64,000 nucleotides of DNA, taken from an uncultured Clostridia bacterium (GTDB lineage: Bacteria; Bacillota; Clostridia; Oscillospirales; Acutalibacteraceae). The stretch lies in assembly GCA_946555465.1 (NCBI GenBank), contig CAMNST010000005.1, positions 1 to 64,000 on the forward strand, written 5' to 3'. The notes under the pieces were generated by a model. The model searched no databases and was not told the origin of the DNA. It saw only the letters and a program-made list of their open reading frames with translations. Position numbers and translations under genes: made by a program. Of this stretch, positions 1-64,000 are shown piece after piece (position 1 is the stretch's first letter; each line of letters opens with the position of its first letter).

Positions 1-56
1 ATTTGTCCTTGGAGAGGGACTCTAATAACTACTACTTTATTATACGAGGTGAAATT

Positions 57-563
57 ATGTTTAGAGAAATAAAGTTTTCAGATGTTAAAGAAAATGTTGT
101 TGAACTTATTGCAAAGCGCTGGGGTCTTGTTACAGCCGGAAACAGCAATGCCCTCAATACAATGACTGTATCATGGGGTGCAGTCGGCGAACTTTGGGGA
201 AAAGATGTTGCAACCATTTACATACGCCCACAGCGTTATACCGAAGAATTTTTAAATGCAAATGATTATTTTACGCTCAGTTTTTATCCTGAAAATAAGA
301 AAAAGAGTATACACGGCGTATGCGGTTCAAAAAGCGGAAGAGATGTTGACAAGGTAAAAGAATGCGCTCTTACACCTTGTTTTGATGAAAATGCACCGTA
401 TTTTGACGAGGCAAATCTTGTTCTTGTCTGCAGAAAAGCCGCCAAGGGTAAATTTGAACCGTCACAGTTTATTGACGAAAATATTGAGAAAGACTGGTAT
501 CCTGAAAAGGATTTCCATTATATTTATTACGGAGTAATAGAAAAAGTCTTGATTTCTGAATAA
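57..563 (+). CDS. Flavin reductase-like (FMN-binding split-barrel) protein
   Basis: A 168-residue protein of the flavin reductase-like split-barrel fold. The N-terminal stretch with MTVSWGAVG and the following IYIRPQRYT strand match the FMN-contacting part of this family as I know it. Such proteins bind FMN and reduce flavins or act as small NAD(P)H-dependent oxidoreductases; the substrate cannot be told. The start at 57 is chosen because a GAGGTG ribosome site ends a few bases before it; an in-frame upstream extension reaches the window edge but has no such site. It stands alone before the SRP RNA, whose promoter overlaps its last codons. Confidence 0.75.
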   Translation: MFREIKFSDVKENVVELIAKRWGLVTAGNSNALNTMTVSWGAVGELWGKDVATIYIRPQRYTEEFLNANDYFTLSFYPENKKKSIHGVCGSKSGRDVDKVKECALTPCFDENAPYFDEANLVLVCRKAAKGKFEPSQFIDENIEKDWYPEKDFHYIYYGVIEKVLISE

Positions 564-577
564 TAGTGTAGTATAAT
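549..577 (+). promoter_or_regulatory. Promoter of the SRP RNA gene
   Basis: TTGATT (549-554) and TATAAT (572-577) are separated by exactly 17 bases, a near-consensus sigma-A promoter. It overlaps the 3' end of the flavin reductase-like gene and would start transcription near 584, just before the SRP RNA helix. Confidence 0.7.
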
Positions 578-583
578 ACAAGA

Positions 584-752
584 GCGAAAAGGTAGGGGTT
601 TATCCTTATTTCATAATGTAGCGTATGGGCCCTGTGCGATGGGATGCTACGAACCTTGTCAGGCGGGGAACCGAGCAGCAATAAGTGGATTATTCTGTGC
701 GCTGCAGACAAGTCTGTGCGTTACATTATGAAATAAGCGGCTTCTGCCTTTT
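584..752 (+). ncRNA. ffs: Signal recognition particle RNA (scRNA/4.5S type)
   Basis: The core of the SRP RNA is visible at about 651-685: ACCTTGTCAGG, a GGAA-containing apical loop and GAGCAGCAATAAG, as in Bacillus scRNA. The long arm pairs perfectly: bases 606-620 are the reverse complement of 722-736. An outer arm pairs AAAAGGTAG (about 587-595) with CTGCCTTTT (about 743-751). The roughly 165-nt length is longer than the 4.5S class and shorter than the 270-nt Bacillus class. The position directly upstream of dnaX is the arrangement known from Bacillus. Exact ends are inferred. Confidence 0.82.
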
Positions 753-784
753 GTTTGTATTATTGATTTTTCAGGAGGTAAGCA

Positions 785-2488
785 ATGTATCAGGCTCTTT
801 ACAGAAAGTACAGACCAAAATGTTTTTCCGATGTCTACGGTCAGGATCATGTTACCTCAACACTGAAAAATGAAATAAAAGAAAACAGAATTTCTCATGC
901 ATATCTGTTTACGGGTTCAAGGGGAACAGGCAAAACAACCTGTGCAAAAATATTTGCAAAGGCCGTAAACTGTGAAAACAGTGCAGATGGTGAACCATGC
1001 AATGAATGCGAGGTTTGCCAGGGTCTTGACGGCGGAACAATTTACGATGTTGTTGAAATTGATGCTGCATCAAACAATGGCGTTGATAATATCCGTGATT
1101 TGCGCGAAGAGGCAAATTATACCCCAAGCCGCGGAAAATACAGAGTGTATATAATCGACGAGGTTCATATGCTTTCAACAGGCGCCTTTAATGCACTTTT
1201 AAAAACGCTTGAAGAACCTCCGTCACATGTAATATTTATTCTTGCAACAACTGAAGTTCATAAACTTCCTGCAACAATTCTTTCGCGCTGTCAGCGTTTT
1301 GATTTTAAACGCATTCAGCCTGAAACCATGGCTGTCCGCCTCAAACAGGTTGCAGGTTTTGAAAACCTTAATCTGAGTGATGATGCGGCAATTCTTATTG
1401 CAAGAATTGCTGACGGTGCCCTTCGTGACGGCCTTTCAATTCTTGACCAGTGCAGCAGCAGAGATAAAAATATCAACAGCGAACTGGTGTCAAAAGTTGC
1501 AGGCCTCGCCGGACGAGAAGTTCTTTATAAGTTTACAGACTGTATACATAATAAAAACAGTTCATCTGCACTTGAAATTCTTTCGCAACTTTATCAGAAC
1601 AGTTATGATATGGAACGTCTTTGTGTTGAGATGATTAACCATTTAAGAAACTTTCTTATTGTTAAAACTGTTAAAAAGAGCCGTGAACTTATTATTTGTA
1701 CCGATGACGGGTATAACAGTATTATAGAGGGAACAAAAAAGTTTTCTCTTGAAAATATCATTTTCGCTCTTGATTTGTTTCAGGACACGCTTACTAAAAT
1801 TAAATCAGGTGCAAATTCAAGAATAGAAATGGAAATGTCTTTTATAAAACTGTGTGAGCCGAAACTTGATTCATCGCTCGCTGCAGTGCTTGACAGAATT
1901 TCAAGTCTTGAAACAAAAGTTAACAGCACTTCGTATTCTGCACCGGCAAATCATACCGTGCAAAATATCCCTCAAAGCACACCTGAACCTGTTTTGCAAA
2001 AACCTGAAATACCCGTTAAACAGGAATTTAAAGAAACACAATCTTATAAGCAGGAGGAAAAATCTTTTGTTCCGGATTCTCCCTGTGCCGAACCTGCTGT
2101 GCCTGTTTCTCAGCCTGATGAAGTTCTGCCACCTGTTCAGCCGCCCGCTGAACAAAACAGCAGTGCCGTTCAGCAGGAATTTGACAGATGGGCAGAATTT
2201 ATGGATGTAATTCACAGAAACGATATTGCGCTTTTCGGTGTTTTAAGCGGGGCAAGCGGTTATACAAGGGGTGATTTTTTCCTCATTGACAGTAACAATC
2301 CTGTTATAAGAGAATTTATAAAAATTCCTACTCACTCAAAAGCAATTAAACAGGCACTTCACGAGGTTACCGGAAGGGTTTATAAACTCGGTCTGTTTAA
2401 AAGAAAATCGTCAGATGCTGAAAAAAGAGATTTGCTTGAGGATTTAATTGCTCAGGCTCAGGATAATATAAAAATTAATTTTGAATAA
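785..2488 (+). CDS. dnaX: DNA polymerase III subunits gamma/tau
   Basis: Clamp-loader ATPase of the replicative polymerase, 567 residues. Walker A is GSRGTGKT at residues 44-51, the zinc module uses Cys63, Cys72, Cys75 and Cys78, Walker B is in VYIIDEVH at 121-128, and the SRC sensor motif is at 167-169. After the AAA+ and helical domains comes a proline/glutamine-rich linker (about 380-465) and a C-terminal domain typical of tau. AGGAGG lies just before the ATG. It follows the SRP RNA and precedes ybaB and recR, the standard Firmicute order. I found no convincing programmed frameshift site for a separate gamma form. Confidence 0.96.
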   Translation: MYQALYRKYRPKCFSDVYGQDHVTSTLKNEIKENRISHAYLFTGSRGTGKTTCAKIFAKAVNCENSADGEPCNECEVCQGLDGGTIYDVVEIDAASNNGVDNIRDLREEANYTPSRGKYRVYIIDEVHMLSTGAFNALLKTLEEPPSHVIFILATTEVHKLPATILSRCQRFDFKRIQPETMAVRLKQVAGFENLNLSDDAAILIARIADGALRDGLSILDQCSSRDKNINSELVSKVAGLAGREVLYKFTDCIHNKNSSSALEILSQLYQNSYDMERLCVEMINHLRNFLIVKTVKKSRELIICTDDGYNSIIEGTKKFSLENIIFALDLFQDTLTKIKSGANSRIEMEMSFIKLCEPKLDSSLAAVLDRISSLETKVNSTSYSAPANHTVQNIPQSTPEPVLQKPEIPVKQEFKETQSYKQEEKSFVPDSPCAEPAVPVSQPDEVLPPVQPPAEQNSSAVQQEFDRWAEFMDVIHRNDIALFGVLSGASGYTRGDFFLIDSNNPVIREFIKIPTHSKAIKQALHEVTGRVYKLGLFKRKSSDAEKRDLLEDLIAQAQDNIKINFE

Positions 2489-2513
2489 ACAGTAAAATAA
2501 GGGTGATCAAACT

Positions 2514-2549
2514 ATGTTCGCTCTTAATGATCTGAAAAAGGAGAATTAA
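2514..2549 (+). other. Possible 11-codon leader ORF before ybaB
   Basis: In the 63-bp gap between dnaX and ybaB, ATG at 2514 opens an 11-codon frame ending with TAA at 2547-2549, two bases before the ybaB ATG. Its last codons contain the AAGGAG ribosome site of ybaB, so its translation would run across that site. This could be translational coupling or chance; there is no clear ribosome site of its own apart from a weak GGGTGAT. Confidence 0.2.
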
Positions 2550-2551
2550 CT

Positions 2552-2896
2552 ATGAAAGCAAGACTTCCACAGGGAATGGGCGGCGGCCCTCAGAATATGC
2601 AGAGTATGCTTCGTCAGGCACAGAAGATGCAGGAGAATATTGAAGCCAAAAAAGCAGAACTGGATGAAAAAGAATATGTTGTAACATCAGGTGGCGGAAT
2701 GGTTGAGATTACCGTTAAGGGTAACCACGAAATAAAGGCAATCGGTCTTAACCCTGAAGTTGTTGATCCTGATGATGTTGAAATGCTTGAAGATATGCTT
2801 GTTGCAGCATTCAACGAGGCTATGCGTCAGATAGATGAAGAATCTGAACGCGAACTTGAAAAGGTTACAGGCGGACTGAATATTCCCGGCCTTTAA
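2552..2896 (+). CDS. ybaB: YbaB/EbfC family nucleoid-associated protein
   Basis: A 114-residue DNA-binding protein that in known members forms small dimers bound to the nucleoid. The N-terminus is rich in Gly, Met and Gln, followed by the helix with RQAQKMQENIEAKKAEL and a beta core with VTSGGGMVEITVKGNHEIKAI, which is the family signature. AAAGGAG precedes the ATG. Its place between dnaX and recR is the conserved arrangement, pointing to a role near DNA replication or repair. Confidence 0.94.
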   Translation: MKARLPQGMGGGPQNMQSMLRQAQKMQENIEAKKAELDEKEYVVTSGGGMVEITVKGNHEIKAIGLNPEVVDPDDVEMLEDMLVAAFNEAMRQIDEESERELEKVTGGLNIPGL

Positions 2897-2938
2897 AATT
2901 GTGCCTTTTGCATTTTAATTGTTAACAGAGGTTTAATT

Positions 2939-3538
2939 ATGTCTTTTAATCTTGCACCACTTCAAAATTTAATAGACCAGTTTGAACGTATGCAGGGAAT
3001 AGGCCATAAAACAGCACAGAGAATGGCTTTTTATGTTCTTGGGTTATCAGACGAGCAGGCCCGTGAGTTTGCTAAAGCAATTACTGACGCACATACCAAA
3101 ATAAGGCAGTGCAAAGTGTGCTGTGATCTTGCAGATGATGAACTTTGCCCTATATGTAAAAGCACAGTCAGGGATAAAAGTGTGATCTGTGTTGTTGAAG
3201 ATCCGCGTGATGTTGCCGCTATCGAGCGTACACACGAGTTTAACGGAACGTACCATGTGCTTCACGGGGCAATATCTCCGATGGATAATATAGGCCCGGA
3301 CCAAATCAGAATAAAGGAACTTGTGTCAAGGCTTGGGGATGATACGGTTGAAGAGGTTATTATGGCAACGAATCCCACTGTTGAAGGTGAGGCAACTGCT
3401 ATGTACATAAGCCGTCTTCTCAAACCTATGGGCATAACCGTAAGCCGTCTTGCATATGGTGTGCCGGTAGGTGCTGATTTGGAATATGCCGATGAAGTAA
3501 CCCTTTCAAGAGCGCTGGAGGGCAGAAGTCTGATTTAA
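2939..3538 (+). CDS. recR: Recombination mediator protein RecR
   Basis: A 199-residue RecR, which with RecF/RecO loads RecA onto single-stranded gaps. The N-terminal helix-hairpin-helix is at about 8-30 ([12 protein letters not shown]), the zinc finger uses Cys58, Cys61, Cys70 and Cys73, and the Toprim domain begins at VVEDPRD (85-91). Full family length. It is the third gene of the dnaX-ybaB-recR cluster. Confidence 0.96.
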
Positions 3539-3550
3539 GGAGAGATAGAT

Positions 3551-4012
3551 TTGAGTCATGAAAAGCAGATAATTGCAAATAATAAAAAAGCCTATCACGA
3601 CTATTTTGTTCTTGAAACTTATGAGGCAGGTATTGAACTTTTCGGTACCGAAATTAAGTCGGTAAGAAATGGCAGGGTTAATCTCAAAGATAGTTTCTGC
3701 AGTGTTGACGACGGCGAAATGTTTGCAATAGGTATGCATATTTCTCCCTATGAAATGGGTAATCGTTTTAACCGTGACCCTATGCGTAAAAAACGCCTTC
3801 TTCTTCACAAAAAAGAGATTATGAAACTTTTTGGTCAGAGCCAGCAGCAGGGTCTTTCAATTATTCCGCTCAGTCTTTATATATTGAACGGCAGGGCAAA
3901 AATGGAAATAGGTCTTTGCAAAGGTAAAAAACTTTATGATAAAAGGGCGACCCAGGCAAAGAAAGATTCTGACCGTGCCATTGAAAGAACACTTAAAGAA
4001 AATTACAGATAA
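3551..4012 (+). CDS. smpB: SsrA-binding protein SmpB
   Basis: A 153-residue RNA-binding protein that carries tmRNA to stalled ribosomes. The beta-barrel contains GIELFGTEIKSVRNGRVNL and the C-terminal tail is basic (KKDSDRAIERTLKENYR). The start is TTG at 3551, directly after AAGGAGAGATAGA; the nearby ATG at 3558 is out of frame. The tmRNA gene begins four bases after the stop codon, so protein and RNA partner are side by side. Confidence 0.95.
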   Translation: MSHEKQIIANNKKAYHDYFVLETYEAGIELFGTEIKSVRNGRVNLKDSFCSVDDGEMFAIGMHISPYEMGNRFNRDPMRKKRLLLHKKEIMKLFGQSQQQGLSIIPLSLYILNGRAKMEIGLCKGKKLYDKRATQAKKDSDRAIERTLKENYR

Positions 4013-4015
4013 TAT

Positions 4016-4368
4016 GGGGATGAAAGGATTTCGACAGGGTTGTTGAACCTTGGTCAGCGGGTAGCGGAGTTGCACCGCTTAAAAAGTAACAACTTAAAAT
4101 TAACTGACAATAATAAATCAGTAGCTCTTGCTGCTTAATTAGCGGCTTGCGTTCTGCCTTGGATTGCCACGGCTGAGGTAAGGGCGTCGACTTAGTGGCG
4201 AACATGAATGAAAGAATATCTCGGCTTTCATCAGGTATCAGAGGTTACCGTAACTCAGAGGCTGTTTGCCGCCGCTGAGTGAGGGGATAACTTAAAAGAC
4301 AAACTACACCCGTAGAACCCTTGGCAAGATAATCTTGGACGTGGTTTCGATTACCACCATCTCCACCA
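4016..4368 (+). ncRNA. ssrA: Transfer-messenger RNA
   Basis: The 5' end GGGGATG (4016-4022) pairs with CATCTCC (4358-4364), followed by ACCA, giving the tRNA-like acceptor arm; the TpsiC region TTCGATT is at about 4347-4353. The tag reading frame ends at TAA 4136-4138 and encodes a tag ending DNNKSVALAA; the resume codon is probably at or just before 4088, so the exact first residues are uncertain. Length is 353 nt, normal for the class. Its 3' 21 bases are repeated at 4494-4514. Confidence 0.95.
4348..4368 (+). repeat. tmRNA 3'-end repeat, copy 1 (attachment-site-like)
   Basis: The last 21 bases of the tmRNA gene, from CGATTACC to CTCCACCA, occur identically at 4494-4514. Duplication of a tRNA or tmRNA 3' end is the usual mark left by site-specific integration of a mobile element. 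Confidence 0.75.
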
Positions 4369-4493
4369 TTTTGAAAAAGGTGTCTTACGACACCTTTTTT
4401 GTAATATAATAGTAATTGAAACAGCCGTTAAGAAAACAGTCCTGCGGACTGTTTTTAGGCGCGGCGTGTCGGTGCGTGTAAAAACGCACCGAG
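4369..4493. other. Short interval between the two tmRNA 3'-end copies, made of hairpins
   Basis: No gene is present in these 125 bp. They hold three hairpins: the tmRNA terminator (4374-4402), a perfect 10-bp stem with three-base loop at 4433-4455, and an 8-bp stem CGGTGCGT/ACGCACCG at 4470-4491. If the flanking repeats are att sites, this is what remains of an excised or deleted element, or spacer beside a second element to the right. Confidence 0.5.
4374..4402 (+). terminator. Terminator of tmRNA
   Basis: AAAAAGGTGTC, a short loop, then GACACCTTTTTT forms a strong stem with a T run six bases after the tmRNA CCA. Confidence 0.85.
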
Positions 4494-4514
4494 CGATTAC
4501 CACCATCTCCACCA
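4494..4514 (+). repeat. tmRNA 3'-end repeat, copy 2 (attachment-site-like)
   Basis: This is an identical 21-bp copy of bases 4348-4368, including the encoded CCA, without the rest of a tmRNA. It marks the left edge of the accessory island. I did not find a third copy elsewhere in the window. Confidence 0.75.
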
Positions 4515-4521
4515 AAAGGTA

Positions 4522-4567
4522 AAAATCCGAAACTCACCATTGTTGGTGATACTTTCGGATTTTGTCT
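4522..4567 (+). terminator. Hairpin terminator after the second tmRNA 3'-end copy
   Basis: AAAATCCGAAA (4522-4532) pairs perfectly with TTTCGGATTTT (4553-4563), with an inner TCACCA/TGGTGA stem and a T-rich tail. A second perfect stem, ATGGCAGAGAG with CTCTCTGCCAT, lies at 4587-4615. Confidence 0.6.
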
Positions 4568-4750
4568 TTTTATATAGCGAAAAATTATGGCAGAGAGTTT
4601 TGTGCTCTCTGCCATTTTGCCATTTATGCTGTTTTATTATTTGAATTACTTGTTGTTTTGATATCGAATGCGGTATAGGTGTAAAGTAATTTACTTGTTG
4701 TAATATCAAATCAGATATGGTAAACTATATTTGTAGAAGGAGTGATTGGA

Positions 4751-4931
4751 TTGTCACCACAACTTGAAACCAAAAGACAAACTGCTGCAAGCATAGCAGA
4801 TACATTAAACAAAATAGAAGGCGTGCCTGTAACAGAATTTGCCAAAAAACCTCAAGCGAATGGCGAAGGGTGAAATCACAGGCACTCAGATGAAGACAAT
4901 GTTAATACAAAAGCATAAGAAGGTAAACTGA
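4751..4931 (+). pseudogene. Frameshifted VbhA-family antitoxin remnant
   Basis: A TTG start at 4751 behind AAGGAG opens a frame containing ASIADTLNKIEGVPVTEFAKK and then stops at 4871-4873. Shifting frame just after the A-run near 4840 continues the protein as LKRMAKGEITGTQMKT and on to TGA at 4929-4931. The joined product has the short helix and ARGEIT-like end that I associate with antitoxin VbhA-type proteins, which inhibit Fic AMP-transferases. No Fic toxin gene follows. The family match is from memory; the frameshift is seen directly, though it could be a sequencing error. Confidence 0.55.
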
Positions 4932-5028
4932 TACCGATTATCCAATGCTAATATGATGCTGCTGTATGAAATGGCTTTGACTTTTCACACGGCAGTTTTT
5001 TATTTTATAGAAATGACAGGATGTTTTT

Positions 5029-5871
5029 ATGATACAGAAAATTGACGCAGTAGAATTTAAAATGAAACAAGAATTTGATTTTGGCTTTCTCAGTGAATAC
5101 GGAAAAGTATTTAAGGTGTTTGATGATCAGGACAGCGGTAATATATGCTTTGGAACTGAAAAGGACGGACAAAAGTATTTCATCAAGTTTGCAGGTGCAA
5201 AAACGGCAGAATATGACGGTGAGCCTTGCGATGCAGTCAGTCGACTGAAAGCAACTGTGCCAATTTACGAAAACCTCAGACACAAAAATCTTATTGAATA
5301 TATGGATTCAAAAGAAACAGGCAATGGTTTTGCAATGATTTTTAAGTGGGCAGACAGCGAGTGCATGGGCAGAATGTATCCTGAATCGCACCGCAAATTT
5401 ATGTCGTTATCGAATGATATTAAGTTAAAAGTATTTGCCGATATTTTGGATTTTATGAAGTACACTGCCGAGCAGAATTTTGTTGCAGTAGATTTTTATG
5501 ACGGCAGTATTATGTACGATTTTGAAAATCAAAAAACAATTATTTGCGATATTGATTTTTTCAGAAAATCTCCATTTATAAATGATATGGGCAGGATTTG
5601 GGGTAGTTCTATCTTTATGTCGCCCGAAGAATTTGAAAAGGGTGCTGCCCTTGATGAAATCACAAATGTTTATACGCTGGGAGCAATGGCGTTTGCACTG
5701 TTCGGCAATTACAAAAGAAATTTTGAAAATTGGTCATTAAGCAGAGATTTATATAATGTTGCGGTGAAAGCAACAAATGATGACAGGGATAAGAGGTATC
5801 AATCGATTATTGAATTAAGTGATGACTGGCACAATACATTTTTTAATGAAGGGAACAAATATGAATTTTAA
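5029..5871 (+). CDS. Protein-kinase-like protein
   Basis: A 280-residue protein with the layout of a eukaryotic-type kinase domain. Visible motifs are the ATP-binding lysine in FIKFAG (Lys53), a catalytic-loop-like VAVDFYDGSIMYDF with Asp155, and a DFG-like ICDIDFF with Asp174. The HRD histidine and the catalytic-loop Asn are replaced, so activity may be altered or aimed at a small molecule. No membrane segment or sensor domain is present. It is the first intact gene of the accessory island and overlaps the next gene by 11 bases, suggesting one transcript. A bad fit to Hanks-type consensus means it could also be a pseudokinase. Confidence 0.6.
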   Translation: MIQKIDAVEFKMKQEFDFGFLSEYGKVFKVFDDQDSGNICFGTEKDGQKYFIKFAGAKTAEYDGEPCDAVSRLKATVPIYENLRHKNLIEYMDSKETGNGFAMIFKWADSECMGRMYPESHRKFMSLSNDIKLKVFADILDFMKYTAEQNFVAVDFYDGSIMYDFENQKTIICDIDFFRKSPFINDMGRIWGSSIFMSPEEFEKGAALDEITNVYTLGAMAFALFGNYKRNFENWSLSRDLYNVAVKATNDDRDKRYQSIIELSDDWHNTFFNEGNKYEF

Positions 5872-6730
5872 AAGATTTGATAGTATAACTGAAATTGAAA
5901 AAGGCTGGAGCGGAGACAAAAAGTATTTTGCTGTCAAAGACGGCGAAAAATATCTTTTGCGTATTTCACCGCGAAAAAAGTATAAAAATAGAAGAAAAAT
6001 TCATAAAATAATGAAAAAACTATATGCCAAAAATATTTCTATGTGTAAACCGTTAAAGGTCGGTTTATGCAGAGAGGGTGTATATGTACTTCAATCATGG
6101 GTGGATGGTGTTGGTGCCGAGGAGCATATCCACGATTATGACGAACAGCCGAAATATGATTTTGGATTTCAGTCAGGTCAGATTTTGCAGAAAATACATA
6201 CTATTCCTGCACCTAAAACGCAACTTGATTGGGAAACCAGATTTAATAACAAGATGAATAGCAAAATTAAAATGTATTCCGAATGTCCGATAAAATTTGA
6301 TGGTGCCGAGTATATAATCGATTATCTTAACAATAACCGTGATTTGCTGAAAAAAAGGCCGCAGTGCTTTCAGCATGGTGATTATCATATCGGTAATATG
6401 ATGATTGAAAACGGAAAAATTGTTGTTATAGATTTTGACAGATATGATTTTGGTGACCCGTGGGAGGAATTCAACAGAATTGTCTGGGCGGCTCAGACCT
6501 CGCCTGAATTTGCTTGCGGAATGATTGACGGCTATTTTGATAATCATGTGCCGATGATGTTTTGGAAATTATTAAAATTATATATAGGAAGTAATACCTT
6601 ATCATCTGTTCCGTGGGCAGTGGATTACAGTCAGGAGCAGATTGATATAATGCTGGGTCAGGCAAAGGATGTTCTTGAATGGTATGATAATTATAAATTA
6701 ACTGTTCCAAAATGGTATAGTAAACATTAA
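5861..6730 (+). CDS. APH-type phosphotransferase
   Basis: A 289-residue member of the aminoglycoside/choline-kinase-like phosphotransferase family. The catalytic HGDYHIGNM motif is at 172-180 (Asp174) and the metal-binding DFDRYDFGDPW at 191-201. Family members phosphorylate aminoglycosides, macrolides, sugars or other small alcohols; the substrate is not predictable here. The start at 5861 is preceded by GAAGGGAA and lies inside the end of the kinase-like gene. Confidence 0.75.
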   Translation: MNFKRFDSITEIEKGWSGDKKYFAVKDGEKYLLRISPRKKYKNRRKIHKIMKKLYAKNISMCKPLKVGLCREGVYVLQSWVDGVGAEEHIHDYDEQPKYDFGFQSGQILQKIHTIPAPKTQLDWETRFNNKMNSKIKMYSECPIKFDGAEYIIDYLNNNRDLLKKRPQCFQHGDYHIGNMMIENGKIVVIDFDRYDFGDPWEEFNRIVWAAQTSPEFACGMIDGYFDNHVPMMFWKLLKLYIGSNTLSSVPWAVDYSQEQIDIMLGQAKDVLEWYDNYKLTVPKWYSKH

Positions 6731-6747
6731 ACAAGGAAAGAGAAATT

Positions 6748-7088
6748 ATGGCAACAAGCAAGGAATATATGGAATTTTTAATGGAGCAATTATCGGAACT
6801 TGACGGAGTTTATTATCGCAGAATGATGGGCGAATACTTGATTTACTATAGGGACAAGGTTGCTGCATACATATGTGATGAACGATTTTTAGTAAGACCG
6901 GTACCGTCAGCAATTAAATTATTCCCGAGGCTGAATATGATTCAATGACTGACGGAGGAAGAAAGAAGTTGCTGCGGGTTGATGATGTTGACAATCGTGA
7001 ATTACTAACTGATTTATTTGTTTCTATATATGAGGAATTACCGGAACCAAAGGCAAGAAAGAAGAACAACTGCGGAGGCAAATCATGA
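6748..7088 (+). pseudogene. TfoX N-terminal-domain protein, frameshifted
   Basis: The first part (to about 6925) reads as a TfoX/Sxy N-terminal domain with YYRRMMGEYLIYYRDK and FLVRPVPSAIKLFP. The frame then closes at 6946-6948. Moving frame near 6928 continues the family sequence, with EAEYDSMTDGGRKK and ELPEPKARKK, to TGA at 7086-7088. The whole joined protein has the normal small size for this family. Either a one-base change inactivated it or the base call is wrong. Its end overlaps the next ATG (ATGA). Confidence 0.7.
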
Positions 7089-7594
7089 AAAGAGAATTAA
7101 TTAAAAGCATCAGAGCAACGACTGAAATTATGTTTCACAACTTTTATGTAACGCTTGTAACCTGCGATATGGATTACACACTGTGTGATATGCCGATTTG
7201 GAAACACTGTTATCACACCTTGCATTCCTGTGATCAATGGTTTATAAATCCAACCCGGTATGACGAACCGGATTTTCATGAGGAGGGATTGAACAGCCTT
7301 GATTATATGGGAGAAAAAGTGCTTTCAAGAGAAGAGTTGTTAGAGTATTTTGAGCAGGTTAAAACTAAAATACTTAGATATCTTGATGGACTGAATGACG
7401 AGAATTTGTATGAAAAACCCGGAGGTTATGCACATATTAGATTGGAATGTATTATGGGTCAGATGAGACATTTTTACTGCCATTTAGGTAATATTAATGC
7501 AACCACGATTATTGAAACCAATAAATGGCCAAGAGTTGTCGGTATGAGCGGATACGAACAAGGATTTGACAAAAGTAATCTTTACGAAGAGTAG
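7085..7594 (+). CDS. DinB-like four-helix protein
   Basis: A 169-residue protein resembling the DinB/YfiT four-helix metal-binding superfamily: an early HTLHSCDQWF segment and a later GQMRHFYCHLGN segment supply the histidines expected at the metal site. DinB-like proteins in Firmicutes are often thiol-dependent transferases, but no function can be assigned. GGAGG precedes the ATG, and the start overlaps the stop of the TfoX-like pseudogene. Confidence 0.55.
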   Translation: MKRELIKSIRATTEIMFHNFYVTLVTCDMDYTLCDMPIWKHCYHTLHSCDQWFINPTRYDEPDFHEEGLNSLDYMGEKVLSREELLEYFEQVKTKILRYLDGLNDENLYEKPGGYAHIRLECIMGQMRHFYCHLGNINATTIIETNKWPRVVGMSGYEQGFDKSNLYEE

Positions 7595-7616
7595 GCAGAT
7601 TATAAGAGAATATGAT

Positions 7617-7769
7617 ATGTTTGATAATAATGATAAAAGAATAAAGCATTATGAATTGCTGCTTGCGGGTAGTCTTGATTGTATAAGTGAATACTCTATG
7701 CCTGACGGTTATCATTTTGAATCCTTATCAAAAGGTGACGTATATAAGAGAAAAGAATATGAATATTGA
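7617..7769 (+). pseudogene. Fragment resembling a GNAT N-terminus
   Basis: A 50-codon frame from ATG 7617 ends at 7769, inside the start of the next gene. The stretch SMPDGYHFESLSKGDVY resembles the first strand of one GNAT acetyltransferase group (a DGY.F....GD pattern known to me). Nothing after it matches a GNAT core, so it looks like a truncated gene left at a recombination join. It could also be a genuine small protein of unknown role. Confidence 0.35.
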
Positions 7770-8265
7770 AATAAAAGAATACATATGTAAAATTGCGGCC
7801 ATTGATGAAATGGAACGCAAGTGGGATTATGAAATAAAAAAGCATAAAAGTCCTAATTGGAAAATTTGGAAAGATGAAAGTATCAAACGTGTTAAAATGG
7901 GGCAAAGTCTCGCATATTACGGCATATTGAATGATAAAATCATATGTGAAGCAACTGCTATGATTGATAAAAGCATTGTTCAGAACAGTGAGAATTTAGT
8001 TGATGATAAAACCGTTTATCTCTGTGCTTTTCGTACAGTTGAAAAGTATCAGGGCAAAGGTTATTTTTCAAAACTTTTCAGATTTATGATTACCGATTTG
8101 AAGAGCAGAGGCTATGAAAAAGTAACTTCGGGTGTTGAACCTGCTGAAACAGAGAATTTGAGAATATATCAGCACCTTGGATTTAATGAATTTATAAAAT
8201 CAGCACAAGAAACTTTTCCGGATGGAACAGTTATTGATGTCGATTATTATGGGATGGAATTATGA
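7759..8265 (+). CDS. GNAT family N-acetyltransferase (source of the duplicated tail)
   Basis: A 168-residue GNAT: acetyl-CoA-dependent transferase acting on an unknown amine. The CoA-binding signature is RTVEKYQGKGYFSKLF, with the Q-G-K-G part aligning to the classic Q/R-x-x-G-x-G/A loop, followed by RIYQHLGFNEF. The start at 7759 is the only one giving a normal-length protein, although no strong ribosome site is present. Bases 8053-8265 are repeated with about 97 percent identity at 11329-11541. Its stop overlaps the next start (ATGA). Confidence 0.75.
   Translation: MNIEIKEYICKIAAIDEMERKWDYEIKKHKSPNWKIWKDESIKRVKMGQSLAYYGILNDKIICEATAMIDKSIVQNSENLVDDKTVYLCAFRTVEKYQGKGYFSKLFRFMITDLKSRGYEKVTSGVEPAETENLRIYQHLGFNEFIKSAQETFPDGTVIDVDYYGMEL
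8053..8265 (+). repeat. 213-bp repeat, copy 1
   Basis: The 3' part of the GNAT gene at 7759 reappears at 11329-11541 without gaps and with six mismatches that I can count by eye. It covers the CoA-loop half of the protein through the stop codon. Confidence 0.9.
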
Positions 8266-8711
8266 ACATTAAAATTAGGAAATGCGAGTTGAGTGACAGC
8301 AATATAAGAACCGTTATCAGATTCTCTCAAAACTGGGCAAATGAAGATTTATCTTTTGGATATTGTGCCAATGACAAGTCTGATATTGCAGGAAGTGATT
8401 TATTTTTAGCATATGAAGGGGACAAAACTATCGGATATTTATTCGGCAGATGCAGAGTTCTTAATAAAGGAATCGCACCATTAGAAGATGGTGCAAAATG
8501 TTTTGAGATTGAAGAGATATATGTAAAAAAAGAAAATCGTTCTCAAGGTGTGGGGAAAATACTTTTTGAGTATGCAGAAAGTTTTTATAAGAATACAGTT
8601 GATTATATTACTCTTTCTACTGCAACAAAGAATTATAAAAGTATTCTGCACTTTTATATTGAAAAAATGGATATGAGTTTTTGGTCGGCAAAATTGTTTA
8701 AGAAAATATAA
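8262..8711 (+). CDS. GNAT family N-acetyltransferase
   Basis: A 149-residue GNAT with the acetyl-CoA loop in VKKENRSQGVGKILFEYAESF (R/Q-x-x-G-x-G form) and a C-terminal KSILHFYIEKMDM segment where GNATs place the Y-x-x-x-G-F region. It is translationally coupled to the preceding GNAT through ATGA. The substrate is unknown; the group includes aminoglycoside 6'-acetyltransferases, but specificity cannot be read here. Confidence 0.7.
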   Translation: MNIKIRKCELSDSNIRTVIRFSQNWANEDLSFGYCANDKSDIAGSDLFLAYEGDKTIGYLFGRCRVLNKGIAPLEDGAKCFEIEEIYVKKENRSQGVGKILFEYAESFYKNTVDYITLSTATKNYKSILHFYIEKMDMSFWSAKLFKKI

Positions 8712-8728
8712 CGATAATGAGGTTATTT

Positions 8729-9379
8729 ATGAAAAAACAATTAGATGTTCTTGAAAAAGAAATACATATTCTTAAAGAAAATGAAAAAGTTGAAGCAGTT
8801 TTGCTCACCGGTTCTGTTGCCTATGGTGTTGCGGCTGACAATTCTGACTTGGACTTGATTGTAATAACGAATGAAAATAAATTCATAAGTGAATATGTTG
8901 ATGGTATACTTGTTGAAAAACATTTTTGTAAATACAGAACATTATTAAAGAAGTTTGAAAATAATCCAATAGATATTTACAAATATTTATATTCTAAAAT
9001 AATATTTGATTATAATGGTAAATTTGATAAATTGATAATTAAATCAAAAGAGATTTATAAAAACTATATTACTCCCCAAAAAGAAATGGATGATATTTGT
9101 TACTGGCTTTCAGCAACAAAAATTAAATTGTTGTCTGCGATTAACAGCAATGACAAAATGAAAATTTCATATTTAATTTCAACAAATACGTGGAAAGTAT
9201 TAGAGGGAGTATGGGCGAAAAATAATAAACCTATGCCACCGTCGAGCATAGCATTTGCTAAGTATAGTGAATTAACTTTTCCTCCGTTTGATAACTGGTT
9301 AAGTGAATTGCTTGTTGGAGATAACTTATTAAGAGTTAATGCTATGATTAGAATAATTGATTGGATTTGCGAGAGGTAA
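8729..9379 (+). CDS. Nucleotidyltransferase-domain protein
   Basis: A 216-residue protein with the polymerase-beta-type nucleotidyltransferase motif LLTGSVAYGVAADNSDLDLIV, in which GS and D-x-D form the metal site. A helical C-terminal part follows. Such proteins adenylate antibiotics (lincosamides, aminoglycosides) or act as MNT-type antitoxins; here the size and island context fit a stand-alone transferase. The ATG at 8729 is chosen because GAGG lies 6-9 bases upstream; an in-frame ATG at 8717 overlaps that site. Confidence 0.65.
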   Translation: MKKQLDVLEKEIHILKENEKVEAVLLTGSVAYGVAADNSDLDLIVITNENKFISEYVDGILVEKHFCKYRTLLKKFENNPIDIYKYLYSKIIFDYNGKFDKLIIKSKEIYKNYITPQKEMDDICYWLSATKIKLLSAINSNDKMKISYLISTNTWKVLEGVWAKNNKPMPPSSIAFAKYSELTFPPFDNWLSELLVGDNLLRVNAMIRIIDWICER

Positions 9380-9383
9380 ATTA

Positions 9384-10052
9384 ATGATTAACATTTTACT
9401 TGAAGGATATGACATAAATGCAGATTGGCTTTATGATGACCTGAAAAAATATATATTGCCGAATGATTCGGTTGCCGTAGTCGCTTTTTCTTTTCGCGAC
9501 AGAGAGGTTAAAAATTCGGCGGAATGGAATTCGCTTTACAGTAAAGAAAACGGTATTTATTATAATGGCATAGTCGGTGGTTTTACTGCTTACGGAATAT
9601 CTGAAAATAATATTACATTTCTTAACTATTTTGAGGATACAAAAGAGTCTGCCAAACAAAAAATAGAAAAGGCGGATATTCTTTATTTCACCGGCGGTCG
9701 GCCTGACAGAATGATGGATAGAATCAAAGAGTTTAATTTAGTAGATGTGTTAAGAAATTTTAACAGAATTGTTATGGGTTATAGTGCAGGTGCAGTTATT
9801 CAACTTTCAGAATACCATTTATCACCTGACAAAGACTATAAAGAATTCAAATACTACAATGGACTGGCATACTTGGATGATTTTTATTTAGAAGTTCACT
9901 ATAAAAATACTAAAGTACAAAACAAAGCGATTCATCGTGTGTTAGCCGAAAAAGGCAAAACAGTTTATGCAACTGCTTTCATGTCGGGTGCTGTTATCGT
10001 AGATAACGGTAATATTAAACTGCTTGGGGATGTAAAAACTTTTAACAAATAA
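9384..10052 (+). CDS. Peptidase S51 / dipeptidase E-like protein
   Basis: A 222-residue protein of the S51 family. The nucleophile elbow is MGYSAGAVIQ with Ser134, preceded by LYFTGGRPDRM, which matches the oxyanion region, and followed by EVHYKN with the likely catalytic His. Family enzymes cleave N-terminal aspartyl dipeptides or act as microcin-C-type self-immunity peptidases (MccF is a different family). Cytoplasmic, no signal peptide. The start at 9384 has GAGAGG upstream. Confidence 0.7.
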   Translation: MINILLEGYDINADWLYDDLKKYILPNDSVAVVAFSFRDREVKNSAEWNSLYSKENGIYYNGIVGGFTAYGISENNITFLNYFEDTKESAKQKIEKADILYFTGGRPDRMMDRIKEFNLVDVLRNFNRIVMGYSAGAVIQLSEYHLSPDKDYKEFKYYNGLAYLDDFYLEVHYKNTKVQNKAIHRVLAEKGKTVYATAFMSGAVIVDNGNIKLLGDVKTFNK

Positions 10053-10064
10053 GGGGCTGTAATT

Positions 10065-10472
10065 ATGACAGAAATAAAATATGCAACTACGGCGGATAAA
10101 GAGATGCTTTTAAGTAAGGATAGTCATATTAAAGAAAATATCTTGATAGATACAATAAATAATAAGCGGGAAATTATTATGCTTGTTGATGGCTGTTTTG
10201 CCGGCTGGTTAAGATACAATTTGTTCTGGGATGAAATTCCGTTTATGAATATGCTTTATTTTCTTGAAGAGTATCGTGGCAAGGGTTACGGTACACAAAT
10301 AGTCAGGTTTTGGGAAAATGAAATGGAAAAACTTGGTTACGATAAGGTTATGACCTCGTCACAGGCTAATGAATTTGCTCAGCATTTTTACAGAAAACTC
10401 GGATATCAGGATGCCGGCAGTTTCTTTCCCTTCTGTAATGATTTAGAGATTATATTTACAAAGGAATTATAA
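10065..10472 (+). CDS. GNAT family N-acetyltransferase
   Basis: A compact 135-residue GNAT with LEEYRGKGYGTQIVRFWENE as its acetyl-CoA loop and AQHFYRKLGYQDAG as the conserved Y-R-K-L-G-Y strand-helix. AAGGGG lies upstream of the ATG. Its stop overlaps the start of the next gene by one base, so the two are probably translated together. Confidence 0.8.
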   Translation: MTEIKYATTADKEMLLSKDSHIKENILIDTINNKREIIMLVDGCFAGWLRYNLFWDEIPFMNMLYFLEEYRGKGYGTQIVRFWENEMEKLGYDKVMTSSQANEFAQHFYRKLGYQDAGSFFPFCNDLEIIFTKEL

Positions 10473-11011
10473 TGAATAGATTAGAACAGGCAAATCATAT
10501 TTTGTATGATTTAGGATTAATGAATGAACTAAATAAATATGGAAAGCCTCATCTTATAGGCAGTGTCAAGATGGAGTTAATGGCATGGAATGATTTGGAT
10601 ATTGATATTGAAAATGAATCTATGTCATTAGACAAACTTTATCAGTTAACAAAATTTATTTTGGATAATTTTAATCCGACTTGGTATGAGGCTAAAGAAG
10701 AAATCAATGAGCAAGGCAATAAAGTTTGGTTTCATGGGTTTGAGTTTTATCTGAATAATGAACTTTGGAATGTCGATATATGGTTTTTAGATAAAGATAC
10801 GATTGAAAAGGCTGAAAAATACTGTGACGATATATCAAAAAAGATGAAAGATAACGAACAATTAAGAAATGCTATTATAGAAATCAAAAAGGAGTTAATT
10901 AACAGAAATTTGTATTCTTTTGACAAATATACAAGCATAGATGTTTATGATGCTGTGCTCAATAAAGGCATTATGAATACTGATGAGTTTATGGATTTTT
11001 ACAGTAAATGA
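10472..11011 (+). CDS. Nucleotidyltransferase-fold protein
   Basis: A 179-residue protein with HLIGSVKMELMAWNDLDIDIE near the N-terminus, a G-S-x(n)-D-x-D arrangement as in nucleotidyltransferases, and a later NVDIWFLDKDT that could supply the third acidic residue. I do not recognise the exact family. Position inside a run of drug-modifying-type enzymes suggests a small-molecule adenylyltransferase. Confidence 0.5.
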   Translation: MNRLEQANHILYDLGLMNELNKYGKPHLIGSVKMELMAWNDLDIDIENESMSLDKLYQLTKFILDNFNPTWYEAKEEINEQGNKVWFHGFEFYLNNELWNVDIWFLDKDTIEKAEKYCDDISKKMKDNEQLRNAIIEIKKELINRNLYSFDKYTSIDVYDAVLNKGIMNTDEFMDFYSK

Positions 11012-11021
11012 GAAGATAGAT

Positions 11022-11328
11022 ATGGATTTTATTATCAAACAAGACATTATAGATGGTTTGCTTGATTTAGGTTTAAAATCAGGTGATGAAATTGAAGTAC
11101 ATAGTTCATTAAGCAGTTTCTGACATGTTGATGGTGGAGCAGAAACGGTTATTTCTGCATTAAAAGATGTTGTCGGCGAAAACGGCAGTATATTTATGCC
11201 TGCTTTAAGATAGAGTAAAGAATTGCTAATAACTGAACAGGATAAAACACTTGGTATTAGCGTCAAAATTCAGATACTGACTGAGGATTGTAATCATAGT
11301 GCAATGGGGATTATTGCTGATATTTTCA
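11022..11328 (+). pseudogene. Aminoglycoside 3-N-acetyltransferase (AAC(3)) remnant
   Basis: Reading from ATG 11022 gives VHSSLSSF, a stop (TGA 11121), HVDGGAETVISALKDVVGE, IFMPALR, a second stop (TAG 11211), then SKELLITEQDKTLGI and SAMGIIADIFR. This follows the AAC(3)-family antibiotic acetyltransferase N-terminus closely, so the two in-frame stops are decay. At 11327-11331 the AAC(3) sequence ends and joins in a different frame to the duplicated GNAT tail. The remaining half of AAC(3) is missing. Confidence 0.75.
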
Positions 11329-11541
11329 GGCAAAGGTTATTTTTCAAAACTTTTCAGATTTATGATTACCGATTTGAAGAGCAGAGGCTATGAAAAAGTA
11401 ACTTCGGGTGTTGAACCTGCTGAAACAGAGAATTTGAGAATATATCAGCACCTTGGATTTAATGAATTTATTAAATCAGCAAAAGAAACTTTTCTGGATG
11501 GAACAGTTATTGATGTCGATTATTATGGGATGGAACTGTAA
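11329..11541 (+). pseudogene. Duplicated 3' fragment of a GNAT gene (213-bp repeat, copy 2)
   Basis: Bases 11329-11541 copy 8053-8265, encoding the GNAT C-terminal half with GKGYFSKLFRFMITDL and the normal ending YYGMEL. The fragment lacks the N-terminal half. A GTG at 11299 could in principle give an 80-residue product, but its first codons come from the AAC(3) remnant in another frame and no ribosome site is visible. The last codon and stop differ from copy 1 (CTG TAA against TTA TGA). Confidence 0.75.
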
Positions 11542-11556
11542 ATAGGAGAAATAAAA

Positions 11557-11814
11557 ATGGTAGACAAATCTAAAATCGAAGAACTTATTAATGAACGAAA
11601 AGCAATTCCAGTTTATGATGATATGAGTACAATGTACAAATGGGATGAACTTGTGGCAGCCCTCGGAGATGACGAGGTTGATGTTTTCGATTATTTGTCT
11701 TCTATTGAAGATGAGGTATTCTTTTGGATTGAAGAAATTTATGAAGAAATTATTGAAAAATTCCCAAGTGAAAGAATAGAAGAACTTTTTGTAAAACATC
11801 ATAATAGTGATTAA
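11557..11814 (+). CDS. Small acidic protein, unknown function
   Basis: An 85-residue, strongly acidic, helix-rich protein behind a good AGGAGAAATAAAA ribosome site. It has no cysteine and no membrane segment. I do not recognise a family. It sits just after the GNAT fragment and may be an immunity- or adaptor-like protein, but nothing in the sequence shows this. Confidence 0.55.
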   Translation: MVDKSKIEELINERKAIPVYDDMSTMYKWDELVAALGDDEVDVFDYLSSIEDEVFFWIEEIYEEIIEKFPSERIEELFVKHHNSD

Positions 11815-11860
11815 ATACAGTAATTAAACTCAACGTGAAGATAAAATAAGGGATATAATA

Positions 11861-12358
11861 ATGAACTGCAGTGAATATGAAAAAATGAAAATGACAGTGA
11901 ATAATACTTTTCCTGTGATGCTAAAGGATGCCACTGTTGATTTTCTGACAGATTTAAATAACAATTCCGTAGAATTTGAGAGACTTTTAGGTTATTGGAA
12001 AAATCAGTTTTACTGGATGGCAAAGTATAATAATGAATGTGTCTGCTATATTCTGCTTAACGGTACAGGGGATGAATCGCAGTTTTCACCGCTGACAATC
12101 TGGATGGATGACAGTTTATCCGATACATATGAAAACGCGTATATCAGTGAGAATTTGAAAAAATCAGCATGGAAGAATGTTGATTACTGTGTGCACTGCG
12201 GTTCCTGCAGCGGCGGAAGATACAGAATTATTTTCGGCAAAGGTTTTGATAATGTCTGCCGGTGTCAGATGAGATTTACAAATCCCGGTAAACAGGAATT
12301 TGAAACGGTCAGGGAATTAATAAAAATAAGAAAACACGGTATAGAAAACAGGGATTAA
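11861..12358 (+). CDS. Cysteine-containing protein, unknown function
   Basis: A 165-residue protein with an aromatic-rich N-terminal half (LLGYWKNQFYWMAKYNNE) and a C-terminal cluster YCVHCGSCSGGRYR plus VCRCQM that could bind zinc or an iron-sulfur centre. AAGGG precedes the start. It lies two bases before the DUF3795-like gene, which is also Cys-rich, and both are probably co-transcribed. Family not recognised. Confidence 0.5.
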   Translation: MNCSEYEKMKMTVNNTFPVMLKDATVDFLTDLNNNSVEFERLLGYWKNQFYWMAKYNNECVCYILLNGTGDESQFSPLTIWMDDSLSDTYENAYISENLKKSAWKNVDYCVHCGSCSGGRYRIIFGKGFDNVCRCQMRFTNPGKQEFETVRELIKIRKHGIENRD

Positions 12359-12360
12359 TA

Positions 12361-12732
12361 ATGAAAAGAGAATTGGGTATTGCAAGGTGCGGACTGGCTT
12401 GCTGTCTGTGCTCTGAAAATGACAAATGTTCGGGATGCAATTCAGGAGATTGCCCTGACAAGGACTGGTGTGAAAACAGAAAATGCTCTATGGAAAAGGG
12501 AATTGAGCATTGTTATGCGTGTGACGAAGAATGCAGGAAAGGGCTGCTGAGTAAAATTAAGCCATATGCATTTACGATTTTCGTAAAAAGATACGGGAAA
12601 AAACGTCTGCTTGACTGTCTTGAGGCAAACGAAAAAAACGGTATCGTTTATCACCGTGACGGAATATTGGGCGACTATGATGATTTTGACGATATCGAAA
12701 AACTGATTGACTTTATAGAAAACGGCAGTTAA
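12361..12732 (+). CDS. DUF3795-type cysteine-rich protein
   Basis: A 123-residue protein with about twelve cysteines in its first 62 residues in the order ARCGLACCLCSENDKCSGC and CPDKDWCENRKC, then HCYACDEEC. This is the pattern of DUF3795 proteins, which are thought to bind metal through these cysteines; their function is not established. It starts directly after the preceding stop. Confidence 0.7.
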   Translation: MKRELGIARCGLACCLCSENDKCSGCNSGDCPDKDWCENRKCSMEKGIEHCYACDEECRKGLLSKIKPYAFTIFVKRYGKKRLLDCLEANEKNGIVYHRDGILGDYDDFDDIEKLIDFIENGS

Positions 12733-12744
12733 AAGGGGAATATT

Positions 12745-13131
12745 ATGTTAAATACAGAGTGGAATAATTTGTATAATGTTGCAAAAGCAGTTGTTAATCC
12801 TAAGAAAATCAGTGACCGGATATGTTCGGGCGGTGTAGGTGCGGCTGTTTTATCAAAAGGCGGAAATATTTATACAGGTGTTTGTATTGATACCGATTGT
12901 TCGCTTGGTATGTGTGCTGAAAGAAATGCAATTTCAACAATGATTACAAATGGTGAATCTGAAATAAAAAAGGTGGTTGCTGTTGATAAAAAGGGCAATG
13001 TTCTTCCGCCATGCGGAGCATGCAGAGAATTTATGATGCAACTTAAGAATTCAGATGATATTGAAGTTCTTGTTGATAATAAAGGAATAATTGTTAAATT
13101 GAAAGAGTTAATGCCATACTCATATTCGTAA
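12745..13131 (+). CDS. Cytidine deaminase-family protein
   Basis: A 128-residue zinc deaminase with CAERNA (Cys57, Glu59) and PCGACRE (Cys90, Cys93), the complete catalytic set of the CDA fold. It may be a pyrimidine-salvage cytidine deaminase or, given the resistance-like neighbours, a nucleoside-antibiotic deaminase of blasticidin S deaminase type, which shares these motifs. AAGGGGAA lies upstream of the ATG. Confidence 0.75.
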   Translation: MLNTEWNNLYNVAKAVVNPKKISDRICSGGVGAAVLSKGGNIYTGVCIDTDCSLGMCAERNAISTMITNGESEIKKVVAVDKKGNVLPPCGACREFMMQLKNSDDIEVLVDNKGIIVKLKELMPYSYS

Positions 13132-13151
13132 ACAAATACAGAGGAAAAATA

Positions 13152-14138
13152 ATGAATACAGATAATTTTTTTGATTTAGTGGCGGAGGATTTACAGTTAG
13201 GGCAAGTGATTGAAAGTCCTGTTCGGATAACAGGCGGATTTATGCACCGTATGTTTAAAGTGGTTACCGATAAGGGCAGATACATAATTAAACTGTTAAA
13301 TCCGAATATTATGAAACGGCCGACTGCTATGGGCAATTACAAAATTGCTGATGATATTGAGGATATATTAAAGCAAAATAATATTCCGGCAGTTTATGCG
13401 TTGGAATTTAACGGCAGTAAAATGCAGGAACATGACGGACAGTATTATTATATTTTTGACTGGTATGACGGAAAATCATTGAAGGATGGTGAAATAAAGG
13501 CTTTTCACTGTAAAAAAATCGGTGAGGTTCTGGCGAAAATTCATAATATCGACCTGAAAAATGAGCCGTTTGAGAGAAATGAAATACATATTGACTGGCA
13601 GAAATATGCCAGACTGGCAAAAGAAGTGAATTCACCGATTTATGATATGATTAAGGATAAGGTTGATTTATTGAATGACAGTATGACAAAAGGCAATATT
13701 GCAATAAAGAAAATGCCGCCCGTCAAAGCAATCTGCCACAATGATATGGACAGTAAAAATGTATTGTGGTTTGGTGATGAATTCAGGTTGATTGATTTGG
13801 AGTGCCTTGGTTATTCAAATCCATATCTTGAATTGTTTGAACTTGCGCTTTGCTGGTCGGGTTATGAAAATTGCAATATAGATTTTGCATTATGCAGTGC
13901 GTTTTTTAAGGCTTATTTTAAAAATACAGACCTTGATACAGGAATTGATTGGGAGGTTATGTATTACAGTAATTACGGTAGATTGGAATGGCTTGAATAC
14001 AATATAAAGCGCGCCTTGATGATTGAATGTGATACAGAAGAAGAACAGAAACTTGGTATAAGTGAGGTAAAAGAGACGGTAGAACATATTGTTTATTATG
14101 ATAAGGTGAAAGATGAAATTTTAAATTTATTTGTTTAA
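13152..14138 (+). CDS. APH-type phosphotransferase
   Basis: A 328-residue phosphotransferase with ICHNDMDSKNVLW (catalytic Asp198) and LIDLECLGYSNPY (metal-binding Asp215), plus an N-terminal lobe with the lysine in YIIKLLN. It is distinct from the 289-residue family member at 5861. The substrate is unknown. It is the last gene of the accessory island; AGAGGAAAAATA precedes the ATG. No clear terminator follows, but a new strong promoter starts at 14150. Confidence 0.72.
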   Translation: MNTDNFFDLVAEDLQLGQVIESPVRITGGFMHRMFKVVTDKGRYIIKLLNPNIMKRPTAMGNYKIADDIEDILKQNNIPAVYALEFNGSKMQEHDGQYYYIFDWYDGKSLKDGEIKAFHCKKIGEVLAKIHNIDLKNEPFERNEIHIDWQKYARLAKEVNSPIYDMIKDKVDLLNDSMTKGNIAIKKMPPVKAICHNDMDSKNVLWFGDEFRLIDLECLGYSNPYLELFELALCWSGYENCNIDFALCSAFFKAYFKNTDLDTGIDWEVMYYSNYGRLEWLEYNIKRALMIECDTEEEQKLGISEVKETVEHIVYYDKVKDEILNLFV

Positions 14139-14149
14139 TTTATTATTCA

Positions 14150-14178
14150 TTGACAAGAGTTTTTATGCGTGTTAAAAT
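14150..14178 (+). promoter_or_regulatory. Promoter of the FTR-like/thioredoxin pair
   Basis: TTGACA (14150-14155), 17 bases, TAAAAT (14173-14178). It leaves a leader of about 120 bases before the first gene; no obvious riboswitch is seen in that leader. Confidence 0.75.
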
Positions 14179-14303
14179 GCAAAAGAGATGAACGAATGCC
14201 GGTTTGCATGCACTCGCTTGTCATATGGATCGTGAACAGTATAAATTATGTTATATCTGAAAAAACAGGGGAATATATATATGAGAGGTAAGTGAGGTGT
14301 ATT

Positions 14304-14504
14304 ATGTCAGTTTCGTATAATCCTGATAAAGAGGTTGTCAAACTTATTAAAGAAGGGCTTAAACAGCGAAATGGCTACTGTCCCTGCAAGGTTGAAACTA
14401 CAAAAGATAATAAGTGTATGTGCAAAGAATTCAGAGATCAGATAAAAGATCCCGATTTTGAGGGCTTTTGCCACTGTATGCTTTATTATAAGTCTAAAAA
14501 ATAG
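14304..14504 (+). CDS. Ferredoxin:thioredoxin reductase catalytic-subunit-like protein
   Basis: A 66-residue protein with the FTR catalytic-chain signature CPC (26-28), CMC (38-40) and CHC (56-58), which in FTR holds a 4Fe-4S cluster beside a redox-active disulfide and passes ferredoxin electrons to thioredoxin. It is shorter than plant FTR catalytic chains. The ATG at 14304 is used because GTGAGGTG lies just upstream. Thioredoxin follows eight bases later, which supports the role. Confidence 0.75.
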   Translation: MSVSYNPDKEVVKLIKEGLKQRNGYCPCKVETTKDNKCMCKEFRDQIKDPDFEGFCHCMLYYKSKK

Positions 14505-14512
14505 GAGAAGTT

Positions 14513-14821
14513 ATGGAATTAAATATTACAAAAAGTAATTTTAAAGAGATTGTATTAAAATCCGATATTCCCGTATTGGTGGATTTTTGGGCAACATGGT
14601 GCGGTCCATGCCGTATGGTTGCACCGATAATTGAAGAAATTGCTGAAGAGTATTCGGGAAAGATAAAAGTGGGCAAGGTTAATGTTGACGAAGAAGACGA
14701 ACTTGCCGCATCTTTTCAGATTTCAAGCATACCAACGATTATGCTTTTTAAAGACGGCAGGGTTATTGATATGAAAATGGGGTATCGACCTAAAGAAGAG
14801 TTTATCAAAATGTTTGAATAA
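14513..14821 (+). CDS. trxA: Thioredoxin
   Basis: A 102-residue thioredoxin with the active site ATWCGPCRM (Cys30, Cys33) and the cis-proline region SSIPTIMLF. It reduces protein disulfides; its electron source here is probably the FTR-like protein immediately upstream rather than an NADPH reductase. AGGAGAAGTT precedes the ATG. Confidence 0.93.
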   Translation: MELNITKSNFKEIVLKSDIPVLVDFWATWCGPCRMVAPIIEEIAEEYSGKIKVGKVNVDEEDELAASFQISSIPTIMLFKDGRVIDMKMGYRPKEEFIKMFE

Positions 14822-14823
14822 AT

Positions 14824-14868
14824 AAAAACTGTAACGTATTAGTAAAATAATATGTTACAGTTTTTTTA
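14824..14868. terminator. Bidirectional terminator between trxA and the minus-strand operon
   Basis: AAAAACTGTAAC pairs with GTTACAGTTTTTTT. The A-run before and T-run after let it work for both converging transcripts. Confidence 0.85.
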
Positions 14869-14901
14869 TGGCTGTATTAAATTTTTATTCAGAACAGGTG
14901 T

Positions 14902-16623
14902 TTACCAACTTCCTCCGCCGCCACCGCCGGAGCCGCCTCCTGAGAAACCTCCTCCGCCGCCGGAAAATCCGCTTCCCCCGGATGAAGAGGTTTGCGGTGC
15001 GCTTGTCATGGATGATACAGCACTGTTCATGCTGTGGTTAATAAAATGAATCATAGCATAGTGTGAATAAGCCGGGCTGTCATACCATTCTGGCGGACGC
15101 ATCGTTATGCTTTCAAATTTCTTTGTCCATTTATCTGAAACACCAAGGGCATATGCATATGGAAGTATATCATAGAAATATTGAGGGTTATCCTCAACAA
15201 GGGTTTCAAGTTTTTCTTTTTCGGCAGTTTCAAGAAACAGTTTGAAACCTTCTATTTTCTGAAGCATTAAATGACCGTTTTCTGTTCTTCGGCGTATGAA
15301 AAATGAAAAAACAAATGCTGCTGCTGAAATTAAAATTCCGGCAGCGAGACAGAGAAATTTTAATTTTCCGCCGATAAAAGTAGTGAAAATCAGGATGGAT
15401 AAAACGAGCGACAAAATGCTTGAAATCCATCCGACGAGGCGCATTTTTAATGATTTCATATCAAATATCAGTGCCAGTCTGTCTTTCGTCATAAGTTCGC
15501 TGACTATACTGTCGGCGTGAACATAGAATTTTTCGTTTAAATCACTTAAACGCACTTTGTCATATTTTTTGAAAAGTCCGTTGTAAAATATTCGTTTGCA
15601 GAAATCCGTGCCGTCATAATGTTTTACTTTTTCAATAACAATTTCACCCAAATATTTGGGACGTTCATTTTTACCGAGTTCGTGAATTTTAATATAACCT
15701 TCATTTGCCAGTTCAATAAGAAGTGATACGGTATCTTTTGATGTGACCATTCCGTTATGCCAGAGTTTAACCTCAAGGCTGTTCATATTTTCAGGCGGGT
15801 AAAATTCAACAATCTCAACAATTTTTTTGTCTCTTCCGTATTTTAACCAAAGAATAAATACTATAAGAAGGACAATAAGGGGTATTGCAACCATTGACAC
15901 GAGGGAAAGATAATAAACCGTGTAATCAAAAGTGAAATAACCTTCTTCAAGTTCAAGACGAACGGTCAGTGCTTCATTATTTTTAAGACCGTTTTCAAGC
16001 CGTCCGCTTATTGTGTTTTCATTTACCGTGTAATGTATCTGATTTGTTCCGGCAGTACCGTATTTTCCCGATGAAAAACCGAGTTTCTGACTGTCAAATT
16101 CTTTTGGCATAGTGATTTTGAATGTAACATTCTGGATGTTGGTATCCCAGCCGTCACCGATAATATTGTAATAGAGTTCGTCATAACCGTTTGCGGCATC
16201 CTGCCCCATTACGTATGTGTAAGATATGGTGTATGACTGTTCACCTTCAAGTGTTACATCTTCATCGCCTATTTTTATTACGTAGTCAGAGTTTTCAATA
16301 GAAACGCTGTTTTTGTTATTTACACTAAGGTTTCTGATTTTTGCACGAACGGTTGACGATGTTCCGTCGGCTCTCTTAACGTTGTTCTTTATCGGAATAT
16401 AACGGATGATTCCGTGTTTTGGTTTTGTGAAATTTGCTGTTATATTTTCAGTTACCAACAGAGAATTGTTTTCCTGAACATCAATATTAACATCATAGTC
16501 TTTAATATAATAGCCGTTTCTGCTGAATGCTGTGCTGTCTTCAAGTGCCATTGCAGAAAATGCCGATATGAAAGATAAAACTGCTATCAGGGCGGCTGTA
16601 ATGATTGAAATGATTTTCTTCAT
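14902..16623 (-). CDS. DUF2207 membrane protein
   Basis: A 573-residue protein with an N-terminal signal peptide (ending near SAMA), an extracytoplasmic DUF2207 domain with FTKPKHGIIRYIPI, a transmembrane pair near residue 240, a cytoplasmic part and another pair near 410-440. It ends in an almost pure Gly/Ser tail (GGGGSW end). Function of the family is unknown, but it is commonly next to LemA. Its start overlaps the LemA stop by one base, so the two are coupled. It is the last gene of the nine-gene minus-strand operon. Confidence 0.85.
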   Translation of the reverse strand: MKKIISIITAALIAVLSFISAFSAMALEDSTAFSRNGYYIKDYDVNIDVQENNSLLVTENITANFTKPKHGIIRYIPIKNNVKRADGTSSTVRAKIRNLSVNNKNSVSIENSDYVIKIGDEDVTLEGEQSYTISYTYVMGQDAANGYDELYYNIIGDGWDTNIQNVTFKITMPKEFDSQKLGFSSGKYGTAGTNQIHYTVNENTISGRLENGLKNNEALTVRLELEEGYFTFDYTVYYLSLVSMVAIPLIVLLIVFILWLKYGRDKKIVEIVEFYPPENMNSLEVKLWHNGMVTSKDTVSLLIELANEGYIKIHELGKNERPKYLGEIVIEKVKHYDGTDFCKRIFYNGLFKKYDKVRLSDLNEKFYVHADSIVSELMTKDRLALIFDMKSLKMRLVGWISSILSLVLSILIFTTFIGGKLKFLCLAAGILISAAAFVFSFFIRRRTENGHLMLQKIEGFKLFLETAEKEKLETLVEDNPQYFYDILPYAYALGVSDKWTKKFESITMRPPEWYDSPAYSHYAMIHFINHSMNSAVSSMTSAPQTSSSGGSGFSGGGGGFSGGGSGGGGGGSW

Positions 16624-17180
16624 CAGAATTCCACCTTCACAGCCTGCTTTTCATTATTATCTTCAATAAGAAACATCTGCTTTTTATCAAAGTTGAACAT
16701 TGAAGCAATGATGGATGAAGGAAACATCTGAATTTTGTTATTATAATTTTTTACAACTGCATTATAATATTTTCTTGCATTTGCAATATCTTCCTCAGTT
16801 CTTTTGAGTTGGCTGTTAAGATCAAGGAAGTTCTGGTTTGCCTTCAGATCGGGATACTGTTCGGCAACGGCATAAATGCTTGCAAGACCCTTGCTGATTT
16901 CCTGATTGGCGGCAATTTTGTCATTATCTGTCATTCCTGCATAATTTGCATTTCTTGCTGCGATAACTTTTTCAAGCGTTTGTGCCTCGTGTTTTGCATA
17001 TCCTTTTATGCTTGAAACAATGTTAGGTATTAAATCCCAGCGTTTTTTCAAATAAACATCCATTGTGGCAAATGCCTCTTCAACACTGTTTCTGAGTTTT
17101 ATCAGAGAATTGTATGTTGAAGCCGCATATAAAACAATCAAAACAACAATTACAGCGATAACAATTAAAGCAATTTTCAT
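16623..17180 (-). CDS. lemA: LemA family protein
   Basis: A 185-residue LemA protein: one N-terminal transmembrane helix followed by a long helical domain with SVEEAFATMDVYLKKRWDLIPN, the family signature. The tail ends in QAVKVEF. The biochemical role is not established; it is envelope-linked and pairs with DUF2207 proteins. Its start overlaps the HydE stop by four bases. Confidence 0.9.
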   Translation of the reverse strand: MKIALIVIAVIVVLIVLYAASTYNSLIKLRNSVEEAFATMDVYLKKRWDLIPNIVSSIKGYAKHEAQTLEKVIAARNANYAGMTDNDKIAANQEISKGLASIYAVAEQYPDLKANQNFLDLNSQLKRTEEDIANARKYYNAVVKNYNNKIQMFPSSIIASMFNFDKKQMFLIEDNNEKQAVKVEF

Positions 17181-18241
17181 AATGATGAGTCCTCCTCAAT
17201 ATAATCTCCTCTGTCTGATGACAGAGTGTAACCTATTTTATTAAATCTTTTTTCAAGCAGAACAAGGTTTTCTGCCGCCTCTTCACCGGTGCATATTTTA
17301 TTGTCATAAAGTGAATATTTCTTTCTGACCGAAACGGGTGAAAGATTCGGCATAACAACGTTTGCACCGGCAAGAATTCCGAGTTCTCTTCCGTTTTTGC
17401 ATATTGTTCCAAGTGCTGTTGTTGCAGGCAGAAGCACATTTTTCAGCATCAGTCTTATTATGCTCAGAATCAGAAGTGTAAGTTTTAAATTCCCCTGCGA
17501 AAAACCTGCAAAGGGAGTGTCTTTATGCGGTATAAACGGACCGATACCAACCATCTGCGGATTTAATTCTTTTATGAACAATAAATCTTCTGCAATGTTT
17601 TCGTTGTTCTGATAAGGTGAACCCACCATAAAACCTGCACCGGTCTGATATCCGAGTTCTTTCAGTTTAAACAGACACTTCTTTCTGTCTGACAGTTTCA
17701 TTTCTGCCGGGTGAAGTTTTGAATAGTGGGCATCATTTGCTGTTTCGTGCCGCAGAAGATAGCGGTCGGCTCCCGCATTTTTCAGTTTTTTATAACTTTC
17801 ATAATTTCTTTCACCGAGCGAAAGTGTAACTGCGCAGCCGGGATAAAGGTTTTTAATCTCTTTTATTATATCACACAGAAAATCATCTGTGAAATGACCG
17901 TCTTCACCGCCCTGTAAAACAAAGGTTCTGAAACCGAGAGAATAGCCTTCACGGCAACAGAATAAAATATCTTCTTTACTGAGACGGTATCTGCTGAGTG
18001 TGCTGTTGCTTTTTCTTATTCCGCAGTAATAACAATCGTTTTTGCAGATGTTGGAAATTTCTATAAGCCCTCTTGTATATATTTTGTCTGAAAAATATTT
18101 TTTACTCATTTTAACTGCTTTTTCCCCGATGTAACTTAAAGTTTCATCGTCGTAATTTTCTAAAATGTAAATATATTCTTCTTTTTGCAGTTCATTTTCT
18201 TTTTCAAGAGTATCAATAAGGTCTTTTGTTTTTTTATCCAT
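17177..18241 (-). CDS. hydE: Radical SAM protein HydE-like
   Basis: A 354-residue radical SAM enzyme. The cluster motif is CKNDCYYCGIR (C-x3-C-x2-C), followed by LQGGEDGHFTDD and YLLRHETAND, the pattern known for HydE, which helps build the dithiolate-bearing diiron site of FeFe-hydrogenase. No HydF, HydG or hydrogenase is in this window. Its operon partners are instead 2-hydroxyacyl-CoA dehydratase-like and CooC-like proteins, so it may serve another cofactor. Related families (PylB, BioB) fit less well because of the GGED and HET motifs. Confidence 0.75.
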   Translation of the reverse strand: MDKKTKDLIDTLEKENELQKEEYIYILENYDDETLSYIGEKAVKMSKKYFSDKIYTRGLIEISNICKNDCYYCGIRKSNSTLSRYRLSKEDILFCCREGYSLGFRTFVLQGGEDGHFTDDFLCDIIKEIKNLYPGCAVTLSLGERNYESYKKLKNAGADRYLLRHETANDAHYSKLHPAEMKLSDRKKCLFKLKELGYQTGAGFMVGSPYQNNENIAEDLLFIKELNPQMVGIGPFIPHKDTPFAGFSQGNLKLTLLILSIIRLMLKNVLLPATTALGTICKNGRELGILAGANVVMPNLSPVSVRKKYSLYDNKICTGEEAAENLVLLEKRFNKIGYTLSSDRGDYIEEDSSL

Positions 18242-18243
18242 TA

Positions 18244-18942
18244 TTATTTTTTCGCCTTTTTCATATGAAGTTCTTTCATTCCATCAACTTCATCACATAT
18301 TTCTTTAAGATTGCAACTTGAGCAATCAAATATAACATTGTCAAGAATATGATTCAGGGCAGATGTCGTTTCTTTAATTTTTTCTGCAAGAGAGTTAAAT
18401 TTATCAAATTTGTCAAAATCAGTTAAAAAATAGATTTCAACACTTTTAACGATAGGGTTTTTTCTGTATTCATCTATCAAAGCGCTGCCGTAATCAGCAA
18501 AGGAGATTTTTTCTTTAACTGCTTTTTTACCCACCCTGATTTGTTCGCGCATTGAAAGTGCAGAAACTCTTGGCATAAAGTTCTGAGCAATAAAACTATA
18601 TCGCACAAATTCAAGTTCCTTAATTTTTTCAAATGCTTTATCTTCATCGCTGATATCTTCAATTTGAATAAAAACGATTTTCCCGAATGGTGTGTCGCTG
18701 CGAAGTTGGTGAATATCCTTTCCCGAAAGATAAACGCAGTTTGAAAACGTTATATCACTGCTTACAGCGAGTGTGCTTACACAGGGGAGTTGATTTCCGC
18801 CGAGTTCATAAGCGGTGTCTTTGGCGAAAATAATATCATTTTTGCTGCCTTTGGTTATGGCAGTTTTTTTATATTCAAATTTTTTTATATCTGCCGGTAA
18901 AAGTTCCTTAATCTGCTTAATAAGAGAATTATAAATTACCAT
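18244..18942 (-). CDS. CODH/acetyl-CoA synthase beta-like protein
   Basis: A 232-residue protein without signal or membrane segments. The C-terminus has CSSCNLKEICDEVDGMKELH (Cys207, Cys210, Cys216) and the middle has RVSALSMREQIRVGKKA with VEIYFLTD. These resemble parts of the acetyl-CoA synthase/CO dehydrogenase beta subunit as I remember it, but the full enzyme is three times longer. It could bind a metal or iron-sulfur cluster. Its ATG overlaps the stop of the 55-residue gene, and hydE follows after two bases. The family call is tentative; the metal-binding cysteines are seen directly. Confidence 0.45.
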   Translation of the reverse strand: MVIYNSLIKQIKELLPADIKKFEYKKTAITKGSKNDIIFAKDTAYELGGNQLPCVSTLAVSSDITFSNCVYLSGKDIHQLRSDTPFGKIVFIQIEDISDEDKAFEKIKELEFVRYSFIAQNFMPRVSALSMREQIRVGKKAVKEKISFADYGSALIDEYRKNPIVKSVEIYFLTDFDKFDKFNSLAEKIKETTSALNHILDNVIFDCSSCNLKEICDEVDGMKELHMKKAKK

Positions 18943-19109
18943 TATAACTTTCGGTCCTTTTTAAGATTGTCATAATAAGGCTGAAGTTTATCATAAATAA
19001 ATCTTATCAATTTCATATCAAGGTTTGCAAAATAGATTGTAAATGTTGTTGCAAAGAAAATAAGCAGAGCAATAAAGATTTTTATAACAGCCAATACAAA
19101 TTTATTCAT
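18942..19109 (-). CDS. 55-residue single-pass membrane protein
   Basis: The frame starts with ATG at 19109-19107, overlapping the stop of the activator gene by one base, and stops at 18944-18942, overlapping the next ATG by one base. One hydrophobic helix spans about residues 4-29 and is followed by a basic/aromatic tail (KLQPYYDNLKKDRKL). Stop-start overlaps on both sides argue that it is a real coupled gene. I know no family for it. Confidence 0.65.
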   Translation of the reverse strand: MNKFVLAVIKIFIALLIFFATTFTIYFANLDMKLIRFIYDKLQPYYDNLKKDRKL

Positions 19110-19900
19110 TATGCCATTCCTTTCTGCCTTGCATATTCTGCTGCACCCAGTGCACCCATCAACTGCGGATCAATGCTGAGGTCAACAACTTTGATTTTAA
19201 GTACTTTTTCAATAGCCTTTTTAAGTCCGTCATTTTTTGCACAGCCGCCTGTAAGCGTGATGCTGTCGGTTGCACCTGCTTTTTTAGCCATAACAAAACA
19301 TCTTTTTGCAACAGCAAGTTGAATGCCTGCGGCAATTTCGTCCATCGGTTTGCCTTCGCCTACAAGGGAAATGACTTCACTTTCGGCAAAAACAGTACAC
19401 TGAGCAGTAATGGGAATTGTGTTTTTTGCTTTGAGCGAAAGTTTGCAGAATTCAGGAAGCGTCATTTCAAAAGCGTTCGCCATAGCCTCAAAAAATCTGC
19501 CTGTGCCGGCAGCACATTTGTCATTCATTGCAAAGTTTTTAACTGTTCCGTCTGTATCTATTGCAATTCCCTTAACGTCCTGACCTCCAATATCAATAAT
19601 TGCTTTTACGTTTGGGTTGGTTACATGAACACCCATTGCGTGGCAACTGATTTCGGAAATGTTTTCGTCCGCAAAAGGCACTTTGTTTCTGCCGTATCCC
19701 GTACCGATAAGGTATGACAAATCCTGAGCAGATTTAATACTTTCAATTTTGTTTATAGCCTCGTCAAGTGCAAGTTGTGCACTGGCAACAGGGTTGATTT
19801 TACTTCTTACGGTTGAGTCAGAAACAATTTTTCCGTTCTCATCAAGAATAACACATTTTGCGTAGGTTGAACCTACGTCGCATCCGCCAAAATATTTCAT
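19109..19900 (-). CDS. hgdC: 2-hydroxyacyl-CoA dehydratase activator (BadF/HgdC family ATPase)
   Basis: A 263-residue ASKHA-fold ATPase that in known systems uses ATP to drive one low-potential electron into a dehydratase or reductase. The ATP loop is GCDVGSTYAKCVI, and the subunit-bridging 4Fe-4S cysteines are Cys129 (NDKCAAGTGRFFE) and Cys168 (AQCTVFAESEV), as in HgdC. It lies 46 bases after the two dehydratase-like subunits. Length and motifs are complete, so it should be functional. Confidence 0.88.
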   Translation of the reverse strand: MKYFGGCDVGSTYAKCVILDENGKIVSDSTVRSKINPVASAQLALDEAINKIESIKSAQDLSYLIGTGYGRNKVPFADENISEISCHAMGVHVTNPNVKAIIDIGGQDVKGIAIDTDGTVKNFAMNDKCAAGTGRFFEAMANAFEMTLPEFCKLSLKAKNTIPITAQCTVFAESEVISLVGEGKPMDEIAAGIQLAVAKRCFVMAKKAGATDSITLTGGCAKNDGLKKAIEKVLKIKVVDLSIDPQLMGALGAAEYARQKGMA

Positions 19901-19946
19901 ATATATTAACCTTTCTGTTGTTACATTATTTCATATTTGTTCGGCA

Positions 19947-21521
19947 TTACCAAGCCATAGTATCATCAAAATCAACAAGTGTCGGGTCTACAGGTTCTTC
20001 CTGAAGAACGGTTGTCATATATTTGTTGATATGTTCGCGCATATCGCGGCGCGAAATTGTTCGCGGGTCCATAAGGTCCTGAGGAACCCATATAAAACTA
20101 ACACCGCGTTCTCTTGCCTGATCATCGAATATACCTACAAGACCGTCCATACCTTTACAGGAAATCTGGTCATACATAATAACCATATCGGCACTGTATT
20201 CATCAACTATACGCCAAAGTTCGTCAACAACATTGGCATAACCGCCTTTGGTGTGTTTTCTCATAGTTGTGCGCTGAAGCGTTTTTGCGTATGTTGCAAG
20301 GGCTTTTTCCTTATCCGATGTATCGTACTGAATATAAGAAATCATCGTTTCCATATCCATTACAACGTTTACGCCCCAGCAGTTTTCAAGCCAGTTGGCA
20401 AGACTTGTGTAATAGTTTGCCGGGCAGGACCATACAATGGCTCTGTGGCGCATTTCTTTTGAACACTTTGTATGCTTTTTGTAAGCATCAAGCATAATTT
20501 TATTAACTTTTTTGTCTATTTTAAGAAAACGCTCATCCATACCGCCTGAAATATGAAAATAGAAAAGTCTGTACAGCCAGAAAGTTGCACCTGTCATCTG
20601 CGGATAATCAGTTTTATTGATTTCCCATTTCTGAACTTCATATTCAAGTTGTTCGTTGTAATTATTCATTGCATTAAAGAATGCATTCCAGTCGAATTTT
20701 TCTCCTGTCTGCTCTTCAATGAAGCGAATCATATCTTTAACTTCATCAACTGCATATTCCTGAACATCCTCACCGTTATATCTGAGCGGAACATTAAGAA
20801 CGTGTGTGGGAATATTGAATCTTCTGTCTATATATGCAGAATTCATAACAGAACCGTCACAAGGCATATTGCAGGTAATTGCACATTTGCCAACCATAGG
20901 GTAGTCGTTGTTGATTGCCACACCGGCTTCTGCACTGGGCAGCGGGCATACATCGGCAGGCACACCGTAACTCTCGGTTATATCAAGATAAGGAGGTGTA
21001 ATCTGCTGGTCTACCATTGATGTTAAGAAAATAGGAATTGTAGATACATGGTTATCTTTAAGATTCGGAAAGCCTGCCATAATTTCTGAAGAAAAAATTT
21101 CATCTACATTTACGGTTTTGTCGCTCCATTTTGGATTTTTATGGAAATGTTTATCATTAGCAAGTAAAAAGTTAATGATATCGGTTGTTGGCTTTACAAG
21201 ACCATTCATATGTAAATGTGTAATTCTCAGTTGAGGACCTCTGAGACCTTCCGTATGCCTGTCAACCCATGCCGGAGCAGAAAGATAACTTGCCATCCAG
21301 CGGTAGTTCATAAGGCCCTTAACAGTTGAAACAGGTGCTTTTCCTGCCATAACGATAATGTCTTTCCATGTTATTAACCATCTGTAGTAGTCATAGGCAG
21401 TGTCACTTATTCCGCGCCATTCCCTGTGTTTGAGAATACCGGTTTTGTCTTGATGAAGATTCCCCAGATTTTTTGGCTGATTGCGCCAGAGATTTTTCAG
21501 GCTGTCTTTTAAATTTCTCAT
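19947..21521 (-). CDS. 2-hydroxyacyl-CoA dehydratase-family subunit (large)
   Basis: A 524-residue protein of the HgdA/HgdB-BcrB/C-DCCP superfamily. Candidate cluster cysteines are Cys192 (DVCPLPSAEAG), Cys213/217/221 (GKCAITCNMPCDG), and later ones in VWSCPANYY and QISCKGMDG. It is longer than typical subunits (about 400-480), with an N-terminal extension of roughly 90 residues. Its start overlaps the smaller subunit's stop by one base, indicating a heterodimer. The substrate is unknown: 2-hydroxyacyl-CoA, benzoyl-CoA-like, or a small molecule as in double-cubane proteins. Confidence 0.75.
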   Translation of the reverse strand: MRNLKDSLKNLWRNQPKNLGNLHQDKTGILKHREWRGISDTAYDYYRWLITWKDIIVMAGKAPVSTVKGLMNYRWMASYLSAPAWVDRHTEGLRGPQLRITHLHMNGLVKPTTDIINFLLANDKHFHKNPKWSDKTVNVDEIFSSEIMAGFPNLKDNHVSTIPIFLTSMVDQQITPPYLDITESYGVPADVCPLPSAEAGVAINNDYPMVGKCAITCNMPCDGSVMNSAYIDRRFNIPTHVLNVPLRYNGEDVQEYAVDEVKDMIRFIEEQTGEKFDWNAFFNAMNNYNEQLEYEVQKWEINKTDYPQMTGATFWLYRLFYFHISGGMDERFLKIDKKVNKIMLDAYKKHTKCSKEMRHRAIVWSCPANYYTSLANWLENCWGVNVVMDMETMISYIQYDTSDKEKALATYAKTLQRTTMRKHTKGGYANVVDELWRIVDEYSADMVIMYDQISCKGMDGLVGIFDDQARERGVSFIWVPQDLMDPRTISRRDMREHINKYMTTVLQEEPVDPTLVDFDDTMAW

Positions 21522-22717
21522 TATTCACACTCCTTCTGCTTCTGAATTTTCTTGATTTCCAGACTTTCAACAAAAGCCTGAATTCTTGTTCTTAACTGAC
21601 CGGAGGCATTGGCGGTATACTGTCTGTCTACCGTAACCGACGGAATGCCGTAATCATTTGTAATGATATGAGATGCCAGAGCCCTTTCATATCCCCAGAA
21701 TTCGCAGAACTTCAACTGTTCGTAAACCACGCCGTCTGCATGATATTCTTCAACAAGTTGTTTAACATATTCTTTTCTGCCTGCAACTTTGTCTTGACTC
21801 ATATAACGCGGGCATTGGCTGGTTTTCATATAATGAAGAATGATTTCTTCAAGAACATCTCCGCTTTCGGTGAGTTTGATCTCCTCTCTTCCGGGAAGAG
21901 AACCGAAACAAAAACGGTCTGCAACGACAAGTGCACCTGATTCTTCAAATAATTTTGTGAAATCAGGGTCGTCCATTTCAGAACCGACAACAACAACTTT
22001 TGCCCTGAAATTCTTTTTTTCATCGGGTACTCTTGTTTTAAGTTCTTCTGCCGTTTCTCTGAGTTTGTCAAGAATGAGATATTTGGGGCAGCAGTATGTA
22101 ACAAGGTTAAGAACATGAAATTCATATCCCGTAATTCTTGGGTTTTCCTCTTTTCTGTATTCGCCGATTTCTGTAATCAGTCTGCAGATTTCATTGTGTT
22201 CTTCAACTGCTTTTCGCATGGATTTTTCAGAGATATCCGAACCGTAAACTTCGTGAAGACGGTCAAGGACCTTGGTTTGCATTTGATTTTTGTAATGCTT
22301 AATGGTATGCGGAGCAATTTTAAACGGAACATCCGGAATCGAAACAAAAAAATCTTTGTTGTTTACAAGATTAAGCAGTTCAAAATGTTCATAAGCCCTG
22401 TTCATTTCAGAACAGGTTTCGGAACCTATTAATGCCGAAAGAAACTGATAGCCGCCTTCTATTCCGCGTTCTACCAGTGCTTTTGAAAAACCGCAGAGAT
22501 AGGAACTCATATAATACGTTGCAATATCCATAGAGCCTGTTCTCGGTGCCCTTAAACGAACAGAAAAGCAGTCGTCAAGATTAAGCAGAACTTCGGGAAT
22601 ATGGTAACAGGTATAGGCAACTGCCTTTTTCCCTTCGGAGATTGCCTGCTGAACCAATTCGTTGTTTGCCTCCTGAAGAAGATTTTCAAAATATATCAGG
22701 TGTTTTAAATCTTTCAT
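21521..22717 (-). CDS. 2-hydroxyacyl-CoA dehydratase-family subunit (small)
   Basis: A 398-residue subunit of the same superfamily. YTCYHIPEVLL (Cys37) matches the conserved first-domain motif, Cys75 (SSYLCGFSK) and Cys102 (GSETCSEMNRAYE) and Cys338 (LKFCEFWGYERA) are at the positions where family members bind an iron-sulfur cluster, and VGSEMDDPDF matches the domain-joining loop. It begins immediately after the cooC-like stop. Together with the 524-residue subunit it should form a complex energised by the HgdC-type activator. Confidence 0.78.
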   Translation of the reverse strand: MKDLKHLIYFENLLQEANNELVQQAISEGKKAVAYTCYHIPEVLLNLDDCFSVRLRAPRTGSMDIATYYMSSYLCGFSKALVERGIEGGYQFLSALIGSETCSEMNRAYEHFELLNLVNNKDFFVSIPDVPFKIAPHTIKHYKNQMQTKVLDRLHEVYGSDISEKSMRKAVEEHNEICRLITEIGEYRKEENPRITGYEFHVLNLVTYCCPKYLILDKLRETAEELKTRVPDEKKNFRAKVVVVGSEMDDPDFTKLFEESGALVVADRFCFGSLPGREEIKLTESGDVLEEIILHYMKTSQCPRYMSQDKVAGRKEYVKQLVEEYHADGVVYEQLKFCEFWGYERALASHIITNDYGIPSVTVDRQYTANASGQLRTRIQAFVESLEIKKIQKQKECE

Positions 22718-23482
22718 TTAAAGTACCTCCATTCGGGTAAGGGCTTCTTTTACGCCTTTAACAACATTTGAATCTTCAGGAAGGTTGAAAATATTTTTTC
22801 CCTGAATATCAAACATAGAAAGGTTTTTGTCATCAGCAATGTAACTGAGAACTTCAATTCCGTTTGTGTCTATATATTCTTTAAGAGATTCATCCGCCAT
22901 ACGGTTTATTACGGCACCGATTTTGTCATACATAACAAGTTCGTCGGCAACATTTTTTATTGTGTTTATTACCTGGCAGCCTTTTTTGCTCGGGTCGGTA
23001 ATAAGCAGCAGGTGTGTAACTTTTTCCATAACTCGTCTGTTAATCTGCTCAATGCCGGCTTCACCGTCGATAACAACATAGTCGAACTCCTGTGAGAGAA
23101 TAGAGATAACCTCTTTCAGATAAGAGTTGATTTTGCAGTAACAGCCTGCAGTTTCAGGTCTGCCGACAGCAATAAAAGCGTATCCGTCTGTTTCAACAAG
23201 TGCGTCAAAAATGCGGTATTTTGCTTCGCCTAAAAGTTCAATGGCACTTCTTGTGTCGCCTTCGTCAACAGATGATATAATTTCTTTTCTGATATCATCG
23301 ATTGTCATTTTAACATCAATGCCGAGAGCAGTTGAAAGACCTACAGCAGGGTCGGCATCAATAGCAAGAATTTTTTTATCGGGATATTTTTCAACCAGGC
23401 ATCTGACTATTGTAGCACAAAGCGAAGTTTTTCCGACTCCGCCCTTTCCTGCAACGGCAAGAATTGTTGATTTGTTATTCAT
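22718..23482 (-). CDS. CooC/MinD-type ATPase
   Basis: A 254-residue deviant-Walker ATPase with GKGGVGKTS at 12-20, IDADPAVGLS and the GCYC pair (Cys114, Cys116) in the sequence AGCYCKIN, the dimer-interface metal site of CooC, which inserts nickel into CO dehydrogenase. The ATG at 23482 follows GAGGTGATTAAA and gives the canonical start; a longer frame to 23539 lacks one. First gene of the operon. Its presence implies that a partner downstream needs metal insertion or cluster assembly. Confidence 0.82.
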   Translation of the reverse strand: MNNKSTILAVAGKGGVGKTSLCATIVRCLVEKYPDKKILAIDADPAVGLSTALGIDVKMTIDDIRKEIISSVDEGDTRSAIELLGEAKYRIFDALVETDGYAFIAVGRPETAGCYCKINSYLKEVISILSQEFDYVVIDGEAGIEQINRRVMEKVTHLLLITDPSKKGCQVINTIKNVADELVMYDKIGAVINRMADESLKEYIDTNGIEVLSYIADDKNLSMFDIQGKNIFNLPEDSNVVKGVKEALTRMEVL

Positions 23483-23510
23483 TTTAATCACCTCAATTAT
23501 TATCCATATT

Positions 23511-23539
23511 ATTATACATACTTTATTTAGATAAAGCAA
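23511..23539 (-). promoter_or_regulatory. Promoter of the cooC-hgd-hydE operon
   Basis: On the minus strand TTGCTT (23539-23534), 17 bases, TATAAT (23516-23511), about 30 bases before the cooC-like start. I see no other good promoter within the operon. Confidence 0.65.
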
Positions 23540-23598
23540 TATTATAAAGAAGATTTGTTAAATAAATAACAATCATTTTGAGAAAAATGCAGAAAAGA

Positions 23599-23636
23599 AA
23601 AACAAACGCTCAGAAAATGAGCGTCTGTTTTTTTAG
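23599..23636 (-). terminator. Terminator after hpf
   Basis: AACAAACGCTCA pairs with TGAGCGTCTGTT; read on the minus strand it ends in a T-rich run. It separates hpf from the cooC operon promoter. Confidence 0.75.
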
Positions 23637-23692
23637 TTAGAGCAAAATTACATAAAAATTGATAATTTATTATCAATAAAAATCTGCTGTTA

Positions 23693-24238
23693 TCAGTCGC
23701 AGATGAGAAGACCGTAGCCTTTTCCACGCTGATAAATAATTTTGGTTTCACCGTCAAGACCAAGGTAGATAAAGAAACTGTGACCGAGCATTTCCATCTG
23801 AACTATAGCCTCATCATCTGTCATCATCTGAGGTGAAATGGTTTTCTTCCTTTTTATTTCAACCGATGAAGCGTCAAACTGTTCAAAATCCTCCATTGAG
23901 ATTTCTTCCGGCGGAATAAACGCATCGGCAATTTCATCAATAGCGCCTTTTCTTTTTTTGTCAACAAGAAATGTTTTCAGTTTGCGTATTTTTCTTTTTA
24001 AATCATCAACTGCCATATCAACAACGGGTTCAATTCTGTCTGCCTTTGCTTCGCCGCGAATGAATGAACCAACGTTTATAACCGTAATATCACATTTGTA
24101 ACCGTCTTTAATTCTGGCAAGCGTAACATCAAAAGATGCCGAATCGGGCAGCATTTTTTCAATTCTTTTAAGTTCCTTGTCAATTCCGTCTTTTGTGCCT
24201 TGTTTAAGTTCAAAGCCTCTTGCTGTGATGTTAATCAT
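23693..24238 (-). CDS. hpf: Long-form ribosome hibernation factor HPF
   Basis: A 181-residue protein with the N-terminal HPF/YfiA domain (MINITARGFEL to about residue 100) and the C-terminal dimerisation domain (KRKKTISPQMMTDDEAIVQMEMLGHSFFIY), so the long form that pairs ribosomes into 100S particles. Start 24238 is used because AGGAGGCTG lies just upstream. Confidence 0.93.
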   Translation of the reverse strand: MINITARGFELKQGTKDGIDKELKRIEKMLPDSASFDVTLARIKDGYKCDITVINVGSFIRGEAKADRIEPVVDMAVDDLKRKIRKLKTFLVDKKRKGAIDEIADAFIPPEEISMEDFEQFDASSVEIKRKKTISPQMMTDDEAIVQMEMLGHSFFIYLGLDGETKIIYQRGKGYGLLICD

Positions 24239-24334
24239 AAAATCAGCCTCCTGCTGTGTAAACATTCAGTCAGATATAAATCCTATATCTTCCTGTAACT
24301 ATATTATACACCCTGAGTGAAATAATAAACAGTA

Positions 24335-24363
24335 TTTACTTTCCGTGTGTTTTAGTATATAAT
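24335..24363 (+). promoter_or_regulatory. Possible promoter of the GH28 gene
   Basis: TTTACT (24335-24340), 17 bases, TATAAT (24358-24363), about 40 bases before the ATG. The 163-bp gap from hpf also holds a minus-strand TATAAT (24308-24303) facing hpf. Confidence 0.5.
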
Positions 24364-24401
24364 ATTATTCGCAAAATACAGAATATTTTCGGGGTACTGA
24401 T

Positions 24402-25949
24402 ATGCAAAAGAAAAGAAGAAATGCTTTTGACAAATTTTCTACTCTGCTTTTCGGGAAAGATTTAAGAATAACGGAAGGTGAACCTTATAAAGCGGTGAGG
24501 GATTTTGATTTTTCGTCATATTATCCTGAAGATAAATATATAAAAAATCAGGATGCACCGGTTGAAAATGTTTTTGATATACGTGATTTCGGTGCTGATA
24601 TAAAGAATGAAGATAACGCACCTTTTATCAATTCTGCCATAGATGCCGCGGGCAAAACAGGCGGAACTGTTATGATAAGCGGTGGCGACTTCGTTTGTTC
24701 AACCGTTACGCTTAAATCAGGTGTAACGCTTTTTATTTGCAAAGATTCATCAATATCTGCAAATGAAACCGGTGTTGGCTATGAAGATAAAAAAGTGCTT
24801 GTTTATGCTGAAAATGCTGAAAATATAACCTTAACCGGTGGCGGAAAACTTAAAGGAAACGGCAATTTTTTCGGAAGAAAACCGCTTTATGATAAAAATG
24901 TAACAGAGCCTTATCCATATATTGATGTTATTGATATGAGACGGGAATACCGTGCCCAGTTAAGATTTGCTCATCCGAGTAAATACGGCGGTGTTATTGA
25001 ATTTAATAAATGCAAAAATATAACGGTTGATAATTTTATTATTGAAAACAGTGCCCACTGGACCTTTAAAATTACAAACAGCAGTGATCTGATAATTAAG
25101 AATTTTATAATTCATAACAACCGAAATGTGGCAAATGCGGATGGCATTGATATTTCGGGCACAAGCAATATTGATATATCACATTGTTTTATTTCAACTG
25201 CTGATGACGGCATTGTGCTGAAAAATGCAATTTGGCTGAAAAGCAGCGGCGCAATGAAAAATATCAATATAGACGACTGTGAAATAATAAGCCGCACAAA
25301 TGCTGTTAAAATAGGAACGGAAACAACTTATGATATAAGTGATGTTACCATAAGCAATTCTTCTTTGTTTATGACGGATTTGTATCCCGGGTCCGTTTCC
25401 GGAATATCAATCGAGGCGTGCGACGGTTCGGTTGTCAGCCGTATCAATATCCATGATATAAAAATGAATAGATGCACCTGTCCTTTGTTTATCAGGCTCG
25501 GAAACCGTAATAGGGCAGCAGAAGTTAATGAACAGAGCGCCAATGCCATTGAATTTGCAGAAAAAGGTAAAGGGAATGCAGCCGCCGGCAGAAAAATGTT
25601 TGACGGAAAAAGCGAAGTTAAAGATATTATCGTTAAAAATGTAACTGCTCAAAATGTTGAACTTCCTATAATAATTGCGGGTTATAAGCAAAAAGGGAAA
25701 ATAAAGAGGGTTCAAAATGTTCTGCTTGAGAATATTGATGTTGAATATGCAGATATTCCCGAAACGGTTGATAAAAGGTTTTTCATACCTGAATATGCCA
25801 AGGTTTATCCCGAGTGCTGGAGATTCAGAAATCTGCCTGCATATTTCTTATGGGTCAGACATGCAGAGAATATTAAATTAAAAAACGTAAACTGCAGGCA
25901 CTCCCGTGAAACATGGAAAAAAGAAAAGATTTTTATTGATGTAAAATAG
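24402..25949 (+). CDS. Glycoside hydrolase family 28 (polygalacturonase-like)
   Basis: A 515-residue right-handed beta-helix enzyme. The start of the helix is VFDIRDFGADIKNEDNAPFI, and the GH28 catalytic pattern is visible as NADGIDISG, STADDGIVLKN and NAVKIGTE, which supply the three acidic residues. There is no signal peptide, so it acts in the cytoplasm on imported oligogalacturonides or related rhamno/xylogalacturonan fragments. It stands alone between hpf and trmL. Confidence 0.82.
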   Translation: MQKKRRNAFDKFSTLLFGKDLRITEGEPYKAVRDFDFSSYYPEDKYIKNQDAPVENVFDIRDFGADIKNEDNAPFINSAIDAAGKTGGTVMISGGDFVCSTVTLKSGVTLFICKDSSISANETGVGYEDKKVLVYAENAENITLTGGGKLKGNGNFFGRKPLYDKNVTEPYPYIDVIDMRREYRAQLRFAHPSKYGGVIEFNKCKNITVDNFIIENSAHWTFKITNSSDLIIKNFIIHNNRNVANADGIDISGTSNIDISHCFISTADDGIVLKNAIWLKSSGAMKNINIDDCEIISRTNAVKIGTETTYDISDVTISNSSLFMTDLYPGSVSGISIEACDGSVVSRINIHDIKMNRCTCPLFIRLGNRNRAAEVNEQSANAIEFAEKGKGNAAAGRKMFDGKSEVKDIIVKNVTAQNVELPIIIAGYKQKGKIKRVQNVLLENIDVEYADIPETVDKRFFIPEYAKVYPECWRFRNLPAYFLWVRHAENIKLKNVNCRHSRETWKKEKIFIDVK

Positions 25950-25951
25950 TG

Positions 25952-25993
25952 AAACAGCCGTACTGATATTTGATATCAGTACGGCTGTTTTGT
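25952..25993. terminator. Bidirectional terminator between GH28 gene and trmL
   Basis: AAACAGCCGTACTGATA and TATCAGTACGGCTGTTT form a perfect 17-bp stem, ending beside the stop codons of both converging genes. Confidence 0.92.
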
Positions 25994-26493
25994 TACCATT
26001 CATATTTTGTCAGTTTTCCTTTTTGCGAAAGAGCGGGATATCCCCATTGGCGCAGTACTTCGTAAGTTCCCACACAGACCGCGTTTGACAGATTAAGGCT
26101 TCTTATAATACCACGCATAGGCAAACGCACGCAAGTATCGTGATTATCCTTAAGCAATTCTTCAGGCAGACCCTTTGTTTCTTTTCCGAAAACGAGATAG
26201 GCATTGTTTTCATATTTCATATCCGAATGGGCAATTTCACCTTTTGTTGTGAAATAATAAAATTTTCCGTTTTTGTTTTGTTCAAAAAAATCTTCGGTGC
26301 TGTCGTAAAATGTTATATCAAGTTTATCCCAGTAATCAAGTCCTGCTCTTTTAACCTGCTTATCGGTAATCTGAAAACCCATAGGTCCCACAAGATGCAG
26401 CCTTGCACCCGTTGCGGCACAGGTTCTGGCAATGTTGCCTGTATTCTGCGGTATTTCAGGCTCGATTAAAACTATATTAAGCGAGTATTCCAT
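25993..26493 (-). CDS. trmL: tRNA (cytidine/uridine-34-2'-O)-methyltransferase TrmL
   Basis: A 166-residue SpoU/SPOUT methyltransferase that methylates the wobble ribose of some leucine tRNAs. Family motifs are EPEIPQNTGNIARTCAATGA at the N-terminus, YLVFGKETKGLPEELL, and PMRGIIRSLNLSNAVCVGTYE at the knot that binds SAM. Its start overlaps the end of nagA by 17 bases, so it is likely co-transcribed with nagA and dus. Confidence 0.93.
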   Translation of the reverse strand: MEYSLNIVLIEPEIPQNTGNIARTCAATGARLHLVGPMGFQITDKQVKRAGLDYWDKLDITFYDSTEDFFEQNKNGKFYYFTTKGEIAHSDMKYENNAYLVFGKETKGLPEELLKDNHDTCVRLPMRGIIRSLNLSNAVCVGTYEVLRQWGYPALSQKGKLTKYEW

Positions 26494-27589
26494 TTATGTA
26501 AACCTCTTTAATATCAAGATTTTCATCAAGAAAAACAAGATCGGCACATTTGCCCGTTTGTATTGAACCGATGTGTTCATCTTCATTTATCGCTCTGGCA
26601 GGGTTGATTGTGCATGATTTGAGTGCTGTTTTAAAATCAATGCCAAAACTTAAAAGGTTTTTAAATTCCTGATGAATATTTGTTATGGACGCGGCAATGG
26701 TTTTGTCGGCGAGGATGGCATATTTTCCCCCTTTTTCAACAAATACCTGCTGGCCGCCGAGTTCAAATTCACCTTCACCGAGACCTGCACCGCGCATGGA
26801 ATCGCTTATAACAACACCTCTGTCTTCACCGAGAATGTCAAAAGCGTTTCGTACAACGGCAGGGCAGATGTGACCGCCGTCACAGATAAGCTCGCACATG
26901 ACTCTTTCATCATCAAGTGCAGTTCCTGCAACACCGGCCTCACGGTGGGTCATTGCCGTCATGGCGTTAAAAAGATGAGTAACGTGTTTTGCGCCTGCAT
27001 CAAATGCTTTTTTGCATTCGTTGGCATTTGCTGCCGAGTGACCGACCGAAACGGTGCATTTTTTGCTTGTATATTTTATGAATTCTTCGCTGTCAAATGC
27101 TTCGGGTGCAATGGTGATAAGTTTGATTTTTCCGCTGCAGGCACTGTGTAATTCATCAAATTCCCCGATGGTTCCGTTGCGGACAAAATCACCGTTTTGT
27201 GCACCTTTTTTGCTCATTGCAATAAACGGCCCTTCAAGATTTATTCCTGCAACTTTTGCACCGCTTCCGCTGAATTTATCAATTATTTTTACGATGTCAA
27301 TAAGTTTTTCTTTGCTTAAAGTCATTGTTGTAGGGCAGAAAGAGGTTACACCGTGTTTTGCAAGTTCTTCTGTCATTTTTGAAAGACTTTCTTTGCTTGC
27401 GTCACTGGCATCTCCGCCGCCGCAGCCGTGAACGTGAATATCAACGAAGCCCGGAATAAGCGTAAGACCGCTCATATCTTTTCCTTCGCCGAGTATGCCG
27501 ATTTGTTTTATCACACCGTTTTCAATTTCAATGTCGCCGAATTCTTTTTCAAAAAATTCATTGTAGAAAGTACAGTTTTTAAATATCAT
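26477..27589 (-). CDS. nagA: N-acetylglucosamine-6-phosphate deacetylase
   Basis: A 370-residue amidohydrolase that deacetylates GlcNAc-6-P in amino-sugar recycling. Metal motif is DIHVHGCGGGD (His52, His54), followed by INLEGPFIA, SVGHSAAN, VTHLFNAM and the catalytic-Asp motif VISDSMRGAG. Its start overlaps the dus stop by one base. Confidence 0.93.
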   Translation of the reverse strand: MIFKNCTFYNEFFEKEFGDIEIENGVIKQIGILGEGKDMSGLTLIPGFVDIHVHGCGGGDASDASKESLSKMTEELAKHGVTSFCPTTMTLSKEKLIDIVKIIDKFSGSGAKVAGINLEGPFIAMSKKGAQNGDFVRNGTIGEFDELHSACSGKIKLITIAPEAFDSEEFIKYTSKKCTVSVGHSAANANECKKAFDAGAKHVTHLFNAMTAMTHREAGVAGTALDDERVMCELICDGGHICPAVVRNAFDILGEDRGVVISDSMRGAGLGEGEFELGGQQVFVEKGGKYAILADKTIAASITNIHQEFKNLLSFGIDFKTALKSCTINPARAINEDEHIGSIQTGKCADLVFLDENLDIKEVYINGILA

Positions 27590-28554
27590 TATTCATTTTC
27601 CTTTGCAATTCTAAAAGCAAGTTCTTCTAATTGCTCATATGTTTCAAGAGAACCCATTTCCCGTCTGAAAGCAGCACCGCCGCGCAGCCCTTTTGTGTAA
27701 TATGCTGCATGATGGCGTGCTTCTCTCATTGCCGTGTATTCGCCTTTATATTCAATTATTTTTTGAATGTGTTTAAGCATAACAACCATTTTTTCATTTA
27801 TTGAAACTTCAGGAAGCACACGGCATTCGCTGAGATAAGCGTTAAGCCTTTTGAATATCCAAGGGTTTCCTAATGCCCCTCTGCCTATCATAACGGCATC
27901 GCAGTTTGTTTTTTCAAGCATAATGGTTGCCGATTGTTCATCGGTAATATCGCCGTTTCCGATAACAGGGATTGAAACAGCCTTTTTTACCGCTGCAATT
28001 ATGTTGTAATCCACCTTGCCCGAGTACATCTGAACTCGTGTTCTGCCGTGAACCGTGATTGCGGCTGCGCCGTTTTTTTCGCATATTTCGGCAAGTTCGG
28101 CGGCGTTTACCTTTTCCTCGTCCCAGCCTTTTCGGATTTTTACCGTTACGGGAACAGCAACCGCATCTGATACCGCTTTAACAATTTCTCCTGCAAGTTT
28201 CGGATTTTTCATAAGGCTTGCACCGCCGCCGTTCATTGCAACTTTCGGGGCAGGACAGCCAAAATTTATATCAATAATCTGCGGATGATATTCAAGGCAT
28301 TTTACTGCCGCTTCTGCCATTGTTTCGGGATTATCACCAAAAATCTGAGCGCCTGCAGGATTTTCATTATCTGCAAGAGTAAGCAGTTGAGCACTTTTTT
28401 TGTCACCCATTGTAAGTCCTTTTGACGATACCATTTCGGTGACGGTGTAACCTGCACCATAGTTTACGCAAAGTTCTCTGAAAGCCTTGTCGGCAATTCC
28501 CGCCATGGGTGCTAAAAATATCTGATTTTTAAATTCAACATTCTTTATTTTCAT
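27589..28554 (-). CDS. dusB: tRNA-dihydrouridine synthase
   Basis: A 321-residue FMN enzyme that reduces uridine in tRNA D-loops. Motifs are FLAPMAGIADKAFR at the N-terminus, DINFGCPAPKV with the catalytic Cys, and ITVHGRTRVQMYSG. The start at 28554 is behind GAGGAAAACGTT; the frame runs further upstream without a ribosome site. First gene of the dus-nagA-trmL unit. Confidence 0.92.
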   Translation of the reverse strand: MKIKNVEFKNQIFLAPMAGIADKAFRELCVNYGAGYTVTEMVSSKGLTMGDKKSAQLLTLADNENPAGAQIFGDNPETMAEAAVKCLEYHPQIIDINFGCPAPKVAMNGGGASLMKNPKLAGEIVKAVSDAVAVPVTVKIRKGWDEEKVNAAELAEICEKNGAAAITVHGRTRVQMYSGKVDYNIIAAVKKAVSIPVIGNGDITDEQSATIMLEKTNCDAVMIGRGALGNPWIFKRLNAYLSECRVLPEVSINEKMVVMLKHIQKIIEYKGEYTAMREARHHAAYYTKGLRGGAAFRREMGSLETYEQLEELAFRIAKENE

Positions 28555-28672
28555 AACGTTTTCCTCGGTCATTACTATAACATATTGCCGCAATTAAATC
28601 AATCAGCAGTATTTGTTATAATATTAAAATAATATTGAACCTGTTTTTTTCATATTATTTTCAGGTGGTAGT

Positions 28673-29692
28673 ATGAAAAAGAAAAATATTTTTATTCTTG
28701 TTTTTATGCTTCTTGCGGCAGGTATTCTTGTTTCATTTTCGGGCAGGGCAAGAGATGGTGCCGCAATGGGTCTTGCCTTGGCACAGAATACGATTATTCC
28801 CAGCCTTTTGCCGCTTCTGATGATTTTTCTTATAATTATGAAAACAGGTGCAAAAGATGTTTTATCAAAATGTTTCGGCTTTATTTCAACATATATTTTT
28901 AATTTGCCTATGGTAACATTTCCTGCGATTTTTTTTGGTATGACAGGGGGATATCCGACCGGCGCTCTGCTTACAAATGAACTGCTTTTATCCGGCGAAA
29001 TTGATGAAAAACAGGCGAGAAGACTGCTTAGGTTTAATTTCTGCGGAGGCGCCGGTTTTATTATCACTGCAGTGGGAACAGCCGTTATGGGAGATACCGG
29101 GACGGGAGTGATTCTGTTTTTGTCAAACGTTCTTTCTTCCGTGCTGATAGGCTTTATACTTTCTTTTACGGAAAAAAGAAACCCAAAAAATTTTTACTCT
29201 TTTACAGAAGATATAAATTTTGGTGATGCGCTGGCAGATGCAACAGAAAGTGCTGTGAAATCTGTTCTTAATATCACTGCTTTTATTGTTCTTTTTTCTG
29301 CACTGAATAATATTGCAACTCTGCCCGAAAGCATTATTCCTGCCGTGGAAATCACAAGCGGTATATGCAAAGGGTTTTCGGGTTCTGCTTTACAGATTGC
29401 AGCCTATCTTTCCTTCGGAGGGCTTTGTATTCATTTTCAGATTTACAGTGTTATTATCCGTGCAAAAATGAAATATTATGATTTTTTGTTTTTCAGAATA
29501 ATAGGCGCTTTTTTGTCTTATGCAATATCAAAATTACTTTTTTTTCTGTTCCCGTCAGATATATCGGTTTTTTCAAACAGCAGTATGCATACTGCAGAAA
29601 TTTCAAGTGTTAATATTGCACTCTCTTTTCTTATGGTAATCGGCTGCTTTATTCTTGTTTTTGATTTATCGTCACGAAAAAAATATGTGTAG
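28673..29692 (+). CDS. ylbJ: YlbJ-type sporulation membrane protein
   Basis: A 339-residue polytopic membrane protein with two nucleoside-recognition-type repeats; GMTGGYPTGALL in the first is diagnostic. YlbJ/SpoVV is needed for dipicolinic acid movement during spore formation in Bacillus. About eight hydrophobic segments are visible. GTGGTAGT precedes the ATG. This is the window's main hint of sporulation ancestry. Confidence 0.85.
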   Translation: MKKKNIFILVFMLLAAGILVSFSGRARDGAAMGLALAQNTIIPSLLPLLMIFLIIMKTGAKDVLSKCFGFISTYIFNLPMVTFPAIFFGMTGGYPTGALLTNELLLSGEIDEKQARRLLRFNFCGGAGFIITAVGTAVMGDTGTGVILFLSNVLSSVLIGFILSFTEKRNPKNFYSFTEDINFGDALADATESAVKSVLNITAFIVLFSALNNIATLPESIIPAVEITSGICKGFSGSALQIAAYLSFGGLCIHFQIYSVIIRAKMKYYDFLFFRIIGAFLSYAISKLLFFLFPSDISVFSNSSMHTAEISSVNIALSFLMVIGCFILVFDLSSRKKYV

Positions 29693-29718
29693 AAAGTTTA
29701 GTTTCCACACATATTTTA
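29680..29718. terminator. Bidirectional terminator after ylbJ
   Basis: AAATATGTGTAGAAA (overlapping the ylbJ stop) pairs with TTTCCACACATATTT with one bulge, followed by T/A-rich sequence on both sides. Confidence 0.7.
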
Positions 29719-29729
29719 CCTTAGTACTG

Positions 29730-31226
29730 TTATTTAACGTTTTTTAGTTCTGTGCCGCCGTCCTGAAGGGCAGTGAACTGTGAATAACCATATTCCTTTT
29801 CAAAATCAGCAATATTCAGATTTATATCAGTTGTACAGATTTTACCGATAAAATCATTAACATCTGTGCCATAAACAAATTCCATATGCTGAACACCCCA
29901 TAAAAACCATGTGCTGTCTTTAAATCTGCAGGTTGATGTGTCAATCATACCATCGGCAGAAGTTGCATTTTCAATCGTTTCTCCGGAGTTTGAAACGGTA
30001 GCGCCAAAAGATGCATAACAGGTGTCAATCAGCATATCAGACTGGTTTGCATTCGCACTTGTTACAGGAATACCCGGCAGGCCGTAACCGCATACGATTG
30101 CAATATCAACGCCTTCTTTTTCAAGATTTTTCAGGTTTTCTTCAAGCCTGCCCTGTATGCCGTGATATTCAGTGATGATTTTTGAAAGTCCGCTGTTTTT
30201 ATCAAGCCAACCGAGGTCTGACATAAAATTACAGCATTCGTCAAAGTCTTCGTACGGTATGCATTCCCAGAGAGAGGGAATATTGCCGAGTATCGGCAGA
30301 ATAACTTTTGTGTAAAATCTTCCGATATTTTCTTCGTTTGTTACTTCTGAAAGAAAGGATACAAAGTTGTTTACTGTGCCGTCAAATCTGCCGAAAATGT
30401 TTCCAATCATTTCAAAATCGGCGGCATTGCCTTTGTAGTCGCTTGCCATAAGCGACATATATTTTGAAACAATTTCGCTGTCAAGCACCAAATCACCTTT
30501 AAAAAGTTTTGCTATGCTTACACCCTGCATTGCACCGTCAAGGAAAATTGCTTTTTCAATATCATTTTCGCTGTTGTATTTATCTATGTAGGCAGAAAGA
30601 ACGGATGTACCGAGCGAACAGCCGACAAGTGTAACCTTGTCTTTTCCGCTTTGTTCTTTTACTCCGTCAATAAATTCCGATAACTGCTCGGCGTCTTTTA
30701 TAACGTCTTCTCTGAAATCATAATTATAAATCCAAACATTTTCAGGGCCGATATTATCGCATATTGCTTTGCATACAGCGGGTTCAGCAGTCGGTCTTGA
30801 GTCAAGATATTCAAGGTGGTTTGCAAGGGAATCGGTCCAGTAACAGTCAATTCCGACATTCTCAAGAATACTGCTGCCTGATTTATCGAAGTTAAGAACA
30901 GTGAAAGGTTCAATGACAGAGGCAAGTTTATTGGTCCATATTTCAGGGCTTACATTTCCGCCTGCCATAATTTTCAGAGTATCCCTTACAATGTGCGTTT
31001 TTGCAACATTGCCTATAAAATCAGAATCAACAGAAAGCGGGCTTGTCTGGTCAGAGGTATTCGGATAAAGATAAAGTGCCGATGAGCCGACCCCGGGAAT
31101 CACAACCACAGGCGTAACATCTTTGTTTTTTTGTTCATCACAATAGGCTGTTGCTGCAACAGAAATTGAGCAGACAAACATAACAACCGACAAAAACAGA
31201 CAAAATATTTTTTTGGAATTTTTCAT
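29730..31226 (-). CDS. Secreted LCAT-like / alpha-beta hydrolase
   Basis: A 498-residue exported protein: signal peptide in the first 28 residues, then VTPVVVIPGVGSSALY, which matches the start of lecithin:cholesterol acyltransferase-like hydrolases, and the nucleophile elbow VGCSLGTSV. A late WGVQHMEF could carry the catalytic His. Likely a lipase or acyltransferase at the cell surface or outside. The ATG at 31226 has GAGGAGATT upstream; a longer frame to 31292 lacks one. Confidence 0.72.
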   Translation of the reverse strand: MKNSKKIFCLFLSVVMFVCSISVAATAYCDEQKNKDVTPVVVIPGVGSSALYLYPNTSDQTSPLSVDSDFIGNVAKTHIVRDTLKIMAGGNVSPEIWTNKLASVIEPFTVLNFDKSGSSILENVGIDCYWTDSLANHLEYLDSRPTAEPAVCKAICDNIGPENVWIYNYDFREDVIKDAEQLSEFIDGVKEQSGKDKVTLVGCSLGTSVLSAYIDKYNSENDIEKAIFLDGAMQGVSIAKLFKGDLVLDSEIVSKYMSLMASDYKGNAADFEMIGNIFGRFDGTVNNFVSFLSEVTNEENIGRFYTKVILPILGNIPSLWECIPYEDFDECCNFMSDLGWLDKNSGLSKIITEYHGIQGRLEENLKNLEKEGVDIAIVCGYGLPGIPVTSANANQSDMLIDTCYASFGATVSNSGETIENATSADGMIDTSTCRFKDSTWFLWGVQHMEFVYGTDVNDFIGKICTTDINLNIADFEKEYGYSQFTALQDGGTELKNVK

Positions 31227-31285
31227 ATAAAATCTCCTCGTTTTACTGTGTTTTACTAAACTAATAATAGCATAATTATTACTTG

Positions 31286-31313
31286 TTGACAATCATCAAA
31301 TTTGTGCTATAAT
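31286..31313 (+). promoter_or_regulatory. Promoter of the queuosine-salvage unit
   Basis: TTGACA (31286-31291), 16 bases, TATAAT (31308-31313). It directs transcription into the structured leader below. Confidence 0.8.
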
Positions 31314-31321
31314 TATGTCAC

Positions 31322-31388
31322 AAGGCAGTTCGTAACCATCCTGCCTGTATGGTACCGATAGGCGGCATACAATCAAAACTAAGGGAGA
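31322..31388 (+). promoter_or_regulatory. Candidate preQ1 riboswitch
   Basis: The leader folds into GGCAG/CTGCC (31324-31345) and GTATG/CATAC (31347-31370), then an A-rich tail CAAAACTAAGGGAG. The tail is the signature of preQ1 class I, and TAG in the second loop (31359-31361) can pair with CTA in the tail (31379-31381) to make the required pseudoknot. An extra hairpin before or inside the aptamer is not classic, so subclass is unclear. Downstream are a terminator and queuosine-salvage genes, which agrees with preQ1 control. Confidence 0.6.
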
Positions 31389-31413
31389 TATGATATAGCA
31401 TAACTATATCACT

Positions 31414-31436
31414 GCGTCCTTTGGGACGCTTTTTTG
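31414..31436 (+). terminator. Leader terminator (expression platform)
   Basis: GCGTCC/GGACGC hairpin with TTTTTT ends six bases before the first gene of the unit, so it would block that gene unless prevented from forming. A second stem TGATATAG/CTATATCA (31391-31411) lies between the aptamer and this terminator. Confidence 0.75.
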
Positions 31437-31441
31437 TTTTT

Positions 31442-32137
31442 ATGGAAAGATACAGTATTATTACTGAAAAAAATCCGCGTGAAATTGTTTTGCTGCGCGG
31501 TAAGGGCTGCGTTTATAAAAAATGCACCTTTTGCGATTATCACACAGATATGTGTAAAAATGAAGAAGAAAATTATCGTCTTAATCGTCAGGTTCTTGAA
31601 AAGGTGACAGGCGTTTATAAAAATCTTGAAGTTATAAACAGCGGTTCTGTTTTTGAACTTGATAAAAAAACTATGGATTTTATCAAAAAAATCTGTGCCG
31701 AAAAAGAGATAAAAACCATTCATTTTGAAAGCCACTATCTTTTTGATTCCAAAATTGAAAATCTCAGAAAAGAGTTTTCGGATTTTGATTTGAAAATGAA
31801 ACTCGGGCTTGAAACTTTTGATTATGATTTTAGGGAAAATGTTCTGAATAAAGGAATAAAAGAAAAGAACCCCGAAATAATCAGCAGGAATTTTGATGAG
31901 GCAAATTTTCTTTTCGGCATAAGCGGTCAGACCCTTTCTTCAATGAAAAATGATATTGAAAAGGGACTGAAATATTTTGAGAGAATCTGCGTTAATCTTA
32001 TGTGTTCTAACACCACAGCGGTAAAACCGGATAAATCTGTTCTGAATGAATTTTTGCGTTATCTTTATCCGAAGTATAAAGATAATAACCGGGTTGATAT
32101 ATTAATCAATAATACTGATTTTGGGGTGGGTGACTGA
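31442..32137 (+). CDS. queL: Radical SAM queuine lyase-like protein (QueL type)
   Basis: A 231-residue radical SAM protein with GKGCVYKKCTFCDYH (C-x4-C-x2-C at 23/28/31), the unusual spacing and CDYH ending that I associate with QueL, the enzyme that releases preQ1-level precursor from queuine in gut clostridia. It is directly followed by a YhhQ transporter and preceded by a preQ1-type leader, which supports salvage of queuosine precursors. No ribosome site is clear before the ATG because the terminator T-run is there. Confidence 0.6.
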   Translation: MERYSIITEKNPREIVLLRGKGCVYKKCTFCDYHTDMCKNEEENYRLNRQVLEKVTGVYKNLEVINSGSVFELDKKTMDFIKKICAEKEIKTIHFESHYLFDSKIENLRKEFSDFDLKMKLGLETFDYDFRENVLNKGIKEKNPEIISRNFDEANFLFGISGQTLSSMKNDIEKGLKYFERICVNLMCSNTTAVKPDKSVLNEFLRYLYPKYKDNNRVDILINNTDFGVGD

Positions 32138-32138
32138 T

Positions 32139-32843
32139 ATGATGAATGAATTGCTTCTGATTGCTTCTGTTGTTTTTATTTTCGGTGCCGTTCTTTTGGC
32201 GTATAAATTTTTCGGCAAAACCGGTCTTTTCTGTGTTTCGGCAATGGCAACCGTGCTTGCCAATATCGAGGCTTTGGTTCTTGTTAAGGCTTTCGGAATG
32301 GAGCAGACGCTCGGAAATGTGCTTTTTGCTGCAACATTTCTGATAACCGATATATTAAGTGAGTGCGAAGGCAAAAAAGAGGCTGATAAAGCAGTGTGGC
32401 TCGGCATATTTTCGTCGGTCTTTTTCCTTGTTTTATCACAAAGTTGGCTTGTATATGTGCCAAGTGACAGCGATTTTGTTACACCGGCAATGAAAACCGT
32501 ATTCTCAAATACGCCGAGAATGATTATTTCATCTCTTGTTGTTTATGCCATAAGCCAGTTTTTTGACGTGTGGCTTTATCATAAATGGTGGAAGTTTACC
32601 GAGAAAAAATTCGGCGATAAAAGAAAATTCCTCTGGCTCAGAAATAACGGTTCAACCCTTATCAGCCAGATTGCAAATACGCTTCTGTTTACGCTCTTTG
32701 CATTCTGGGGAACTTATGATGCAAAAACACTTGTTTCCATATTTATATCAAGTTATGTGATATTTGTGTTTACAAGTTTGATTGACACGCCTGCATTATA
32801 TCTTGCAAGACGTATTCATGATAAAAAAATGAATAAGGTTTAA
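32139..32843 (+). CDS. yhhQ: Queuosine precursor transporter, YhhQ family
   Basis: A 234-residue membrane protein with about six helices; DILSECEGKKEADKAVWLG and the later WLRNNGSTLISQIANTLLF are hallmarks of the YhhQ (VUT) family, which imports preQ1/preQ0 or queuine. The start is two bases after the QueL stop, with GGGGTGGGTGA as ribosome site. Confidence 0.88.
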   Translation: MMNELLLIASVVFIFGAVLLAYKFFGKTGLFCVSAMATVLANIEALVLVKAFGMEQTLGNVLFAATFLITDILSECEGKKEADKAVWLGIFSSVFFLVLSQSWLVYVPSDSDFVTPAMKTVFSNTPRMIISSLVVYAISQFFDVWLYHKWWKFTEKKFGDKRKFLWLRNNGSTLISQIANTLLFTLFAFWGTYDAKTLVSIFISSYVIFVFTSLIDTPALYLARRIHDKKMNKV

Positions 32844-32848
32844 ATTGA

Positions 32849-32892
32849 ACCGCAGTGGATTATTGTGCATTTTAATAATTTACTGCGGTTTT
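32849..32892 (+). terminator. Terminator after yhhQ
   Basis: AACCGCAGT pairs with ACTGCGGTT, followed by TTT. Confidence 0.7.
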
Positions 32893-32920
32893 TGCTGTTA
32901 ATATCTGTACTTTTATAACA

Positions 32921-32949
32921 TTGCATTAAAATATAAAATATGGTAAACT
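32921..32949 (+). promoter_or_regulatory. Promoter of the aminotransferase gene
   Basis: TTGCAT (32921-32926), 17 bases, TAAACT (32944-32949), about 34 bases before the start codon. Confidence 0.55.
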
Positions 32950-32982
32950 GATAAATAATGAAAAATTTGTGAGGTGTTGACT

Positions 32983-34245
32983 ATGAGTAAACTTTATACT
33001 GAAATGACGAAAGAAGAACTTCTTGCAGAAAAGAAAAGCCTTAAAAAAAGATATGATGCGTTTAAAGCAAGAGGGCTTAAACTTGATATGAGCCGCGGAA
33101 AGCCCGGTGCAGACCAACTTGATTTATCAACAGGTATTTATGATGTTAAATATTACATTGCCGACGGACTTGATGTTCGTAACTATGGTATGCTTGACGG
33201 TATTCCAAGTTGCAAACAACTTTTTGCAGATCTTATGGGTGTTGATTCAAAGAACGTTGTAATCGGTCCGAATGCAAGCCTTACTCTTATGTATGACTAT
33301 ATCGGTCAGTGCTATACTCATGGTGCAGGTGACAAACCATGGTGCAAACTTGATGAAGTTAAATTTATCTGCCCTGTTCCGGGTTATGACAGACATTTCA
33401 CCATATGCGAATATTTCGGAATTAAGATGATTAATGTTCCGATGAATCTTGATGGTCCTGATATGGATGCAATAGAAGAACTTGTTAAGGACGAAAGTGT
33501 TAAAGGTATGTTCTGCGTGCCTAAATATTCAAACCCTCAGGGCATTACTTTTTCAGATGAAATTGTTGAAAAAATTGCTGCTCTCAAACCTGCCGCAAAA
33601 GATTTCAGAATTATATGGGATAATGCCTACTGTATTCATGACCTTGTTGATGATGGTGATGAACTCCTTAACATATTTGATATCCTTCCGAAATACGGCA
33701 ACGAAGATATGGTTGTTGAAGTTTGCTCAACTTCAAAAATCACTTTCCCGGGTGCAGGTGTTTCTGCTATAATTGCAAGCGATAACAATATTGCTCAGAT
33801 TAAAACCAGACTTAATGCTCAGACAATCAGTTACGATAAAATGAATCAGCACCGCCATGTTCAGTTTTTCGGTAATGCAGACGGTGTAAGAGAGCATATG
33901 AAAAAACATGCAAAAATCCTTAAACCTAAGTTTGATATGGTTCTTAAACATCTTAATGATGAACTCGGCGACAAAGGCATTGCTTCATGGTTTAACCCGA
34001 AGGGCGGATATTTTATCAGTCTTGATGTAATGGATGGCTGTGCAAAGAGAACAGGCGAACTCTGCAAAGCAGCAGGGGTTACGCTTACAACAGTAGGTGC
34101 AACATATCCATACGGAATTGATCCTAAAGACAGCAATATCCGCATTGCTCCGTCATTCCCGCCTGTTGAGGAACTTGATATTGCAGCAGAACTCCTTTGC
34201 ATTTGTGTTCGTCTTGCCTGCGTTGAGAAGTTGCTTGAAAAATGA
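32983..34245 (+). CDS. PLP-dependent aminotransferase (aspartate aminotransferase-like, MocR-aminotransferase subgroup)
   Basis: A 420-residue fold-type I aminotransferase. The N-terminal helices and MSRGKPGADQLDLSTGIYD identify the subgroup found in Clostridia and Mycobacteria (Pfam Asp_aminotransf); PKYSNPQGITFSD and the PLP-lysine motif STSKITFPGAG follow. The likely reaction is aspartate/2-oxoglutarate transamination. Start 32983 has GAGGTGTTGA upstream. It overlaps the next gene by four bases (ATGA). Confidence 0.85.
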   Translation: MSKLYTEMTKEELLAEKKSLKKRYDAFKARGLKLDMSRGKPGADQLDLSTGIYDVKYYIADGLDVRNYGMLDGIPSCKQLFADLMGVDSKNVVIGPNASLTLMYDYIGQCYTHGAGDKPWCKLDEVKFICPVPGYDRHFTICEYFGIKMINVPMNLDGPDMDAIEELVKDESVKGMFCVPKYSNPQGITFSDEIVEKIAALKPAAKDFRIIWDNAYCIHDLVDDGDELLNIFDILPKYGNEDMVVEVCSTSKITFPGAGVSAIIASDNNIAQIKTRLNAQTISYDKMNQHRHVQFFGNADGVREHMKKHAKILKPKFDMVLKHLNDELGDKGIASWFNPKGGYFISLDVMDGCAKRTGELCKAAGVTLTTVGATYPYGIDPKDSNIRIAPSFPPVEELDIAAELLCICVRLACVEKLLEK

Positions 34246-35030
34246 GATTAGGCGCATCAACTTCGTGCTTTTATCCGCTTGAAACGGAAAAAGCGCTGAA
34301 AAAAGTAACTGAAATCGGATTTGAAAAAGCAGAAGTTTTTATGAATTCCTCTTGCGAACTTGAAGAATCTTTTGCCAGAGAACTTAAAAATATTGCCGAT
34401 TTCAGCGGTACGGAAATTGTTTCTGTTCATCCCTTTTCAAGTTTTCTTGAATCATCATGTATTTTCGGTGATTATAAAAGAAGATATGACGATTTTATAA
34501 ATATTTATGAAAAAACCTGCCATGCCGCTGCAGTAACAGGGGCAAAATTTGTTGTGATTCACGGTGCGGTTGCAATGCCGAAAATACCGATTCCGGATGA
34601 ACGCTATTTTGAAAGATTTGCCAATCTGATTGAAATAGGAAAACGCGAAGGTGTTACCGTTTGTCAGGAAAATGTAAATCGTTTTAAAAGTCAGAGTATT
34701 GAATTCTGCAAAAGAATGAGAGATGCCCTGGGCAGCGATTTTCATATGGTGTTTGACGTTAAGCAGACTGTAAGAGCAGGGATAAACACTTTTGAATTTT
34801 TGAATGAGTTTAAAAATGAAATTGTTCATATTCATATAAGCGACCACGGCACTTTGGGCGACTGTCTGCCGCCGCGGCTCGGTGATTTTGATTTTAAAAA
34901 AATGAAAAAAATCCTTGATGATGTGAATTATCAGGGGGATGCGGTTATAGAGATTTATTCCGGTAATTACAATGTTGAAAAAGAATTAAGGGAAAGTAAG
35001 GTTTATCTTGATAATTTATGGGAAGTTTAA
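34242..35030 (+). CDS. Sugar phosphate isomerase/epimerase-like TIM-barrel protein
   Basis: A 262-residue AP-endonuclease-2-type TIM barrel. GASTSCFYPLE begins the barrel, with KFVVIHGAV, GVTVCQENVNR (Glu), FHMVFDVKQT (Asp), IVHIHISDHG and AVIEIYSG (Glu) giving the usual metal-binding residues. It could be an isomerase or epimerase of an unknown sugar. Coupled to the aminotransferase upstream and overlapping the transporter gene downstream. Confidence 0.75.
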   Translation: MRLGASTSCFYPLETEKALKKVTEIGFEKAEVFMNSSCELEESFARELKNIADFSGTEIVSVHPFSSFLESSCIFGDYKRRYDDFINIYEKTCHAAAVTGAKFVVIHGAVAMPKIPIPDERYFERFANLIEIGKREGVTVCQENVNRFKSQSIEFCKRMRDALGSDFHMVFDVKQTVRAGINTFEFLNEFKNEIVHIHISDHGTLGDCLPPRLGDFDFKKMKKILDDVNYQGDAVIEIYSGNYNVEKELRESKVYLDNLWEV

Positions 35031-35908
35031 GTAACAGAACAAAAGGTGTGATATGCATATTGCTTTCTGCACTCAGTTTCAGTGCAATGAGCAGTTTTAT
35101 AAATCTTTCCGGTGATGTTCCTGTTTTTCAGAAAGTCTTTTTCAGAAATTTAGTTGCACTTTTTATTGCTTTTATAACCCTTGTTAAGAATAAAGAACCT
35201 TTCAGACCGCAGAAAGGCTGCCTGAAATATCATATAATCCGTTCAGGTGTAGGGCTTCTTGGCGTTTTCGGAAATTTTTATGCCACAACCAAAATGGCAT
35301 CAACTGCCGATGCTGCAATTTTAAATAAGATGAGCCCGTTTTTTACGCTCCTTTTCTCGGCGGTTTTTCTTAAAGAAAAAGTTAAACCGCGCCAGGCTGT
35401 GGCAATAGCCATTGCCTTTGCCGGTGCAATGTTCGTTATAAAACCGACAATGGCAAATGTTGAATTGCTTCCGTCACTTTGCGGCTTTGCAGGGGGTGTT
35501 GCAGCGGGGGCTGCATACACCTGTGTGCGCCATATGGGGAATAAGGGCGAAAACGGAAGATTTACCGTGTTCTTTTTCTCTCTTTTTTCCTGTATTGTAA
35601 CTGCACCTTATCTTATATTTAATTTTCATCCTATGAGTATGAAGCAGTGGATATTTCTTCTGCTTGTAGGTGTAAGTGCGGCGGGCGGACAGTTTGCCAT
35701 AACAGCAGCATATACTTTTGCACCCAGCAGAGAAATTTCTATTTATGATTATTCAAATGTTATTTTTACGGCTATAAGCGGCTATTTCTTTCTTGGCGGT
35801 CAGATACCCGATGCGTGGTCATTTGTGGGTTACTTCATTATCTGTGCAATGGCAGTTTGGATGTTCTTATACAATAAAAAGGAACATCGCCCGATAAAGG
35901 CAGATTAA
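35018..35908 (+). CDS. DMT-family (EamA) transporter
   Basis: A 296-residue membrane protein with ten hydrophobic helices in two EamA repeats; the first repeat includes NKMSPFFTLLFSAVFLKEKVK, the conserved helix-4/5 segment of drug/metabolite exporters. Substrate unknown. It overlaps the preceding gene by 13 bases. Confidence 0.85.
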   Translation: MGSLSNRTKGVICILLSALSFSAMSSFINLSGDVPVFQKVFFRNLVALFIAFITLVKNKEPFRPQKGCLKYHIIRSGVGLLGVFGNFYATTKMASTADAAILNKMSPFFTLLFSAVFLKEKVKPRQAVAIAIAFAGAMFVIKPTMANVELLPSLCGFAGGVAAGAAYTCVRHMGNKGENGRFTVFFFSLFSCIVTAPYLIFNFHPMSMKQWIFLLLVGVSAAGGQFAITAAYTFAPSREISIYDYSNVIFTAISGYFFLGGQIPDAWSFVGYFIICAMAVWMFLYNKKEHRPIKAD

Positions 35909-35937
35909 CGCAATATATTGCTGTAAAGTAAAAATAC

Positions 35938-35966
35938 TTGCATTTTAAAATGTGTTGTGATATAAT
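35938..35966 (+). promoter_or_regulatory. Promoter of nrdR
   Basis: TTGCAT (35938-35943), 17 bases, TATAAT (35961-35966), followed by a short leader and AGGGAGG before the nrdR ATG. Confidence 0.75.
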
Positions 35967-36001
35967 GCAGAATATAATACTATTTCAGGGAGGATTTTCC
36001 T

Positions 36002-36445
36002 ATGAGATGTCCCTTTTGCGGCTTTGAAGAAAGCAAGGTAATAGATTCCCGTCCTACCGACGAAAACGAACGCATCCGCCGTCGTCGTGAATGCCTGCAG
36101 TGCAGCAAGCGTTTTACGACTTATGAAACAATAGAGGATGTGCCTATTATTGTTATAAAAAAGGATAAAAGCAGGGAAGTTTTTGACCGGAATAAGATTT
36201 TAAAGGGTATGCTTCGTGCGTGTGAAAAAAGATCTGTTACAATATCAGAACTTGAAACAGCAATCAGCGAAATTGAGGCAACTCTTCAGTCTGCCATTGA
36301 CAGGGAAGTTACATCCGCCAGAATAGGCGAACTTATTATGGAAAAACTTAAACTTATTGACGAGGTGGCTTATGTTCGCTTTGCCTCAGTTTATAAGGAG
36401 TTTGATTCCGTAGAGTCTTTCCGTGAAGAAATTGCAAAAATGTAA
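36002..36445 (+). CDS. nrdR: Transcriptional repressor NrdR
   Basis: A 147-residue repressor of ribonucleotide reductase genes. The zinc ribbon uses Cys3, Cys6, Cys31 and Cys34, with IRRRRECLQCSKRFTTYE, then the ATP-cone domain beginning PIIVIKKDKSREVFDRNKI, which senses dATP/ATP. Complete length. No ribonucleotide reductase gene is in the window. Confidence 0.96.
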   Translation: MRCPFCGFEESKVIDSRPTDENERIRRRRECLQCSKRFTTYETIEDVPIIVIKKDKSREVFDRNKILKGMLRACEKRSVTISELETAISEIEATLQSAIDREVTSARIGELIMEKLKLIDEVAYVRFASVYKEFDSVESFREEIAKM

Positions 36446-36456
36446 ACTACAGAAAT

Positions 36457-36490
36457 AAGGGAGAAGGTGTCAAATCTTTCTCCCTTTTAT
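36457..36490 (+). terminator. Terminator after nrdR
   Basis: AAGGGAGAA pairs with TTCTCCCTT, followed by TTATTAATAT. Confidence 0.6.
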
Positions 36491-36507
36491 TAATATAGGG
36501 TGAAAAT

Positions 36508-37299
36508 ATGATAAAGAAAAAACTTGCCGATTCTCCGCTCGTTTATTATATAAATAAATGCGAAAGTAATAAATGGGTTCTTTTTATCCATGCGGCTTTT
36601 GTTGACCATAATATGTTTAAAAAACAAATTGAATATTTTAAAGATAAGTATAACATTCTTGCTGTTGATATAATCGGTCACGGAGATTCTATTGATACCG
36701 GAAGAGGTGACAGTATAGACAAAATGTCGCCTTGGATCAATGAGATACTGAAAAATGAAAACATTGAAAAAATTCATCTTGTAGGAATATCTCTGGGTTC
36801 TGTTATTGCACAGGATTTTGCAAACAGGTATCCTGCTAAGGTTCAGTCACTTGCTTGTTTCGGTGGATATAATATAAATGATTTTGACAGTTCAATGATG
36901 AAAGAAAATAATGCTTCACAGATGGGAATGATGTTTAAAGCATTTGTTTCCATAAAACTGTTTGCAAAGGAAAATAAGAAAATATCGGCATATACAAAGG
37001 CGGCTCAGGAGGAGTTTTATGATATGAACCTGAAATTTCCCAAAAGGTCTTTTATGTATATGTCAACGCTTAACAGTATGGTTAATGTTTATAAAACCAA
37101 AAAAAGAACATACCCTTTGATGATCGGATGCGGAGAAAAAGATATTCCTGCCGAAATCAAAGCCGTTGAAATGTGGGCGCAACAGGAGCCGGAATGTGAA
37201 GTGAAGATTTTTAAAAACGCGGGTCACTGCGTGAATATGGATGTTCCTGATGAATTCAATTCGGTTATCGAGTTGTTCTGGTCAGGCAATGACGAGTAA
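36508..37299 (+). CDS. Alpha/beta hydrolase
   Basis: A 263-residue cytoplasmic alpha/beta hydrolase: GHGDSIDTG after strand 4, nucleophile elbow VGISLGSVI with Ser95, and late KNAGHCVNMDVPDEF with the catalytic His. Substrate unknown. GGGTGAAAAT precedes the ATG. Confidence 0.8.
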   Translation: MIKKKLADSPLVYYINKCESNKWVLFIHAAFVDHNMFKKQIEYFKDKYNILAVDIIGHGDSIDTGRGDSIDKMSPWINEILKNENIEKIHLVGISLGSVIAQDFANRYPAKVQSLACFGGYNINDFDSSMMKENNASQMGMMFKAFVSIKLFAKENKKISAYTKAAQEEFYDMNLKFPKRSFMYMSTLNSMVNVYKTKKRTYPLMIGCGEKDIPAEIKAVEMWAQQEPECEVKIFKNAGHCVNMDVPDEFNSVIELFWSGNDE

Positions 37300-37307
37300 T
37301 GCCTGTA

Positions 37308-37335
37308 TTGAAATATTATAAAACTATGATATAAT
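37308..37335 (+). promoter_or_regulatory. Promoter placing the TrmN6-like gene on a nearly leaderless mRNA
   Basis: TTGAAA (37308-37313), 16 bases, TATAAT (37330-37335). Transcription would start close to 37342, at or just before the ATG at 37343. Confidence 0.55.
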
Positions 37336-37342
37336 GATTAAT

Positions 37343-38074
37343 ATGTATAAATTTGAAAGATTATCTGACGATATAAAAATCGCTGTAAGTGAAAATCATA
37401 CTTTTGGCACAGATGCGGTAATTCTGTCTCATTTTGCAAAAATAAAACCGAGAGACAAGGCTCTTGATATGGGAACAGGATGCGGAATTATACCATTTTT
37501 GTGGCTGAGAAATGAAAAAATCAATCATGTATCCTGCCTTGATATTCAGAAAAATGCCTATGAACAGGTTTGCTTTTCCATTAAAGAAAACGGAATTGAA
37601 AACAGAATTACACCGTATAATTGTGATCTGAGGGAAATAGATAAGGTTTTTAAAGCAGAAGCGTTTTCTCTTGTAACGATGAACCCGCCGTATAAGCCTG
37701 TAGGCACCGGAATTGAGTCGCTCGGCGAGAGTGCAAGAATAGCACGCCACGAGATTTGCTGCAATATTGAAGATGCGGTAAAGTCGGCATCATATCTGCT
37801 TAAGTACAGCGGAAGATTTTGTATGTGCCACCGACCCGAAAGGTTGGTTGACGCTATTGAAATTATGCGCAAATATAAACTTGAACCCAAAAGACTTCGC
37901 TTTGTTCAGGATAAAAACGGCGAACAGCCGTTCCTTTTCCTTATTCAGGGGCAGAAAGGTGCAAAACCTTTTTTAAGGGTTGAACCACAGTTAATAATAA
38001 AAAAAGAAAACGGAAAATTTACAGACGAAATGCTGGAAATTTACGGCTCTTATGCCGATGGTATTGATAAATGA
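37343..38074 (+). CDS. TrmN6-like tRNA1(Val) adenine-N6 methyltransferase
   Basis: A 243-residue SAM methyltransferase with LDMGTGCGIIPF (SAM loop) and VTMNPPYKP (N-P-P-Y, for adenine N6 methylation). YfiC/TrmN6 methylates A37 of tRNA-Val. The ATG at 37343 is preferred; another ATG at 37334 lies within the -10 box and no Shine-Dalgarno is present for either. The stop overlaps the rsmI start (ATGA). Confidence 0.8.
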   Translation: MYKFERLSDDIKIAVSENHTFGTDAVILSHFAKIKPRDKALDMGTGCGIIPFLWLRNEKINHVSCLDIQKNAYEQVCFSIKENGIENRITPYNCDLREIDKVFKAEAFSLVTMNPPYKPVGTGIESLGESARIARHEICCNIEDAVKSASYLLKYSGRFCMCHRPERLVDAIEIMRKYKLEPKRLRFVQDKNGEQPFLFLIQGQKGAKPFLRVEPQLIIKKENGKFTDEMLEIYGSYADGIDK

Positions 38075-38892
38075 GCGGAAAATTATTTGTAGTCGGTACG
38101 CCGATAGGAAATCTCGGCGATTTGTCACCAAGAGCGGTGCAGGTTCTTGACAGTGTTGATTTTATTGCTGCCGAAGATACACGTGTTACCGTTAAATTGT
38201 TAAATCATTTTGATATAAAAAAAGAAATGGTTTCATATTTTGAACATAATAAAAGAGAACGCGGACAGGTGATTTGCGAAAGAATTATGAACGGCGAAAA
38301 TTGTGCTGTTGTAACTGATGCGGGAATGCCTGCAATATCAGATCCGGGTGAGGATCTTGTTGCACTCTGCCATGAACTTGCTATTGTTGTTGAATCTGTT
38401 CCCGGTCCTACTGCGTTTGCAACTGCCCTTGCAATTTCGGGAATGGAAAGCGGCCGTTTTACGTTTGAAGGCTTTTTATCGGTAAATAAAAAGTCAAGAT
38501 GTGAGCATCTTGAAGAAATTAAAGAAGAAAAAAGAACACTTATATTTTATGAGGCGCCCCATAAACTTTCAAATACGCTTAGAGACTTAAATAAAACACT
38601 TGGCAACAGAAAGATTGCCATTGTCCGTGAGATAACAAAAATTCACGAAGAAGTCATAAAAACAACGCTTGATGAAGCGTGCCGCCTTTATGGCGACGGG
38701 GGGCTGAAGGGTGAAATTGTTCTTATTATTGAGGGTAAAAAAAATATACCCGGTAAAGAAATGACAATGGAGGACGCTGTTTCAATGGCAAAATCTCTTG
38801 TAGAAAACGGCTTGTCAGTCAACAGTGCCGCAAAAGAAGTTGCCGCTCTTTCATCTTATAAGAAAGGCGATATTTACAAGGCTCTTTTATGA
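38071..38892 (+). CDS. rsmI: 16S rRNA (cytidine1402-2'-O)-methyltransferase RsmI
   Basis: A 273-residue tetrapyrrole-methylase-fold enzyme. VGTPIGNLGDLSPRAV, AAEDTRVT, VTDAGMPAISDPGEDLV and SVPGPTAF are its standard motifs. It is commonly next to a YfiC-type methyltransferase in Firmicutes, as here. It overlaps both neighbours by four bases. Confidence 0.96.
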   Translation: MSGKLFVVGTPIGNLGDLSPRAVQVLDSVDFIAAEDTRVTVKLLNHFDIKKEMVSYFEHNKRERGQVICERIMNGENCAVVTDAGMPAISDPGEDLVALCHELAIVVESVPGPTAFATALAISGMESGRFTFEGFLSVNKKSRCEHLEEIKEEKRTLIFYEAPHKLSNTLRDLNKTLGNRKIAIVREITKIHEEVIKTTLDEACRLYGDGGLKGEIVLIIEGKKNIPGKEMTMEDAVSMAKSLVENGLSVNSAAKEVAALSSYKKGDIYKALL

Positions 38893-39755
38893 TTTGTTCT
38901 ATCTGCCCGAGACACTGCAGTGCTGACAGAAAAGTCAATATCGGTTATTGCCGCAGCAAAGAAAATTTCAGGGTGGCAAGAGCGGCGCTCCATTATTGGG
39001 AAGAACCCTGTATCAGCGGCAAAAACGGCAGCGGCACCGTGTTTTTCAGCGGCTGCAATCTTAGGTGCCTGTTTTGCCAGAATTATGAAATCAGCAGAGA
39101 GAACAAGGGCATTGATATAAGCGATGAAGAACTTGTTTCCATATTTGAAAAACTGATAGAACAGGGTGCAAATAATATTAATCTTGTCAATCCCACGCAT
39201 TATGCCGAACGGCTTGCAAAGGTGCTTTCACAGTGGAAATGTCCTGTTCCGGTGGTTTATAACAGCGGCGGGTACGAGAGTGTTGAAACACTGAAAAAAC
39301 TTGACGGATTAGTAGATATATATCTGCCTGATTTAAAATACAGCAGAAATGACAGGGCAATGAAATATTCATCTGCACCCGATTATTTTGAAACCGCCTG
39401 CAAAGCAATTAAAGAGATGCGCAGACAGGTGAAAGACAGTTTTGACGGCGAAATGATGAAAAGCGGTTTGATTGTCCGTCATCTTATTCTGCCGAAAAAT
39501 ACGAATTCTTCTCTTGAGATAATAGATTGGTTCTGTGAAAATTTCGGGGATACATATTTTTCACTAATGGCGCAGTATATTCCGTGCGGAGATTTGAGTA
39601 CTGCTCCTGAACTGAACCGTAAAATAACACAGCGTGAATATGATAAGGTACTTGATTATGCGCTTTCAAAGGGAGTTGACAAACTTTTTGTTCAGGAACT
39701 TGGTTCTGCTGATGAAAAGTATATTCCGCCGTTTGATTTTACCGGTGTAATATGA
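38889..39755 (+). CDS. Radical SAM protein, pyruvate formate-lyase-activating-enzyme-like
   Basis: A 288-residue radical SAM protein. An N-terminal CSICPRHC plus GYC zinc/cluster segment precedes the canonical SGCNLRCLFCQNYEIS (C-x3-C-x2-C) motif; the core continues with NLVNPTHY and IYLPDLKY. This N-terminal module separates it from true PflA and matches the uncharacterised PflA-related group. Target unknown. Coupled to rsmI by ATGA. Confidence 0.82.
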   Translation: MICSICPRHCSADRKVNIGYCRSKENFRVARAALHYWEEPCISGKNGSGTVFFSGCNLRCLFCQNYEISRENKGIDISDEELVSIFEKLIEQGANNINLVNPTHYAERLAKVLSQWKCPVPVVYNSGGYESVETLKKLDGLVDIYLPDLKYSRNDRAMKYSSAPDYFETACKAIKEMRRQVKDSFDGEMMKSGLIVRHLILPKNTNSSLEIIDWFCENFGDTYFSLMAQYIPCGDLSTAPELNRKITQREYDKVLDYALSKGVDKLFVQELGSADEKYIPPFDFTGVI

Positions 39756-39794
39756 TATTATGAAAAAGGAAAATTAAAGAAAAGAGGTAAAAAT

Positions 39795-40217
39795 ATGAAA
39801 AAGTTTATCAAAGAATTTAAGGAGTTTATTTCAAAAGGCAATGTAATGGATCTTGCAGTCGGTGTTATTATCGGCGGTGCTTTTTCCGCTATTGTAACAT
39901 CTCTTACGGATAACATCATAAATCCGTTGATAAACTGTGTGGGCGGTGCTGAAATTCAGGGCAAAATTGAACTTTTCGGCACAGGTAATTTTATTGATTA
40001 CGGTGCGTTCCTTTCTGCAGTTATCAATTTTCTGATTATGGCTCTTATTATTTTCTGTATGGTTAAGGTTGTAAACAAGGCAATGTCAATCGGCAGAAAA
40101 GAAGAAAAACCTGCTGAGCCCACAACCAAAATCTGCCCGTTCTGCAAAGGTGAGATTCCGCTTGACGCAGTGAAATGCTGTCACTGCACATCGGATATTT
40201 GCGAAGATGAAGAATAA
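39795..40217 (+). CDS. mscL: Large-conductance mechanosensitive channel MscL with C-terminal zinc ribbon
   Basis: A 140-residue channel. The first part is canonical MscL ([22 protein letters not shown], pore helix, then second helix near 72-90). After residue 110 comes a [18 protein letters not shown] ribbon (two C-x2-C pairs), which is not part of standard MscL. AAAGAGGTAAAA precedes the ATG. Confidence 0.9.
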
Positions 40218-40250
40218 TTTAATACATATATAATTAAGAGGGGTATTTTT

Positions 40251-41186
40251 ATGAAAACAAAAGCATATTCTTTTCCAAGTATATCAGGGCTTTGCGAAAT
40301 AAAAGCATGGCAGTGGTCACCTGATAACAGCGATGATATCAAGGCTGTTCTTCAGATTCATCATGGCATGGCGGAACACTGCGGACGATATAAAAACTGT
40401 ATCAAGGCTTTTACCGATATGGGTTATGCCGTGTTTATGAATGATATGATTAACCACGGAAAATCAAATTCAGACAAAGAAATGCTTGGTTATTTCGGTG
40501 ATGATAACGGATATAAAAATATTATTGCCGATGCCAAAACGCTTATGGATATTGCCAAAAGAGAATATCCCGAAAAACCTTATATTATATGCGGCCATTC
40601 AATGGGCAGTTTGGTTATGCGCTGTTTTATAAACGAATACGGCAACTGTTTTGACGGCGCTGTATTTATCGGAACATCCGGTTCAAATCCACTTGCCAAA
40701 GTCAGCATTGCACTTACTGATTTTGTTGGTGCGATTAAAGGGAAAACATATAAATCGGAAATGATTCAGAAAATCGGTTTTGGTGCCTATGACAAACCTT
40801 TTGAGCACAGAACCCATTATGACTGGGGCAGCAGAGATCAGAAAACGATTGATGAATATGTTGCTGATGAATACTGCGGATTTACATTTTCTGCAATGGG
40901 TTATCAGGATCTTGCCAAACTTGTTATGGACTGCAACAGCGAAAAATGGTATTCAAATGTTCATAATCAGATGCCTGTTCTTTTAATCAGCGGTTCAATG
41001 GATCCTGTCGGCAACTATTCAAAAGGTGTTCAGGAAATATATGACCGTCTTGTTGCCACAGGTCACAGCAAAGTTGAGATCAAACTTTATGAAGATGCAA
41101 GGCACGAAATTCTTAATGAACTGAATAAAGAAGAGGTTTATGATTATATAAATCATTTTATTGAAGAAAATGTTCTTGCAAAGTAA
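40251..41186 (+). CDS. Alpha/beta hydrolase, monoacylglycerol-lipase-like
   Basis: A 311-residue serine hydrolase of the S33/hydrolase-4 group. HHGMAEHCGRY is the oxyanion region, ICGHSMGSLV carries Ser117, and YEDARHEILNE the catalytic His. Likely lysophospholipase or monoacylglycerol lipase activity in the cytoplasm. AGAGGGG lies before the ATG. Confidence 0.85.
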   Translation: MKTKAYSFPSISGLCEIKAWQWSPDNSDDIKAVLQIHHGMAEHCGRYKNCIKAFTDMGYAVFMNDMINHGKSNSDKEMLGYFGDDNGYKNIIADAKTLMDIAKREYPEKPYIICGHSMGSLVMRCFINEYGNCFDGAVFIGTSGSNPLAKVSIALTDFVGAIKGKTYKSEMIQKIGFGAYDKPFEHRTHYDWGSRDQKTIDEYVADEYCGFTFSAMGYQDLAKLVMDCNSEKWYSNVHNQMPVLLISGSMDPVGNYSKGVQEIYDRLVATGHSKVEIKLYEDARHEILNELNKEEVYDYINHFIEENVLAK

Positions 41187-41263
41187 TAACTGTTTATTTT
41201 GCACAAAAAATATAGTGTCAGTTGATACAGCACAATAAAAATAAACAAAATTGATTGTTTTTG

Positions 41264-41293
41264 TTGACAAATGTTTGCGCATAGGTATATAAT
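41264..41293 (+). promoter_or_regulatory. Promoter of glnA
   Basis: TTGACA (41264-41269), 18 bases, TATAAT (41288-41293). Confidence 0.8.
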
Positions 41294-41308
41294 GACAATG
41301 TAGTAAGA

Positions 41309-41347
41309 ACAAGGGCGTTCCGTTAAAGGCGGAGTGCCCTGTTTTTT
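41309..41347 (+). terminator. Terminator in the glnA leader (attenuator)
   Basis: AGGGC/GCCCT with inner TTCCG/CGGAG, followed by six T's. It lies between the glnA promoter and its ribosome site, about 15 bases after the predicted start of transcription, so glnA expression must pass it. Confidence 0.75.
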
Positions 41348-41395
41348 ATTATACAAATATTGTTTGAATTTTTATCAGAGAGGAGTATTTACATT

Positions 41396-42745
41396 ATGAG
41401 TAAGTACACAAAAGAAGACATACTTAAAAGTGCAGACGAAAACAACGTTGAATTTATCAGACTTCAGTTTACGGATGTATTCGGAATTATGAAAAACGTT
41501 GCAATTACAAGATCTCAACTCGAAAAGGCACTCGATAATGAGTGTATGTTTGACGGTTCATCAATCGATGGATTTGTTCGTATAGATGAGTCTGATATGT
41601 ACCTTCATCCCGATTATGATTCATGGACCATTCTTCCGTGGAGAAAACATCAGAATGCTCAGACAGCGCGTCTTATCTGTTCTGTATACTGTGCAGATAA
41701 TAAAACTCCGTTTCTTGGTGATCCGAGAAATGTGCTGCAGAAAGTTATGGACGATGCCGCTGATCTCGGCTATACATTTAACGTAGGTCCTGAATGTGAA
41801 TTCTTCCTCTTTAAACTTGATGAAGACGGTAAGCCAACCACCACAACAGGTGACGAGGGCGGATATTTTGATCTTAATGCTGACCTTGGTGAAAACTGCC
41901 GCCGTGATATCTGCCTTGCGCTTGAGGAAATGGGTTACACCATTGAGGCTTCTCACCACGAGGTTGCAGAAGGACAGCACGAAATTGACTTTAAGTTCGG
42001 TGAAGTTATGACATCTGCCGACCGTGTAATGACATTCAAATATGTTGTAAAAACATATGCAAGAAAACACGGCTTGCATGCAACATTTATGCCGAAGCCA
42101 ATTTACGGAATAAACGGTTCGGGTATGCATACCAATATGTCACTTATGAAGAAAACCGAAGACGGAAAAGTTGTTAATGCTTTCTATGATCCTGAAAGTG
42201 AAGACGGTTTAAGTAAAATTGCCCACAACTTTATTGCCGGTATTATGGCTCACGTTAAGGGCCTTACAGTTTATGCAAACCCGACAGTTAACTCCTATAA
42301 GAGACTTGTTCCGGGTTATGAAGCACCAACTTATATTGCATGGTCTGCATCAAACCGTTCTTCTCTTGTTCGTATTCCTGCCTCAAGAGGTATGGGTACC
42401 CGTGTAGAACTTCGTTCACCTGACCCGAGTTGTAACCCTTATCTTGAAATGGCTCTTTGTCTTGCTGCCGGTCTTGATGGTATCAAGAAAGATATGCAGC
42501 CTGTTCCTGCTGTTGATTACAATGTGTTTGATCTTTCTGTAAGCGAACTTAAAAAGCAAGGTATTGAATGTCTTCCCGGTTCACTTGAAGAGGCTGTAAA
42601 AGCATCTGAAGAAGATCCGTTTATTAAGGAAACAGTAGGGGATCACGTATTCAATGCATATACCGAAGGCAAAAAAGCAGAGTGGGACAGATACAGAACA
42701 AAAATTTCTCAGTGGGAAATTGATGAATATATCACCAGATATTAA
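41396..42745 (+). CDS. glnA: Glutamine synthetase type I
   Basis: A 449-residue GSI that makes glutamine from glutamate, ammonia and [65 protein letters not shown] and [25 protein letters not shown] are all present. The length and lack of an adenylylation-site region match the GSI-alpha type. The ATG at 41396 follows AGAGAGGAG. It heads the nitrogen-assimilation block. Confidence 0.97.
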
Positions 42746-42777
42746 TCAGCCCTCTCTTTGTGGCTTTATGCCATTAA

Positions 42778-42816
42778 AACCGGCGTTTGCGAAAACGCAG
42801 GCGTCGGTTCATTTTT
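42778..42816 (+). terminator. Terminator after glnA
   Basis: AACCGGCG and CGTCGGTT form the outer stem, with an inner GCGTTT/AAACGC stem capped by GCGA, and TTTTT follows. Confidence 0.75.
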
Positions 42817-42825
42817 CGGCACAAT

Positions 42826-42860
42826 GGGGTGCCCGTACTTATGTACGGGTGCCCTTTTTG
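42826..42860 (+). terminator. Very strong terminator in front of amt
   Basis: A 13-bp stem (GGGGTGCCCGTAC with GTACGGGTGCCCT, allowing two G-U pairs), four-base loop, then TTTTT. It ends about 32 bases before the amt start. I see no promoter between it and amt, so amt depends on read-through or antitermination. Confidence 0.85.
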
Positions 42861-42891
42861 TTTTTTACATACTTAAAAGGAGGATAAAATA

Positions 42892-44622
42892 ATGAGTATG
42901 GAAACAATTATTTCAGCCGTTAACGGCGAACTGTTCAGAGTCTGGTTTTTGATTGGTGCGGTTTTGGTGTTCTTTATGCAGTGCGGTTTTGCAATGGTGG
43001 AAAGTGGTTTTACCAGGGCAAAAAATGCAGGTAACATCATAATGAAAAACCTGATGGATTTTTGTATCGGAGCAGTTGTTTTTATACTGCTCGGTTTCGG
43101 TCTGATGATGGGCGAAGAATGTTTAGGCGGTCTTGTGGGAATGCCTACGCTCGGTCTTCTTACCGATTATGCGGGCAATGCCGAAAACTGGTCAAGTTTT
43201 CTGTTTAATCTTGTGTTCTGTGCAACTGCGGCAACGATTGTTTCGGGTGCCATGGCAGAACGCACAAAATTTTTGTCATACTGCGTTTACTCTGCGGTGA
43301 TTTCTGCTGTTGTGTATCCGATTGAAGCCGGATGGGTATGGAATCCCGAAGGCTGGCTTGTTGTTCGTGGTTTTCACGATTTTGCAGGTTCATGTGCAAT
43401 TCATATGGTTGGCGGTATAGCCGCTCTTATCGGTGCAATTTTTCTTGGCCCGCGTATCGGCAAGTATAAGGTTGATAAAAAAACAGGCAAAAAGAAAGCA
43501 AAGGCTATTCCGGGTCACAGTCTGACTCTCGGTGCTTTGGGCGTATTTATTCTTTGGTTCGGCTGGTATGGTTTTAATGGTGCGGCAGCAACATCTGTTG
43601 ATTCTCTTGCATCTATTTTTGTTACAACAACCTTATCTCCTGCAATAGCAACTGTTGTTACAATGTGCTTTACATGGATTAAAGACGGCAAACCGGATGT
43701 TTCAATGTCACTTAATGCCTCTCTTGCGGGACTTGTTGCTATTACTGCTTCGTGTGACTGCACAGATGCGTTGGGTTCAATGATTATCGGCGCCTTCTCA
43801 GGTATTCTTGTTGTGGTTGTTGTTGAACTTCTTGATAAAAAACTTCATATTGATGACCCTGTCGGTGCGGTTGCGGTTCATATGGCAAACGGCATGTGGG
43901 GAACTATTGCTGTAGGTCTTTTTTCAACGGGACAGGATGGTGTCGGAAAAGGTCTTTTCTATGGCGGAGGTTTCAGCCAGTTGGGTGTACAGTTGCTTGG
44001 CTTGGTCAGCGTTGCTGCATGGACTGCCGTTACAATGATGATTGTATTCTTCCTGATTAAAAAGACAATCGGGCTCAGAGTTACTGAAGAAGAGGAAATA
44101 AAAGGTCTTGATGCAACAGAACATAATCTTCCCTCAGCGTATGCTGATTTCATGCCTGTTGCAGGATATGCTCCGTCAAACAGCGGCAGTGCAGTTAAGC
44201 CTGCAGCATCTGTTGAAAAGGCTGTTCCCGTTGAAACATACACAACAAATGAAAATGCTGTTCTGACAAAAATTGTTATGGTGTTTAATCCTGCTAAATT
44301 TGAGGAAATCAAAACGGCAATGAATTCTATCGGTGTTACGGGAATGACTGTTACGAATGTTATGGGCTGCGGAACGCAGAAAGGTCATGTGAGAAAATAC
44401 CGTGGCGTAGAGATTGAGGAACTCAACCTTATGCCTAAGATGAAACTTGAAATGGTTGTGTCTGCTGTTCCTGTAAGTTCTGTTGTTGAAACAGCGCGAA
44501 AGGTGCTTTATACGGGCAATATCGGTGACGGTAAAATCTTTATTTATGACGTTGATGATGTTGTTAAAGTTCGTACCGGGGAGCATGGATATGATGCCTT
44601 GCAAGGCGAAGACGATGTTTGA
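42892..44622 (+). CDS. amt: Ammonium transporter fused to a PII regulatory domain
   Basis: A 576-residue fusion. Residues 1 to about 405 are an Amt channel with eleven helices (FAMVESGFTRAKN, FAGSCAIHMVGG, HSLTLGALGVFILWFGWYGFNG). A linker follows, and from about residue 457 a full PII-type domain (TKIVMVFNPAKFEEIK, GVTGMTVTNVMGCG, T-loop-like RKYRGVEIEELNLMPK, IGDGKIFIYDVDDVVKVRTGE). PII senses 2-oxoglutarate/ATP and gates Amt, so the channel carries its own regulator. AGGAGG precedes the ATG. Confidence 0.93.
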   Translation: MSMETIISAVNGELFRVWFLIGAVLVFFMQCGFAMVESGFTRAKNAGNIIMKNLMDFCIGAVVFILLGFGLMMGEECLGGLVGMPTLGLLTDYAGNAENWSSFLFNLVFCATAATIVSGAMAERTKFLSYCVYSAVISAVVYPIEAGWVWNPEGWLVVRGFHDFAGSCAIHMVGGIAALIGAIFLGPRIGKYKVDKKTGKKKAKAIPGHSLTLGALGVFILWFGWYGFNGAAATSVDSLASIFVTTTLSPAIATVVTMCFTWIKDGKPDVSMSLNASLAGLVAITASCDCTDALGSMIIGAFSGILVVVVVELLDKKLHIDDPVGAVAVHMANGMWGTIAVGLFSTGQDGVGKGLFYGGGFSQLGVQLLGLVSVAAWTAVTMMIVFFLIKKTIGLRVTEEEEIKGLDATEHNLPSAYADFMPVAGYAPSNSGSAVKPAASVEKAVPVETYTTNENAVLTKIVMVFNPAKFEEIKTAMNSIGVTGMTVTNVMGCGTQKGHVRKYRGVEIEELNLMPKMKLEMVVSAVPVSSVVETARKVLYTGNIGDGKIFIYDVDDVVKVRTGEHGYDALQGEDDV

Positions 44623-44639
44623 ATAAAATGAGTTGAGAG

Positions 44640-44677
44640 GCGGTTCTGTCTGTAAAACGGCAGAATCGCTATTTTTA
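44640..44677 (+). terminator. Terminator after amt
   Basis: GCGGTTCTG pairs with CAGAATCGC and is followed by ATTTTTATAAA. The next about 115 bases are very AT-rich with no gene. Confidence 0.75.
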
Positions 44678-44792
44678 TAAATATACTAAAAATACAATAA
44701 ATATGTTATAAATATACAAAAATATGAAAAATATATGTGATATTATACATAAACAACTTCTGATTTTGAAATATTTTCTATATCCTGAATAA

Positions 44793-44822
44793 TTGACGTA
44801 AAATGCTTTTTAGGTGTAAAAT
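44793..44822 (+). promoter_or_regulatory. Possible promoter of the glutamate synthase operon
   Basis: TTGACG (44793-44798), 18 bases, TAAAAT (44817-44822), about 35 bases before the first start codon. Confidence 0.5.
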
Positions 44823-44857
44823 TTAATTGTTGATAAATTATTTAAGGAGATGTGATT

Positions 44858-45958
44858 ATGCTCAGAGAGGGAGAAATAAGAATTCCTTCCGGCTGTGCCA
44901 TTGCCGCTATAATCGACAGAAAAGGCAAACGCATAAACGGTTCGGAAATTATTAAATCCATTGCACTTATGCATGACCGTTCAAACGGCCTCGGAGGCGG
45001 TTTTGCCGCTTACGGCATATATCCCGAGCATAAGGATGAATATGCCATCCATGTGTTTTTTGAAAGTTCGCAGGCAAGAAAAGAATGTGAAGATTATCTT
45101 TTCAGGCATTTTAATATTGACGTTGCCGAGAGAATACCCACAAAGCAGGTTGAAAGCATAGAAAAGGGACCTGATATATGGCGCTATTTCGGCAAGGCAA
45201 ACAGGGTTCGTATGAAAAATGCCCGTCTTGATGAACAGGAATATGTTGCCCAGTGTGTTACAAGAGTGAACAATGAAATAGAAGGTGCTTATATTTTTTC
45301 AAGCGGAAAAAATATGGGCTGTTTTAAAGCAGTCGGTTATCCTGAAGATGTCGGCGAGTTTTATATGCTTGATCAGTATGAGGCATATATATGGACTGCA
45401 CACGGAAGATTTCCTACAAATACGCCCGGCTGGTGGGGCGGTTCGCACCCATTCAATATTCTTGATTGGTCAATCGTTCATAACGGTGAAATTTCTTCTT
45501 ATGATGCTAACAGAAGATATATTGAACAGTTTGGTTATATTTGCACAATGCAGACAGATACCGAAGTTATTACATATCTTTTTGACCATTTGCTGCGCCA
45601 TCACAATCTGCCTATAGAGGTTGCTGCCGATGTTCTCACTGCTCCCGAATGGGAGGAAATCGACAGAATGGATGCGGATAAGAAAGAGTATTTCACAAAT
45701 CTCCGTTCCATTTATAACGGTGCGCTTGTCAACGGTCCGTTTTCGGTTATTCTCGGTTCAAACAAGGGTCTGCTGGCAATTAATGACCGCCTGAAACTTC
45801 GTTCGCTTACTGCTGCAACAAAAGGCAACAGGGCATATTTTGCTTCAGAAGAATCTGCAATCAGAATTATATGCCCCGACCCTGAAAAGGTATGGTCTGT
45901 ATCAGGTGCAGAACCTGTATTTATTCCTCTTGAAATGGATACGGAGGTGGAAGACTGA
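44858..45958 (+). CDS. Glutamate synthase, glutaminase (GltB1-type) subunit
   Basis: A 366-residue class II glutamine amidotransferase domain. IPSGCAIAAI near residue 13 would give the catalytic N-terminal Cys after propeptide removal; AHGRFPTNTPGWWGG, HNGEISSYDANRRYIEQ and MQTDTEVITY are class II motifs. It releases ammonia from glutamine for the synthase subunit. AAGGAGATG precedes ATG 44858. Its stop overlaps the next start by one base. Confidence 0.85.
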   Translation: MLREGEIRIPSGCAIAAIIDRKGKRINGSEIIKSIALMHDRSNGLGGGFAAYGIYPEHKDEYAIHVFFESSQARKECEDYLFRHFNIDVAERIPTKQVESIEKGPDIWRYFGKANRVRMKNARLDEQEYVAQCVTRVNNEIEGAYIFSSGKNMGCFKAVGYPEDVGEFYMLDQYEAYIWTAHGRFPTNTPGWWGGSHPFNILDWSIVHNGEISSYDANRRYIEQFGYICTMQTDTEVITYLFDHLLRHHNLPIEVAADVLTAPEWEEIDRMDADKKEYFTNLRSIYNGALVNGPFSVILGSNKGLLAINDRLKLRSLTAATKGNRAYFASEESAIRIICPDPEKVWSVSGAEPVFIPLEMDTEVED

Positions 45959-47460
45959 TGATTCATTATATTCCGCGAAGATTTACGGTAGTACGTGATA
46001 AATCTCTTTGTATTGACTGCGGCTGCTGTGTGCGCCAGTGTTCAAACGAATGTCATTATTTTGATGATGACGGCAAAACAGTGCTTTGCAATTCAAACAA
46101 CTGTGTGGCATGTCACCGCTGCGTTGATCTCTGCCCCACAGGTGCACTTAGAATAGAAAAATATGTTTGTGACTATCGTGAAAATGCAAACTGGACTGCG
46201 CAGTATCAGCAGGAAATCTGCCGTCAGGCAGAAACCGGCTCTGTGCTTCTTTCGGCAATGGGAACCCCTAAGGCGTATCCGATTTACTGGGATAAAATTC
46301 TGCTCAATGCATCTCAGGTAACAAACCCGTCTATCGACCCGTTAAGAGAGCCGATGGAAATACGCACCATTCTTGGCAGAAAACCTGAAAAACTTGAGGT
46401 TGAGGGAAAAGGCAAATCAATAACAAAAATGCCGCCTCAGGTTATGATTGAAACACCTATTATGTTTTCGGCTATGAGTTTCGGTTCAATTTCGCTCAAT
46501 GCCCAAAAATCACTGGCAATGGCGGCAAAAAAACTCGGAACATTGTTTAATACAGGTGAAGGCGGTCTTCATCCTGATCTTGCCGATTACGGTGACTGTG
46601 CTGTTGTTCAGGTTGCATCGGGAAGATTTGGTGTACACAAAGGATATCTTGAAAACTCAAAATTTGTTGAAATAAAAATCGGTCAGGGTGCAAAACCGGG
46701 TATCGGCGGGCATCTGCCCGGTGAAAAAGTTAATGTTGAAGTATCAAATGCCCGTATGATTCCGGAGGGTTCCGATGCCATTTCTCCTGCACCTCATCAT
46801 GATATTTATTCAATAGAAGATTTACGCCAGTTAATATGGTCGCTTAAACAGGCAACAGACGGCAAAAAGCCTGTATCCGTTAAAATTGCTGCTGTTCATA
46901 ACGCGGCCGCTATCGTATCAGGCTGTGCAAGAGCAGGTGCCGATATAATTGTTATTGACGGTTTCAGAGGCGGAACAGGTGCCGCTCCGACACGTATTCG
47001 CGATAATGTCGGTATTCCTGTTGAACTTGCCCTTGCCGCAGCAGATCAGAGACTTCGTGATGAGGGAATACGTTCAACCGTATCGCTTGTTGCGGCAGGG
47101 TCTTTCCGCTGCTCATCTGATATAGTTAAGGCTATTGCTCTTGGTGCAGATGCCTGTTATATTGCTTCTGCTCCTCTTATTGCAATGGGATGCCATATGT
47201 GTCAGACCTGCAATACAGGAAAATGCAACTGGGGTATTGCAACGCAGAGACCTGATTTAACAAAGCGTCTTAATCCTGAAATTGCTCATATAAGAGTAAT
47301 GAATCTGATTCATGCATGGAATCACGAAATAAAAGAAATAATGGGCGGTATGGGTATAAATTCCATCGACTCTTTAAGAGGAAACAGACTTATGCTCAGA
47401 GGTATCGGTTTAACGGAAAAAGAACTTGAAATCCTCGGAATAAAACACGCAGGAGAATAG
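45958..47460 (+). CDS. Glutamate synthase, FMN/Fe-S synthase (GltB2-type) subunit
   Basis: A 500-residue protein: an N-terminal two-cluster ferredoxin segment (CIDCGCCVRQC and CVACHRCVDLCPTGA), then the FMN-binding glutamate synthase barrel with MSFGSISLNAQKSLAMAA, NTGEGG, GGHLPGEKV and SPAPHHDIYSIEDL, and the cluster motif GCHMCQTCNTGKCNWGIATQ. It joins ammonia to 2-oxoglutarate. The arrangement is the archaeal/clostridial split form. Confidence 0.93.
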   Translation: MIHYIPRRFTVVRDKSLCIDCGCCVRQCSNECHYFDDDGKTVLCNSNNCVACHRCVDLCPTGALRIEKYVCDYRENANWTAQYQQEICRQAETGSVLLSAMGTPKAYPIYWDKILLNASQVTNPSIDPLREPMEIRTILGRKPEKLEVEGKGKSITKMPPQVMIETPIMFSAMSFGSISLNAQKSLAMAAKKLGTLFNTGEGGLHPDLADYGDCAVVQVASGRFGVHKGYLENSKFVEIKIGQGAKPGIGGHLPGEKVNVEVSNARMIPEGSDAISPAPHHDIYSIEDLRQLIWSLKQATDGKKPVSVKIAAVHNAAAIVSGCARAGADIIVIDGFRGGTGAAPTRIRDNVGIPVELALAAADQRLRDEGIRSTVSLVAAGSFRCSSDIVKAIALGADACYIASAPLIAMGCHMCQTCNTGKCNWGIATQRPDLTKRLNPEIAHIRVMNLIHAWNHEIKEIMGGMGINSIDSLRGNRLMLRGIGLTEKELEILGIKHAGE

Positions 47461-47472
47461 GAGGCAGAGAAT

Positions 47473-47910
47473 ATGAAAAAAGTGTTTGCAAGAGAAGAAC
47501 TTTGCGTAAACTGCCGTCTCTGCGAGGTTTACTGCAAAACAAATCATTCAAAATCAAAAGATGTGGTTAAGGCATATAAAGTTGAAAATCCTGCTCCTGT
47601 CAGCAGAATTTCCGTTTATGGTGACAAGATTGTGTCTGTTGCCGTAAACTGCCGTCATTGTGATGATCCTGCATGTGTTAAGGCTTGCATTACAGGGGCA
47701 ATGACCAAAGATAAAAAAACAGGAATTGTTTCTGTCAATGAGGATAAGTGTATAGGCTGTATGACTTGTCTTGCTGTTTGCCCCGTTGGTTGTATAAAAA
47801 CAGGCAGCATTGCTTTTAAGTGTGATTTATGCGGCGGTGAGGAACCCGCCTGTGTAAAAAACTGCCCGAACAATGCCCTTTTATGGCTTGAAACAGGAGG
47901 TGCTGATTAA
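47473..47910 (+). CDS. Four-cluster ferredoxin-type electron carrier
   Basis: A 145-residue protein with four Cys groups: CVNCRLCEVYC, CRHCDDPACVKAC, CIGCMTCLAVC and CDLCGGEEPACVKNC, the pattern of HycB/DmsB-type ferredoxins. It should carry electrons between the flavin subunit that follows and the synthase subunit before it. GGAGGCAGAG precedes the ATG. It overlaps the next start by one base. Confidence 0.9.
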   Translation: MKKVFAREELCVNCRLCEVYCKTNHSKSKDVVKAYKVENPAPVSRISVYGDKIVSVAVNCRHCDDPACVKACITGAMTKDKKTGIVSVNEDKCIGCMTCLAVCPVGCIKTGSIAFKCDLCGGEEPACVKNCPNNALLWLETGGAD

Positions 47911-49172
47911 TGAATTATGTTATTATCGGAGCATCTGCTGCAGGTCTTGCAGCGGCTGAATCTATCAGAAAATATGATAAAGAATCTGCTGTAACCGTTC
48001 TTACCGAAGAAGAATATCTTCCTTATTCAAGACCGTCAATCAGTTATTACCTTAAAGGCAAAGTTAAAGAAAACGATATGCCTCTCAGAAAATCTGCCTA
48101 TTATAAATCGCAGAAGATTGATATTGTAACCGCTTCAAAGGTAACGGCAGTTGATACAGAAAATAAAATCGTTAAAGCAGGCAGAAAAAATTATTTCTAT
48201 GATAAATTGTGTTTCTGCACAGGCTCAAAACCCTTTGTGCCTCCCATGGAAAATGTTTCCGGCAAGTCAAATGCGCTTACTTTTCTTGATATTGCTTCGG
48301 CAAAACAGATAAAAAAACTTGCATGTAATAAAACAAGAGCGGTTGTAATCGGTGCCGGGCTTATCGGTATGAAAGCCGCTGAAGGACTTGTAAAAATTTG
48401 CAAAAGTGTTGATGTTGTTGAACTTTCACCAAGGGTTTTGCCGTCAATTCTTGACGAAGTATCTTCAAAACAGGTTAAAAAGCATCTTGAAGAAAACGGC
48501 ATAAAATTTCATCTTGGCAATACAGTTGTAAAAGCATCATCAAAAGGAAAAGAAATAACAGCGGTAACACTTAAAGACGGAAAAAAACTTGCATGTGATT
48601 TGCTTGTTCTTGCAGTTGGTGTAAGGCCTTGTGTTGATCTTGCTGAGAAGGCAGGGCTTGAAGTTGACAGGGGAATTATTACCGATTATGAAACAATGCA
48701 GACGAGTGATAAAGATATCTATGCAGCGGGTGACTGCTGTGTTTCAAAAGATATGCTTGACGGCTCAAAGAAAATAATAGCCCTTTGGCCGAATGCAGTG
48801 CAGCAAGGAACTGCTGCCGGTGCCCAAATGGCAGGCCGGGATTTAAAAACCGGCGGAACATACAGCGTAAATGCTATAGATTTTTTCGGACTGAGAATTT
48901 GCACATGCGGTCTTATTAATGCCGGGGGTGAACCGTATTCCGATCAAATAAAGCAGGATGGCAGTTCCTATAAGCGCCTTGTGTTTGAGGGCGACAGGCT
49001 TGTCGGTTACGTGCTTATAAATTCAAGTGAAAATGCAGGTATATATACAAGTCTTATTTCAAATAAAATCAGCCTTGATACGCTTGAAAAAGATATTATG
49101 GAAACACCGTCACTGTTTATGTTTGATAAAGAAACAAGAATTTCAAAACTGAGAGGGGGCGTTAATATATGA
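47910..49172 (+). CDS. FAD-dependent NAD(P)H oxidoreductase (glutamate synthase-associated)
   Basis: A 420-residue two-dinucleotide-fold flavoprotein. FAD motif YVIIGASAAGLAAAESI at the start, second motif VVIGAGLIGMKAAEGL for NAD(P), and the late IYAAGDCC. It resembles rubredoxin/nitrite reductase-type oxidoreductases rather than bacterial GltD, so electrons could come from NAD(P)H and flow via the adjacent ferredoxin. It overlaps the next gene by four bases. Confidence 0.88.
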   Translation: MNYVIIGASAAGLAAAESIRKYDKESAVTVLTEEEYLPYSRPSISYYLKGKVKENDMPLRKSAYYKSQKIDIVTASKVTAVDTENKIVKAGRKNYFYDKLCFCTGSKPFVPPMENVSGKSNALTFLDIASAKQIKKLACNKTRAVVIGAGLIGMKAAEGLVKICKSVDVVELSPRVLPSILDEVSSKQVKKHLEENGIKFHLGNTVVKASSKGKEITAVTLKDGKKLACDLLVLAVGVRPCVDLAEKAGLEVDRGIITDYETMQTSDKDIYAAGDCCVSKDMLDGSKKIIALWPNAVQQGTAAGAQMAGRDLKTGGTYSVNAIDFFGLRICTCGLINAGGEPYSDQIKQDGSSYKRLVFEGDRLVGYVLINSSENAGIYTSLISNKISLDTLEKDIMETPSLFMFDKETRISKLRGGVNI

Positions 49173-49903
49173 CGATTGAAGCAGGACTTACACGCTATGA
49201 AGAGATAAACGCTCAGATTAAGAAAAGCCTTGAAAATAAGAATAAAGTAACGGTTAAGGATGTCAATGGCCAGCGTTATATCGGCTGTGCACTTGATGAG
49301 GGCAAAACGATTGAAGTGTGGGGAACTCCCGGAAATGATATGGCTTGTTATCTTAACGGAGGAAAAGTTGTTGTACACGGCAACGGTCAGGATGCAGTCG
49401 GCAATACAATGAACGGCGGCGAAATTATTATTCACGGTCATTCAGGAGATGCCCTCGGTTATGGTATGCGTGACGGTCAGATTTATGTTAAAGACAATGT
49501 GGCCTGCCGCGGCGGCATACATATGAAAGAGTTTCGCAGTATGCGCCCCGTTCTTGTTATCGGCAATAATGCAGGCTCGTTTTTGGGTGAATATATGGCA
49601 GGGGGAACTATCGTTCTTCTCGGTCTCGGTCTTAAAAGAGGAGAAAAACTTTTCGGTACGCACTGTGCATCAGGCATGCACGGCGGAAAAATATTTGTCA
49701 GAGGAAGTTTTCCTAAAGAAAACCTCAGTGAGAATATAAAGATTGTTTCTCTGAATGAAGCAGATAAAAAGGAACTTGAAGGATATGTAAAAAAATACTG
49801 CAGATATTTCGGCACGGATTTTAAAGAAATTATGTCAAAACCCTTTAAAAAACTTGTTCCTGCAACTTCAAGACCATATGCAAATCTTTATACGGCAAAT
49901 TAA
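49169..49903 (+). CDS. Glutamate synthase GXGXG-domain (GltB3-type) subunit
   Basis: A 244-residue right-handed beta-helix of the GltB C-terminal GXGXG type: repeated G-x-x-x-G-x-(V/I) turns such as GGKVVVHGNGQDAVGNTMNGGEI are visible between residues 60 and 180. It is the structural third of the split enzyme. ATGA overlap with the previous gene. Confidence 0.9.
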   Translation: MTIEAGLTRYEEINAQIKKSLENKNKVTVKDVNGQRYIGCALDEGKTIEVWGTPGNDMACYLNGGKVVVHGNGQDAVGNTMNGGEIIIHGHSGDALGYGMRDGQIYVKDNVACRGGIHMKEFRSMRPVLVIGNNAGSFLGEYMAGGTIVLLGLGLKRGEKLFGTHCASGMHGGKIFVRGSFPKENLSENIKIVSLNEADKKELEGYVKKYCRYFGTDFKEIMSKPFKKLVPATSRPYANLYTAN

Positions 49904-49915
49904 TTAGGAGAAACA

Positions 49916-51367
49916 ATGTTTAATAATCTTCACGAAGAATGCGGAGTTTTCGGCATTTTTGAAACAAAAACAACGGATGTTGCCCATTCGGCTTATCTTG
50001 CTCTTTATGCTTTGCAGCATAGAGGGCAGGAATGCTGCGGCATTGCAGTGAATGATGACGGCGTTTTCAGGCATCATAAGGGTGACGGCCTTGTGCCCGA
50101 TGTTTTTACAAGAGAACGTCTTAACTATCTATCAACAGGTAATATGGCAATAGGCCATGTTCGCTATTCAACAACAGGCGGAAAGAATGCCAATAATATT
50201 CAGCCTCTTGTTATCCGCCATATTAAGGGTAATCTTGCAGTTGCTCACAACGGAAATCTTGTTAATGCACCTGATTTAAGAAAAAAGTTTGAACTGAAAG
50301 GTGCAATTTTTCATGGTACTTCCGATACCGAGTCAATCGCGTATTCAATCGTTTCCGAAAGGCTTACAAGCAAAAGCACCGAAGAAGCAGTTGAAAAAGT
50401 TATGCATAGCATCAGAGGCGCATATTCCTGTGTTGTTATGACGGCAACAAAACTGATTGCCTTTCGTGACCCGAATGGTTTCAGACCGCTTTGTCTCGGC
50501 AAAACAGATGATGGCGCATGGATCGTTTCTTCAGAAACCTGTGCGCTTGATACTTTAGGGGCAGAATTTGTTCGCGATATAAAAGCGGGTGAGATTGTTG
50601 TCATCGGCAGAGACGGTGTAAAATCCATTGAAACCCATTGCAAAGGCAAAAGTTCAATGTGCGTGTTTGAATATATTTATTTTGCACGTCCCGATTCTGT
50701 TATTGAAAACACATCGGTTCAGCATGCAAGAATGCGTGCCGGTGCATTTCTTGCCAAAGAGCATCCTGTTGATGCAGATATTGTTATAGGTGTTCCTGAT
50801 TCCGGACTTGATGCCGCACTTGGTTATGCAAACGAAAGCGGTATTCCCTATGGTGTGGGTTTTATAAAAAACAGATATATAGGAAGAAGTTTTATTGAAC
50901 CTACCCAAAGCCTCCGTTCAGATGCGGTAAGAATAAAACTTAATGTTGTTAAAGAAAATATCAGGGGAAAAAGAGTTATTATGATTGATGATTCCATTGT
51001 CCGCGGAACAACCTGTGCCAGAATTGTAAATCTTCTCCGCGAGGCAGGGGCGAAAGAGGTTCATATGAGAATTTCATCACCTCCGTTTAAATATCCCTGT
51101 TTCTTCGGAACGGATGTTGACTCTCAGGAAAATCTGATTGCCTGTAAATTTAACAGTGCAGAAGATATTGCAAAAGAAATCGGTGTTGACAGTCTTGGCT
51201 ATCTTTCGATAGAGGCAACGCATAAACTTGCTTTCCGTTCAGAATGCGGTTTATGTGATGGCTGTTTTACGGGCAGTTATCCCATCGAAGTTCCTAAAGA
51301 ACAGACAAAAGATAAGTTTGAGGAAAAGTTAAACAGTTTTTCAGCCTATTACCAGGCGCTTGACTAA
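49916..51367 (+). CDS. purF: Amidophosphoribosyltransferase
   Basis: A 483-residue class II amidotransferase that makes phosphoribosylamine from PRPP and glutamine, the first step of purine synthesis. The propeptide ends before Cys9 (HEECGVFGIF). LYALQHRGQECCGIAV, GHVRYSTTGG, the PRPP loop VIMIDDSIVRGTT and the terminal Cys-bearing ECGLCDGCFTG (Fe-S ligands) are present. It ends the operon with the glutamate synthase genes, linking glutamine supply and use. Confidence 0.94.
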   Translation: MFNNLHEECGVFGIFETKTTDVAHSAYLALYALQHRGQECCGIAVNDDGVFRHHKGDGLVPDVFTRERLNYLSTGNMAIGHVRYSTTGGKNANNIQPLVIRHIKGNLAVAHNGNLVNAPDLRKKFELKGAIFHGTSDTESIAYSIVSERLTSKSTEEAVEKVMHSIRGAYSCVVMTATKLIAFRDPNGFRPLCLGKTDDGAWIVSSETCALDTLGAEFVRDIKAGEIVVIGRDGVKSIETHCKGKSSMCVFEYIYFARPDSVIENTSVQHARMRAGAFLAKEHPVDADIVIGVPDSGLDAALGYANESGIPYGVGFIKNRYIGRSFIEPTQSLRSDAVRIKLNVVKENIRGKRVIMIDDSIVRGTTCARIVNLLREAGAKEVHMRISSPPFKYPCFFGTDVDSQENLIACKFNSAEDIAKEIGVDSLGYLSIEATHKLAFRSECGLCDGCFTGSYPIEVPKEQTKDKFEEKLNSFSAYYQALD

Positions 51368-51389
51368 TAATTCATACTAATATAAAATA

Positions 51390-51428
51390 TAAAGGTGATT
51401 GCAGTCTTAAACTGTAAATCACCTTTTT
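51390..51428 (+). terminator. Terminator after purF
   Basis: AAAGGTGATT and AATCACCTTT form a 10-bp stem, and TTGC follows. Confidence 0.85.
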
Positions 51429-51444
51429 GCTTTGATGAATTTTT

Positions 51445-52149
51445 ATGTGTGGTGAGTTCTTGAAAAAGATTGTCAGAATTTCCGGAATACTATTTGCTGT
51501 TTTGATGGTTGCGGTATTTGTGTTGTCAGGCGTTTATTATTTTTCTGTTGACCGTTCGGCTGAATTTAACGGCGAAGAGGTATATTATAACGGTGATACA
51601 TATGTAATGTGTTATGGTGAATACAGTCAGGGAAAAAGAATTGCCAAAACAAAAAACGGATGGAATATTCATGAAGTTGAGGAGGATAGTACGCACAACT
51701 TTATTGTTGCAAGACAGTTCCTTGATCAGTATTTATATGTAAATGAAGATTATGTTATACCAACAGGCGGAACAATTTCTGCGGTTGTATGGGATGGTTA
51801 TTATATAACAGATAAAGAATTCTGTTGCGAATTCAGCAGAATTATTGCAAAGCGTAAAACGGACTTTGCGTATGAAACAGAGGGAATCTTTTTACTTAAT
51901 GATAATCAGAAAATGAAACAGGTTTATTTAAGTTATAATGAATGCCCTGTTGCAACAAATTTTGCCGGATATATGGGCAAAGTGAATGGGCAGTGGGTAA
52001 TCACAACGCATATTTCAGATGACCAAATTCATCCTGACGGCTCACCAAAGGCGTATACTGTTGAATGTTACATTATTCCCGATGATTTTATAGAATGTAT
52101 TGAAAACGATTTGAAAGATGGTAACGAAATATTAAAAAACACTTTTTAG
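51445..52149 (+). CDS. Membrane-anchored protein, unknown function
   Basis: A 234-residue protein with one N-terminal transmembrane helix (about 12-33) and a predicted extracellular domain rich in Tyr and Asp (VYYNGDTYVMCYGEY). No lipobox. I do not recognise a family. The start is uncertain: ATG 51445 is used, but TTG 51460 is possible. Next to the MscS gene. Confidence 0.6.
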   Translation: MCGEFLKKIVRISGILFAVLMVAVFVLSGVYYFSVDRSAEFNGEEVYYNGDTYVMCYGEYSQGKRIAKTKNGWNIHEVEEDSTHNFIVARQFLDQYLYVNEDYVIPTGGTISAVVWDGYYITDKEFCCEFSRIIAKRKTDFAYETEGIFLLNDNQKMKQVYLSYNECPVATNFAGYMGKVNGQWVITTHISDDQIHPDGSPKAYTVECYIIPDDFIECIENDLKDGNEILKNTF

Positions 52150-52178
52150 AATGATATAAGTTTTTACGGAGATTTATT

Positions 52179-53285
52179 ATGAGAGATTTTTTCTTTTCTT
52201 TTTTGAGTAAAATTACAAGCGGAATCGAAGGCGTTGAAAATGAAGAGGATATGCTTATAAGGCTTATTGTTTCGGCATTGGTTTTTCTTTTGCTTGTTGT
52301 TTTCAGAAATCATATTTCAAAAACACTTGTGTGGCTTTTGTGCAGAATTTTTAAAGGCAGCGGAGAAAAAGCGCAAAGGGCGATAAAAAATTCTTTAACC
52401 AAACCACTGGCTTTTTTCATTGCCGTTCTCGGTCTGTATGCAGGAACGGAAATTATTGCACCGTCAGGTGAGGCACGAAAGATTGCGCTTGTGGTTATCA
52501 AACTCGGTCTGATTCTTTTTGTTTCGTGGGGTGCAGTTAATCTTATCAACAGTGATTATTCAGTTGTTCTTAAAGGCGATGTGTCAAAAACAAAGAAAAC
52601 AGCAGTTAAGTTTATCAGCAATATCTCAAAAGGTGCTGTTGCAGTTATTGCCGTGCTTCTGATACTTGAACAGTTCGGGATTTCTGCAAGCCGTATATTT
52701 GCTGCATTGGGTATCGGCGGGGTCGCTGTTGCTTTTGCCTGCAAAGATACGGTTGAAAATATGCTTTCGGGATTTATAATCATTTTTGATAAGCCTTTTG
52801 AGGTTGATGATGTTATTGAAATTAACGGAGAAACGGGAACCGTTGAGGATATAAAAATCAGAACAACGAGGGTCAGAGCGGTTGACGGAAGTGAAAAAAT
52901 ATATCCCAACACGGTGATGGCAGGCGCCGCAATTACGAACTGGACCAGAATGAAAAAACGTTCGTTTGAAGAAACTCTGTGGATAAATTATAAGCATAGC
53001 CGAGAGGATATAGAAAATTTCAGCGCAGGTCTGAAAAAAATCATTGATACATTTGATAATGTTTTAAAAGATGATGTCAGAGTGAATTTTTCGGAATACG
53101 GAACCAATGCCCTTGAAATGAATATGTTTTTTTATGTTGATACAATCAAATATGCGGATTATCAGAATTTTAAAAATAATCTGAACCTTGCAATCAAAGC
53201 GTATGCCGACAGTAGCAGTATTGAACTTGCCTTTCCTTCAAATACGCTTTACTTTGGCGATGAACTAAAAATTGCTCAAAAATAA
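52179..53285 (+). CDS. Small-conductance mechanosensitive channel, MscS family
   Basis: A 368-residue MscS protein with three or four N-terminal helices and the pore/beta-domain core ALGIGGVAVAFACKDTVENMLSG, IIFDKPFEVDDVIEINGETGTVEDIKIRTTRV. ACGGAGATTT precedes the ATG. No regulation is visible. Confidence 0.9.
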   Translation: MRDFFFSFLSKITSGIEGVENEEDMLIRLIVSALVFLLLVVFRNHISKTLVWLLCRIFKGSGEKAQRAIKNSLTKPLAFFIAVLGLYAGTEIIAPSGEARKIALVVIKLGLILFVSWGAVNLINSDYSVVLKGDVSKTKKTAVKFISNISKGAVAVIAVLLILEQFGISASRIFAALGIGGVAVAFACKDTVENMLSGFIIIFDKPFEVDDVIEINGETGTVEDIKIRTTRVRAVDGSEKIYPNTVMAGAAITNWTRMKKRSFEETLWINYKHSREDIENFSAGLKKIIDTFDNVLKDDVRVNFSEYGTNALEMNMFFYVDTIKYADYQNFKNNLNLAIKAYADSSSIELAFPSNTLYFGDELKIAQK

Positions 53286-53287
53286 TC

Positions 53288-53316
53288 TTGCAATTTTATT
53301 CTGTGTGCGTTATAAT
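53288..53316 (+). promoter_or_regulatory. Promoter of tRNA-Ser
   Basis: TTGCAA (53288-53293), 17 bases, TATAAT (53311-53316), 13 bases before the tRNA. Confidence 0.7.
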
Positions 53317-53329
53317 ACCAGTGCAATAT

Positions 53330-53422
53330 GCAGGGTTGTCCGAGCTGGCCGAAGGAGCACGATTGGAAATCGTGTAGTGCTTCAACGAGTACTCGAGGGT
53401 TCGAATCCCTTGCCCTGCGCCA
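53330..53422 (+). tRNA. tRNA-Ser (GGA anticodon)
   Basis: Acceptor GCAGGGT pairs with GCCCTGC, followed by discriminator G and encoded CCA (53420-53422). The anticodon loop TTGGAAA gives GGA, and the long variable arm (TAGTGCTTCAACGAGTACTC) and GGTTCGAATCC T arm fit a class II serine tRNA of 93 nt. The integrase begins about 150 bp downstream, which marks the 3' end as the likely attachment site. Confidence 0.95.
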
Positions 53423-53423
53423 A

Positions 53424-53472
53424 AAAATCCCCATTTACCGCATAAATTAACGGTATGTGGGGATTTTTCTTT
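53424..53472 (+). terminator. Terminator after tRNA-Ser
   Basis: AAAATCCCCAT pairs with GTGGGGATTTTT with an inner TACCG/CGGTA stem. Confidence 0.85.
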
Positions 53473-53568
53473 TTGTGTTTTCAATTTTATTTTATAAAAC
53501 ATATGTGCATTTTTAAGCACCTAAAAACATAAATTTACAAAAAAGTGTCTTAAATTTGTCTTAAATTT

Positions 53569-54609
53569 TTATGTTGTTTCGGTAAGATAATTATTGAGTT
53601 TATCAAATGTTTCTTTTTTTCGGCTCTTTCTTATGTGCGTATATACATCAAGAGTAAGTTGAATTTTAGAATGTCCTAAAATTTCTGAAGCATCTTTTGC
53701 TTCGATACCTGCATCAAAACATATTGTTGCAAAAGCATGTCTGAGTTGATGAGGAGAGAGTGTTAAGCCTGTTGCTCTAATGTATTTATTCCAGTTTGAG
53801 TTGAACTGACTGAGTGTTAGGGGATTTCCGTTGATATTGAATATAAATCCTTTCCCTTTCTTCAAAACGCTTTTCAACGGAGCGAGAAGCGGTACAGAAC
53901 GTATGCCGTCCTTAGACTTGGCACGGTGTTTTATTTCGGGTTTTCCGTACTTAAATACTACAACTTTATTTATATGAATTAAATCGTTCTCAAAATCAAT
54001 GTCATCCCATTTTAGTGCAAGGGCTTCTCCGCGCCTGCAGCCGGTATATAAAACCAGATAAGCAAACAGACCGAAAGGGGCATCAACGGATTGCTTGACA
54101 ATGTTTATTTCTTTATCTGAAGGAATATCAATATTTTTTGTGGGTGCACTTCTCGGAATTTTAACAGCATTGACAGGATTGAATTTTACACCTTTTTTCT
54201 CAATTATGGCATAGTCAAAGATCTGCGTTGCAACGATTTTTCTTAATGCCAAAGTGTGTTTTGCAAAACCTTTCTTGTGCATGGAATTTATGAGTTGCTG
54301 GATATCCTGGGAGGTAATATCTGTTATTTGCATATTTTCAAATTCAGATTTCAAATCATTAAGAGGTGCCTGATAACAAGAATAAGTATAATGGCTTATT
54401 CCGCTTTCGTGGACTTCATTCCATTCGTCAGCAACATCATTAAAAAGAGGATGAAGTGTTTTATAAAGGTTGTCTTCTGCTTCTTTTTCTGCTTTTTTGA
54501 TTTTTTCCTTTAATTCTTTTTCGGTTTTTGCATATATCGTTTTTCGTTTTGTGGTTCCATCGGGTTCCTGAATGGTTATTTTCTTTTGTTTATAGTTATA
54601 CTTTTTCAA
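53569..54609 (-). CDS. int: Tyrosine recombinase (phage/ICE integrase)
   Basis: A 346-residue integrase with an N-terminal AP2-like arm domain, SAM-like core domain and C-terminal catalytic domain. The catalytic residues are Arg192 (TGCRRGE), His287 and Arg290 (HQLRHAF), His313 (LGHSKIQ) and Tyr323 (DVYTHI). The start is TTG at 54609 behind AGGGGTGATTGC. It lies between the tRNA-Ser and the control region, the usual place for a tRNA-inserting prophage or ICE. Confidence 0.93.
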   Translation of the reverse strand: MKKYNYKQKKITIQEPDGTTKRKTIYAKTEKELKEKIKKAEKEAEDNLYKTLHPLFNDVADEWNEVHESGISHYTYSCYQAPLNDLKSEFENMQITDITSQDIQQLINSMHKKGFAKHTLALRKIVATQIFDYAIIEKKGVKFNPVNAVKIPRSAPTKNIDIPSDKEINIVKQSVDAPFGLFAYLVLYTGCRRGEALALKWDDIDFENDLIHINKVVVFKYGKPEIKHRAKSKDGIRSVPLLAPLKSVLKKGKGFIFNINGNPLTLSQFNSNWNKYIRATGLTLSPHQLRHAFATICFDAGIEAKDASEILGHSKIQLTLDVYTHIRKSRKKETFDKLNNYLTETT

Positions 54610-54698
54610 GCAATCACCCCTTTTGTGAAAATTTTTCTTGTTTTTTATCCGGTGTTGTGTTATATTGTAGTTGAGGTAAGATGAAACCTTTTATAAAA

Positions 54699-54740
54699 GA
54701 CCTCTTGGCTTTAATTGTTGAGTCAAGAGGTCGATTTTTT
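54699..54740 (+). terminator. Strong hairpin in the integrase/regulator gap
   Basis: GACCTCTTG (54699-54707) pairs with CAAGAGGTC (54724-54732), followed by a T-run. An inverted repeat TTAACCTC (54763-54770)/GAGGTTAA (54806-54813) lies just after. Confidence 0.7.
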
Positions 54741-54834
54741 ATTTATATGTATTTGGAGGTATTTAACCTCTTGCTTGTTATCAGCAATCAAAAAATATTA
54801 TATAGGAGGTTAAACAAATAATTGTTTGACTTTA

Positions 54835-54863
54835 TTGATAAAATTGAACTTTGCGGATATAAT
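54835..54863 (+). promoter_or_regulatory. Promoter of a small RNA
   Basis: TTGATA (54835-54840), 17 bases, TATAAT (54858-54863). No ORF follows; the transcribed region is the structured element at 54866-54959. Confidence 0.7.
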
Positions 54864-54865
54864 AT

Positions 54866-54959
54866 AAATAAGTTAACTCGTGAAGGATTAGGCTGGGTTC
54901 CTGAATAGGAGTAGGCATTTGCTTAGAATTCCTTTGCCCCTGGGGTTGACTTATTTTTT
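54866..54959 (+). ncRNA. Candidate stand-alone structured small RNA
   Basis: Bases 54866-54877 (AAATAAGTTAAC) pair over 12 bp (one G-U) with 54945-54956 (GTTGACTTATTT), bringing the ends of a ~90-nt RNA together, and a T-run follows. Inside are further pairings such as GGCA/TGCC (54913-54937) and TCCT/AGGA (54899-54910). A perfect terminator-like hairpin is at 54973-55003. Together with the good promoter this looks like a real small RNA of the phage-like element. Its family is unknown to me. Confidence 0.55.
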
Positions 54960-54972
54960 AGTTTATTTTTGA

Positions 54973-55005
54973 GATTCTGAACGATATGTTCAGGATCTTT
55001 TTTAT
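54973..55005 (+). terminator. Terminator downstream of the small RNA
   Basis: AGATTCTGAAC and GTTCAGGATCT pair with one G-U, loop GATAT, then TTTTT. Confidence 0.8.
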
Positions 55006-55092
55006 TTCTGAAACAATAAACATTAATATCCTCCATTATGTAATTTTGAATTTAATTACTAACACCGGGAAAAATATTCTCGGTGATTTTTT

Positions 55093-55293
55093 ATGAAAAT
55101 AGTATATAGATTATATGAAGTTCGCAAAGAGAAAAAGATGTCTCTTCGTGCTTTGGAAATAAAGTCGGGAGTAGGCAAATCAACAATAAATATGATTGAA
55201 AACGGTACAGGAAACCCGACAGTACGAGTTATCTGTCAACTCGCAGAAGCACTCGGATGTTCTCCAAGTGACTTGTTTTATATGGAAAAATAA
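55093..55293 (+). CDS. XRE-family HTH regulator
   Basis: A 66-residue single-domain helix-turn-helix protein: LYEVRKEKKMSLRALEIKSGVGKSTINMIENG is the XRE fold with recognition helix VGKSTINMI. Likely a DNA-binding regulator in the phage-like region; GGTGATTTTT precedes the ATG. No partner domain. Confidence 0.8.
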   Translation: MKIVYRLYEVRKEKKMSLRALEIKSGVGKSTINMIENGTGNPTVRVICQLAEALGCSPSDLFYMEK

Positions 55294-55330
55294 ATTTCCG
55301 TCCATTATACAGGACAAATATGTCACTATT

Positions 55331-55496
55331 TGTCGAAACTTGGCACTATATATCGAAAACACAAAATCATGTCAAGAAAAATATTTTAATTTCTTGCGGA
55401 AGTCCAAAAATACGGACACCAACGTATAAGGGGCTTTGAATTTTGAAATAGTTGTGTTATAACAGTATTAGAACACAAGTTCGACAAGAAGGAGCG
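55331..55496. promoter_or_regulatory. Region with TGTCGAA-type operator-like motifs before the 46-aa gene
   Basis: TGTCGAAA at 55331-55338, a related TATCGAAA about 20 bases later (both within CACTAT-n-TCGAAA repeats), and TTCGACA at 55490-55496 (the reverse complement). TGTCGAAA equals the Spo0A box consensus but could be a phage operator. A weak promoter TTGAAT-16-TATAAC lies at about 55436-55463. Confidence 0.35.
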
Positions 55497-55503
55497 TTAC
55501 ATA

Positions 55504-55644
55504 ATGAAACAAACAAATCAAATTCCTAGAGAGGAAATAAATGAATTTGTCACAATGATTAATAATCTTAACAATGAACAATTAGATGGTTTATTAAGAT
55601 ATGCATTAGAACTGCTTGAAAAAGAGCAAAATATTATTGATTAG
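55504..55644 (+). CDS. 46-residue protein resembling the repressor C-terminus
   Basis: A 46-residue frame behind AGAAGGAGCG with sequence NEFVTMINNLNNEQLDGLL near its middle. Aligned without gaps to the last 30 residues of the convergent XRE repressor (55634-55945), about eight positions are identical (N, V, N, L, E, L, A and Q). It has no DNA-binding part. It overlaps the repressor gene by 11 bases tail to tail. Confidence 0.55.
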   Translation: MKQTNQIPREEINEFVTMINNLNNEQLDGLLRYALELLEKEQNIID

Positions 55645-55945
55645 ATTTATTATATAATTCGGCTAACTCAATCAATTTATTTTTGTTTTCATCACTAAGT
55701 TGATTATATATATCGACAAGTTTGTTCAGTTTTTCATCGGTTTCTTCATAACCATTAATTAGATATCCGGGACTGACATCCAGTGCATCAGCAATCGCCT
55801 TAATTTTGTCTTGATATAAGTTTTGTTCTCCACGTTCAATATGGGAGATAACACTTTTATCTTTATAACCTATTGCCTTTGCAAGTTCAGTTTGAGTTAG
55901 TCCTTTCTCTTTCCGCAATGTTTTAATTCGTTCAAATATTGTCAT
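55634..55945 (-). CDS. Phage-type XRE repressor
   Basis: A 103-residue repressor with an N-terminal HTH (TIFERIKTLRKEKGLTQTELAKAIGYKDKSVISHIERG) and a short C-terminal helical tail with KLVDIYNQLSDENKNKLIEL. No LexA-type protease domain, so the switch must be by another mechanism. ATG 55945 has GAGAGGTATTTTT upstream. It lies in opposite orientation to the Cro-like gene at 56095. Confidence 0.85.
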   Translation of the reverse strand: MTIFERIKTLRKEKGLTQTELAKAIGYKDKSVISHIERGEQNLYQDKIKAIADALDVSPGYLINGYEETDEKLNKLVDIYNQLSDENKNKLIELAELYNKSNQ

Positions 55946-55966
55946 AAAAATACCTCTCTTTGAAAT

Positions 55967-55995
55967 ACAATAACACAAAGTAGTGTGATTGTCAA
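55967..55995 (-). promoter_or_regulatory. Repressor promoter
   Basis: On the minus strand TTGACA (55995-55990), 17 bases, TATTGT (55972-55967). Between its elements lies the near-palindrome CACAAAGTAGTGTG (55974-55987), a possible operator. Confidence 0.75.
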
Positions 55996-56023
55996 TTTTT
56001 TAGAGAAATTTTTAAAAAAGTTG

Positions 56024-56052
56024 TTGACAAGACAACATTAATGTGATAAGGT
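56024..56052 (+). promoter_or_regulatory. Early lytic/forward promoter
   Basis: TTGACA (56024-56029), 17 bases, TAAGGT (56047-56052), facing away from the repressor promoter. The two -35 boxes are only about 28 bases apart. Confidence 0.65.
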
Positions 56053-56094
56053 AAAAATGTAAGTTGTGCATTAAACAACAACGGAGGTGATTTA

Positions 56095-56295
56095 ATGACT
56101 AATGTAAATCTATTAAAAGGAAGAATAGTTGAATGCGGTTATATTCAATCTGATGTTGCGAAATTGCTTGGAATTTCGCCATCTTCTCTAAATGATAAGG
56201 TTTGCGGCAAAAGAGGATTCAGACAAGATGAAATTGAAAAATTATCCCATATACTGAATATAGAAAAAGAATTGAATAAATATTTTTTTAGTTAA
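56095..56295 (+). CDS. Cro-like HTH protein (DUF739 type)
   Basis: A 66-residue HTH protein: GRIVECGYIQSDVAKLLGISPSSLNDKVCGKRGF fits a Cro/DUF739 regulator. It is divergent from the repressor, with GGAGGTGATTTA upstream, and heads the forward operon of the phage-like element. Confidence 0.78.
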   Translation: MTNVNLLKGRIVECGYIQSDVAKLLGISPSSLNDKVCGKRGFRQDEIEKLSHILNIEKELNKYFFS

Positions 56296-56355
56296 AAAGT
56301 TGTGTAATACGCAACCAACCTATAAACGAGCAGCGGGAGGAAAGGAGAATTTCTA

Positions 56356-56445
56356 ATGATAAATAAAATCGCATTTTACGTTTCTTTAATCGCTTTGATT
56401 GTCAATGTTTGTGTTTGTATTTACTCCAAGTATAGAAATATTTGA
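56356..56445 (+). CDS. 29-residue membrane peptide
   Basis: ATG 56356 sits eight bases after AAAGGAG. The peptide MINKIAFYVSLIALIVNVCV continues CIYSKYRNI and is a single hydrophobic helix with a basic end. It overlaps the 3' end of the converging gene 56386-57063 by 60 bases. The size and shape resemble small membrane toxins or holin-like peptides; function unknown. Confidence 0.45.
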   Translation: MINKIAFYVSLIALIVNVCVCIYSKYRNI

Positions 56446-57063
56446 ACAGTTAGAGTTTGGATTTATAAAAAAATTGTGAGAATAAGATTTAAAGTGTGCC
56501 CTTAATGTTGCATTTTTATTTTTGAGAATAGTGCTTTTTGCAATCTTAAATGAGACCGTTATTTCTTTTGAAGTTTCAGGAACAATAGCAACTAGTTCTA
56601 TTCTTTTAAATGAATTAGCCTCAAACATGCCATAATTCGAATCAAGCAGATTTAATCTTATGCAGTTGGTTCTGTTAAATCCCGCATAAGAAAAAGCAGG
56701 GTTATTTTTACTTATGTGTAAATTTCCTTTAACAATTTGTTGAACAAGTTGATTAGTGTCTTTATCAATTATGGATAGATCAAAAAAAGCAATATTATTT
56801 GGGGATGGGTTTACAACTTTGATGTAAATAACCATTCCGATATATCCATTTGGAACTGTGTATGTTGGAGCATGAGAAAGAAAAGCATCATCATCGCGAT
56901 ATACTTCTTTAATAATTGAATATTCATCTTCGATTGTGACATCGAGATGTTTTCTGTTTATTAATATTGTATAAAAGGCAATTAGTAAAGAAAACAGCGA
57001 AAAAAGCAAAGAAATCCATGAGCGAAATTCATCGTAATTGATATTACTGATTATTATTTTCAT
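56386..57063 (-). CDS. Membrane-anchored protein, unknown function
   Basis: A 225-residue protein with an N-terminal membrane helix (about 16-36) and a cytoplasmic or outer beta-rich domain with VIYIKVVNPSPNNIAFFDLSII. I do not recognise the family. It reads against its neighbours in the phage control region, so it may be a lysogeny or superinfection-exclusion-type gene; that is only inferred from orientation. Confidence 0.6.
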   Translation of the reverse strand: MKIIISNINYDEFRSWISLLFSLFSLLIAFYTILINRKHLDVTIEDEYSIIKEVYRDDDAFLSHAPTYTVPNGYIGMVIYIKVVNPSPNNIAFFDLSIIDKDTNQLVQQIVKGNLHISKNNPAFSYAGFNRTNCIRLNLLDSNYGMFEANSFKRIELVAIVPETSKEITVSFKIAKSTILKNKNATLRAHFKSYSHNFFINPNSNCSNISILGVNTNTNIDNQSD

Positions 57064-57212
57064 AATTTTTCCTACCTTATTAGTATTTATTGAAGTATAA
57101 CAAGAAACATTTTAAATGTCAAAATATTACAAAAATGGACTGTATTAGCAGGTTATCTATTTAGACTTAATCAATCAATATGGACAGCCAATAAATTAGT
57201 AAGGGGGTGGAA

Positions 57213-57437
57213 ATGATGAACAAGAATAGAATTGAAGACTTATTATCTGAACCCAACAATTTGGATTATGAGAGAATGGTGCGTGTTATTGGTCACAATA
57301 ACACAAAAAAAGTATCTGCCATACTTGAAATCCTAAAAATTGATATACAAAGTGTGGCAGATAGCAAGATGATTTTAAATATATGCGAACAGTTAATTGA
57401 AAGCAGTTCAGACGCATTTCTTAAAATTGAGATTTAA
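57213..57437 (+). CDS. Small helical protein, unknown function
   Basis: A 74-residue, charged, helix-rich protein behind AAGGGGGTGG. ATG 57213 is used; ATG 57216 is equally possible. It ends overlapping the converging gene at 57434 by four bases. No family recognised. Confidence 0.5.
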   Translation: MMNKNRIEDLLSEPNNLDYERMVRVIGHNNTKKVSAILEILKIDIQSVADSKMILNICEQLIESSSDAFLKIEI

Positions 57438-57610
57438 AAAGGACGTTTTACAACTTCAACCTTTGGCAGAGGTTGATTATCAAGATGTTCATCAACTGCT
57501 TTTCTTACCGTTGGTAACAATTCGAAATATTTATTCACGGCTTCGTTTGCAGTTATACCGTTTTCTAATAGTTTGATTGTAATATCGTGTGCAATAATGT
57601 TTCTGTCCAA
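57434..57610 (-). CDS. 58-residue protein, unknown function
   Basis: A 58-residue protein from TTG 57610, which follows AGGAGGGAAAAAAT at the right distance; a longer frame from ATG 57661 starts upstream of that site. It has ITIKLLENGITANEAVNKYFELLP, a short helical pair. Function unknown. Confidence 0.5.
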   Translation of the reverse strand: MDRNIIAHDITIKLLENGITANEAVNKYFELLPTVRKAVDEHLDNQPLPKVEVVKRPF

Positions 57611-57679
57611 TTTTTTCCCTCCTTTCGAGTTGAGTATAACAAATGTTGAAAAATATGTCAAAAGAAGGTAGGTGAGAAA

Positions 57680-57844
57680 ATGAAACCAAAAATAAAAATA
57701 ACTCTCGATTCAGAGAACCGAGAGAATAATGAAATTATTATTAATGGTGTTGATGTGACAGAACAGACAACGAAAGTAAAAATTGATTGGGACGCTAACA
57801 AGATAGCGGTGGTTACAACTGATTTTACATTTGTTCCAAAATGA
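57680..57844 (+). CDS. 54-residue beta-rich protein, unknown function
   Basis: ATG 57680 follows AAGGTAGGTGAG. The protein has alternating strands (KIKITLDSE, EIIINGVDVTEQT, TKVKIDWD, IAVVTTDFTF), suggesting a small beta-sandwich such as many phage accessory proteins. No family recognised. Confidence 0.5.
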   Translation: MKPKIKITLDSENRENNEIIINGVDVTEQTTKVKIDWDANKIAVVTTDFTFVPK

Positions 57845-57848
57845 AAAA

Positions 57849-58220
57849 TTATAATGATTGGTTAATCATATTTGTAAGTAAATTTGCAGCAACAGAAGAC
57901 AGTATTTTTAAGGAAACCGAAGTGAATTTGGATGCAGTTTCTTTAGTTTTTTTCCATACTTTATTGTCGCGTATATTGTCAAGCAATTCATGTCCTGACA
58001 TAGTAAGACTTCGGATTAAAAATGTTCGTGAATAACCCAAAGAATCTATCGGAATGGCCTCAATGTAGTTAGCGTCACATAATAAACTTATTGTGTAGTG
58101 AATTTCATCCATAGTGTAATTTTCGAGTTTTATGCTTTCTGCAGGTAAGCGATCATTATATGAAAGATTTTCCTCAAGGTACAGCAAAATGTCTCTAACG
58201 CAATCTTGATTTAGTTTCAT
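57849..58220 (-). CDS. DUF2513-like phage protein
   Basis: A 123-residue protein. MKLNQDCVRDILLYLEEN, YTMDEIHYTISLLCDANYIEA and SGHELLDNIRDNKVWKKTKE match DUF2513 proteins, which occur in Firmicute prophages and contain a winged-helix-like N-terminus. Role unknown. It opposes the surrounding genes. Confidence 0.75.
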   Translation of the reverse strand: MKLNQDCVRDILLYLEENLSYNDRLPAESIKLENYTMDEIHYTISLLCDANYIEAIPIDSLGYSRTFLIRSLTMSGHELLDNIRDNKVWKKTKETASKFTSVSLKILSSVAANLLTNMINQSL

Positions 58221-58310
58221 AACAATTCTCCTGTTTATATGATATTAACACAATAACATATAAGAGGAAAAACGTCAACAATCAGCATATCGGAAAGGCA
58301 GGTGAGAAGA

Positions 58311-58403
58311 ATGTCAAACGCGGTGCAGATTGTATTGATTATTGCCATAGCATTTGTTGCGCTTTGTGTAACTGCAGGCTTTGCCCCAAATCTGAAAAAA
58401 TAA
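58311..58403 (+). CDS. 30-residue membrane peptide
   Basis: ATG 58311 is preceded by AGGTGAGAAG. The peptide is one hydrophobic helix (VQIVLIIAIAFVALCVTAG) ending PNLKK. A stem ACCGACTG/CAGTCGGT follows at 58406-58428. Possibly a small phage membrane protein. Confidence 0.4.
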   Translation: MSNAVQIVLIIAIAFVALCVTAGFAPNLKK

Positions 58404-58540
58404 AAAACCGACTGTTGCACCAGTCGGTAGAAAAGGAGATGATACATAATAACTTCCTAAATATCATCGAATATATTATAACCGATGATAAAAAATAAGT
58501 CAAATCATTTATTAAGAATTGTAAAAATGAGGTGTAAGTT

Positions 58541-58747
58541 ATGAGAGAAAAGAAAGATTTCCGAGATATGCTTGAAAGAATTAACGAGCGTTTTCCGGAT
58601 AAAGAAATGCTGAATATTACAGAAGTGTCCGATTTTATCGGTCGTGACAGAAGAATTGTTGCCAAAACATGGGAAAAGGAATTCAGCAAACTCGGCAGTT
58701 CAAAATATATGACGAAAGTTACCTTGGCAAGGCTTATGTGCCCGTAG
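58541..58747 (+). CDS. Small HTH / excisionase-like protein
   Basis: A 68-residue basic protein with NITEVSDFIGRDRRIVAKTW, the helix-turn-helix of MerR/excisionase-type DNA-binding proteins, and a C-terminal TLARLM helix. GAGGTGTAAGTT precedes the start. It may help excision of the element or regulate it. Confidence 0.55.
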   Translation: MREKKDFRDMLERINERFPDKEMLNITEVSDFIGRDRRIVAKTWEKEFSKLGSSKYMTKVTLARLMCP

Positions 58748-58756
58748 GAGGAGTAT

Positions 58757-58948
58757 ATGACGATAGTATTAATATTTCTGCTTGTGGTATATGCAGTCGG
58801 AGGATATGCACTTGAGCAGAAAGACAAGGAACATAAAAAGGAAATCGTTAAAAGCATACGTCATATCTATGACGAGGACAAGCGTCAGGAGACAGAGGAT
58901 ATAACGAAAGTATATAACGAAGTTGTCCTGAAAGAAATATGGAAATAA
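58757..58948 (+). CDS. 63-residue membrane protein
   Basis: A hydrophobic N-terminal helix (TIVLIFLLVVYAVGGYAL) then a charged cytoplasmic tail rich in Lys, Glu and Asp, likely a helix. GTAGGAGGAG gives a strong ribosome site. Function unknown. Confidence 0.5.
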   Translation: MTIVLIFLLVVYAVGGYALEQKDKEHKKEIVKSIRHIYDEDKRQETEDITKVYNEVVLKEIWK

Positions 58949-58950
58949 GT

Positions 58951-59040
58951 ATGAAGAATTCAAGAATACTATGGCAGACAGTGATATTCATCATAGCGTT
59001 GGCACTTGATTTGATATTGTTTGCCGGAAAGGTTTTATAA
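58951..59040 (+). CDS. 29-residue membrane peptide
   Basis: ATG 58951, two bases after the previous stop, with one hydrophobic helix (TVIFIIALALDLILFAG). It is the third tiny membrane peptide of this run. Function unknown. Confidence 0.4.
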   Translation: MKNSRILWQTVIFIIALALDLILFAGKVL

Positions 59041-59043
59041 AAA

Positions 59044-60180
59044 ATGAACGTTAATGTAAACAAAGGATATAAAGCATATAAGAAAGGGCTGATATGCGAG
59101 CCGGACAGTAAACACAGAAAGCAATATGCAGAGAATACAGTCTTTGAGGAAGAAGGCGGCGAGATTTGCGGCGCAGGACTGATGCACTATTGCTTAAATC
59201 CGCTTGACACACTTGATTATTATCCACTTATTGACAGTAATGGAAATATGTCCGAGTTCACTGAGGTTGAAGCACTTGAACAACCTGTTACAGATGACGG
59301 AAAGAAATATGCTGCCAGGAAATTAAAAATCGGTGTTAAGTTATCTTTGCCTGCATTTATAAAAGCGAGTTTCAATTTTCTTTGGGAAAAATGCAGTATT
59401 GACGAGCAGGACAGCCGAGTAACCGCAGCAAGCGGATATAACTCAAAACTTGTAGCAAGCGGAAATGACTCAAAACTTGTAGCAAGCGGAAATGACTCAA
59501 AACTTGCAGCAAGCGGATATAACTCACAACTCGCGGCAAGCGGAGATGACTCAAAACTTGCAGCAAGCGGAGATTACTCACAACTCGCGGCAAGCGGATA
59601 TAACTCAAAACTTGCAGCAAGCGGAAATAACTCAAAACTTGCAGCAAGCGGATATAACTCAAAACTTGCGGCAAGCGGAAATGACTCACAACTCGCGGCA
59701 AGCGGATATAACTCAAAACTTGCAGCAAGCGGAAATAACTCAAAACTTGCAGCAAGCGGATATAACTCAAAACTTGCAGCAAGCGGAAATCACTCAAAAC
59801 TTGCAGCAAGCGGAAATCACTCAAAACTTGCAGCAAGCGGATATAACTCACAACTCGCGGCAAGCGGAAATCACTCAAAACTTGCAGCAAGCGGAAATCA
59901 CTCAAAACTTGCAGCAAGCGGATATAACTCACAACTCGCGGCAAGCGGAGATGACTCAAAACTTGCAGCAAGCGGAAATGACTCAATCGCTGCCGGTATA
60001 GGTATTAATAATATAGCTAAAGCATCAAAGGGCAGTTGGATTGTTCTTGCTGAATGGAAATATGACAAGAAAAAGAATACATATATTCCTGTTTGCGTTA
60101 AATCTGTTCAGATTGACGGAGAGAAAATCAAAGAAGACACCTTTTACAGACTGAAAAACGGTGAGTTTGTTGAGGTTTAA
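59044..60180 (+). CDS. DUF7666-like protein with 21 nine-residue repeats
   Basis: A 378-residue protein. The N-terminal part (about 1-125) contains a conserved-looking GGEICGAGLMHYCLNPLDTLDYYP like phage DUF7666 proteins. Residues 129-317 are 21 copies of a nine-residue unit A-S-G-x-x-S-K/Q-L-A/V, where x-x is YN, ND, DD, DY, NN or NH; the repeated pattern suggests a regular beta-helix or solenoid. The C-terminal tail (about 320-378) ends GEFVEV. Repeat number may vary between strains. Overlaps the next gene by one base. Confidence 0.75.
   Translation: MNVNVNKGYKAYKKGLICEPDSKHRKQYAENTVFEEEGGEICGAGLMHYCLNPLDTLDYYPLIDSNGNMSEFTEVEALEQPVTDDGKKYAARKLKIGVKLSLPAFIKASFNFLWEKCSIDEQDSRVTAASGYNSKLVASGNDSKLVASGNDSKLAASGYNSQLAASGDDSKLAASGDYSQLAASGYNSKLAASGNNSKLAASGYNSKLAASGNDSQLAASGYNSKLAASGNNSKLAASGYNSKLAASGNHSKLAASGNHSKLAASGYNSQLAASGNHSKLAASGNHSKLAASGYNSQLAASGDDSKLAASGNDSIAAGIGINNIAKASKGSWIVLAEWKYDKKKNTYIPVCVKSVQIDGEKIKEDTFYRLKNGEFVEV
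59428..59994 (+). repeat. Twenty-one tandem 27-bp coding repeats
   Basis: Unit GCAAGCGGA-n6-TCAAAACTTGCA, 27 bp, repeated 21 times inside the DUF7666-like gene. Mostly two bases per unit plus the K/Q codon vary. Length divisible by three keeps all frames open, so spurious ORFs on both strands appear here. Confidence 0.95.
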
Positions 60181-60383
60181 TGAAAATGAGCAAACAGTGT
60201 AACGGAAAAGGGTGCAATGGTGCCTGGGACTGCGATAACTGCCGGCAGACAGGTGACTGTGAAAAGACTGTTATTTGTGATGACTGCGGATATGAAATGA
60301 CCGAGGAATATTACAGTGTTGATGGTTCGGATTTATGCAGTGACTGTTTGGCAGACAGATACAGGCAGTACATAGGTGAATGA
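60180..60383 (+). CDS. Cysteine-rich zinc-finger-like protein
   Basis: A 67-residue protein with CDNCRQTGDC, ICDDCGYEM and CSDCLADR, likely binding two zinc ions. It starts at the overlap ATG 60180 (another ATG at 60186). Small phage-type zinc-ribbon proteins of this kind have no assigned role. Confidence 0.55.
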   Translation: MKMSKQCNGKGCNGAWDCDNCRQTGDCEKTVICDDCGYEMTEEYYSVDGSDLCSDCLADRYRQYIGE

Positions 60384-60384
60384 T

Positions 60385-60519
60385 ATGAATCTAAAAGAAC
60401 TTGATGAATATGTTTCAAAATATGGATTTGACAATGAGACCGGCATTGAGAATATGAAAATAGCAATGACAGTCAACAAAATCAGAAAGGATAAAGAAAA
60501 TGGCAGAGACGTTGTATGA
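60385..60519 (+). CDS. 44-residue protein overlapping gp157 start
   Basis: ATG 60385, one base after the previous stop, with AGGTGAATG as ribosome site; ends at 60519, inside the next gene. Helical, charged. Function unknown. Confidence 0.4.
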   Translation: MNLKELDEYVSKYGFDNETGIENMKIAMTVNKIRKDKENGRDVV

Positions 60520-60979
60520 GATGTCATTAGCAACTCAAACACTTTATGAAATGCTGATGAATGATGAAATTGATGAGCAGACTTTCAATGATACTGTTGA
60601 GGGTATGGGTGCGATTGAAAAGGTTGAGGGGTATTGTCAGGTGATCTCCCGGATGAATGCAGAGGCGGAGATGTTCAAAAATGAGATTGACCGCCTTACA
60701 AAAAGGAAAAAATCTCTTGAGAATAATGTGAACTGGCTCGAGGGTCAACTTCTCAATTTTTATAACGCAAACGGCGGTGAAAAAATCAAAGCAGGTACTT
60801 TCCATGTATCAGCCAGAAAGAACACCTATGTTGATATTCCAGATGAAAGCAGAATACCTAAAAAATACTGTACTGTTAAAGTATCGCCGAACAAGACGGC
60901 TATAAAAGAGGCTATTGACAGCGGCATCAGGGTTAGGGGTGCAAGTATTCAGGAAAGGGTAAGTGTGATTATCAGATGA
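60500..60979 (+). CDS. Siphovirus Gp157-like protein
   Basis: A 159-residue protein. The N-terminal two-thirds is a coiled coil (EIDRLTKRKKSLENNVNWLEGQ), followed by TFHVSARKNTYVDIPDESRIPKKY and IQERVSVIIR, as in Siphovirus Gp157. In streptococcal phages the family is linked to phage resistance/early replication region. It overlaps the next gene by four bases. Confidence 0.85.
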   Translation: MAETLYEMSLATQTLYEMLMNDEIDEQTFNDTVEGMGAIEKVEGYCQVISRMNAEAEMFKNEIDRLTKRKKSLENNVNWLEGQLLNFYNANGGEKIKAGTFHVSARKNTYVDIPDESRIPKKYCTVKVSPNKTAIKEAIDSGIRVRGASIQERVSVIIR

Positions 60980-61554
60980 GCATAACGGAGATTTTACAAT
61001 CGATACAGGAAAAACTTGTGGCACCGAAAAACCAGTATAACAGTTTCGGAAAATACAGTTACCGCAACTGTGAAGATATTCTTGTGGCAGTTAAACCGCT
61101 TTGTGCACAATACAAGGCTGCTGTCGTGCTTAGCGATGAGGTTATACAGAAAGGGGACAGATTTTACGTTAAAGCAACTGCAACGTTTCATTGCGGCGGA
61201 GAAACTGTTTCAGCATATGCAGAAGCAAGGGAACCGATAAGTCGAAAAGGAATGGATGAAGCACAGGTAACCGGTGCAACAAGTTCATACGCACGCAAGT
61301 ATGCGCTCAATGGTCTTTTTGCAATAGACGATAATAAAGACCCTGACAATGCAGAACCACCGGGTAAAGGCGGTCAGAAACCGAAAAACAGCGGTGCCGA
61401 TAATCAGATTACGTGTTCCAACTGCGGAAAAGTGATAAATGCGGTGAAAAAGGACGGCAGGGTGATTTCCGCGAAGGAAGTTGCAAACAAGTGCGGCGGT
61501 ATGTGCACAAAGTGTTTCAAGACGCTAAAAGGAAACGAAAATGGCAGAGTTTAA
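60976..61554 (+). CDS. erf: ERF-family single-strand annealing protein
   Basis: A 192-residue recombinase. The ERF core is KNQYNSFGKYSYRNCEDILVAVKP followed by QVTGATSSYARKYALNGLFAIDD. Phage ERF proteins anneal single strands and circularise genomes. A C-terminal zinc-ribbon-like tail with ITCSNCGK and CGGMCTKC follows. It overlaps the next gene by 14 bases. Confidence 0.85.
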   Translation: MSITEILQSIQEKLVAPKNQYNSFGKYSYRNCEDILVAVKPLCAQYKAAVVLSDEVIQKGDRFYVKATATFHCGGETVSAYAEAREPISRKGMDEAQVTGATSSYARKYALNGLFAIDDNKDPDNAEPPGKGGQKPKNSGADNQITCSNCGKVINAVKKDGRVISAKEVANKCGGMCTKCFKTLKGNENGRV

Positions 61555-62083
61555 GTGCGAAATAGCAGACATATCACAGGAATACAAAACAGGCAAAACA
61601 AGAATAACACTGCTTGCCGACAGAAGTATTTTAAATGCTTTTGATGATTTGCTGGATAAAGTGCTCAACTGTACGTTAAAACTGTTCAGAAAAAAGCGTT
61701 CATTGGATGCTAACGCGTATTTCTGGGTGCTCTGCGGCAAACTTGCAACAAAGACAAGGCAGAACAAGAGAGATATATACAAACAGTTGATTAAGGAAAT
61801 CGGGGACAATTTTGAGATTGTACCCATAAGAAACGATGCGGTTGAAACGTGGTGTAAGAATTGGGAGTCAAGGGGCGAAGGGTGGCAGTGCGACATACTC
61901 GGTGACAGCAAGCATAGTGGCTATACAAATATCTGCTGCTATTACGGCTCATCAACCTATGACACAGAGCAAATGTCAGCACTCATCGACAGTGTTGTAT
62001 TTGACTGCAAAGAGCAGGGTATTGAAACAATGACACCCGATCAGATTGCAGAGTTAAAAGCAAGGTGGGGTGAAAATGAGTAA
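61541..62083 (+). CDS. NinB-like recombination protein
   Basis: A 180-residue protein whose RKKRSLDANAYFWVLCGKLA segment is typical of phage NinB/Orf-type recombination mediators. It sits between ERF and an HNH nuclease, which agrees. Start at ATG 61541, overlapping erf. Confidence 0.65.
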   Translation: MAEFKCEIADISQEYKTGKTRITLLADRSILNAFDDLLDKVLNCTLKLFRKKRSLDANAYFWVLCGKLATKTRQNKRDIYKQLIKEIGDNFEIVPIRNDAVETWCKNWESRGEGWQCDILGDSKHSGYTNICCYYGSSTYDTEQMSALIDSVVFDCKEQGIETMTPDQIAELKARWGENE

Positions 62084-62357
62084 GTCTATTTTGCAGGAAG
62101 ATGATAACATCTGCTTTTTATGCGGTGGATATGGCGCCCGTGAATGGCATCATATTTTCGGCGGATTTAACCGTAAAAACAGTGAACATTACGGCTTGAA
62201 AGTACGGCTGCATCATAACTGCCACAACGAACCGCCGAACGGTGTGCATTACAACAAAGAAGCAATGGAATTTTTACATAAAACAGGGCAGAGAGCCTTT
62301 AAGAAGGCTTATCCCGATTTGAATTTTAAAAAGATATTCGGAGTGAATTATTTATGA
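62076..62357 (+). CDS. HNH-type nuclease-like phage protein
   Basis: A 93-residue protein with ICFLCGGYGAREWHHIFGGFNRKNSE and LHHNCHN: a C-x2-C pair plus His-rich metal site as in HNH or Ref/DUF968-type phage nucleases. Start ATG 62076 behind GGGGTGAAA; overlaps ssb by four bases. Confidence 0.7.
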   Translation: MSKSILQEDDNICFLCGGYGAREWHHIFGGFNRKNSEHYGLKVRLHHNCHNEPPNGVHYNKEAMEFLHKTGQRAFKKAYPDLNFKKIFGVNYL

Positions 62358-62773
62358 TTAACAATGCAGTAATAATGGGAAGACTGACATACGAGCCTGA
62401 ACTCAGAACAACGCCGCAGGGAACGTCTGTGGTGCGGTTTTCGGTTGCATGTGAGCGTAAATACAGCAGAGAAGAAACAGACTTTATTGACTGTATTGCG
62501 TGGCGCAAAACAGCGGAGTTTATCAGTCAGTATTTTCATAAAGGTGATATGATTGCCCTTACAGGCAGTATTACAGCAAACAACTATACGGACAAGCAGG
62601 GAAATAAAAGAAAATCGGTTGAGATTACTGCCGATAATGTATCGTTCTGCGGCAGTAAATCGGAGAGAACAGGCGGTATGCAGCAATACGCACAGCCTGC
62701 ACCGACATATGCAGCAGCCGATAATTCGGACTTTGAGGAAATCGTTGACGATGACGACGATTTGCCGTTCTGA
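62354..62773 (+). CDS. ssb: Single-stranded DNA-binding protein (phage-type)
   Basis: A 139-residue SSB with the OB-fold NNAVIMGRLTYEPELRTTPQG, CIAWRKTAEF, and the acidic partner-binding tail DDDDLPF. It belongs with the replication/recombination module. Confidence 0.95.
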   Translation: MINNAVIMGRLTYEPELRTTPQGTSVVRFSVACERKYSREETDFIDCIAWRKTAEFISQYFHKGDMIALTGSITANNYTDKQGNKRKSVEITADNVSFCGSKSERTGGMQQYAQPAPTYAAADNSDFEEIVDDDDDLPF

Positions 62774-62783
62774 GGTGTGAAAA

Positions 62784-63518
62784 ATGCAGGGTTGGATAAA
62801 ACTCCACAGAAGGATTGTGGATTGGGAATGGTATGACGATTTACCGACAAAATCCTTGTTCATCCATTTGCTGATTCTTGCTAATCATGAAGATAATATG
62901 TGGCATGGAAAAAAGATAGAAAAAGGCTCGCTTGTGACATCAGTAGCATCCTTATCAGCACAGACGGGATTGTCAATAAAGCAGATTAGAACTGCATTAA
63001 ATCATTTGGAAAAAACAGGAGAAATCGGCAAACAAACGACAAACCAAAATACATTAATAATCATACTGAATTACAGCGGATATCAAGAATTTGATACTGA
63101 CGAAAATTCAGAAAAAGGCAAGCAAGGGGCAAACAAGGGGCAAGCAAGAGGCAAACAAAGGGCAACAAACAAGAATGATAAGAATGATAAGAATGTAAAG
63201 AATGATAAGAAAGAGATAGATTATAGTGCAGTTGCAGAGACCTATAATTCAATCTGTAAAAGCCTGCCTGAAGTCAAGGTAATGACAGATACAAGAAAAA
63301 CACATCTCAAATCATTTTTTGATATTCTGAAAAAACACGATTTAACGGTTGATGAATATTTCAGAAGAGTACAGGATTCGGATTTCTTATCAGGCAGAAA
63401 CGGCAAATGGACAAACTGCTCTTTTGACTGGCTTATCAATAAAAGCAATGCGGTTAAAGTCTGTGAGGGAACTTATAAGAATACAGGCACTGCAGTTCAG
63501 ACCTATTGTGAATATTAA
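62784..63518 (+). CDS. Phage replisome organiser-like protein
   Basis: A 244-residue protein with the N-terminal winged-helix of phage replisome organisers (WIKLHRRIVDWEWYDD, TSVASLSAQTGLSIKQIRTALNHLEKTGEI), a low-complexity Asn/Lys/Asp linker (KNDKNDKNVKNDK at about 130-142) and a DnaD-like C-terminus (TRKTHLKSFFDILKKH, WTNCSFDWLINKSN). It would open the phage origin and recruit the helicase loader that follows. Confidence 0.8.
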   Translation: MQGWIKLHRRIVDWEWYDDLPTKSLFIHLLILANHEDNMWHGKKIEKGSLVTSVASLSAQTGLSIKQIRTALNHLEKTGEIGKQTTNQNTLIIILNYSGYQEFDTDENSEKGKQGANKGQARGKQRATNKNDKNDKNVKNDKKEIDYSAVAETYNSICKSLPEVKVMTDTRKTHLKSFFDILKKHDLTVDEYFRRVQDSDFLSGRNGKWTNCSFDWLINKSNAVKVCEGTYKNTGTAVQTYCEY

Positions 63519-63527
63519 GGAGCGGAT

Positions 63528-64000
63528 ATGTACGCAGAAGCGATAAGAAAAGCAATGAATCAGGCAGCAGACAAGGCAACATTTGTTGAGGGTGATTATT
63601 ACGAACCGTATTTTTTTGATGAACCGGATATGAAAGTGATTATCTGCGGAGTGTGCGGCAAGCCGAAGGAATGTTATCCGTACATACCGACAGAGATATG
63701 TGAAGGGCAGCCGCCGAAAGATAAAAGAACATATCCGTTCGGCAGACCTGTTAAGGTTTCCTGTCTGTGTGACTGTGATGTTGACCGAAAGAAAAAAGCA
63801 GAGCAGAGAGCAAATATCGAGAAGATATCGGCACAAAGGAAAATGGAGTGCTGGGGATATGTGGATGCAGACGGCATTTTTCACCGGAATACGGAAATGG
63901 AAAAAACGTGCTTTGAAAATAACAGTACGTATGATGACAACAAGCATATCAAGGCTTGTAAAAAGTATATGTCAACAATCAGTCAGAGACTGGATGACGG
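63528..64000 (+). CDS. DnaC-like helicase loader, N-terminal part (runs off the window)
   Basis: A partial frame from ATG 63528, behind AAGGAGCGG, open to the window edge (157 codons seen). A zinc module with ICGVCGKPKECYPY and CLCDCD, followed by TCFENNSTYDDNKHIKACKKYMST, is the pattern at the front of phage DnaC/IstB-type loaders, whose ATPase domain should follow outside the window. Confidence 0.65.
   Translation, partial: MYAEAIRKAMNQAADKATFVEGDYYEPYFFDEPDMKVIICGVCGKPKECYPYIPTEICEGQPPKDKRTYPFGRPVKVSCLCDCDVDRKKKAEQRANIEKISAQRKMECWGYVDADGIFHRNTEMEKTCFENNSTYDDNKHIKACKKYMSTISQRLDD

What the first reader, a model, noticed from the sequence alone, without database searches (positions are those of the whole stretch)
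14902..23539. Nine-gene operon linking CooC, a 2-hydroxyacyl-CoA dehydratase-type enzyme, an ACS-like protein and HydE
Stop-start overlaps or gaps of 0-2 bases join nearly all nine genes, and a single good promoter is visible at 23511-23539. CooC-type ATPases insert metal, HgdC-type activators fire electrons at extreme potential, HydE builds organometallic cofactors, and the 232-aa protein has CO-dehydrogenase/ACS-like cysteines. I know no described pathway that needs this set together. Inference: a dedicated metallocluster enzyme (two dehydratase-family subunits plus activator) with its own maturation proteins, tied to the envelope through LemA, DUF2207 and the 55-aa membrane protein.
Basis: partly seen in the sequence, partly recalled or inferred. 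Interest (0 to 1): 0.78.

Follow-up and report, generated by a model that had tools for sequence, protein, structure and literature searches.

The report
Nickel-linked ATP-driven iron-sulfur reductase operon
Six of the nine genes form a portable gene set of anaerobic Clostridia that looks like an ATP-powered, membrane-tethered iron-sulfur reductase with its own nickel-handling proteins of the kind that serve carbon monoxide enzymes; the other three genes look like chance neighbours.

Summary
The nine genes are real and tightly packed, but only six belong together: cooC, hgd1 (398 aa), hgd2 (524 aa), activase, a 55-aa membrane peptide and a 232-aa acetyl-CoA-synthase-like protein. All six, in that order, are seen in 41 of 80 related loci; most of the others are cut by contig ends. 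HydE, LemA and DUF2207 do not travel with them; HydE is the hydrogenase maturase, whose HydF and HydG lie on another contig. HGD1 keeps the six cysteines that hold the [8Fe-9S] double cubane of benzoyl-CoA reductase; HGD2 keeps three for a [4Fe-4S] cluster. The 232-aa protein has the ACS middle-domain fold and ends in C-x2-C-x5-C-x9-H. CooC and the ACS-like gene can stand apart as a pair. In 13 loci a CooT nickel chaperone and a histidine-rich CooJ-like protein sit beside or inside the cassette, although 33 of 37 cassette genomes have no CO dehydrogenase match. Best reading: a membrane-tethered, ATP-driven double-cubane reductase with a nickel-handling module. Substrate, nickel and its site are inferred. 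The open-licence library searched listed no paper on this gene set.

The parts
23511..23539 (-). candidate sigma-70 promoter TTGCTT-17-TATAAT
   Evidence: read from the sequence; -35 only 3 of 6, not listed by the scan
23598..23632 (-). terminator-like hairpin between the upstream hpf gene and cooC
   Evidence: 15 pairs followed by a T-rich tail
22718..23482 (-). CooC-type ATPase, 254 aa, with CXC (GCYC) motif
   Evidence: best PDB match CooC 3kje, E 3.5e-14, CYC in register; C114 conserved in 99% and C116 in 100% of 75 sequences
21521..22717 (-). HGD1, 398 aa, predicted [8Fe-9S] double-cubane subunit (BzdN/DCCP type)
   Evidence: PF06050 314.9 bits; C37/75/102/270/302/338 invariant in 32 sequences, aligned to BzdN and DCCP
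19947..21521 (-). HGD2, 524 aa, predicted [4Fe-4S] subunit (BzdO type) with a longer N-terminal region
   Evidence: PF06050 158.2 bits; C192/221/455 invariant in 45 sequences, alignments
19109..19900 (-). ATP-hydrolysing activase (HgdC type)
   Evidence: TIGR00241 214.7 bits; best PDB MbdQ 9gai and HgdC 1hux
18942..19109 (-). 55-aa peptide with one likely membrane span
   Evidence: conserved at this place in 42 of 44 testable loci; consensus; membrane span judged from the sequence, not predicted by a tool
18244..18942 (-). stand-alone ACS middle domain with C-x2-C-x5-C-x9-H tail
17177..18241 (-). HydE of [FeFe]-hydrogenase, by position in the same operon but not a cassette member
   Evidence: TIGR03956 573 bits; HydF-HydG on contig C3; beside the cassette in 1 of 36 testable loci
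16623..17180 (-). LemA, not a cassette member
   Evidence: PF04011; no match in 83 loci
14902..16623 (-). DUF2207 membrane protein, not a cassette member
   Evidence: PF09972/PF20990; no match in 83 loci

Best explanation
The six genes encode a membrane-tethered, ATP-driven low-potential reductase of the benzoyl-CoA reductase / double-cubane family, plus a nickel-handling module. The activase hydrolyses ATP and pushes electrons into an [8Fe-9S] double cubane in HGD1. HGD1 passes them to a [4Fe-4S] active site in HGD2 that is open at one iron. The 55-aa peptide anchors the HGD pair at the membrane. CooC (helped in some relatives by CooT and a CooJ-like His-rich protein) loads nickel, most likely onto its partner, the ACS middle-domain protein, whose C-x2-C-x5-C-x9-H tail looks like a cut-down A-cluster cubane site; that protein may also supply a CoA-binding surface. 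The enzyme probably reduces a recalcitrant, possibly CoA-linked or membrane-phase, compound used as electron sink. Shown by computation: gene set, order, family assignments, conserved cysteines, ACS fold, CooT and His-rich neighbours in relatives, general absence of CODH and full ACS. Inferred: cluster types, electron path, nickel and its site, membrane anchoring, substrate.
Against: The window's own cassette and the loci most like it (L014-L046 except L043) carry no CooT or His-rich gene beside them; of the genomes behind L014-L046, I saw the pair only in those of L043 and L035 (G209, at another place, L125), and most of these genomes were not searched whole for it. The short ACS lacks the CGC motif and the fourth cysteine that complete the A-cluster, so a nickel site on it is not shown; it could be a plain electron carrier. 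The model of its tail is low confidence (block means 49-66), and the CxxC register with ACS appears only at a loose setting. Pair distances of the ACS-like gene correlate best with cooC (0.74), but cooC itself correlates more with the HGD genes and activase (0.80). HGD2's C221 aligns one residue away from the BzdO ligand and the C455 stretch scores only 2 bits there. No conserved neighbour names the substrate: OYE-type ene reductases lie in 15 of 89 loci. CooT is already known from genomes without CODH (111 homologues; 85 of the CooT-bearing proteomes also have CODH; PMC6006190, passages). No expression, metal or activity data.
Confidence: 0.58

Rival explanations
1. Same reductase, no nickel: CooC is a P-loop ATPase repurposed to insert or open Fe-S clusters, and the ACS-like protein is a [4Fe-4S] electron carrier or CoA-docking subunit.
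For: The short ACS lacks the nickel ligands of ACS; window-type cassettes lack CooT and His-rich genes locally; a Cys3-His ligand set suits an electron-transfer cubane (recalled).
Against: CooT and a CooJ-like His-rich protein beside or inside the cassette in 13 loci; CooC keeps the CXC motif.
Confidence: 0.25
2. The cassette is a lipid-modifying system, a functional cousin of anaerobic plasmalogen synthase (PlsA/PlsR), reducing an ester at the membrane.
For: A membrane peptide accompanies most HGD pairs, second pairs included (not L133, L044, L045); PF09989, taken here as the PlsA-type marker (recalled), is in 13 of 37 cassette genomes against 305 of 391 class genomes.
Against: Within the window's family the difference is not convincing: 2 of 8 with the cassette against 104 of 192 without; all five cassette genomes of f52 and f79 in the class sample have both. 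It gives no role to CooC, CooT or the ACS domain.
Confidence: 0.08
3. Part of CO or acetyl-CoA metabolism: a degenerate Wood-Ljungdahl offshoot.
For: CooC, CooT and an ACS domain are CODH/ACS parts.
Against: Full ACS in 2 of 37 and a CODH match in 4 of 37 cassette genomes, one of them a 19.7-bit fragment; in the class sample full ACS and the cassette share 1 genome, G411.
Confidence: 0.06
4. The first reader's nine-part system, with HydE building an organometallic cofactor for it.
For: HydE follows the ACS-like gene by 2 bp in the window and by 129 bp in L051, where it is also over the HydE cut-off (558.7 bits).
Against: 1 of 36 testable loci; HydF and HydG stand together without HydE in the window's genome; G145 has the cassette but no HydG match.
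Confidence: 0.03

Closest known systems
Double-cubane cluster protein and its reductase (DCCP/DCCP-R, Carboxydothermus hydrogenoformans)
   Same: HGD-D fold, six [8Fe-9S] cysteines in HGD1, ATP-driven activase
   Different: DCCP is a homodimer (PMC11971306, passages); no CooC, ACS or membrane partner is known to me for it (recalled); HGD1 and HGD2 score 149 and 51 bits on NF040772 against a cut-off of 350
Class I benzoyl-CoA reductase BzdNOPQ / 3-methylbenzoyl-CoA reductase MbdNOPQ
   Same: pair of double-cubane subunit and [4Fe-4S] subunit with activase
   Different: one activase gene instead of two; under the Bzd equivalog cut-offs; longer N-terminal region in HGD2; CooC, ACS domain and membrane peptide added; I noticed no benzoate genes in the flanks listed, without a search for them
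2-hydroxyacyl-CoA dehydratases HadBC/HadI, HgdAB/HgdC
   Same: family and activase type
   Different: six double-cubane cysteines kept in HGD1; under equivalog cut-offs; I noticed no CoA-transferase in the flanks listed, without a search for it
CODH/ACS with AcsF/CooC
   Same: ACS middle-domain fold next to a CooC-type ATPase
   Different: no CODH, no A3 domain, no CGC nickel motif
Rhodospirillum rubrum cooCTJ nickel insertion set
   Same: CooC, CooT and a His-rich CooJ-like protein together (L125, L043, L146, L147)
   Different: no CODH gene in the cassette; target protein unknown; the His-rich protein was not tested against a CooJ family model
ATP-driven MCR activation complex
   Same: ATP-driven electrons through nitrogenase-like Fe-S clusters used to reduce a nickel centre (PMC12176620, abstract and passages)
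   Different: different proteins; an analogy for the nickel reading only

Membership tests
BCR I / HAD / DCCP family | HGD-D domain in the catalytic subunits | tested here: met
   PF06050 314.9 and 158.2 bits, cut-off 28.4
BCR I / HAD / DCCP family | dedicated ATPase activase | tested here: met
   TIGR00241 214.7 bits, cut-off 125.4; 45 of 46 testable loci
BCR I / HAD / DCCP family | six cysteine ligands of the [8Fe-9S] cluster in one subunit | tested here: met
   HGD1 C37/75/102/270/302/338 invariant in 32 sequences; in register with BzdN C36/73/100/263/293/327
BCR I / HAD / DCCP family | three cysteine ligands of the open [4Fe-4S] cluster in the other subunit | tested here: met
   HGD2 C192/221/455 invariant in 45 sequences. 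Against BzdO, C192 falls on C95, C455 on C380 in a stretch of only 2 bits, and C221 on C129, one from ligand C128; against DCCP, C192 and C221 fall on cysteines
BCR I / HAD / DCCP family | ATP-dependent reduction or dehydration | not testable with these tools
   needs purified protein
DCCP, BzdNO or HadBC proper (equivalogs) | score over the NCBIfam equivalog cut-off | tested here: not met
   HGD1: 149.4 of 350 (double_cubane), 103.3 of 453.8 (BzdN), 90.8 of 700 (HadC); HGD2: 51.2 of 350, 22.5 of 448.6 (BzdO), 29.9 of 750 (HadB)
Acetyl-CoA synthase / CdhC | middle-domain fold | tested here: met
Acetyl-CoA synthase / CdhC | complete A-cluster ligands: four Cys for the cubane and a C-G-C for nickel | tested here: not met
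   C-x2-C-x5-C-x9-H in 43 of 46, the protein ends soon after; full ACS proteins show C-x2-C-x8-C-x9-C and, in the six listed with it, CGC
CooC/AcsF ATPases | closest solved relative CooC, Walker A KGGVGKT and CXC metal site | tested here: met
   3kje E 3.5e-14, CYC in register; C114 99%, C116 100% of 75
CooC/AcsF ATPases | acts in nickel insertion | not testable with these tools
   needs protein
CODH nickel operon (cooS with cooCTJ) | CODH catalytic subunit present | tested here: not met
   no match in 33 of 37 cassette genomes; G216 and G221 over cut-off, G217 in two pieces under it, G230 a 19.7-bit fragment
[FeFe]-hydrogenase maturase HydE | HydE equivalog with HydF and HydG in the genome | tested here: met
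   HydE 573 of 254.6 bits; HydF 557.2 of 325.6 and HydG 957.2 of 312.2 bits in L013
Plasmalogen synthase PlsA | DUF2229 (PF09989) part (as marker, recalled) | tested here: not met
   no cassette protein of the window matches it; no match in G000

The most novel reading that the evidence does not exclude
A new nickel enzyme system outside the known nickel classes: the CooC/CooT/CooJ-like set loads nickel onto a free-standing, trimmed acetyl-CoA-synthase domain (or onto a site it shares with HGD2), and an ATP-driven [8Fe-9S] double-cubane reductase drives that nickel to a low-valent state for reductive chemistry at the membrane. It would be a bacterial counterpart of ATP-driven nickel activation in methanogens.
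Probability: 0.35. Interest if true: 0.92.

Novelty: new variant of a known kind. Interest (0 to 1): 0.76.

Why it matters
If right, it adds an uncharacterised low-potential reductase to Clostridia, many of them from gut and rumen samples, and probably a new nickel-dependent system, since the nickel-insertion set of CO dehydrogenase appears with no CO dehydrogenase to serve. It also warns against reading CooC- and CdhC-annotated genes as a Wood-Ljungdahl pathway: the Pfam CdhC model rings on the short protein in genomes without full ACS. A rumen study reports CO dehydrogenase maturation factor reads while none was assigned to EC 2.3.1.69, though CODH iron-sulfur subunit reads were present too (PMC4619255, passages); this cassette is one possible source. 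And it makes testable whether double cubanes can reductively activate nickel.

Tried and rejected
HydE as part of the system: rejected. LemA/DUF2207 as envelope link: rejected (L011-L093 only; later loci were not searched for them). CODH/ACS pathway: rejected. PlsA replacement: the class-wide contrast faded inside the family, so it stays weak. Substrate from neighbours: the flanks listed are mostly unrelated; OYE-type ene reductases (BaiCD/bilirubin-reductase-like, under those cut-offs in the seven scanned) lie in 15 of 89 loci, an IsrA-like oxidoreductase in 2 and HypA in 1; no firm conclusion. My first neighbour lists used a 90-residue floor and hid the small CooT genes; (60-residue floor) found them. 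A first profile alignment with ACS held wrong-frame ORFs and was redone; the default alignment stops before the cysteine tail. In one search L090 is counted as lacking cooC and hgd2 because of over-extended ORFs; the map shows both. In the tail-motif count the three misses are masked (L032, L038) or cut by a contig end (L082). The pair-distance test used 40 loci and left out L038 and L082 and the duplicates L011, L012. The structure of HGD2 was queued and had not finished when last asked, so its N-terminal region is unassigned. The Foldseek PDB search was never accepted; the VIA list is a second look at Foldseek's own ranking. Literature: searched an open-licence library only; no listed title or abstract start describes this gene set, which does not show that no paper does.
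Full report
What is there. The nine minus-strand genes at 14902-23539 are as described, with junctions of 0-2 bp or overlaps of 1-4 bp except a 46-bp gap between hgd2 and the activase. A strong hairpin at 23632-23598 stands between the upstream hpf gene and cooC, and the proposed promoter lies just behind it.

Which genes belong together. The 232-aa protein was found in 3 of 197 genomes of the order, in two families, each time with the same partners, including the 55-aa peptide, which a size cut hides. Profiles made from the window genes map cooC-hgd1-hgd2-activase-peptide-ACS-like in that order. Counting only loci long enough: cooC 69 of 76, hgd2 75 of 76, activase 45 of 46, peptide 42 of 44, ACS-like 36 of 40; all six in 41 of 80. 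Of the four loci without the ACS-like gene, three (L031, L035, L044) have it elsewhere in the genome; the fourth (L055) was not followed. HydE follows in 1 of 36 (L051); LemA and DUF2207 have no match in 83 loci. The window's genome holds HydF and HydG side by side on another contig, and the same-genus genome G145 has the cassette but no HydG match. HydE is therefore read as the ordinary hydrogenase maturase.

Distribution. In what appears to be one sample of 391 genomes of the class, the short ACS protein is in 7 and HGD1 in 6; six are shared, and the seventh lies on a 4.3-kb contig that ends inside hgd2 (p 1.5e-12, without correction for descent). In the window's family it is in 8 of 200. 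The cassette is thus rare per species but spread over several families of Clostridia, with changing flanks, which suggests horizontal spread (inference, no tree was built).

The reductase. HGD1 aligns over its length with BzdN and DCCP. Its C37, C75, C102, C270, C302 and C338, invariant in 32 sequences, fall on the six ligands of the [8Fe-9S] cluster listed for BzdN (C36/73/100/263/293/327; PMC11971306, passages). HGD2 keeps three invariant cysteines, C192, C221 and C455 (45 sequences). C192 falls on BzdO ligand C95; C455 falls on C380, in a stretch of only 2 bits; C221 falls one residue from C128, and on a cysteine of DCCP. HGD2 has about 100 more residues than BzdO before its first ligand, a region without a match. 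The activase is closest to MbdQ and HgdC. Established biochemistry of this family (recalled, and PMC11971306) makes an ATP-driven reductase at very low potential the natural reading.

How it may work. Activase and ATP charge the HGD1 double cubane; HGD2 holds the substrate-facing cluster; the peptide ties the pair to the membrane; CooC and partners load nickel onto the ACS-like protein, which brings a metal site and possibly a CoA-binding surface. Several genomes carry a second hgd1-hgd2-peptide unit without its own CooC, activase or ACS-like gene beside it (L051, L064, L065, L082 and, partly visible, L084; L119, L134 and, without a peptide, L133), as if one module served different catalytic pairs. 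The substrate is unknown; ene reductases lie in 15 of 89 loci, a hint at reduction of unsaturated organic acceptors.

What is known. Searches that joined terms for this gene set listed no paper on it (others under Tried and rejected). A 2026 genomic-context study of CODH (PMC13056359, passages) holds neither 'dehydratase' nor 'double-cubane'. The family of the reductase is known; the combination appears new, so I rate it a new variant of a known kind.

Noticed in passing
L051 2148-7247, L064 4239-9198, L065 4180-9193, L082 1227-6208: A second hgd1-hgd2-peptide operon followed by HtpG (HSP90) lies just upstream of the main cassette; HtpG is found in 6 of 89 loci.
   Followed up: partly
L051 1280-1771, L065 3238-3780: CooT fused to a metal-sensitive repressor domain (PF02583), perhaps a self-sensing nickel chaperone.
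   Followed up: partly
L120 10233-13521; L147 3173-6064: A large FAD/Fe-S oxidoreductase resembling the putative isoprene reductase IsrA (judged from domains and context, PMC10134865 passages) beside the cassette; in L120 followed by HypA.
   Followed up: partly
L013 8379-10981 (G000 contig C3): HydF and HydG side by side without HydE, which sits in the window's operon instead.
   Followed up: yes
L044 9427-9828, L045 5129-5539: A C_GCAxxG_C_C redox protein (PF09719 tested for L044) is divergent from an hgd1-hgd2 pair that has no CooC, activase or ACS-like gene beside it.
   Followed up: no
HGD2 C366 and C381; HGD1 C178 and C210 (window 19947-22717): Further cysteines conserved at 97-100% that are not among the ligands listed for BzdN/BzdO; a possible extra metal site.
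   Followed up: no
genomes G649 and G761: Four HGD1 copies each, the most seen in the family sample.
   Followed up: no
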